Position numbers and translations under genes: made by a program. From a virus: a stretch of 22,440 nucleotides of DNA. The notes under the pieces are model-generated. The model was not told the DNA's origin. It saw nothing but the letters and a program-made list of their open reading frames with translations, and did no database searches. The DNA is taken from the IMG/VR virus record IMGVR_UViG_3300034101_003119, positions 1-22,440 of that record. The stretch is one strand, 5' to 3'. Positions 1-22,440 of the stretch are shown here, piece after piece (within the stretch, counting starts at the first letter, position 1; each line of letters begins with the position of its first letter).

Positions 1-368
1 AGGTATTCGATGTCTTGCTTTCTCATACCGTCGAAGACTCGTTGCGGCCAGATGTCGCCGTGGAAAGTGGCGCACGTGGACTTGATCCACATCCACATCA
101 TTTCGGGAGACGCAACGTCAGGCGCTTCGTCGTGGCACCGCGAGCAGAGGGCTACCATGTTCGACGGCTCGTCAGACCCGCCCATCGACCTTGGAACGAT
201 GTGGCATTGCTGAAGCCTGGAGTCTCGGCCGCACCGCCAGCACCGCAACGCGGCCTCGTCCCAATCGCAGCCCATGGCCGTCTCGTCCCTCGTCTTCGAG
301 TGGTACGCGATTGCGCCACGGAGCCACGGCGGCACCTTCTTGCTGCCTCGCTCGCTCTTGGTGCTCAC
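1..368 (-). CDS. HNH endonuclease, C-terminus cut by the window edge
   Basis: Partial gene reading leftward off the window; 122 codons are visible. It encodes an HNH nuclease, a zinc-supported metal-dependent DNA endonuclease. Visible motifs are C43-x2-C46, then C55-H56-I57 (first His of the HNH core), N70, and C75-x2-C78-H79. The two CxxC pairs form the structural zinc site typical of phage HNH proteins. The N-terminus is basic. The GTG start at 368 overlaps the stop of the upstream gene (GTGA), which supports this start and implies translational coupling. HNH proteins often act beside the large terminase in cos-phage packaging, but this one ends the recombination operon far from the terminase in this window. 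If the genome is circular or terminally joined, that could still place it near a packaging site. Homing or packaging roles are both possible. Confidence 0.85.
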   Translation of the reverse strand, partial: MSTKSERGSKKVPPWLRGAIAYHSKTRDETAMGCDWDEAALRCWRCGRDSRLQQCHIVPRSMGGSDEPSNMVALCSRCHDEAPDVASPEMMWMWIKSTCATFHGDIWPQRVFDGMRKQDIEY

Positions 369-769
369 GGTGCGTCTCCGTTCCTTGGCCGCGCCGCGAG
401 ACGAGCCAGTTCGGCGGCAATGGCCCGAATCGGCATGCCGGCTGCGCGCAATTCGGCCACGCACTCCCGGATCTGGCGCGCAATCTTTTCCTGCTCGTCA
501 AGCATGGTGCGAACTGCGTCGACCTCGCGGATCGCCATCTCCCAAACATCCGCCGACGGTGCGTTGCGCAGTGGGCCTTCCGGGTCGTGGCCGGTCGCCG
601 TGTCGTCAGGAGAAGGCAGCCACGGGCCTCCCTCTTCATCATCAAAAATGTCCATCATGCACTGCACGGCAGCGCAGGCCATCCCGTTCAAGTCGGAGCC
701 GTGCTTGTTGCAGTACGCCCGCACACGGGCCGATGCGTCCTCGGAAAGAGTAAACACGATTGCACTCAC
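365..769 (-). CDS. Putative DNA-binding protein, ribbon-helix-helix-like N-terminus
   Basis: 134 residues, GTG start at 769 overlapping the upstream stop (GTGA). Not recognised as a named family. Residues about 2-40 have the pattern of a ribbon-helix-helix fold: a short strand (SAIVFTLS), a helix (EDASARVRAYCNKHG), a turn, and a second helix ending in CMMDIF. A low-complexity acidic and proline-rich linker follows. Residues about 75-130 are strongly helical, with an Ala/Arg-rich segment (AAGMPIRAIAAELARLAARPR) resembling a helix-turn-helix of the resolvase/transposase type. A transcription regulator or DNA-binding accessory protein is the most natural reading, but this rests on pattern alone. 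Longer upstream frames exist, but they run antisense to nothing real and lie across the overlapping upstream gene, so the coupled GTG is preferred. Confidence 0.7.
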   Translation of the reverse strand: MSAIVFTLSEDASARVRAYCNKHGSDLNGMACAAVQCMMDIFDDEEGGPWLPSPDDTATGHDPEGPLRNAPSADVWEMAIREVDAVRTMLDEQEKIARQIRECVAELRAAGMPIRAIAAELARLAARPRNGDAP

Positions 770-1044
770 GGCATCACCCCCCGCGGCATCCGCGCGACCC
801 GAAGATTGTCCCGCTCGGGCACCGCCAAAACGCAGCGGTCGCCGAGCGCGTGCACCGCCGAGGCCATCGTGTCGAGCCGCTGCATGCAGTCGGCCCGGTC
901 GAAGCGCGCGAGTTCGTCGCACGCCTCCAGCATCCCGATTTCCCGGTCGGCCATCTGGTCGCCGTTGCGGGCGCCGACGAGAACCGCTGCGGCGAAACCG
1001 GCGGCGAAGATGCACACGGCGCGCAAGAAGTTGGCGCCAATCAT
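766..1044 (-). CDS. Small membrane-anchored protein of unknown function
   Basis: 92 residues, ATG at 1044 overlapping the upstream stop (ATGA). Residues about 5-26 form one hydrophobic segment (FLRAVCIFAAGFAAAVLVGA), either a transmembrane anchor or an uncleaved signal sequence. The remaining 65 residues are hydrophilic and helical with three cysteines (C46, C57 and C74 approximately). No lipobox and no known family is seen. It sits among recombination genes, where phages often carry small membrane proteins of unknown role such as superinfection-exclusion factors; there is no direct evidence for that here. A spanin subunit is unlikely because no lysis genes are nearby. Confidence 0.65.
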   Translation of the reverse strand: MIGANFLRAVCIFAAGFAAAVLVGARNGDQMADREIGMLEACDELARFDRADCMQRLDTMASAVHALGDRCVLAVPERDNLRVARMPRGVMP

Positions 1045-1370
1045 GCAGGCCCCCAATGCGCGTCCATCCAGGCCACCAGCTTCGGGCCGCTCCGGGGATG
1101 CTTTCGCGCGTACTGCGCGGCACCGGCACGGAAGCAACTCGCAATCGGCAGGTTGCGCTTGCGGCCGTACTTCACGACCTCGCGCGTCTTGGTGTCGACC
1201 GTCACGGCCGTCTCGACGATGCAGAGTTTGTCGGCAACGATGCGATAGCCCGCGAACTTCCACACCGTCTCCGTGCTCGGCCCGTAGTATTCCCGCGAGT
1301 CGTCCGGCGGGTTGAAGTCGCCGGGGCCGATGGTGACGCGCGGCCCCATGGTGTGATTGATCCAACTCAT
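1041..1370 (-). CDS. Hypothetical phage protein
   Basis: 109 residues, ATG at 1370 overlapping the stop of the upstream gene (ATGA). No family is recognised. The N-terminal half is beta-rich (repeated short hydrophobic strands around VWKFAGYRIVADKLCIVETAVTV), and the C-terminal 40 residues are basic and helical, ending HPRSGPKLVAWMDAHWGPA. Two cysteines are present but no metal-binding pattern. Its place directly after the putative ssDNA-binding/annealing protein makes a recombination accessory role possible, but that is context only. Confidence 0.65.
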   Translation of the reverse strand: MSWINHTMGPRVTIGPGDFNPPDDSREYYGPSTETVWKFAGYRIVADKLCIVETAVTVDTKTREVVKYGRKRNLPIASCFRAGAAQYARKHPRSGPKLVAWMDAHWGPA

Positions 1371-2062
1371 GCCGCATCTCCGTCGAAGGGGTTGCCGTCG
1401 TCCACGGGCGGGGGCGGCGCAAGGTACGTCCGCAGGTCCGCCGCCCACTCGCCGCGGACCTTGCCCGCGAGGTACTTGGCCGTGCGCTCGTTCCACGTCT
1501 CGGGCGGGCCGGGGGACTTGCCGGTCTTGGCCTCGCAGAACTCCAGAAACCCCACCATGTCGCAGCCCATCTCGCGCAGCACGGCGCGCACGCTGGCGCG
1601 ATAGTCGTCGGCGCTCGGGGGCAGCGCGTCGTCCTGCTGCACGGCGCGGGGCTGCGGCGCGAGCTTCAAGACCTCGATGCGGTGTGGCGCCTTCTTCCCG
1701 CGGGTCTTGGCAAGCATGATGTCGACGGGCTTGTCGATGCCCGTCACGGCGCGGACCCGGATGCCGCCCACCTTTTCGCCGCCGAACATCACGTTCGGGT
1801 CGCGGTAGAGTTCGACGGTCTGCCCGATCCACTTCCGCGCGTGAACGCCCCAGCACGCGGCGAGGCACCTGCGCGCCGTCTTGCCGGGCTTCCACGGCTG
1901 ATGGCCACCCGAGATGGTGATGATGACCGGCTGGTCTTCGTCGCCCGCGGAGACGTCCTCGATGCGGACCACGATGGGGCCGGCGATGAGGTCGTCCGCG
2001 TTGAGCTGGTCTGATTTCGCGGCGAGAGTGCCGCTGATGTCGTCGTCGTCGTTGTCGCTCAT
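1367..2062 (-). CDS. Putative ssDNA-binding or annealing partner of the exonuclease
   Basis: 231 residues, ATG at 2062, one base after the stop of the RecE-like gene. Residues about 20-125 are a beta-rich domain with conserved-looking features: GGHQPWKPGKTARRCLAACWG, VELYRDPNVMFGGEKVGGIR and a basic TRGKKAPHR segment. I recall similar sequences in other phages, but no assigned function. The C-terminal 100 residues are helical, then a proline run (PPPPV) leads to an acidic tip DDGNPFDGDAA. That tip resembles the DDDIPF tail by which bacterial SSB proteins recruit partners, although here five residues follow. In phage recombination operons the gene beside a RecE/lambda-Exo-type exonuclease usually encodes a single-strand annealing protein. 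An ssDNA-binding or annealing role is therefore inferred, not shown; no RecT, Erf or Red-beta signature is visible. Confidence 0.6.
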   Translation of the reverse strand: MSDNDDDDISGTLAAKSDQLNADDLIAGPIVVRIEDVSAGDEDQPVIITISGGHQPWKPGKTARRCLAACWGVHARKWIGQTVELYRDPNVMFGGEKVGGIRVRAVTGIDKPVDIMLAKTRGKKAPHRIEVLKLAPQPRAVQQDDALPPSADDYRASVRAVLREMGCDMVGFLEFCEAKTGKSPGPPETWNERTAKYLAGKVRGEWAADLRTYLAPPPPVDDGNPFDGDAA

Positions 2063-2063
2063 G

Positions 2064-2936
2064 TCACACCGCCTCGTCGATGATGATTTCGGACTCGTCT
2101 TCCGGGTACGCCCACCCCGGGAGGTCGAACTCGACCTCCCCCTCGACCGGGCCGGGCCAGATGCCCGACGCCTCACACTCGGCGAGCGTCGCCAAGGCCG
2201 CCCGGTACTCCTGGCGACCTCGCTCGAGGACATGCTCCGGGATTCTGTAGACCGCGACCGCGTGGGGCGCGGCGGACTCGACCACGATTTCCACCATCAG
2301 TGGCAGCCGCCCCGTGATGGCCTGGAAACCGTCGCAGTAGAACGCCCACTGCCAGTGGTAGGCCAAATCCGCCGCCTGCGCGGCGAACTTCCTGGGCCGC
2401 AGGTCGCGGGTCGTCTTGAGCCCGACCACAACGTCGCACCCGTCGATGGCGGTCAGCCAGTCCACGCGGCCTTTGCACGCCGTCCCCGTCTCCGCGTCGT
2501 GCCAGGCCATGGACACCTCCGCGTGACCGTGGCGCAGGTACACCATGGCCTCGGGGCAGCTGCGGACGGCTGTGGCGATGGCGAGAGCCTCGTCGCGCTC
2601 GTCTTCGGTCAGCACAGCCATTCCGCGGCCATCCGCGTCGGCCTTGAACATCTCCCACTCTCTGCCCGCGCGCCGACCTCCGGTCCACACGGCGAACGAG
2701 TCGGCGAACCGCTCGGGCTCCAGCGTGGCACAGTGCGCTGCCGTCCCGAGCGCCATGGCCGACGATGTGGGCTTCGGGTTGTCCTTCGCGTGGCGGTAGT
2801 GCAGCGGTGAGCGGTTGAACTCCTTCAGGCTCGACACGTTGACGCCGGCCGCGGCGCAGTACCGGGCGAAGTCGACGCCGGCCACGATGCGCCCGGCCTT
2901 GTTGGATTCGAGCACTGCGGGGTTGGTGGCGCTCAT
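2064..2936 (-). CDS. RecE-like PD-(D/E)XK exonuclease
   Basis: 290 residues, close to the size of the exonuclease VIII C-terminal nuclease domain family. It should act as a 5'-3' dsDNA exonuclease that makes single-strand tails for annealing-type recombination. The expected order of motifs is present: S35-S36-L37-K38 and S43-P44-x-H46-Y47 near the N-terminus, M61-x-L63-G64-T65-A66-x-H68, E140, G156-R157-V158-D159-W160, then G172-L173-K174-T175-T176. In the RecE family the last motif normally reads DLKTT; here the acidic residue is glycine (codon GGG), so one metal ligand appears to be missing while H68, E140, D159 and K174 remain. ATG at 2936 overlaps the upstream stop (ATGA). Activity may be lost or altered; the family call itself is secure. 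Confidence 0.82.
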   Translation of the reverse strand: MSATNPAVLESNKAGRIVAGVDFARYCAAAGVNVSSLKEFNRSPLHYRHAKDNPKPTSSAMALGTAAHCATLEPERFADSFAVWTGGRRAGREWEMFKADADGRGMAVLTEDERDEALAIATAVRSCPEAMVYLRHGHAEVSMAWHDAETGTACKGRVDWLTAIDGCDVVVGLKTTRDLRPRKFAAQAADLAYHWQWAFYCDGFQAITGRLPLMVEIVVESAAPHAVAVYRIPEHVLERGRQEYRAALATLAECEASGIWPGPVEGEVEFDLPGWAYPEDESEIIIDEAV

Positions 2937-3157
2937 GCCGCATCTCCCTTGCCGTAGATGCGATCCATGGTGTCCTGTCCGGCCCTGAACTGCTGCGAGC
3001 TGAGGGACGATACTGCGGTGTCGACGAGCCCGGTCAGCAGGATGGTCAGCGCGTAGTACTGGCGCTCGTCGAGCAGCAGCTTGGCGCGCTCCAACCCCGC
3101 GAGGATGCGCTCGATTCGCTCGCCTTCGATGCTTCCCAAGGTGGCGTCAGCGTTCAT
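2933..3157 (-). CDS. Small helical protein of unknown function
   Basis: 74 residues, ATG at 3157 overlapping the upstream stop (ATGA). It appears all alpha-helical, with a hydrophobic middle (LDERQYYALTILLTGLVDTAVSSL) that is amphipathic rather than a clear membrane span. No family is recognised. It lies between the leucine-zipper gene and the exonuclease, so it is probably translated together with the recombination genes. A role in that pathway is inference from position. Confidence 0.65.
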   Translation of the reverse strand: MNADATLGSIEGERIERILAGLERAKLLLDERQYYALTILLTGLVDTAVSSLSSQQFRAGQDTMDRIYGKGDAA

Positions 3158-3411
3158 ACGGCCTCCATCATCGCCACGGCGCGAACGGCGCGACGGCACT
3201 CGGGGCACGCGCCCCGCTCGCTCAGGAACTCGCTCACGGCCTCGGCCTGGATGTCGGAGCGGAGCACTTCGGCAGCCATCTTCTGCGTCTCCCGCTCCAT
3301 GCGGCGGCACTTGGCGATGAGCTCGCGGTTGACCCGGGCGAGGCTGGTCACGCGACCCTGAAGCCGGTACAGGTCGGCCCGCAGGTTGTCGTTGCTCTCT
3401 CTCAGTTTCAC
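3154..3411 (-). CDS. Leucine-zipper protein with C-terminal CPEC motif
   Basis: 85 residues, first gene of the leftward operon. The GTG start at 3411 is chosen because a strong Shine-Dalgarno (AGAGGAG, 3425-3419) ends seven bases upstream, and because any longer frame would run into the control region. Leucine or methionine falls every seventh residue: L3, L10, L17, L24, L31, M38, M45. The opposite heptad position holds N7, L14, V21, N28, C35 and T42, so the protein should form a parallel dimeric coiled coil with buried asparagines. Residues 69-72 are C-P-E-C, followed by a short helical tail (RRAVRAVAMMEAV). A single CxxC per chain suggests two chains sharing one zinc, as in a zinc hook. No named family; dimerisation scaffold or DNA-binding regulator are both possible. 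Confidence 0.72.
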   Translation of the reverse strand: MKLRESNDNLRADLYRLQGRVTSLARVNRELIAKCRRMERETQKMAAEVLRSDIQAEAVSEFLSERGACPECRRAVRAVAMMEAV

Positions 3412-3418
3412 TCTCTTT

Positions 3419-3425
3419 CTCCTCT
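3419..3425 (-). promoter_or_regulatory. Shine-Dalgarno deciding the start of the leucine-zipper gene
   Basis: On the minus strand AGAGGAG is followed by seven bases and then GTG at 3411. It is one of the best ribosome-binding sites in the window, and it argues against the longer frame that begins near 3573. Confidence 0.75.
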
Positions 3426-3431
3426 GCAGTG

Positions 3432-3446
3432 GGCGCTCTGTGCGCC
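3432..3446. repeat. Inverted repeat GGCGC-N5-GCGCC in the leftward leader
   Basis: A perfect five-base inverted repeat separated by five bases lies between the predicted leftward transcription start and its ribosome-binding site. It could be a protein operator or an RNA hairpin. In GC-rich DNA such a short repeat can occur by chance. Confidence 0.35.
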
Positions 3447-3458
3447 GGTTGTGAGATG

Positions 3459-3487
3459 AAGGTACGCCGGGCAGATTCTTTGCGCAA
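3459..3487 (-). promoter_or_regulatory. Possible leftward early promoter
   Basis: Minus-strand TTGCGC (3487-3482), a 17-base spacer and TACCTT (3464-3459). Only the first three bases of the -35 and the T, A and final T of the -10 fit the sigma-70 consensus, so the match is modest. The predicted start near 3452 would give a leader of about 40 bases that includes the strong Shine-Dalgarno at 3425-3419. The -35 lies inside the palindrome TTGCGCAA (3480-3487), a possible operator half-site arrangement. Confidence 0.45.
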
Positions 3488-3523
3488 GTCGTTTCGTAGC
3501 CTTTTTTTAGCACACTTTTACTA

Positions 3524-3552
3524 TTGACGTGCGGCGCCGACCTCTTTACGGT
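3524..3552 (+). promoter_or_regulatory. Rightward early promoter, probably leaderless
   Basis: TTGACG (3524-3529) matches five of six bases of the sigma-70 -35 box; after exactly 17 bases TACGGT (3547-3552) fits TANNNT. Only six bases separate the -10 from the ATG at 3559, so transcription should begin at or next to the start codon and give a leaderless message. No Shine-Dalgarno precedes that ATG. The spacer contains the palindrome CGGCGCCG (3532-3539), a plausible repressor site for the Cro-like protein encoded just downstream. The surrounding bases (3495-3530) are the most AT-rich of the region. Confidence 0.7.
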
Positions 3553-3558
3553 TGTCGC

Positions 3559-3765
3559 ATGCTGAACGAACAAATCGAGATTTGGTGCGCGGCGAACGGC
3601 AAGAACCGGGCTGCACTGGCCGAGGAGCTTGGGACGACAGCGAACGCCATCAGCAAATGGGCGTTCAGGCGCTCGGTCCCGCGCGTCGAGACTAACAAGC
3701 GCATTGCGGAACTGCTCGGGCTCGACCCGGTGAAGCTCCGTGAATGGTTCAAGTCTCGCCCGTAA
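3559..3765 (+). CDS. Cro/CI-type helix-turn-helix repressor
   Basis: 68 residues, a typical length for a Cro-like protein. It has the XRE helix-turn-helix: an N-terminal helix (NEQIEIWCAANGK), the scaffold helix NRAALAEELG, a turn TTANA, and the recognition helix ISKWAFRRSV (about residues 31-40), followed by two helices ending KLREWFKSRP. The ATG at 3559 is preferred to the in-frame upstream start at 3529, because the promoter -10 lies between them and the shorter protein starts directly at the helix-turn-helix domain. It should bind operators in the divergent control region 3412-3558 and set the balance between leftward and rightward transcription. No partner CI-type repressor gene is present in the window. 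Confidence 0.85.
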   Translation: MLNEQIEIWCAANGKNRAALAEELGTTANAISKWAFRRSVPRVETNKRIAELLGLDPVKLREWFKSRP

Positions 3766-3769
3766 GGCT

Positions 3770-3798
3770 CTGCCCGACCCGTCAGCAGCGACGGGCAG
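3770..3798 (+). repeat. GC-rich hairpin after the cro-like gene
   Basis: CCCGTC (3778-3783), loop AGCAGC, GACGGG (3790-3795) is a perfect six-pair stem. An alternative stem pairs CTGCCCG (3770-3776) with CGGGCAG (3792-3798). There is no following T run, so a classic intrinsic terminator is not supported; attenuation or an antiterminator site is possible. Confidence 0.4.
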
Positions 3799-3883
3799 GG
3801 GTCCGCGCCGACAATGCCGGGAATTCGCTCGGCGTCGGAGATATGGCGCGCACCGGCCGCGTGCGGGAAGCCGGGAACGTTTC

Positions 3884-3889
3884 TAGCGT
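3884..3889 (+). promoter_or_regulatory. Possible -10 element before the replication initiator
   Basis: TAGCGT lies nine bases before the GTG at 3899. The octamer TAGCGTGG (3884-3891) is identical to the one at the portal promoter (14146-14153). The sequence 17 bases upstream (GTGCGG) is a poor -35, so on its own this is weak. Confidence 0.3.
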
Positions 3890-3898
3890 GGGGTCATC

Positions 3899-4798
3899 GT
3901 GTCGTATTGGCTGAAGCTCTATCAGGACACCCACGCCGACGCCCGATTGCGCAAGGCCCGCGCTCGCGCAATCTGGCCTTGGATTCTCTGCCGCTTGAAG
4001 GACGGGGACGGGTTCGCGACCGACGCAGACCTCGACCCGTGGCGCGCATCGGACGACCATGACGAGGTGTTTTCCGAAGCCGAGGCCGCAGGGATGATTG
4101 AGCGGCTGAAGTCGGCCGGCCTGCTCGTGTCGACGGATTGCGGGTGGGCCTGCCCCGAGTGGGAGCGCCACGTCGGCGACCCTACGAACGCCGACCGGCA
4201 GAAGCGGTTCAGGGATAGGAAGCGAGCGCAGGATCAATCGAAGGAAACAGTAACGCCGAGTAACGGTTACGAACCGTTACTAACGTTACGTAACGGGAGT
4301 AACGGTAGAGCAGAGCAGAGCAGAGCAGAGAAGAAAGACGGTGATGAAGTGGAGGTTACGCGCGTGTGTGCGGTTGAAACACCGGCGCCGACCGTGGCCG
4401 AGGCCACCCAGGACGAAGTGCAGACGAAAATCCAGAATCACCCGGCGCACGACGCAATCCTCCCGATTGCCCGCGCCGCGTTCTCCATCCTCGGCGTCTG
4501 CCCAGAGGTCTACACCCTCGAATCCTGGCTCCAGGCCGGCTACTCGCTGGCGCGAATCGAATACGGGTTGCGGCAGGCCAAGCAATCCGCGGCTGGCCAA
4601 TGGATGCCCATGGGTAAGATTATCATCTCCGCGGGGCGATGGATGCAGCGGGCCGCCCCGGAAGAGTATCAGAAACGGCCCCAGCAGGCCGCAGGAGGCG
4701 CGAAAGCGGTGCAACCCATACCCACACCGCAGGAGCCGGCCAAGCAGTCCCTAACGGCCGAAGAGACGGCCGCGGCGTTTGCGGAGATTCTCGGATGA
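3899..4798 (+). CDS. Phage replication initiator / replisome organiser
   Basis: 299 residues with a GTG start (VSYWLKLYQDTH). The N-terminal 100 residues look like the winged-helix domain of phage initiator proteins: a WLKLY strand, helices around ARLRKARARAIWPWILCRL, FATDADL, then MIERLKSAGLLV leading to a wing. It ends in NADRQKRFRDRKR, a basic segment typical of phage O-like proteins. A low-complexity linker (about residues 115-155) follows, encoded by the iteron cluster. A C-terminal domain (about 175-265: HDAILPIARAAF to GKIIISAGRWMQ) probably recruits the helicase encoded immediately downstream, to which it is joined by an ATGA overlap. The arrangement (initiator with origin repeats inside its own gene, helicase next) matches lambda O-P style modules. 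Exact family is not identified. Confidence 0.75.
   Translation: MSYWLKLYQDTHADARLRKARARAIWPWILCRLKDGDGFATDADLDPWRASDDHDEVFSEAEAAGMIERLKSAGLLVSTDCGWACPEWERHVGDPTNADRQKRFRDRKRAQDQSKETVTPSNGYEPLLTLRNGSNGRAEQSRAEKKDGDEVEVTRVCAVETPAPTVAEATQDEVQTKIQNHPAHDAILPIARAAFSILGVCPEVYTLESWLQAGYSLARIEYGLRQAKQSAAGQWMPMGKIIISAGRWMQRAAPEEYQKRPQQAAGGAKAVQPIPTPQEPAKQSLTAEETAAAFAEILG
4249..4308. repeat. Iteron cluster, probable replication origin
   Basis: Six copies of the hexamer GTAACG lie within about 55 bases: on the plus strand at 4250, 4260, 4290 and 4299, and on the minus strand (as CGTTAC) at 4275-4280 and 4284-4289. Three sit in the longer context AGTAACG. A perfect inverted repeat joins GTAACGGTT (4260-4268) to AACCGTTAC (4272-4280) across three bases. 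Overlapping palindromes TAACGTTA (4281-4288) and GTTACGTAAC (4285-4294) follow. The cluster lies inside the linker of the initiator gene and is far less GC-rich than its surroundings. Known phage origins of the lambda type have this placement; origin function is inference. Confidence 0.68.
4307..4330 (+). repeat. Tandem AGAGC pentamer repeat beside the iterons
   Basis: Four full copies of AGAGC plus AGAG, starting directly at the end of the iteron cluster. The strand is purine-rich and could act as part of an unwinding or primer-loading region. In the protein it encodes the low-complexity string RAEQSRAEK. It could also be simple slippage, tolerated because it falls in a linker. Confidence 0.75.
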
Positions 4799-6141
4799 AA
4801 CTCAACAGGACTGAGCTAGCCGAGGTCTTGACCATCGCGTGCTGCCTTGTCGGCGGCACGGATGCCATGGACATTGCCTCGGACCATTGCAGCGCCGAGG
4901 ACTTCGTGAACTCGCGGGCGGCATCGGCATTCCGCGCGATGTCGCAGCTAGTGGCCCGCGGCGACCCCATCGATATCGTAACCGTGGCCACGACCATGGG
5001 CGGCGCAGCATGGAACCGCGAAACCGGGTCGGAGCGCATCGACTCTGACGCCCTTTCGTGGCTTGCGGAGCTTGAGGGCAACGCGCCGTTTGTGCGCGAC
5101 GTCGGCCACCATGCGAAGCGGGTCCGGACCGCCGCGCGCCTCCGTGGCATTGAAGAGGCATGCCGCGCCGGGCTCGCCGCCTGCCAGTCTGCCAGCGACG
5201 ACACCGACGCCGCGGCACAGGTCGCGGACGGCATCGTAGAGGGCCTGCTCGCGGTTGGCGACAAGGCGAGCGGAGCGACGTCCATTCGCATCTCGGGTGC
5301 CGTGAAACTCATGCTCGCCGACTTCAAGGCCCGGCAGACGACGCCGATTGAACGGCAGTACGTGCGGACCGGATTGAGCAAGCTCGACAACCTGGTCGAC
5401 GGCTACCGGCCGGGGCACCTGTACCTGGTCGGCGGCGCCCCGGGGCACGGCAAAACCGGCTTTCTCACCTTCGCCGCGGTGCAAGGCGCCATCGCCGGGG
5501 CCGCAGTGCTCTACGCCTCGGCCGAGGTGCCCGCGGAGGCCATCGCGCAGCGTGTCGTGTGCAACGTCGCCCGCGTGGACGGCCGGAAGTTGGAACGGCT
5601 CGACCTTGACCGCGACGAGACGACGCAGGTTGTCGGCAGTACGCATCGCATCGCCGAGTGGCCGCTCTCCATCCTCGACGCGCCTGCCTTGACCGTGGGC
5701 CTGCTTGACCGCGAGGTGCGCCGGCACGTCAAGCGCAACCCGGAGCGCATCGGCGTTCTGGTCGTGGACTACCTGCAGCTTGTCCGCGCCAGCGGGAAGC
5801 ACGGCAGCCGAGAGCAGGAGGTCGCCGAGGTCGCGGACGGCCTGCTCGAACTCTCAAAGCGGCACCGCATCGTGGTCATCGCCGGGGCGCAGCTCAATCG
5901 TGCGGGCGGGCAGCGGTCGGACAAACGCCCCGTCAGTGCCGACCTCCGCGAGTCGAGCCGCGGGGAGCACAATGCGTCCGTCGTGCTGATGCTGTACCGC
6001 CCGGGGATGAACGGCGAGGACGCCGCCGACCCGACGCACGCCGAAATCATCGTACGCAAGAACCGACTCGGGCCGCTCGGAACCGCGCTCTGCGTATTCG
6101 ACGCCGCCCGCAACACATGGAGGGACCGGGATGGATTCTGA
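4795..6141 (+). CDS. DnaB-like replicative helicase
   Basis: 448 residues, the usual size for a DnaB-type hexameric helicase that unwinds the fork 5' to 3'. The N-terminal helical domain (about 1-100) starts MKLNRTELAEVLTIACCLVG. The RecA-like C-terminal domain has Walker A GGAPGHGKT (213-221), a Walker B strand VLVVDYLQLV with D325, and the family pattern near its end, VRKNRLGPLGT, corresponding to the conserved K-R-G loop. The ATG at 4795 overlaps the initiator stop (ATGA), so the two are made together. A longer upstream frame exists but overlaps the initiator gene and is discarded. The N-terminal domain is short and diverged compared with E. coli DnaB, as is common in phages. Confident family assignment. 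Confidence 0.93.
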   Translation: MKLNRTELAEVLTIACCLVGGTDAMDIASDHCSAEDFVNSRAASAFRAMSQLVARGDPIDIVTVATTMGGAAWNRETGSERIDSDALSWLAELEGNAPFVRDVGHHAKRVRTAARLRGIEEACRAGLAACQSASDDTDAAAQVADGIVEGLLAVGDKASGATSIRISGAVKLMLADFKARQTTPIERQYVRTGLSKLDNLVDGYRPGHLYLVGGAPGHGKTGFLTFAAVQGAIAGAAVLYASAEVPAEAIAQRVVCNVARVDGRKLERLDLDRDETTQVVGSTHRIAEWPLSILDAPALTVGLLDREVRRHVKRNPERIGVLVVDYLQLVRASGKHGSREQEVAEVADGLLELSKRHRIVVIAGAQLNRAGGQRSDKRPVSADLRESSRGEHNASVVLMLYRPGMNGEDAADPTHAEIIVRKNRLGPLGTALCVFDAARNTWRDRDGF

Positions 6142-6343
6142 ACTCCCCTTCGACGACGAGACGAACGCGGCCTTGCGCGAGAATCAGCGGCAGCGCGTGG
6201 CAGTGAGTCGCAAGTTGCTGGCCGCGCACAAGGCCCGTGACATCGACGGCACGGACGCGGCTCAGGCGGAACTGACGGCACTCAGCGCTGAGGCCGTCGA
6301 GATTCAGTGCGCCGGGTTGCGACGTGCGCAGGGGGCAGCATGA
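6131..6343 (+). CDS. Small hypothetical protein
   Basis: 70 residues, highly charged and helical (ALRENQRQRVAVSRKLLAAHKARDIDGTDAAQAELTAL). The ATG at 6131 overlaps the helicase end by 11 bases and is preceded by a GAGGGA Shine-Dalgarno. No family is recognised. The tight overlap indicates co-translation with the helicase; a replication accessory role is possible but unsupported by motif. Confidence 0.65.
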   Translation: MDSELPFDDETNAALRENQRQRVAVSRKLLAAHKARDIDGTDAAQAELTALSAEAVEIQCAGLRRAQGAA

Positions 6344-6630
6344 GCGAAATCACGATGAAGGCGCTTCAGCCGATTCAAGCCGGCCATCCGGTAATGCTCG
6401 GCGTCGACGTGGAGCACATCCCGGCCCGCGACCCGCTGCACATCCCCGGCATGCTCAAGGCCGCGGCGTCCGACCTTGAGTCCGCGCCGCCGAGCGTGGA
6501 GCGCGCCCTTGCGTTGCTTCGGCTGGCGCAGGAGGTCCGCCTGTACCGTGCGAGCCTTGAGCAGCCCGCGCCGAAGCCTGCGCCCAAGCCCGCAACCCGC
6601 CGCGCCTCTCGCGGCCTGCACGTTGATTGA
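6340..6630 (+). CDS. Hypothetical protein with proline/lysine-rich tail
   Basis: 96 residues, ATG at 6340 overlapping the previous stop (ATGA) and preceded by a G-rich ribosome-binding stretch. The N-terminal part is mixed (MKALQPIQAGHPVMLGVDVEHIPARDP), the middle helical (VERALALLRLAQEVRLYRASLE), and the C-terminus is a repetitive KPAPKPA basic tail ending ASRGLHVD. No known domain. The basic tail could contact nucleic acid. Confidence 0.62.
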   Translation: MSEITMKALQPIQAGHPVMLGVDVEHIPARDPLHIPGMLKAAASDLESAPPSVERALALLRLAQEVRLYRASLEQPAPKPAPKPATRRASRGLHVD

Positions 6631-6638
6631 GCGCCCAC

Positions 6639-7058
6639 ATGACCACCATCGCCACCATCGTCGAGCACGCGCGCCTTTCCGACCTTGAGCGCGCAATCTG
6701 CCGCGCCATCGCCAAAGACGGCAGCATCGGCGGAACTGCGCGCGAACTCGCCGAGACGTTCGGCGTGAATCGGTCGTCCCTCTTCCGCGCGCTCTCCAGC
6801 CTGGAGCGGCGCGAGGTCATCCTTCGCTCGTCGAAGCGCGGCAAGTCCGGGTCGATTCTCGTAACTTTCAACGGTCGCGCGGGTGACAAACTGCGGGCGT
6901 TGTGCGACCATTTGAGCGGTAAGAGTGACGCGGCCGGCACGGAATACACGGCGATTCCGGTAGGCCAGGAAGAGGCCGTGCGCGAGGACCGTGCACGGTT
7001 GCTAAACGCAAAGAAGGCCCGGGTTGCGGCGATGCTGCAGCGCGTCGGGCAGGGGTGA
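6639..7058 (+). CDS. Winged-helix DNA-binding protein
   Basis: 139 residues. Residues about 18-75 form a winged helix-turn-helix of the MarR/replication-regulator kind: LSDLERAICRAIAKDG, TARELAETFGVNRSSLFRALSSLERREVILRSSKRGKSGSI, where the recognition helix is SSLFRALSSLER and the wing is SSKRGKSGSILV. The rest is helical and charged, ending KKARVAAMLQRVG. I use ATG 6639; a TTG at 6627 overlaps the upstream stop and is an alternative four codons longer. It could regulate the replication block or help at the origin. Function beyond DNA binding is not known. Confidence 0.72.
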   Translation: MTTIATIVEHARLSDLERAICRAIAKDGSIGGTARELAETFGVNRSSLFRALSSLERREVILRSSKRGKSGSILVTFNGRAGDKLRALCDHLSGKSDAAGTEYTAIPVGQEEAVREDRARLLNAKKARVAAMLQRVGQG

Positions 7059-7061
7059 TAC

Positions 7062-7244
7062 ATGGCACGTCCCGAAGTGGACAAGGCGATAGAGTTCGTC
7101 GAATCGGCCCTCGTGGTCGTATTTGCATACGGCGATGCGTTCGTCGCACAGTCTTTCGACCCCGACATCGCAAGTCAGGGCGCGACCGTGCAGGAGGCGT
7201 TGCGCAATCTCGCCGAGGCGCTCGACCTCGCGGCGGAGGGGTAA
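7062..7244 (+). CDS. HicB-like orphan protein
   Basis: 60 residues. The sequence follows the HicB antitoxin fold: a strand pair (LVVVFAYGDAFVAQSFDPDI), then the signature A-SQGATVQEALRNLAEALDLAAEG, which matches the HicB pattern of a small residue-rich loop followed by an EAL-NL-EAL helix. HicB normally neutralises the HicA mRNA interferase; no HicA-like gene lies beside it and there is no C-terminal DNA-binding domain. It may be a lone anti-HicA decoy or a domesticated fold with another role. ATG at 7062 follows the previous stop by three bases. Confidence 0.7.
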   Translation: MARPEVDKAIEFVESALVVVFAYGDAFVAQSFDPDIASQGATVQEALRNLAEALDLAAEG

Positions 7245-7247
7245 GAC

Positions 7248-8168
7248 ATGCAACTGAGAGTCGTGGGCGGCGACGCCCTGATGATTCCATTCATCGCCGC
7301 GTGCAAAGAGTCGAATCTCGCCATATCCGCGGCGATTCGGCTCGCCGTCGAGTGGCACGCGAAACGGTCGGGCCGCCCGATGCCGGGACTCATCGAGGCG
7401 CACCGCTCGTGGAGCGCGAAGGCCGGCGAGAACGTGGCCAAAGGCGGAGTGCTGGTCTACGTTCCTGCCGAGTGGGCCGTCGCGCTCAGTTCCGGCAAGA
7501 CCAGAATCGCCGAACAGTGCCGCGTCGCGATGCGCGCATGGCTCGCTGCGGGCTGCCCGCTCGACCTGGTGCAGCGGACATCCGCTCAACTCCGCGCTCG
7601 AGCGGCGAAGCTGGACAAGGACGAGACTGACAGCCGTTCGCAGGTCACAATCAAACTCGCCGGACTGCGGCACATGGTCAGCGGGCTCTCCGTCTCTCGC
7701 GGCGTGCCCATGGCCGTTGTCGTCCGCGAGATGATGGCGGCCGAATACCTGCGGCAGACTGGAAAGCCGCTGCCGACCATCTGCGGCGCGACCCGGGCTC
7801 CGGTCAACCGCGGCGGGCCGGCAGATGGCACCATTGGAATCTCGATGCCGGTCTCGTGGCTGATCGCCATCGACGAGATTTCAAGGCATGACCGCCAAGA
7901 GTGGATTCGCGGCGCCGTGCGTGCTCACTTCGGCGTGGACAACCCGGAGCCGAGCCGAAGCGAGGCCGCGGAGGCTGCATTCAGGGCGCGGCAGGAGAAG
8001 GCGCGCGCCGTGGTACTCTCTCGCTCTGCCGCGCCATCTGAGGCCATGCGGGCGCAGGCAAAGGACAATTCGAGATGGCCAGCCGGTCGCGGCGTGTTCA
8101 CGGGCAGCATCACCGGCCGGCAGTATGTCGGGCCGGTCAACGTGGAGCGGATGGAGGTGGCGGCGTGA
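7248..8168 (+). CDS. Protein with four ribbon-helix-helix-like units
   Basis: 306 residues, no known full-length family recognised. Four stretches share the strand-helix-turn-helix pattern of the ribbon-helix-helix fold: about 2-42, 67-102, 132-172 and 194-228. Units 1 and 3 both end in the same tail (KRSGRPMPGL and RQTGKPLPTI), and units 2 and 4 share P-x-x-W-x-x-A at the start of the first helix (VPAEWAVAL and MPVSWLIAI). The protein therefore looks like a duplication of a two-unit block with a period of about 130 residues. Ribbon-helix-helix proteins bind operators as dimers, so one chain could fold as two built-in dimers. The last 75 residues are helical and then basic. A DNA-binding regulator or architectural protein is likely; the target is unknown. 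Confidence 0.72.
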   Translation: MQLRVVGGDALMIPFIAACKESNLAISAAIRLAVEWHAKRSGRPMPGLIEAHRSWSAKAGENVAKGGVLVYVPAEWAVALSSGKTRIAEQCRVAMRAWLAAGCPLDLVQRTSAQLRARAAKLDKDETDSRSQVTIKLAGLRHMVSGLSVSRGVPMAVVVREMMAAEYLRQTGKPLPTICGATRAPVNRGGPADGTIGISMPVSWLIAIDEISRHDRQEWIRGAVRAHFGVDNPEPSRSEAAEAAFRARQEKARAVVLSRSAAPSEAMRAQAKDNSRWPAGRGVFTGSITGRQYVGPVNVERMEVAA

Positions 8169-8380
8169 GGCTCGCAGACGCGAAACCCGGAGACTTCTTG
8201 CAGGACGTCGACGGCGCGGTGTGGCTGTGCGGCAAGGATGCTGCGGTGTGCCTCCACGACCCGGCCGACAAGCGCACTGGCGACCATGCCAGCTTTGCCG
8301 CCGACCCGATGGTCATCGAAGAGGCCGAGAGGTTCGGCCCATTCGCCCGCCTCGTCCCCGAGGAGGAGGTGCAGTGGTGA
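8165..8380 (+). CDS. Small phage protein, PGD/GPF-type
   Basis: 71 residues, GTG start overlapping the previous stop (GTGA). The pattern KPGDFLQDVDGAVWLCGKDAAVCL, then EAERFGPFARLVPEEE, resembles a class of small hypothetical proteins common in phages of GC-rich bacteria, for which no function is known to me. It is beta-rich. The alternative frame starting at 8075 overlaps the previous gene and is not used. Confidence 0.65.
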   Translation: MRLADAKPGDFLQDVDGAVWLCGKDAAVCLHDPADKRTGDHASFAADPMVIEEAERFGPFARLVPEEEVQW

Positions 8381-8862
8381 AGCGATGCCCAGGAACGAAG
8401 GTCGACGGCGAATGGACGGGCTTTATCTGCGTGCTCGACGCGGGTCATCCCGAGCGCTTCTGCCGGCCGTACATCCCGCCCGACGCGGACGAGTGGCGGG
8501 CGCTCAAGGCGCGGGCGATGGAGTTGGAAGTCCGATTGGGGGATTGGTCGATTCGGGCGCAGAGCGCCGAGATTGAACTCGCCGCCGCGCTCGACCGTGA
8601 AAAGCACACCGACGCGACGTGCGCCCGCCTGCAAGCCGAGCTCGACGCCCTGCGCGCCGTGGTCGAGTCGGGCGCGTTGTCCGCAATCCAGGCCGCGGAC
8701 ATGCTCGCCAAGGTCAGAGATAACGCCTACGCATGGCCCTACGGCGTCGCGTGGGCCTGCAAAGAGGCGCACCGGCTGCTCACGGGCGGGCCGCCCGATG
8801 GGGTCTACGTGAAGGTGCAGCGTGACGACCTCGCGGGGTTGGCGCGCAAGGGGGACGCATGA
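8377..8862 (+). CDS. Protein with Cys/His knuckle and coiled coil
   Basis: 161 residues, GTG start at 8377 overlapping the previous stop; AGGAGGAGG at 8361-8369 gives a strong ribosome-binding site. The N-terminus carries a potential zinc site C4-x13-C18-x5-H24-x4-C29 (FICVLDAGHPERFC). Residues about 45-115 are a charged helical region likely to form a coiled coil (EWRALKARAMELEVRLGDW to ARLQAELDALRAVVE), and the end is mixed. The same knuckle appears in the gene at 9413. A protein- or nucleic-acid-binding accessory role is plausible; no named family. Confidence 0.65.
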   Translation: MKRCPGTKVDGEWTGFICVLDAGHPERFCRPYIPPDADEWRALKARAMELEVRLGDWSIRAQSAEIELAAALDREKHTDATCARLQAELDALRAVVESGALSAIQAADMLAKVRDNAYAWPYGVAWACKEAHRLLTGGPPDGVYVKVQRDDLAGLARKGDA

Positions 8863-9416
8863 CCGGCCTCGCCGCAGACGTCGCAGCCGCGTCCCGCTCG
8901 CACGCCGGACGCACCGCCCGCGCGACCGGCGAGGCATTCGAGCTCGCGCTTGACCGCTATCACCGCACGCTCGAAACCCAGGGCCGTGCCTACGTTCGCC
9001 GCGTCGGTGCGCCGATTGCGGTGCTCGGCAAGGTGTCGCGAGATGCCCGCGGCCGGCACATCTTCCGGGCGGCGTGGGACGGATTCCAGGGCGTCGACTT
9101 CACCGGGCACACCCAAACCGGGGTTCACATCGCCATCGAGGCTAAGACGCACGCAGGGCTCGGCGCGTGGGACTGCGGCATCGACCCGACCGGAGATGCG
9201 AGCGAGAACGGCGCGATTCAAGCCCGGCAGTGGGTCGAGCTTCGCCGCGTGGAACTCTGCGGCGGGATCGCGTTCATCATACTGCGCGCGTGGGGCCGAG
9301 AGTGGGCAATCCCGCCGCACATGCTGGCCCTGCACGTATCGACGAAGGGCCGGCGCACTGTGCGGCCGGACGAGATTGACGCGATTGGATTTCGCGGATT
9401 GGAGTGGATGCGATGA
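8859..9416 (+). CDS. RecU-like Holliday junction resolvase
   Basis: 185 residues, typical for RecU-type resolvases of phages and Firmicutes. It should cut four-way DNA junctions formed in replication and recombination. The PD-(D/E)XK nuclease core is visible: G24-E25-x2-E28 in the first helix, D80 (GVDFTG), E94-A95-K96 (IAIEAKTHAG), then Q-x2-Q-W-V-E-L and the GGIAFIIL strand that is characteristic of RecU. The ATG at 8859 overlaps the previous stop (ATGA). It lies between small accessory genes in the replication block, where phages commonly place their resolvase to clear branches before packaging. The assignment is good; a general Holliday-junction-resolvase-like nuclease is the only serious alternative. 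Confidence 0.8.
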   Translation: MTGLAADVAAASRSHAGRTARATGEAFELALDRYHRTLETQGRAYVRRVGAPIAVLGKVSRDARGRHIFRAAWDGFQGVDFTGHTQTGVHIAIEAKTHAGLGAWDCGIDPTGDASENGAIQARQWVELRRVELCGGIAFIILRAWGREWAIPPHMLALHVSTKGRRTVRPDEIDAIGFRGLEWMR

Positions 9417-9616
9417 AGGCGAAGTGCATGAAGCTCGTGGACGTCGGCGACGGCGTGTCTTTCATCTGCGCGCTCGAATTCGGGCACGACTTGAAGTGTG
9501 CGCCGCGCGTCGAAGGCCGCGGCGCGTGCTCTGAGCGCGACGGGCACGGATGGCAATGCCTGCGCCTTCCGCTGCACCCGGGGCCGCACAAATTCGGGTC
9601 GGAGGTGACGCCATGA
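9413..9616 (+). CDS. Small protein with two Cys/His knuckles
   Basis: 67 residues, ATG at 9413 overlapping the previous stop (ATGA); a GTG three codons upstream (9404) is an alternative. Two similar potential metal sites cover almost the whole protein: C5-x13-C19-x5-H25-x3-C29 and C39-x9-C49-x5-H55-x3-H59. The second ends in LHPGPHKF, a C-x5-H-x3-H pattern seen in small proteins of phages from GC-rich bacteria. The first unit matches the N-terminal knuckle of the protein encoded at 8377. Zinc binding is likely from the pattern; function is unknown. Confidence 0.65.
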   Translation: MKAKCMKLVDVGDGVSFICALEFGHDLKCAPRVEGRGACSERDGHGWQCLRLPLHPGPHKFGSEVTP

Positions 9617-10074
9617 ACGCAGAACGCCTGAACATCGCGTGCCGGCTGGTCGCGTGTCCGAAGTGGATGTGGTTGCCGGGGATGCAGATGGTCGTCCACG
9701 GGTGCATGGAGTGCCGGCCATTGTGTGCGTTGGCCGGATCCGTGAACCGCATCGTCAGCAGCGACGGTGGATTCCGAAGCCACAAGGCCGGCCACGTTTC
9801 CGGCCCGGCCCTTGACGGCGGGATGCACGACAACGTCCCCGACCTCGACGACGACTTGACGCGCCTCGGCGTGCTCGCGGTCGTGCGGCTGGCATGGGGC
9901 GATGACCGCATGGTGACGAGCGTTCACGGTGACATCGGCGACCGGCCATCGCAATGCCACTGGATGGTGACGACGTTTGACGGCCGCTGCGGCGCGGACG
10001 ATGAATGGTGGAGCGGTATTCATGCGACCGAGTTGGACGCATTACTAGCCGCCCTGGAAGCCGCACCCCAATGA
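9613..10074 (+). CDS. Hypothetical phage protein
   Basis: 153 residues, ATG at 9613 overlapping the previous stop (ATGA), with a near-perfect Shine-Dalgarno GGAGGTGA at 9601-9608. Features include a tryptophan-rich start (WMWLPGMQM), a CxxC-like HGCMECRPLC segment, PDLDDDLTRLGVLAVVRLAWGDD, and a C-terminal helix ELDALLAALEAA. The WLPGM and PDL-TLG-LA-LVR pattern recurs in uncharacterised phage proteins as I recall them. No biochemical role is known. Confidence 0.65.
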   Translation: MNAERLNIACRLVACPKWMWLPGMQMVVHGCMECRPLCALAGSVNRIVSSDGGFRSHKAGHVSGPALDGGMHDNVPDLDDDLTRLGVLAVVRLAWGDDRMVTSVHGDIGDRPSQCHWMVTTFDGRCGADDEWWSGIHATELDALLAALEAAPQ

Positions 10075-10283
10075 CCGTGACCGTCGTCAACCATGCAACC
10101 GGCGTCGACCTGACCCTGCGCATTCCAGGCCTGCACCCGGTCAAGGTCCGCGCTGCGACGCTGGCCGACGCCGCGGCGTGCGCCCGCCTCATCATGGCCG
10201 ACGAGCGCCACAAGATGATGGTGATGCTCGACGGCATCGACGCGGAGTTGGTGGCGCTCAGTACGCGAACGGAAGAACCATGA
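10071..10283 (+). CDS. Small hypothetical protein
   Basis: 70 residues, ATG at 10071 overlapping the previous stop (ATGA). A beta-rich first half (TVTVVNHATGVDLTLRIPG) is followed by two helices (TLADAAACARLIMADERHKMMVMLDGIDAELVAL). No family is recognised. It is coupled by another ATGA to the SF2 helicase that follows and may be made in proportion to it. Confidence 0.6.
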   Translation: MTVTVVNHATGVDLTLRIPGLHPVKVRAATLADAAACARLIMADERHKMMVMLDGIDAELVALSTRTEEP

Positions 10284-12241
10284 CCCCATATCCACACCAG
10301 AGGGCAGCAGTCGACGCCGTGGCCGGCGCGCTGGTCGCATCCGACCGATGCCGCGTTACGATGGCATGCGGAACCGGGAAAACAGAAACGGCCGCGTGGT
10401 CATGCGTCGGGGTCGGCACTCGGGAGGTCACCGCGCGAATCGTGGTCGGGCTGCCGTCACTGAACCTCGTCGACCAGACATGGCGCCGGTGGGCCGGTAT
10501 GTTCCAGATGCCGCCCGCGATGGCGGTGTGCTCCGACGAAAAGGTCGGGCGCGAGGTCTTCCGCGTGGCCGACTACGGGCTGCCGCGCGCATCGACGGAC
10601 CCGGGCGAGATTGCCCGTTTTCTCGCCACCGGCGGCCCGTGCGTGGTCTTCTGCACCTACCAGAGCGCCGAACAGTTGGCCGAGGCGATGGACTCGCCCG
10701 GGGTGCCGCCTTTTGACTTTGCCATCTGTGACGAGGCGCACCGACTCACGGGCAAGGGCTCGCAGGGCGCCGCGTTTCTGGACAACGGCCGAATCCGCGC
10801 GACCCGCCGCACGTTCTGGACGGCCACGCCCCGCATCGTCCGCGGCGACGACGTGATTTCCATGGATGACCCCAAGCAATTCGGGGCGCCCGTCTTCACG
10901 TACTCGTTCGGCGACGCCATCCGCGATGGGCGCCTGTCGCAGTTTCAGATTGTGGCGGTGCAAGTCGATGACCCTCGCGTGTCCGATGCGCTCGCGTCCG
11001 ACAAGGGCGTCGAGGACGCCGCTGTGGTGGTCGCCGTCGCAAAGGCGATGCGTGAGCACGGCTTGCGCCGGGTCATCAGCTTTCACTCTCTCGTAGCACG
11101 CGCTGCGGCGTTCGCCGAGGCGCTCCCCAAGGTCTGCGCCAGCCTGCCCGGCGAGCACAGAATCGAGGGCGTCTACGCTAACCACATTCACGCAGGAACG
11201 CCGATGGACGTTCGCCGGGCCGAGTTGGCGCGGCTTCGTTCAGCAGATGGGTGGACGCTTCTTTCCAATGCGCGATGCCTCGGCGAAGGCGTCGACGTGC
11301 CGGAGCTCGACGGCATCGTGTTCGCGGACCCGCGCACGTCCGAAATCGAAATCTGGCAGGCCATCGGGCGAGCTATTCGGAAGTCCGGCGAGGGCAAGGT
11401 CGCAACGGTCCTGATTCCGGTCTTCATTCCGAAGGGCATGGACGCAGAGCAGGCTATCGAAGGCGGCCGTTTTCGACCCGTGTTCTCCGTGCTCAAGGCG
11501 ATGCAGGCCCATGACCCGAGCATGTCGGAGGTCATCGTCAAGTGGAGCGAGCGGGCGAAGCCGAGCGGCATGGGCGAGGCGAAAGACGCGGAGCCGCTGC
11601 GCTTCATGTTCCACGGGTCGGTGAGCATGGCGGCCGCGCTTTCGGCGGTGGTCGTCACGCGCTCGGCGGTGGATGTTGACTGGGATTCCGTCCCGCTTGG
11701 CAGCGCATCCGACGCGAGGATTGCGCGAGAGATTGGCGTGTCGGCTACGGCGGTCGCACGTCAACGGATCGCCAGAGGGATCGAGGCGTACGCACCGAAG
11801 CGAGACATAGACTGGGATGATTGCGGGCTTGGGATGATGCCTGACACCGCGATTGCTAAAACCCTCGGCGTGTCCGCTGGATGCGTTGCGCACAAGCGCC
11901 AAGAGCGCGGAATTCGCCCCTTCGTCAAGGAACTGAAGTGCGCAAGGTGCGAGTGCGCGTTCAGGCCCGGATCGGCCAAGTCGAAATTTTGCTCGCTTAG
12001 GTGCCGGCGTGGCTCGGAATACTCCCCGATGAGAAACGCATTGCTTGCGGCGAGGGAGGCTGCGCACGCAGGAAAGCAGTGCTTCAACTGCGGTGGTGCG
12101 GTAGGCGTTACGCGCAAAGCGAATGCACGGTTTTGCAGTGAAAAGTGCCGCCAGAAAGCGGCAGGCAAAAGGCAGAGCGTGCGCGCCCGAAGGGCGGCGA
12201 GAATCGGCGCTGAATCCGCATCGGACTCGTCGGTTGCGTGA
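10280..12241 (+). CDS. SF2 helicase with helix-turn-helix repeats and two zinc fingers
   Basis: 653 residues, ATG at 10280 overlapping the previous stop (ATGA). The first 450 residues are a DEAH-type superfamily 2 helicase related to the Res subunit group: Q-motif region Y4-P-H-Q7, Walker A ACGTGKT (29-35), DEAH (151-154), motif III TATP (about 182-185), and motif VI QAIGRAIR (360-367). After a linker come two tandem helix-turn-helix repeats (about 465-501 and 509-545), each beginning D-x-D-W-D and ending x-R-G-I. Two zinc fingers follow: C554-x2-C557-x13-C571-x3-C575 and C601-x2-C604-x14-C619-x3-C623. A basic tail ends the chain. The helicase should translocate on DNA, with the tail supplying sequence recognition. 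The tail is less GC-rich and holds three of the rare GATC sites. No nuclease domain is seen, so a restriction enzyme is unlikely. Confidence 0.85.
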   Translation: MTPYPHQRAAVDAVAGALVASDRCRVTMACGTGKTETAAWSCVGVGTREVTARIVVGLPSLNLVDQTWRRWAGMFQMPPAMAVCSDEKVGREVFRVADYGLPRASTDPGEIARFLATGGPCVVFCTYQSAEQLAEAMDSPGVPPFDFAICDEAHRLTGKGSQGAAFLDNGRIRATRRTFWTATPRIVRGDDVISMDDPKQFGAPVFTYSFGDAIRDGRLSQFQIVAVQVDDPRVSDALASDKGVEDAAVVVAVAKAMREHGLRRVISFHSLVARAAAFAEALPKVCASLPGEHRIEGVYANHIHAGTPMDVRRAELARLRSADGWTLLSNARCLGEGVDVPELDGIVFADPRTSEIEIWQAIGRAIRKSGEGKVATVLIPVFIPKGMDAEQAIEGGRFRPVFSVLKAMQAHDPSMSEVIVKWSERAKPSGMGEAKDAEPLRFMFHGSVSMAAALSAVVVTRSAVDVDWDSVPLGSASDARIAREIGVSATAVARQRIARGIEAYAPKRDIDWDDCGLGMMPDTAIAKTLGVSAGCVAHKRQERGIRPFVKELKCARCECAFRPGSAKSKFCSLRCRRGSEYSPMRNALLAAREAAHAGKQCFNCGGAVGVTRKANARFCSEKCRQKAAGKRQSVRARRAARIGAESASDSSVA

Positions 12242-12262
12242 TTGCGCTCCGGCTGATAGCTT
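12234..12262 (+). promoter_or_regulatory. Probable leaderless promoter for the terminase genes
   Basis: TTGCGT (12234-12239), a 17-base spacer and TAGCTT (12257-12262), with six bases left before the ATG at 12269. No Shine-Dalgarno precedes that ATG. The element overlaps the last codons of the helicase gene. The spacing matches the Cro and portal promoters exactly, which strengthens an otherwise modest -35. Confidence 0.5.
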
Positions 12263-12268
12263 TTGCCT

Positions 12269-12676
12269 ATGGGTCGACCGACCAAATGCACGCCGGAAGT
12301 CACGGAACTCGTCTGCGAGGCCCTATCGTTTGGGGTGTCGTGGGAAGCCGCGGCAGCGCACGCAGGCGTCGCCGCTTCGACCGTTCACAACTGGATAGCG
12401 CAAGCTGCCGACGACGTTGACGGCGGCCAATATTCGGAGTTCTTGGAGCGGACAACGCAGGCGCGAGACGCCGCCGAGGTCCGCATGGCCCGCATCGTCA
12501 TCCAGGCCGCCGAGGACGGCGACGCCAAGGCCGCGCAATGGTGGCTGGAGCGTCGCCGCAGCGCGTCGTGGGGCCGTCAAGACTCCATGGCCGTGACGGT
12601 CGAGAAAGCCGACCCCGCGGCCGTTCTCGCTGCGGCCCTGACGAAGTTGGAGCCGCCTGCCGGTGCTGACCCTTGA
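12269..12676 (+). CDS. terS: Terminase small subunit
   Basis: 135 residues, consistent with small terminases. It recognises the packaging site on concatemeric DNA and hands it to the large subunit. The N-terminus MGRPTKCTPEVTELVCEAL is a common opening of phage small terminases, followed by a helix-turn-helix (VSWEAAAAHAGVAASTVHNWIAQA, about 24-47) for DNA binding. The middle is helical and probably oligomerises into a ring, and the end is a short tail. ATG 12269 is preferred over a TTG at 12263 because it starts the conserved opening and sits six bases after a -10-like element. It overlaps the large subunit by 14 bases. Confidence 0.85.
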   Translation: MGRPTKCTPEVTELVCEALSFGVSWEAAAAHAGVAASTVHNWIAQAADDVDGGQYSEFLERTTQARDAAEVRMARIVIQAAEDGDAKAAQWWLERRRSASWGRQDSMAVTVEKADPAAVLAAALTKLEPPAGADP

Positions 12677-14090
12677 CCGATGGCCCGACAAGGCGCCCCG
12701 GTGGTCATTGGAGGCCGCTCGGCGCGCGCTGAGTCCGCAGGGTGGGGCAATCGCATGGGCTGGCGGCAAGGGGTCGGCCAAGAGTGCCACGCTTTGCGCG
12801 CTCGTGGTCTACATCGCATCATCCAGGCCCGGCGCCGAATGCCTCCTCGGCATGGACTGCGCGAAGTCGCTGCGGGATATCCACCTGCCGATGTTCCTCC
12901 CGCTCGTCCGGTCGGTCGGTGGAGAGTGGCGGCCCTCGGACAATGAGGCGCGGTTGCCGAACGGCTCCATTGTTCGGTTGCGGCATCTCGACATCCCCGG
13001 CGACCCCGCGCTCGGTGGGTCGCCGGTCGAGGGCGGCAACTATCACCTCGTTGCGGCGGACGAATGCCAGCAGGTTGACCCGCGCTATTGGACGGTCTTC
13101 CAGGAGCGCGCCCGCGTCATGGTGACCGACATCGCCGGCCGCGAGTGCGCGCCGCTGGTCATCACGTCAGGGCTGCCGGTCGGAACCTGGTGGTGCGCCG
13201 CGACTGCGAAGGTGGGCGGCGTCGTATGGCGCCCGAAGACGCGCGAGAACACGAACAACGCGCCGGACTACGAGGCGCGGTTACGGGCGTCCATGACCGA
13301 AGCTCGAGCGCGAGCGATGATTGACGCCGAAGAACTCGCACCCGAGGGCCAGATCATCCCCGAGTACCGCGGCGAGATGGAGCCCCGCGGGTCGTGGGTC
13401 GACTGGTCGCCCGAGTGGGGCAAGACGCGCACGCTCCTGTCCATGGACCTCGGCGTCAACAACCCCCACGCGCTGCTCTTTGCCGAGGATGCCGAGCGCG
13501 GCCGGTGGGTGGTCATGCGCGAGTGGTACAGCACGGGGCGGCATGTGACCATCGGCGAAGTCTGCCGCCGCATCGCCCGTGACGTCGTGCCCCGGTCGAA
13601 GTGGGGCGGCGCCAAAGACCCGCGCATCCCGCTCGACGAACTCGTGACCGACCCCGCAGGCCGTTCGGTCTCGGCGCAGACGGGCTCGTCTGACCTTGAC
13701 CTGCTCGCCATGTCGCAGCCGGACGGCATCGGAATCCGCCCGCTTGTCGAGACGATTCCCGAGCGGCGTTCGGTCGTGGGGTCCTTGAATCGGATGCGGG
13801 TGGCCATCGAGCGCGGCCGGCTCATGTTCTCCGCGGAGATGATGCGCGCCGGGGCGATGGCGCCGGACGAGCGGTCGTTGCACAAGTCCCTGCTTGCGTA
13901 TCGGTGGGACCCCAAAGGCGTCGAGGAGCCCTACAAGGACGGAGTGTCAGACCATGCGGTCGATGCGCTTCGCTACGGATGGAGGCGCTTTGGGTGGCAC
14001 GACGTCGCCGACCCGCCCGCGCACATCGTCCAGTCGCAGCAACCCCGCAAGCTCCCCGCGGCCCTGCTCGCGTCACGGGGCGGACGATAG
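12663..14090 (+). CDS. terL: Terminase large subunit
   Basis: 475 residues, GTG start. It is the ATP-driven motor and nuclease that cuts and packages phage DNA at the portal. The ATPase domain has a Walker A variant GGKGSAKS (34-41) and Walker B with D133-E134 (LVAADE). The RNase-H-like nuclease has its three acidic motifs: D262 (SMDLGVNN), D330 (TDPAG) and D430 with D434 (DHAVDALRYG). The gene overlaps the small subunit by 14 bases, so the GTG is probably reached by translational coupling. Length and motif order are normal, and nothing appears broken. The assignment is firm; the packaging type (cos or headful) cannot be decided here. Confidence 0.95.
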   Translation: MLTLDRWPDKAPRWSLEAARRALSPQGGAIAWAGGKGSAKSATLCALVVYIASSRPGAECLLGMDCAKSLRDIHLPMFLPLVRSVGGEWRPSDNEARLPNGSIVRLRHLDIPGDPALGGSPVEGGNYHLVAADECQQVDPRYWTVFQERARVMVTDIAGRECAPLVITSGLPVGTWWCAATAKVGGVVWRPKTRENTNNAPDYEARLRASMTEARARAMIDAEELAPEGQIIPEYRGEMEPRGSWVDWSPEWGKTRTLLSMDLGVNNPHALLFAEDAERGRWVVMREWYSTGRHVTIGEVCRRIARDVVPRSKWGGAKDPRIPLDELVTDPAGRSVSAQTGSSDLDLLAMSQPDGIGIRPLVETIPERRSVVGSLNRMRVAIERGRLMFSAEMMRAGAMAPDERSLHKSLLAYRWDPKGVEEPYKDGVSDHAVDALRYGWRRFGWHDVADPPAHIVQSQQPRKLPAALLASRGGR

Positions 14091-14116
14091 GCGCAGGCTT
14101 TCACGAGCCCTCGCGC
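14091..14116 (+). repeat. Hairpin between terminase and portal genes
   Basis: GCGC (14091-14094) and GGCT (14096-14099) can pair with AGCC (14106-14109) and GCGC (14113-14116). The stem is interrupted and there is no T run, so terminator activity is doubtful. Confidence 0.25.
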
Positions 14117-14122
14117 TGATAG

Positions 14123-14151
14123 TTGAAAGTTATCACCGCCCCGTGTAGCGT
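14123..14151 (+). promoter_or_regulatory. Probable leaderless promoter for the head genes
   Basis: TTGAAA (14123-14128), a 17-base spacer and TAGCGT (14146-14151), then seven bases to the portal ATG at 14159. No Shine-Dalgarno lies in those bases. An inverted repeat TGATA-N9-TATCA (14117-14121 and 14131-14135) overlaps the -35 and could be an operator. It is the only noncoding stretch inside the head module and the most AT-rich there, which supports regulation at this point. Confidence 0.6.
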
Positions 14152-14158
14152 GGCGGCC

Positions 14159-15511
14159 ATGTTCGGCATCGTCGACAAGCTGCGGGCGAAGTTCATGCGC
14201 GACGACTCGCGCAGGGCCGACGCTCCCATCGGCCGTATCGGTGGCCCGACGACGACGAACGGCGCGGCCTACGAGCCCGCGCGCCGGTATCAGGCGCACC
14301 CTGACCGCATCCTCGCCATGCGGTCGGCGCTCGTCTGCCCCCCGGTGTACGTGGCCCTCGGCATGTGGCGCGACCTGATGCGCGTGCCGACGCCGCGAAT
14401 CGAGCCGGGCAAGGTGGGCGACGCCGAGCCGACGCCGAACGCCATCGCCTACGCCGAGCACGTCAAAGCTTGCCTCGGCATTGGCTCTGCGAGCCCCGCC
14501 GGAGTGCGGTGGTCGTCTCTGTGGGGAGAGCTTCTGGGCTCCGTCGAGTACGGATTCGGCGCGTGGGAGACCATCGCGGAGGAGCACCAAGGCGAGTGGT
14601 ACACGGTATTGAAGTACCGCGACCCCGCCAGCATCGCGTGGTGGGTCATGGGCGAGGATGAAGAACTCGCCGGGTGCGTGCAGCAACCGTTGTCCGGCTA
14701 CGGGCGCGGCGTCGAGATTCCCGCGTCGCAGCTGTTCCGGCTCACGTGGCGCCCCGTCTCCCGCTCCGACTTCTCCGGCATTGGCATCCTTCGCCCGGCC
14801 GCGACCCTCGCCGTTGACCATGCCGCCGCGGCTCAACTCCGCATCGTGGGCGTCCAGCGGTTCGCGGTCGGCACCCCGGTTGCCAAGGTGGACGCCGAGA
14901 CGGCCGCACGCCTCGGCCCGCAGGCAGTGAAAGACGCCGACGACATCGCGACGATGCTCAGTGACTACGCATCGAGCGACCGCGCCTATCTCGTCCCGCC
15001 GCCCGGGTGGGACGTGTCCATCTTCGGGGCCGACTACGACGTCAGCCGCATCAACGCAGTACTCGCCGACATCTCGCGGTCCATCTACGAGCTCGTCGCG
15101 ATGCAGTGGATGCTCTTGGGCTCCGGCGAGGGCGGCGGCTCATACTCGCTCGGCGAGACGCAGGTAGCAGCGTCGCGGCAGAGCGCGCAGGCCGTGTGCG
15201 ATTGGCTCGCGGAGGAGGTCAACGCCGGCCTGATTCCGCGCGTCGTGAAGTGGCGCTTCGGCGAGGTCGCCGCGGCGGACCTGCCGCGGCTGCACTTCGA
15301 CGGGCTCGCCTCGGAGGCGTTCGTCACGCATCTGAACGTCCTCGCGTCGCTCCAGGCAGGCGGAATCACGGCAATCGGCCCCGAGTCGCGCGCCAAGATT
15401 CACGCCGCGCTTGAGCTCGCCCCACCCGAAGAGAAGCGCAGCGTGGGCCTCGGCTTGCGCCCGCAGACCTCGGCCGCCCCACCCATGCCAACCCCCGCGG
15501 GGAGCCCATGA
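14159..15511 (+). CDS. Portal protein, Mu-like (DUF935 type)
   Basis: 450 residues. It forms the dodecameric ring at the head vertex through which DNA enters and leaves. The sequence fits the Mu-type portal family: a central WGELLGSVEYGFGAWETIAEEHQGEWYTVLKYRDP block, LFRLTWRPVSRSDFSGIGILRPA, then a helical region leading to SIYELVAMQWMLLGSGEGGGSYSLGETQ. The C-terminus is a Pro/Ala-rich tail. ATG 14159 is chosen because it follows the promoter -10 by seven bases; an upstream in-frame TTG (14123) falls inside the -35. It lies directly after the large terminase, its packaging partner, and overlaps the protease gene by ATGA. Family assignment is from recalled pattern. Confidence 0.85.
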   Translation: MFGIVDKLRAKFMRDDSRRADAPIGRIGGPTTTNGAAYEPARRYQAHPDRILAMRSALVCPPVYVALGMWRDLMRVPTPRIEPGKVGDAEPTPNAIAYAEHVKACLGIGSASPAGVRWSSLWGELLGSVEYGFGAWETIAEEHQGEWYTVLKYRDPASIAWWVMGEDEELAGCVQQPLSGYGRGVEIPASQLFRLTWRPVSRSDFSGIGILRPAATLAVDHAAAAQLRIVGVQRFAVGTPVAKVDAETAARLGPQAVKDADDIATMLSDYASSDRAYLVPPPGWDVSIFGADYDVSRINAVLADISRSIYELVAMQWMLLGSGEGGGSYSLGETQVAASRQSAQAVCDWLAEEVNAGLIPRVVKWRFGEVAAADLPRLHFDGLASEAFVTHLNVLASLQAGGITAIGPESRAKIHAALELAPPEEKRSVGLGLRPQTSAAPPMPTPAGSP

Positions 15512-16803
15512 GCATCACGCTGCCCACGTCCGACGGCCAGAGCCTCGGTGACTTCATGGAAGAGTTGCGCGACGCGGTGACCATGCGCCTGCGCGGGTTC
15601 ACTCCGATGGGCAGCGAACCATGGATTCGTGTCGAGCACGACAGCCTGACCGGAGATACGGTCATCGGCGAGGTTTGCGCCACGGAGGACGACGCCTATT
15701 ACCGCATGAGCTACAGCCGCGGCGAGGACGGGCGCATCGTCCTGTCCGAACCTGTGCGCGTCGAGGAAGTCACGACCTACGTCGACGCCCCCGGCCCGCT
15801 GCCTCTCTCGGCCGTGCTCTGCGAAATGGCCCCGGTGCACGCTCCGGCCGCCGAGGGCCTGGTGCGGGGCAAGGTCGCGCAGTTGATGCGCGTCGGCCCA
15901 CTGCACGACGCCTATACCGGCGCGCACCTGCTCGACGTGACCGACGAACTGCTCGCGAGCATCGTCACCGCGGCCGGCGCCGGATTCAGCATTCCCATCG
16001 ACTACGCGCACGCTCTCTATGGCGCGCAGGCGGGCGGAACCGACGCTGCGGCCGTGCCTCTGTATGGCCGGGTAACCGCGCTCGAGCACCGCCCCGGCGA
16101 CGGTCTCTACGGCGTCCCCGAGTACACCGCGGCCGGCGCTGCGATGCTCGGCGCGAACCCTGGGCTTCTCTTCTTCAGCCCGACCCTTGTCGGCACCATG
16201 CACGACCCGGCGACGGGCAAGCCGCTCGGGCGCGGGCTCCATTCCGTGAGCCTGACGCCGACGCCGCGACAGAACAACATCGACTCACTGGCCCTCGCAC
16301 GGGCCGCAGCCGGGGCCGAGAGCCCCAAAGGAGGCCCCATGGGGTCCAATCAGGGGGCCGGCACCAACGCGCCGGCCGACGTGGTGACGCTCTCGCGCAC
16401 CGAGCATGACGCGCTCATGCTCGCCCGCACCGAGCGCGACGCCTTCAAGGCCAAGGCCGACGCCGCCGAGGCCGACGTCGTGGCGCTCGCGCAGCGTCTC
16501 GACGCCGTGGAGAAGGCCCGGCACGCCGAGGCCGTCGCCGCCGAGGTCAAGGGCTTCGAGGCCAAGGGGCACATCATCCCCGACGCCCTCAAGGCCGACG
16601 TGCTCTCCATGAGCGCCGAGGTCCGCGCCCGCGTGCTCGGCTCGACCGAGAAGCGCGCGGTGGTGGCGCTCGGCCACGGGCAGACGGCCGAGGCGGTCAA
16701 CCTCGACTCGCCCGACGCCATCCGCGCCGCGGTCAAGCTGGCCCGCGAGAAGGGCCTCGACTTCAACGCCGCCCGTGCGGCCATCGCCGAGGGCAAGGTC
16801 TGA
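15508..16803 (+). CDS. Head maturation protease fused to scaffold (Mu I-like)
   Basis: 431 residues, ATG overlapping the portal stop (ATGA). About 90 N-terminal residues (MSITLPTSDGQSL to VEEVTTYVDAP) form an extra domain of unknown role. Residues about 95-265 resemble the Mu protein I protease: SIPIDYAHALYG (161-172), GRVTALEHRPGDGLYGVPEYTAAGAAML, LLFFSPTLVG, then a C-terminal SVSLTPTPRQNN. From residue 278 on, the protein is a charged coiled coil (RTERDAFKAKADAAEADVVALAQRLDAVEKARHAEA) typical of scaffolding proteins. The protease should trim scaffold and capsid during head maturation. A strong internal start at residue 278 probably makes the scaffold separately. Catalytic residues are not certain from sequence alone. 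Confidence 0.82.
   Translation: MSITLPTSDGQSLGDFMEELRDAVTMRLRGFTPMGSEPWIRVEHDSLTGDTVIGEVCATEDDAYYRMSYSRGEDGRIVLSEPVRVEEVTTYVDAPGPLPLSAVLCEMAPVHAPAAEGLVRGKVAQLMRVGPLHDAYTGAHLLDVTDELLASIVTAAGAGFSIPIDYAHALYGAQAGGTDAAAVPLYGRVTALEHRPGDGLYGVPEYTAAGAAMLGANPGLLFFSPTLVGTMHDPATGKPLGRGLHSVSLTPTPRQNNIDSLALARAAAGAESPKGGPMGSNQGAGTNAPADVVTLSRTEHDALMLARTERDAFKAKADAAEADVVALAQRLDAVEKARHAEAVAAEVKGFEAKGHIIPDALKADVLSMSAEVRARVLGSTEKRAVVALGHGQTAEAVNLDSPDAIRAAVKLAREKGLDFNAARAAIAEGKV
16327..16334 (+). promoter_or_regulatory. Internal Shine-Dalgarno for the nested scaffold start
   Basis: AAAGGAGG ends four bases before an in-frame ATG at 16339. It is the strongest ribosome-binding match inside any coding region that I noticed, and it sits exactly at the boundary between the protease and scaffold parts. 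Confidence 0.72.
16339..16803 (+). CDS. Nested scaffold protein (internal in-frame start)
   Basis: 154 residues identical to the C-terminal part of the protease gene, beginning MGSNQGAGTNAPAD. The start is supported by AAAGGAGG four bases upstream, by the reading frame (it is codon 278 of the larger gene), and by the domain boundary: a flexible Gly/Asn/Pro stretch, then the coiled coil. Lambda C/Nu3 and Mu I/Z show the same design, in which the free scaffold is made in excess over the protease-scaffold fusion. It would guide capsid assembly and then be degraded. Its C-terminal end (LDFNAARAAIAEGKV) probably contacts the capsid protein. Expression is predicted, not observed. Confidence 0.7.
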   Translation: MGSNQGAGTNAPADVVTLSRTEHDALMLARTERDAFKAKADAAEADVVALAQRLDAVEKARHAEAVAAEVKGFEAKGHIIPDALKADVLSMSAEVRARVLGSTEKRAVVALGHGQTAEAVNLDSPDAIRAAVKLAREKGLDFNAARAAIAEGKV

Positions 16804-16805
16804 AC

Positions 16806-17210
16806 ATGAACGTTCCCAGCGAGTGCATCGAACTGACCTGCATCGCGGACGGCGCCATCACCAACCGCCACGCGCTCAAGGTCACCGGCCAGAGCGGCGG
16901 CCTGCTGACGGTCGCCCAGGCGACCGCGGCCACCGACCTGTTCCTTGGGTTTGCGCGTGAAACGGTGGCCACCGGCAAGACGCTGCGCGTGGCCATCTCG
17001 GGCGTCTGCGAGGCCATTGCGAACGGCGTCATCACGGCCGGGACGCACAACCTTCTGTCCGTGACGTCGGACGGTGAGGTCGAGCCCTACGCGGTCGGCG
17101 ACTACCCGTGCGCGAAGTTCCTCGGCAGCAAGAAGAGCAGCGCCACCGCCGCGGCGAACGACGTGATCAGCGTCCTCATCGTCCACGGCTTCATCGACAC
17201 CATCGTCTAA
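16806..17210 (+). CDS. Head decoration / capsid cement protein (DUF2190-like)
   Basis: 134 residues, starting two bases after the scaffold stop. It is beta-rich and follows the DUF2190 cement-protein pattern: GQSGGLLTVAQATAATDLFLGFARETVATGKTLRVAISG, then GVITAGTHNLLSVTSDGEVEPYAVGDYPCAKFLG, and a final NDVISVLIVHGF strand. Such proteins bind the outside of the shell after expansion and stabilise it. The position between scaffold and major capsid genes is usual. The alternative call would be an uncharacterised head protein; structural fit makes cement the better one. Confidence 0.75.
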   Translation: MNVPSECIELTCIADGAITNRHALKVTGQSGGLLTVAQATAATDLFLGFARETVATGKTLRVAISGVCEAIANGVITAGTHNLLSVTSDGEVEPYAVGDYPCAKFLGSKKSSATAAANDVISVLIVHGFIDTIV

Positions 17211-17225
17211 ACGGAGGACTGACCA

Positions 17226-18257
17226 ATGCCCGTTTCCTACTCCAGTTACCGGCCGGTCGACCCCGTTTACACGGGGTTCCTGGCCACCACGGCGCCGGTG
17301 CAGTCCTTCGTGGGCCGCCTCGCCACGCCCCGCATCAGCGTCGACAACCCGAACTTCATCGGGAAGGTGTTCGTCGACACCCACGTGACCGGCATGGGGA
17401 CGCCGCAGTCCCTCGTGGCCACCCCTGGCGCCCCGCTGCCGACCATCACGACCGCGGACCCCGCGACCGTGACCTACACGTGCGTCCCCTACGGCCTCAA
17501 GAGCAACGGCATCCCGAAGCTCAGCGCCGCCCGCTCGCAGCTTCCGGTCGACCTCGTTCAGCGCGAACTGCGCATCCTGCGTGACTCGCTCGCCATCGCC
17601 GAGGAAATCCGGTACGCGACGCTGTACCAGACGACCGGCAACTGGACGACGACGGCCGCGTGCACCGCGCTCGGCACGGGTCTGAAGTGGAACGCGGCCG
17701 GCGCGCAGCCGTTGGCGGACCTCCGCGGCTACCTCGACACCGTGCGGCAGGCCGCGCACGGCAACGATGTGAACGCCATCATCCTGCCCTACAGCGTGGC
17801 GGTGGCGATGGGCAGCAGCGCCGAACTGCGCGGGGTCTACTACGGCACGGCGGCCGGGCTCGCGTCCGCGTCGCTGTCGATGGGCGTCGCCGACGTCGTG
17901 GCCGCGCTGCAGAATGCCCTCGGCGTCAAGGTCTACATCGGCAAGGGCCGGAAGAACACCGCCAACTTCGGCCAGTCGCACACCGAGGCCGAAATCTGGG
18001 CCGACACGGTGTGGGTCGGCTGCCTCGCCGCCGACGCCGTGGCCGATGGCGCCAGCGTCCGCACCCTCGCGACGGCGGCCCTCGCGGTCGACGAGATGTC
18101 CATCATGGGCGGCCTCGGCGACCTCGGCTACCTCTCGGCCGGCGTGGACGAGATTTCCCCGTCGATGGGCAACGTCTGGGTTCCCTACGTGCAGCACTCC
18201 TGCGCGGAGCTCGTCGTCAGCGCCGACCTCGGCGCGACCATCACGGACTGCCTCTGA
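17226..18257 (+). CDS. Major capsid protein
   Basis: 343 residues, the right size for an HK97-fold capsid subunit. Position after scaffold and decoration genes, a very strong Shine-Dalgarno (GGAGG at 17213-17217, eight bases before ATG) and a highly biased, smooth codon use all point to a highly expressed structural protein. Recognisable parts are an extended N-terminal arm, VPYGLKSNGIPKLSAARSQ with a following long helix (PVDLVQRELRILRDSLAIAEEIRYATLY, the spine helix), and a mixed P-domain-like region with DVNAIILPYSVAVAM and VKVYIGKGRK. It assembles on the scaffold around the portal. It resembles capsid proteins of phages with Mu-like portals rather than classic HK97 gp5. Confidence 0.85.
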   Translation: MPVSYSSYRPVDPVYTGFLATTAPVQSFVGRLATPRISVDNPNFIGKVFVDTHVTGMGTPQSLVATPGAPLPTITTADPATVTYTCVPYGLKSNGIPKLSAARSQLPVDLVQRELRILRDSLAIAEEIRYATLYQTTGNWTTTAACTALGTGLKWNAAGAQPLADLRGYLDTVRQAAHGNDVNAIILPYSVAVAMGSSAELRGVYYGTAAGLASASLSMGVADVVAALQNALGVKVYIGKGRKNTANFGQSHTEAEIWADTVWVGCLAADAVADGASVRTLATAALAVDEMSIMGGLGDLGYLSAGVDEISPSMGNVWVPYVQHSCAELVVSADLGATITDCL

Positions 18258-18517
18258 TGCGCTGCCGCTTCCTCCCCGAGCACCCCGGCGCGGTCTGCTA
18301 CGTCGGGCGGGTTCTCGTCCTTGCGGGCGAGACATGCGACGCGACCGCGGAGGAAGTGGCACGCATCGCCGGCCTCGTCCCTTGCGACGACGCCGCGGCA
18401 GCCGCTGCGGACTTCATCGGCGCCATCAGTGCGCCGACCCCGCACAACCCCGAAACCCTCGACGCTCCGGCCCCTGCGCCGGTCAAGCGTGGCCGCAAGG
18501 CCAAGGGCGAGGGCTGA
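18257..18517 (+). CDS. Small head-module protein with basic tail
   Basis: 86 residues; its ATG shares one base with the capsid stop (TGATG). The N-terminal half (CRFLPEHPGAVCYVGRVLVLAGETCDATAEEVARIAG) is a compact mixed domain, followed by an Ala/Pro-rich linker and a basic end (KRGRKAKGEG). Small proteins at this place sometimes aid head completion or bind packaged DNA; the basic tail would suit that. No family is recognised. Confidence 0.62.
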   Translation: MRCRFLPEHPGAVCYVGRVLVLAGETCDATAEEVARIAGLVPCDDAAAAAADFIGAISAPTPHNPETLDAPAPAPVKRGRKAKGEG

Positions 18518-18518
18518 A

Positions 18519-19484
18519 ATGACGGCAGACCTGCACGCATGCGCGAGCGGGCCTGTCGTCCCGTTTCTTGACGCTCTGACCCTGGAGCAGCCCGGCCCCG
18601 GAGCACCCCGCGTGCCCGAGGCCGTGCGCCGATGGATGGCAGAGCGCGACGCGATTGCACAGGATGCAGGCGCTGGCGTCGAAAACGCGCTCCAGCGACT
18701 CGCAGACGGCCTCGGCAGTGCTCTCCTCGACTGGATTGAGCGCGGCGAGGGCGGCGACGTTCGCGGGCGTGTCTTGGCCATGAGCCTCGACGACGCGCTG
18801 ACCATCATCGACGACGTGAGCGACGGTGAGTTGCCCATCCTCGCCGAAGCCCGCGAGCAGTGGGCAGGCGAGTTGCGCAAGCTCGCCGACATGGCGTTGA
18901 CCAACACCGCCGAAGCCGCGGGCCTGCCTCTCACCGGCCTCGACGTCGAAGGGTGGACGGCTGTCCAGCGCGGCGCCCTCGAAAACGCTGCGTCGGCGTG
19001 GGACACGAACATCCGGCGCATCCTCGGCGATGCCCTGTTGCGCTCGTCGTCCGAGGCCATCTACGCGACGCCCGACGCCGTGCGTCAGCGCATCGTCGAC
19101 ATGGTGACCGACCTCACGCCGCAGATGGTGACCGAGGCGCGCACGGCAACCGCGGCCTACGACCGCATCATCAGCAACACCATTGCCGACGAGGTCGACC
19201 CCGAAGGTGATGTGTTCCTTTGGGTGTACTCCGGCCCGGTCGACGGCCTTCAGCGCCCGTTCTGCGCCTCCGCGACCGGCCTTGCGTTCACCCGCGACCA
19301 GGTGGCGATGCTGCGGAATCGAACGCCCGGCATGCCCGTGGCGGACTTCGCAGGCGGATACAACTGCAGGCACCAATGGCTGCACATGCTGCCGGGGCAG
19401 GCTGACCGCGCCGGGTTCAAGCGCGCAACCGCCGTTGACATCGCGCTCATCAACGCGCCGTCGCTGAAGAGGGGGCGCAAGTGA
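18519..19484 (+). CDS. Minor head protein, Mu gpF-like (head morphogenesis)
   Basis: 321 residues. The C-terminal 100 residues show the phage head morphogenesis domain: FLWVYSGPVDGLQRPFC (from residue 233), a middle with GLAFTRDQVAMLRN, and DFAGGYNCRHQW (N282-C283-R284-H285). The Asp/Cys and the closing H-x-C-R-like pattern match the Mu F / SPP1 gp7 family. The N-terminal 200 residues are helical. These proteins bind the portal and stay in the head in few copies. Its gene usually follows the portal gene; here it comes after the major capsid, an uncommon order. The ATG at 18519 lies one base after the previous stop. Confidence 0.75.
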   Translation: MTADLHACASGPVVPFLDALTLEQPGPGAPRVPEAVRRWMAERDAIAQDAGAGVENALQRLADGLGSALLDWIERGEGGDVRGRVLAMSLDDALTIIDDVSDGELPILAEAREQWAGELRKLADMALTNTAEAAGLPLTGLDVEGWTAVQRGALENAASAWDTNIRRILGDALLRSSSEAIYATPDAVRQRIVDMVTDLTPQMVTEARTATAAYDRIISNTIADEVDPEGDVFLWVYSGPVDGLQRPFCASATGLAFTRDQVAMLRNRTPGMPVADFAGGYNCRHQWLHMLPGQADRAGFKRATAVDIALINAPSLKRGRK

Positions 19485-20500
19485 CCGCTCGCCGATACGC
19501 TGCAAGCAACGACTTCTCCTTCATCTGGTGTCCGCCGCACCCCAATGCGCGTGCGACCTCGGCGTCGCTGTCCATCTACTACGCCGCGGCGACGCAGACG
19601 GTCGCGCTGACGCAGCGGGCGATGGACGAAATCGTCTCCATCAGCAGCGACCGCAAGTCCATCACGCTCGCGGACACGGCAACCGACTTCGCGCTACCCG
19701 GCATCCTTCCCGTTCCCGCGCTCATCAGTTACGGCCCGTCTGCCCAAGTGCCCGTGCGCGTTCTGCGCATGGTGTCGGCCACTGAAGCATCGTTCGTTGT
19801 CGAGCTATCCGAACCGCTGCCCCACACCATCGCCGCGGGCGGCGTCGTGGCGTGGCAGGTATGGTCGGTCACGCGCACGGCTCCGGCGACCATCCAAGGC
19901 CCGGTGCGGTGGGCAGTCTCATGGGAAGGCGTCGTCGATGGCCTCACCGCGCCCGACCCCATCGTTGACGAGGGTTTGCTTTACATCGTCCGCGCCCCGT
20001 TCTCGACCGGGCTCACGTCCGCGCGGCTCGTCGCGTCGTCCCCGTGGCTCGCGCAGCACATCCCGCCCGGTCAATCCTCATGGGCGCCTCAGATCGAGAT
20101 TGCGCAAGACACGCTCATCCAGCGCGTCGTGGCCATCCTCCCCGAAGGCCGCACGATTCAGGACGTGACGGGCGGCCAGTTCCGTAACGCGCACGCAATG
20201 GAAACGCGCCTGCTCGTGATGCGCGGGTTGCAGGAGGCCGGCGCCAATCGCCGCGACCAAATCGAGCAGCTCGAGCGCGACATCTCGGCGGAGTTCGACC
20301 GCATTTCCAAAGCGGGCGTCGAGTGGGTCGACACCAACGGCAACGGCGTGGTCGACGAGGGCGAATCGAATGTGACGCCCGGCCGCGTGTCGCTGCGGGC
20401 GTTCACCACGCGGTCGAGCATCATCGATGCGTCGGACTCCGACGCCGTGGCGCGCACGCCGTTCACGCGGTTTCGCTCCGACGAGTGGAGGGAGCGGTGA
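19481..20500 (+). CDS. Putative head-tail connector with EF-hand calcium loop
   Basis: 339 residues, GTG start overlapping the previous stop (GTGA). No family is recognised. The first 200 residues are beta-rich (several WSVT, VSWEG, FVVEL strands). Residues about 180-280 include helices (AHAMETRLLVMRGLQEAGANRRDQIEQLERDISAEFDRIS), and residues 284-295 are DTNGNGVVDEGE, a perfect EF-hand loop with D1, N3, N5, G6, V8, D9 and E12. The order (after minor head protein, before the completion and tail terminator proteins) suggests an adaptor or stopper in the neck. Calcium binding is a strong reading of the loop; the connector role is inferred from position. Confidence 0.6.
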   Translation: MTARRYAASNDFSFIWCPPHPNARATSASLSIYYAAATQTVALTQRAMDEIVSISSDRKSITLADTATDFALPGILPVPALISYGPSAQVPVRVLRMVSATEASFVVELSEPLPHTIAAGGVVAWQVWSVTRTAPATIQGPVRWAVSWEGVVDGLTAPDPIVDEGLLYIVRAPFSTGLTSARLVASSPWLAQHIPPGQSSWAPQIEIAQDTLIQRVVAILPEGRTIQDVTGGQFRNAHAMETRLLVMRGLQEAGANRRDQIEQLERDISAEFDRISKAGVEWVDTNGNGVVDEGESNVTPGRVSLRAFTTRSSIIDASDSDAVARTPFTRFRSDEWRER

Positions 20501-21147
20501 GCCTGCGCGTCGTCCATAGCGGAGAGCGTACGCCCGAGTTCGTGTGGACGTCGGAGCACATGCGTCGATTTGCCGTGGCGATGCGGTCGCACTTCATCCG
20601 CCGCACGTTCGACCGTGGCATCGGCATGGACGGCACGCCTCACAAGCCCTACAGCACGCGCCCGCTGAAGGTCTACAGCCGCTCGCAGACCTCGCGCGCC
20701 CTCGGTGGCATCTCTACCCCGGGACCTGGCGCCGGCCTCCGCGGTGGCATCGAATTCGAGTGGGTCCGCGGGCCTCGCAAGCCGGGCGGCGGGTACGATG
20801 CGAGCCGAATCGGCGACGTGGCCGGCAAGTTCTACGTGGGCGGGTACCGCGAATACAAGTCGAGCAACCGCAAGGGGTTGGTCAACTCGCAGAACCGCGC
20901 AGGAACCGAGGTGGATCTCATCTTGACGGGGCAACTCGCGGAGTCAATTCGCGTCATCTCGTCGACCCGCACGCAAGCGGTCATCGGCATGACCGGCAAC
21001 GCGCGGACCTACGGCGTGCACGTCGATGCCGCGCGCCCGTTCATGGGCTTCAGCGATGACGACCACGCCGAGGGGCAACTCATCCTCGCCGAGATGATGA
21101 CCATGGCGCAGCGCAAGGCGGCGGGGGGTTCACGTGGCTCTCTCTGA
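20497..21147 (+). CDS. Tail completion / virion morphogenesis protein (Mu G-like)
   Basis: 216 residues, GTG start overlapping the previous stop (GTGA). The pattern fits phage virion morphogenesis proteins: FDRGIGMDGTPHKPYSTRPLK near residue 40, then VDLILTGQLAESIRVISSTRTQAVIGMTG (the LTG-L-S-VIG signature), then YGVHVDAARPFMGFSD. Such proteins sit at the head-tail joint and complete head or tail ends. It is basic in its middle part. The call is made from recalled family pattern and context. Confidence 0.72.
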   Translation: MSLRVVHSGERTPEFVWTSEHMRRFAVAMRSHFIRRTFDRGIGMDGTPHKPYSTRPLKVYSRSQTSRALGGISTPGPGAGLRGGIEFEWVRGPRKPGGGYDASRIGDVAGKFYVGGYREYKSSNRKGLVNSQNRAGTEVDLILTGQLAESIRVISSTRTQAVIGMTGNARTYGVHVDAARPFMGFSDDDHAEGQLILAEMMTMAQRKAAGGSRGSL

Positions 21148-21592
21148 CGTCTTGAACGGCGTCGCTGCCGTCATCGCCGCGCTCACCCCAACCGTGCAAG
21201 CCGGCGTGCCGTTCACCCGGCGCGCAGTCGAGACGCCCGTGGGCATCGACGAAATCGCGTTCATGGTGGCGCGGGCGTTCGAGGTCGTGCCGTTGGGCGC
21301 GGTCTACGAGGGGCCGATGATTCGGCTTCCGTCTGCCGCCTACGTGCGCCACGGGTGCGCCGTCCGTGTCTGCTACGCCCGGGCGGCGTTCCGCAGCGAG
21401 ACAGAGCGCGCCGACGCCATGGCTCGCGACGGGGCGGCCATCCTCGGCGCCCTGCGGACTGCGGTCAACTGGTCGTCCTTCGCGCACTACATCACCCCGG
21501 AAGCCCCCGAGCGCGCCGAGGCCATCGGCAACGGCGGCGAGTCCATCGGGTCGATTCTTCAGGTTCAATTTCTCGCGGAATGGGAGGTCTGA
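21134..21592 (+). CDS. Putative tail terminator protein
   Basis: 152 residues, GTG start at 21134, 14 bases inside the previous gene. It has the mixed alpha/beta make-up of tail terminators: an N-terminal helix VLNGVAAVIAAL, a proline-bearing turn, strands around AFEVVPLGAVYEG and CAVRVCYARAAF, and a helix DAMARDGAAILGALRTAV, ending with a strand ILQVQFLAEWEV. It lies directly before the tail tube gene, the usual place. Terminators cap the tail tube and join it to the head. No diagnostic motif exists, so this rests on size, fold pattern and position. Confidence 0.6.
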   Translation: MALSDVLNGVAAVIAALTPTVQAGVPFTRRAVETPVGIDEIAFMVARAFEVVPLGAVYEGPMIRLPSAAYVRHGCAVRVCYARAAFRSETERADAMARDGAAILGALRTAVNWSSFAHYITPEAPERAEAIGNGGESIGSILQVQFLAEWEV

Positions 21593-21595
21593 CAT

Positions 21596-22440
21596 ATGGC
21601 CGGTATCAATGACGGTGCAACGTGCATGGTGGCGGCCGAGGGCTCTTTCGGCTCCATCCTCTCGACGGACGCCCGAGCGCTCGACGACACGACGATTGCG
21701 GGCCTCACCGCCCGGTCGGTCAAAGTCACCATCGACTCGTTCGCCAACGCCGCCGGTGCGCTGCGTCAGGTAGCCTACGACCGCTCTGACGTGACGCTCT
21801 CGGGCGGCATGTCGCAGGCCCGGGTCGAGGCCGCGGTCAACGGGTCCGGCCCGGTCAAACGCCTCGTGGGCACGGTCAGCATGGAAGGCGAACTCCGCGG
21901 GTTCGGCGCGCTCTCGCCGAGCAATACCGCCTTCGGTCTGCTCATGGCTTCCGGGTGCGCGGCGACCATCCGCACGCCCGGGACGAGCGCGACCGGGACT
22001 TACATCTCGGCCAACACGTTCTCCACGCCGAGCCCGGGCAACGATGCCACCATCGCGGCCGGCGACATCATCGCCGTCACGCAGACGGACGGCACCTATC
22101 GATTCGTCAAGGTCACAAGCAAGGTCGACGCGGGCGCCACGAACACCATCACGACCCTGGAACCGCACGGCATCGCCAACGCAGGCACCGCGACCGTGCG
22201 TCAGTGTCACATGTATTATCCGGCCCGCGGCGGGTCGGTGGGCTCGTCGGTCTGCGCACAGTTCGCGCTCGCGGACGCCGCTCAGACGCTCATCGGCGTG
22301 GGCGGCCGGCTGAAGTCGATGGAAATCATGCGCACCGGTGCGGCCTCGCTCGCGTGGCGGGCCGAGGTCGAATTTCCGGACGGCGAGTATCGCGCCGCGG
22401 TCGTTATCCCGGTGCTCGAACCCTACCCCATGGGCGCGGC
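21596..22440 (+). CDS. Tail tube protein, cut by the window edge
   Basis: Open frame from ATG 21596 to the edge, 281 codons without a stop; GGGAGG six to eight bases upstream is a good ribosome-binding site. It starts MAGINDGATCMVAAEGSFG and contains long alternating strands such as RSVKVTIDSFANAAGALRQVAY, GTVSMEGELRGFGAL and SLAWRAEVEFPDGEYRAAVVIP. The V-ME-GELRG strand pair is typical of tail tube subunits, which stack as hexamer rings to form the channel for DNA ejection. An inserted region around residues 120-200 (TPGTSATGTYISANTFST onward) may be an external domain. Position after the terminator fits. Whether the tail is contractile cannot be told because no sheath gene is in view. Confidence 0.72.
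   Translation, partial: MAGINDGATCMVAAEGSFGSILSTDARALDDTTIAGLTARSVKVTIDSFANAAGALRQVAYDRSDVTLSGGMSQARVEAAVNGSGPVKRLVGTVSMEGELRGFGALSPSNTAFGLLMASGCAATIRTPGTSATGTYISANTFSTPSPGNDATIAAGDIIAVTQTDGTYRFVKVTSKVDAGATNTITTLEPHGIANAGTATVRQCHMYYPARGGSVGSSVCAQFALADAAQTLIGVGGRLKSMEIMRTGAASLAWRAEVEFPDGEYRAAVVIPVLEPYPMGA

Follow-up and report, generated by a model that had tools for sequence, protein, structure and literature searches.

Exonucleases of the RecE / exonuclease VIII family are toroidal oligomers with 5'-to-3' exonuclease activity. Lambda exonuclease holds metal A through D119, E129 and L130 and uses K131 to activate water (PMC6199318), and in MGME1 the ligands of metal A are His180, Asp238, Asp251 and Trp252 O, with Glu223 working via a water at metal B and with activity drastically cut by the D251N replacement (PMC6237815). 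In both enzymes the acid in question (E129 and D251, respectively) stays on the strand of the catalytic lysine.

Residues of such active sites are able to migrate. Carboxylate migration leading to a PD-XXK-E arrangement has been described for Cfr10I, NgoMIV and similar restriction enzymes (PMC551604, PMC6344858, PMC1189080), and in Cfr10I, NgoMIV and SgrAI of the CCGG family the (D/E)XK acid is gone from the lysine's strand and one further along the sequence stands in for it (PMC551604, PMC6344858). In the COG4636 family a catalytic residue, there the lysine, has likewise moved while the spatial site is preserved (PMC551604).

Here we describe a RecE-like nuclease gene carried on a 22,440-base IMG/VR virus contig, the whole of which was analysed and is referred to below as the window. 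The product has glycine (G172) in place of the second acid of PD-(D/E)XK, and we give a probability of roughly 0.7 to the reading that it is an active RecE-type nuclease whose second carboxylate for metal binding has passed from D172 to E216. It is thus the carboxylate that would have moved in the window nuclease, in contrast to the lysine of COG4636. A search of the open-licence PMC literature found no report of an acid migration of the G172/E216 kind in PD-(D/E)XK or RecE-type enzymes, and no usable mutant study of RecE was found.

The window nuclease and the glycine at position 172

The protein of 290 residues matched the Pfam DUF3799 (PF12684) profile with an E value of 2e-28 (100 bits against a cut-off of 26) and the PHROG 412 'exonuclease VIII' profile with an E value of 3e-73. 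A sequence match to 3h4r, the RecE nuclease domain of known structure (E 2e-27), aligned the Asp of its DVKTT motif with G172. An AlphaFold model built with 102 sequences in the input had a mean pLDDT of 94.8; the first structure prediction was made without L013, which has an in-frame stop, and without several near-copies. RecE 3h4r was the top structural match of the model (Z 22.2, rmsd 2.7, 212 residues), and the fold was shared with lambda exonuclease (1avq, Z 10.6) and MGME1 (8xa9, Z 12.2). The same metal A ligands as in these two enzymes would be expected in the window protein, save for the moved acid.

The RecE-family profile, the RecE nuclease fold and the His, Glu, Asp, Lys and Q-x3-Y positions were therefore all present and held in common with E. 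coli RecE, which differs in having Asp at the position of G172 and Phe at that of E216. H68, E140, D159, K174, Q196 and Y200 of the window protein were near-invariant among 306 distinct homologs, Y200 being found in 302 of them (Table 1). The first acid and the lysine of orthodox PD-(D/E)XK enzymes lie on successive core strands, and so they do in the model, with D159 on the strand at 153-164 and K174 on that at 167-176. However, the residue two places ahead of the catalytic lysine, Asp or Glu in orthodox members, is Gly here. The protein is thus a variant and not an orthodox member of PD-(D/E)XK, its place in the RecE family being given by sequence and fold.

Table 1. Coordinates in the window of the nuclease gene, its neighbour and the residues and strands discussed in the text; fractions over 306 refer to distinct homologs.
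Feature	Position	Strand	Basis or distribution
Gene of the RecE-like nuclease (exonuclease VIII, DUF3799; 290 aa)	2064..2936	(-)	ORF, profiles and model
PHROG 11517 protein, directly downstream of the nuclease	1367..2062	(-)	Profile; in 32/32 glycine-type loci
H68, motif Ia histidine	2733..2735	(-)	301/306; gaps account for 2 of the 5 exceptions
E140, motif I glutamate	2517..2519	(-)	305/306
D159, first acid of PD-(D/E)XK	2460..2462	(-)	306/306
Strand beta3 (residues 167-176), carries G172, L173 and K174	2409..2438	(-)	Model secondary structure
Codon of G172 (GGG)	2421..2423	(-)	Asp 269/306, Glu 5/306, Gly 32/306
K174, catalytic lysine	2415..2417	(-)	306/306
Codon of W197, aromatic adjoining catalytic Q196	2346..2348	(-)	Glycine-type: W 29, F 3; other 274: F 1, W 0
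Strand beta4 (residues 213-220), carries E216	2277..2300	(-)	Model secondary structure
Codon of E216 (GAA), proposed relocated metal-binding acid, on beta4	2289..2291	(-)	Glu in 32/32 glycine-type

The original prediction, which had read GLKTT in place of the family motif DLKTT with H68, E140, D159 and K174 intact, was borne out, and D165 and D168 are also where it had put them. The codon it gave for G172, GGG, was correct, but the interval attached to it, 2413-2421, lay about two bases off, the LKT codons occupying 2412-2420.

Relatives were collected by scans of IMG/VR and of a small number of annotated records of phages and plasmids, which yielded 409 loci. Together with the window these gave the 306 distinct homologs, once the copies L001, L092 and L093 and all proteins that duplicated another or lay wholly within one had been dropped. 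Glycine at 172 was found in 32 proteins, namely that of the window and those of 31 other IMG/VR contigs, with pairwise identities from 0.37 upwards and a median of 0.48. The two nearest relatives, L002 (90%) and L003 (84%), come from other metagenomes and also read GLKTT, with the codons GGT and GGC, and over the glycine group, the window included, codon 172 was GGC in 16 cases, GGG in nine, GGA in five and GGT in two.

Searches outside the IMG/VR contigs brought no further member of this type. No relative of the nuclease was found in scans of a collection of genome contigs, and none of the plasmid records searched gave a match reaching 60% identity. The best match of a glycine-type protein among the phage records was MW202476, which is Asp-type, at 46%; no glycine type was found in a cultured phage, residue 172 having been read in MW202476, five further phage records and two plasmid records. 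Two other variations were seen at or near this position. The five distinct homologs with Glu at 172 (ELKT or EIKT) are L018 (from the same contig as L347), L344, L119, L121 and L122, and L013, a near-copy of L012 on a contig shared with L290 and L326, has an in-frame stop at the codon equivalent to 176, just past the catalytic lysine, which points to a sequencing error or else to a disrupted gene.

Columns that separate the glycine group and its ancestry

A column was taken to separate the groups when it held at most two letters within the glycine group and at most three of the other 274 homologs shared them. Across the 306 homologs this was true of columns 172, 197 and 216 only. Glutamate occupied position 216 in every glycine-type protein, a frequency that, like that of W197 in the same group, may be inflated by the patterns of the scans used to enlarge it, while none of the 274 relatives with Asp or Glu at 172 had an acid there; these carried F (230), I (20), L (12), W (4), V (3), M (3) or C (2). 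Exactly one acid was consequently present over positions 172 and 216 in all 306 proteins, at 172 in 274 and at 216 in 32, and never none or two. The first six glycine-type sequences had come from a broader scan and a single-protein scan, and the patterns of the enlarging scans contained or allowed W197 or E216 but never G172. Because G172 was never part of a pattern, its link to E216 and W197 was not built in.

Shared ancestry means, however, that the 32 co-occurrences of G172 and E216 are not independent, and the whole glycine group may represent one event. Trees were built without columns 172, 197 and 216, and these gave a supported set (97/93 and 97/85) composed of the glycine group and the Asp-type L094, which was nested inside it. 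L094, also fetched as L336, has D172, L197 and I216. The best trees require two changes, but a single glycine clade was not rejected (AU test, p 0.453 and 0.295), so that neither two independent origins nor a reversion in L094 is claimed here. A single origin, or an exchange followed by reversal at L094, is possible, and if L094 is a reversal, the two acid positions could be equivalent and the site able to switch from one to the other.

The proposed active site and competing explanations

The rest of the catalytic site was retained in the glycine group, with D159, K174 and E140 in 32/32 proteins and H68 in all 30 that cover its region. The gene was under purifying selection (dN/dS 0.08-0.30 across eight pairs), and both Glu codons were used at 216 as were all four Gly codons at 172, from which we conclude that G172 and E216 are themselves held by selection. 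By correspondence with the MGME1 ligands, metal A of ordinary relatives would be bound by H68, D159, Asp172 on beta3 and the main-chain oxygen of residue 173, with E140 as the counterpart of Glu223. Given these ligands, those of lambda exonuclease and the effect of D251N, the loss of the acid at 172 should be costly if it were not replaced, and still purifying selection acts on the gene, with the remainder of the site retained; the simplest reading is thus that E216 supplies the missing carboxylate. In the window protein Glu216, from the parallel strand beta4 predicted to lie next to beta3, would span the vacant position of residue 172 and offer its carboxylate to the metal, Gly at 172 making room for it. 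K174 would activate the attacking water and E140 would serve the second metal as before, and the aromatic residue at 197 may repack the pocket. An enzyme of this kind would bind metal through E216, cut DNA and presumably resect ends for the protein of the neighbouring gene.

The placement of 216 was approached through strand register. In the AlphaFold model, beta3 and beta4 are connected by the helix bearing Q196, W197 and Y200. Direct coupling analysis was run without the glycine-type sequences, on 221 and then on 274 sequences (effective number 150). Both runs gave parallel pairing at offsets 42 and 44 as the best arrangement of beta3 and beta4, which sets 172 alongside 214 and 216, all on one face of the sheet. 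In the run with 221 sequences b1-b2, b2-b3 and b4-b5 were best paired antiparallel, as the fold expects. Parallel pairing was best in 24 of 25 resamples, at offset 42 in 17 and at offset 44 in seven, the remaining one giving offset 44 with a higher antiparallel score. The signal was modest, the best single pairs between beta3 and beta4 having z of 3-4, and offset 42 (172 beside 214) was favoured over 44. These couplings support a model in which beta3 and beta4 are neighbours and 172 probably lies beside 214-216 on the same face.

The reach of a glutamate was calculated for a parallel sheet of ideal geometry. When the Glu lay directly alongside 172, its carboxyl carbon could come within 1.8-2.0 A of the position of the Asp carboxyl without a clash against the glycine backbone, and from the opposite side of the strand the distance was 3.1 A. 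With 216 two residues out of register the reach fell short, the carbon remaining at least 4.4 A away.

This last geometry bears on the strongest of the competing explanations, in which activity persists on a reduced metal A site made up of H68, D159, the oxygen of residue 173 and water, and E216 contributes from the second shell or structurally, perhaps by orienting K174 or by pairing with another residue. The couplings back offset 42 at least as well as 44, which would leave 216 somewhat out of register, and enzymes of the RecB type use His at metal A (His180 in MGME1), so that one ligand fewer is perhaps tolerated. Nevertheless, the one-for-one exchange of acids throughout the 306 homologs is more simply explained by direct replacement, and the severity of D251N in MGME1 also argues against a site that lacks this ligand; we regard the explanation as unlikely.

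Somewhat less likely again is a catalytically dead protein that serves the product of the adjacent gene as a DNA-binding or loading factor. The original prediction had offered the choice between such an inactive factor and an enzyme in which another residue has taken over. The second acid of PD-(D/E)XK is indeed missing at 172, the superfamily has inactivated members such as the nuclease-like domain described in RecC (PMC1185551), and the strongly reduced activity of MGME1 D251N points the same way. A dead site should drift, however, whereas the catalytic residues are kept throughout a group with a median identity of only 0.48, under the selection noted above; moreover, position 172 is strictly Gly with no mixture of Ala, Asn or Ser, and the new acid is at 216 every time. 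Of the two options, therefore, it was the takeover by another residue that was supported, with E216 as the probable residue and not D165 or D168, which had been named as candidates. Relatives of proven nuclease activity that carry the glycine would, in the original prediction, have refuted it; no assayed glycine-type protein was found, nor an assay of any other member.

It is very improbable that another nearby acid, whether D165, D168 or E267, substitutes for D172. Among the 32 glycine-type proteins position 165 was D in 16, E in 10, G in two and N, H, R or a gap in one each, and position 168 was P in 16, D in seven and other residues in nine. At position 267 an acid occurs in 94% of the glycine-type proteins against 6.6% of the others, but E267 is also carried by 8 of the 9 Asp- or Glu-type sisters listed; as most of the near Asp-type sisters already have it, E267 did not appear together with the loss of D172 and is not coupled to it.

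A sequencing or assembly error at codon 172, which the original prediction had named as grounds for refutation, can be dismissed even though metagenome contigs such as the window may carry single-base differences, since 31 further contigs, among them relatives from other metagenomes, retain the glycine, and all four of its codons are in use.

Retaining the reading in which E216 has replaced D172, we compared it with the known cases of carboxylate migration. In lambda exonuclease and MGME1 the acid is on the lysine's strand, and in the window protein it would not be. In Cfr10I-type enzymes the replacement acid sits on a helix. The new acid of the CCGG family comes soon after the lysine, a feature that the window protein does not share, as E216 lies 42 residues past K174 and is placed by the model on beta4. 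What would be new in comparison with these restriction enzymes is thus that the acid has moved within RecE exonucleases and that it has landed on beta4. We lean towards the view that this phage RecE-type clade represents an undescribed PD-(D/E)XK arrangement, with the second metal-binding acid on beta4 and Gly at the old place, in which the exchange may even be reversed in one lineage (L094). If this is correct, a widespread nuclease of DNA recombination exchanges one of its core catalytic residues between two positions within one family, in which both acid states are sampled by many natural sequences, and active-site migration, so far known mainly from comparisons of distant restriction enzymes, becomes testable by a two-residue swap. 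It would also follow that a broken-looking motif need not mean a dead protein, and that annotation by motif would overlook or misread no fewer than 32 distinct phage enzymes.

The neighbouring gene and the rest of the fragment

The gene directly downstream of the nuclease encodes a protein whose profile gave matches at every glycine-type locus and at 20 of 111 other loci examined, 22 of the neighbours matching by construction since the profile was built from them. The neighbour was also present in the near sisters L004, L018, L094, L101, L102, L104, L105 and L106. As the pairing is shared with the nearest Asp-type relatives (L004, L094, L101 and L102) it seems older than the exchange, and the role of the nuclease therefore seems to be unchanged, with no new role acquired.

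Neither Pfam nor PHROG gave the neighbour protein of the window a RecT identity. In its model a beta domain at the N terminus, weakly matching OB-like folds, is followed by a C-terminal helical domain, and the best match of the C-terminal part (residues 150-211) was the C-terminal domain of Red-beta bound to lambda exonuclease (6m9k), a weak one at Z 6.1. Since even the best fold match is of this strength the fold is a lead only. The protein may act with the exonuclease as its partner in annealing or loading.

The window encodes a second recombination nuclease, a RecU-like Holliday junction resolvase at 8859-9416 (+), which matched PHROG 843 (E 5e-12) and fell below the cut-off of the Pfam RecU profile. 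A DEAD/ResIII-type helicase is encoded at 10178-12241 (+), its C-terminal part being weakly like HNH or treble-clef motifs. Finally, a DnaB-like replicative helicase at 4795-6141 (+) and, at 14123-15511 (+), a portal protein of the Mu type (PF06074, E 2e-18) occur on the same fragment, a combination that suggests a mosaic phage.

Follow-up and report, generated by a model that had tools for sequence, protein, structure and literature searches.

The protein encoded by the 306-amino-acid (aa) ORF of the window (the whole 22,440-base IMG/VR virus record analyzed here) contains four ribbon-helix-helix (RHH)-like units arranged as A1-B1-A2-B2 and ends in a conserved C-terminal tail. We consider it probable that this is a phage DNA-binding protein in which duplication of an A-B pair produced two covalent RHH dimers, A1-B1 and A2-B2, and which, together with its tail, serves as a site-specific regulator or organizer of a replication/recombination module.

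According to family scans, the gene content of the window is that of a tailed phage. The plus strand encodes, in this order, a replication-initiator-like protein, DnaB, a winged-helix protein, the 306-aa protein, a RecU-like resolvase, a helicase, terminase, portal, protease, and capsid, and the minus strand carries an exonuclease VIII-like gene and companion genes. None of 50,697 phage records matched the TerL or the RecU-like protein of the window, and its DnaB showed no more than about 32% identity to the best phage records among the matches listed. Therefore, the window represents an uncultured lineage. A GGAGG-like ribosome site is located immediately 5′ of the 306-aa ORF. The HicB-like ORF preceding it was confined to L001-type relatives and had no NCBIfam match, and family scans recognized no HicA-like toxin gene among its scanned neighbors. 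Its identification as a HicB antitoxin was not supported: it is a separate gene with a DUF7387 match below the cut-off and no HicA recognized among the scanned neighbors. The 71-aa small protein encoded at the 3′ side of the RHH gene had no family match in Pfam and NCBIfam scans.

Table 1 Positions of the 306-aa protein gene, its units, and the neighboring genes in the window.
Feature	Position	Strand	Evidence or remark
DnaB-like replicative helicase	4639..6141	+	Pfam DnaB_C, E = 2.8e-57; conserved left border of the variable cassette
Winged-helix DNA-binding protein, 5′ of the RHH gene	6627..7058	+	GntR-type HTH, Pfam E = 2.5e-6
60-aa HicB-like/DUF7387 ORF, stops 3 nt before the RHH gene	7062..7244	+	Pfam PF24113, E = 8e-5, under the curated cut-off; member of the variable cassette
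306-aa protein, four RHH-like units A1-B1-A2-B2 and conserved C-terminal tail	7248..8168	+	ATG start
Unit A1, residues 1–48, ending SGRPMPGL	7248..7391	+	Strand-helix-helix by pattern; fold inferred from A2
Unit B1, residues 67–105, PAEWAVA motif	7446..7562	+	B1-B2 repeat test; fold inferred from B2
Unit A2, residues 131–178	7638..7781	+	AlphaFold2: E3–9, H11–24, H28–44 of the 128–236 fragment
Unit B2, residues 194–232	7827..7943	+	AlphaFold2: E68–74, H75–85, H89–101 of the 128–236 fragment
Conserved C-terminal tail, residues 264–306	8037..8165	+	Alignments; common to the otherwise different L007/L008 proteins
71-aa conserved small protein	8165..8380	+	50% identity to L006:7517-7723
RecU/Holliday-junction-resolvase-like protein	8859..9416	+	phrog_843, E = 5e-12; conserved right border

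The preliminary description of this ORF had read it as an A-B-A′-B′ duplication, on the grounds that units 1 and 3 share their endings and units 2 and 4 share P-x-x-W-x-x-A. All of these motifs were found as quoted (SGRPMPGL at residues 41–48, TGKPLPTI at 171–178, PAEWAVA at 73–79, and PVSWLIA at 201–207), and the unit boundaries given were about right. When the units were aligned locally in pairs and compared with shuffled sequences, A1 resembled A2 (p = 0.01) and B1 resembled B2 (p = 0.007), while A1 or A2 against B1 or B2 stayed at chance level (p = 0.41–0.68). For a second repeat test, orthologous units were stacked into family blocks whose columns were shuffled 500 times. A1-A2 reached z = 5.9 (p = 0.002; no shuffle scored as high) and B1-B2 reached z = 3.8 (p = 0.01), and the A-B comparisons gave z values from −1.2 to 2.1, with no clear mutual similarity of A and B. 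Since both tests place A1-A2 and B1-B2, and not the A-B comparisons, above the shuffles, the A-B-A′-B′ reading is correct. The tail (about residues 264–306), which was absent from the anatomy given in that description, proved to be more strongly conserved than any other part of the family.

An AlphaFold2 model of the full-length protein from its single sequence was unusable (pLDDT 35). We used residues 128–236 as AlphaFold2 input with a seven-row family alignment (five distinct rows, both A1-B1 halves included) and without templates. From this shallow alignment, the A2-B2 model was obtained with a pLDDT of 80.9, a pTM of 0.75, and the order E-H-H-E-H-H, and the pLDDT of all five models was 78.5–80.9. 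The model contains exactly two strands, both assigned by DSSP, so each must have the other as its pairing partner, in the manner of an RHH dimer ribbon. Of the hallmark of the RHH fold, two units that pair their strands into a two-stranded antiparallel ribbon, the pairing of the strands is thus predicted for A2-B2. A2-B2 is confidently predicted, albeit from a shallow alignment, to be an RHH dimer-like domain within one chain, and A1-B1, through its homology to A2-B2, presumably has the same fold. The single-chain nature of the RHH dimers accordingly comes from the prediction for A2-B2 and by way of the repeat tests for A1-B1.

A Foldseek search of the PDB (350,542 chains) with the A2-B2 model placed F TraY chains and AvtR at ranks 1–5, with E values of 0.44–0.6 and TM scores of 0.41–0.49 that are individually not significant; the top RHH ranks spanned E values of 0.44–0.87. 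The F-plasmid relaxosome chains at the top fit TraY in length. In the viral library, the best match was K9MCE0 (106 aa; E = 3.7e-3, probability 1.00, TM 0.61), which fits the 106-aa tandem-RHH proteins of STSV2 in length and accession series. As for the two built-in dimers proposed previously, the second is backed by AlphaFold2, with TraY and AvtR as individually weak fold matches, and the first is suggested by homology.

Searches of Pfam, PHROGs, NCBIfam, and PDB sequences gave no significant match. The RHH families RHH_1, RHH_3, Arc, MetJ, CopG, and others had no Pfam match to the whole proteins or to the units. Profile comparison with Pfam, NCBIfam, and PHROGs did not bear out the MetJ/Arc-type kinship considered earlier. 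RHH families are often too diverged to match each other's profiles, and a sequence match is not strictly defining. The sole RHH protein to surface in the sequence searches was ORF56. It was the top PDB sequence match of the family profile (2k9i; E = 0.03–0.07, not significant) with P-x-E-W in register, its family was weakly matched by unit A1 alone in NCBIfam, and unit B2 had a weak PDB profile match to it. An hhalign comparison with the STSV tandem RHH proteins matched A to their first unit and B to their second (P = 0.011, probability 4%; 0.17 for an unrelated control). An RHH profile built from the STSV units scored 1.1 bits on P0001, barely exceeding the 95% point of the shuffles (0.0) and staying under their maximum (2.7). 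With the hhalign probability of 4% and the STSV profile score within the shuffle range, no homology to the PHA02938 members was found. Unit B2 was also matched by phrog_35490 (E = 0.007), a short family of unknown kind. Pfam matches to Birnavirus VP5 and GcrA were below the cut-off and were rejected.

By searching with the neighbor genes and the family, we retrieved relatives on the contigs L006, L007, L008, and L019. Near-identical copies (98–99%) are present in two other contigs. L006 encodes a complete 335-aa relative (7720-8727; 31% identity) with all four units and the tail, L019, which is truncated at its 5′ end, carries a fragment (about 38–46% identity), and L007 and L008 encode two 159-aa relatives bearing the same tail. 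By eye, the L007/L008 proteins have at most one strand-helix-helix-like stretch, which the A and B profiles do not recognize. No relative was found in known phages, plasmids, and 84,980 bacterial and archaeal genomes; therefore, the family is known solely from the window and about six other uncultured-virus contigs. The four-unit layout is conserved in two diverged phages, the window and L006. Between these two, A1 against A1 scored 77 and A1 against A2 scored 34–37. As the A1 units of the two proteins resemble each other more than they resemble A2, the duplication is older than the split between the window and L006.

Several other differences were observed between the window and L006. A run of VATP repeats lies between B2 and the tail in L006 (8520-8620) and is absent from the window protein. 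In the window, the small protein of about 70 aa is encoded 3′ of the RHH gene, and in L006 it is encoded on the 5′ side, which is a local change of gene order around the cassette. Two stretches of the window (8625-8673 and 9837-9897) were >90% identical to one contiguous L006 gene (1304-1412, minus strand; ELDALRAVVESGPDLDDDLTR-GVLAVVR). They lie in two separate window genes 1.2 kb apart, while the genomes are elsewhere about 70% identical or less, which suggests that the gene has been split or is a mosaic.

The tail (the last about 40 residues), with the pattern S-R-W-P-x-G-R-x4-G-x-I-T-G-x-Q-Y-V-x2-V, contains the majority of the family's invariant positions and is a candidate hairpin for docking or DNA binding. 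When the window and L019 are compared, its codons differ at 16 third positions, eight first positions, and eight second positions. Since the third positions vary twice as often, conservation in this pair is at the level of the protein and not of the DNA. As a DNA pattern, the tail motif occurred in 46 stretches of all viral contigs, and the preceding SRWP was present in the family alone. The other stretches (e.g., in L112, L113, and L123), which lack SRWP, appear to be chance occurrences or different motifs.

L006 and L007 share 85–87% DNA identity on either side of a stretch that runs from the DnaB stop to a point inside the tail; within this stretch, no similarity is detectable. Their DnaB proteins are 94.6% and their resolvases 87% identical, yet the protein encoded between them has four units in L006 and is short in L007. 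Likewise, detectable DNA similarity between the window and L019 starts at 8076, inside the tail, and their resolvases are 89% identical. Among the relatives, the RHH protein shows 31–40% identity, compared with 52–89% for the resolvase and 64% for DnaB. With the flanks conserved, the front of the gene replaced, and the tail kept, the front, together with the HicB-like ORF in the window, looks like an exchangeable cassette. From these alignments, the RHH part looks as if it had been swapped wholesale between DnaB and the RecU-like resolvase while the fixed tail was kept. One could go further and suppose a modular system in which a constant tail is combined with exchangeable DNA-recognition fronts (four- or one-unit RHH-like) that are swapped by recombination and address a fixed replication/recombination partner to different DNA sites in each phage; we regard this extension as rather doubtful.

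In the explanation that we favor, the A-B pair would have been duplicated to give two covalently built-in RHH dimers, each of which would insert its two-stranded ribbon into the DNA major groove, so that a single chain could grip two adjacent DNA sites. If TraY and AvtR are a guide, the likely function of the protein is to bind DNA site-specifically through its two linked RHH dimers. The tail would dock on a constant phage partner, which its presence suggests, or supply a fixed contact. The assignment to a replication/recombination module is made because the gene sits between DnaB and the RecU-like resolvase, and the protein may be a site-specific regulator or organizer of this DnaB-RecU module in which the recognition part is swapped and the tail is retained. 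Against this explanation are the PDB fold E values of 0.4 or worse, the absence of a significant sequence match, the STSV-derived profile score near shuffle level, and the L007/L008 proteins, whose single RHH-like unit at most implies that the role of the tail does not require four units. A further point against it is the failure to find an operator. The preliminary description had envisaged that the chain could hold two operator sites at a fixed distance; paired operator-like repeats were found neither near the gene nor in the divergent intergenic region 3450-3950 nor in L006, where the repeats were short and unremarkable. A simple sigma-70 scan, which is weak for GC-rich phages, found no promoter-like sequence near the gene.

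The same architecture might instead serve mainly as a transcription repressor or activator of an early operon, similar to an AvtR-like autoregulator, with the adjacency to DnaB incidental, replication uninvolved, and the tail stabilizing the protein or adding a DNA contact. We regard this as a tenable possibility with a less than even chance. The RHH proteins AvtR and SvtR of archaeal viruses act on transcription (PMC5569661), a winged-helix protein and the HicB-like ORF are encoded immediately upstream, and the fast divergence of the RHH protein relative to the resolvase and DnaB fits shifting operator specificity. The lack of promoter- or operator-like repeats near the gene speaks against it, as does the fact that the tail, and not the DNA-binding units, is best conserved.

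Protein-protein pairing rather than DNA binding, as in an antitoxin or a scaffold, would make the RHH protein, for instance, a partner of the upstream 60-aa HicB-like protein. HicB antitoxins often have an N-terminal HicB domain joined to an RHH domain, and here a HicB-like ORF adjoins an RHH gene, both within the variable cassette. Nevertheless, no HicA-like toxin was present among the scanned neighbors, the DUF7387 match was below the cut-off with nothing in NCBIfam, and L006 has the four-unit protein without the HicB-like ORF; we consider such a role quite improbable. The lack of a significant match to RHH families and the PDB Foldseek E values above 0.4 would also be expected if the protein were a single globular, mostly helical fold and the RHH reading an artifact of pattern reading and of a bias of AlphaFold2 toward common folds on a shallow alignment. 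This, too, is improbable in view of the pLDDT of all five template-free models, of the E-H-H-E-H-H order with exactly two strands, and of the top fold matches among PDB chains and viral models, which are tandem RHH proteins. In addition, the weak matches of A1 (NCBIfam) and B (PDB) both point to ORF56, an RHH protein.

RHH proteins are textbook DNA binders that act as dimers of short chains. Two fused dimers in one tailed-phage chain allow the effects of fusion and duplication on operator choice to be asked, since the A and B halves, and the first and second dimers, are free to diverge separately. Exchange of the RHH part on a constant tail, if true, would be a natural domain swap indicating a yet-to-be-found partner in the replication module. 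This significance is tempered by the single-chain RHH dimers and the multi-RHH chains of archaeal viruses that are already known.

TraY of the F plasmid is a single-chain RHH dimer whose monomer binds DNA, and three copies align on DNA beside a relaxase/helicase (PMC12117103). Like A2-B2 as predicted, TraY (PDB 9f0x/9f0y/9f0z), the top PDB fold match, has two beta-alpha-alpha units in one chain that form a full RHH dimer. Unlike the 306-aa protein, it has 131 aa and one built-in dimer, belongs to a conjugation relaxosome, and had no sequence match. AvtR of Acidianus filamentous virus 6, another tandem RHH protein made of one chain, also binds DNA in monomeric form, and spreading along the DNA has been proposed for it (PMC5569661). 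AvtR (PDB 4hv0) shares with the 306-aa protein a viral tandem RHH chain and was among the top fold matches, whereas it has one built-in dimer and a mass of 11.9 kDa, comes from an archaeal virus, and had no sequence match. TraY is not known to have an SRWPxGR..GxITGxQYV tail, and AvtR is not known to have a conserved tail. The family of the 306-aa protein resembles ORF56 (PDB 2k9i, 3ft7), an RHH plasmid copy-control protein, in having a strand followed by P-x-E-W; ORF56 is a 55-residue chain with one unit and forms a homodimer.

The best structural matches were the PHA02938 proteins (STSV2_17 to _23 and STSV1 ORFs 20–24), which, like the 306-aa protein, have several tandem RHH units per chain. 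They differ from it in their strong Pfam RHH_1 matches, other spacers, and another kind of virus and host. The 106-aa STSV2 proteins have two Pfam RHH_1 stretches. Five units were detected by iterated profile, and a sixth by eye, in STSV2_18, STSV2_19, and STSV1 ORFs 21 and 22 (353–361 aa), and three units, with a fourth by eye, in STSV1 ORF23 (270 aa). STSV2_18 (L156:16389-17450) and STSV1 ORF21 (L157:21128-22213), with five to six RHH units each, lie in a side-by-side run of paralogues. These multi-RHH proteins are deposited as hypothetical proteins, and no paper describing four-unit RHH chains was found among open-licence papers. The architecture had been called unusual in the preliminary description; this holds in part as regards rarity, but is too strong given the single-chain dimers of TraY and AvtR and the chains of more than two units in STSV1 and STSV2. 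Built-in RHH dimers (TraY and AvtR) and three to five detected units per chain (STSV1 and STSV2) are already known, and what is new is a chain in a tailed phage that most likely has two RHH dimers, unrelated in sequence to TraY, AvtR, and the STSV proteins, together with the cassette pattern.
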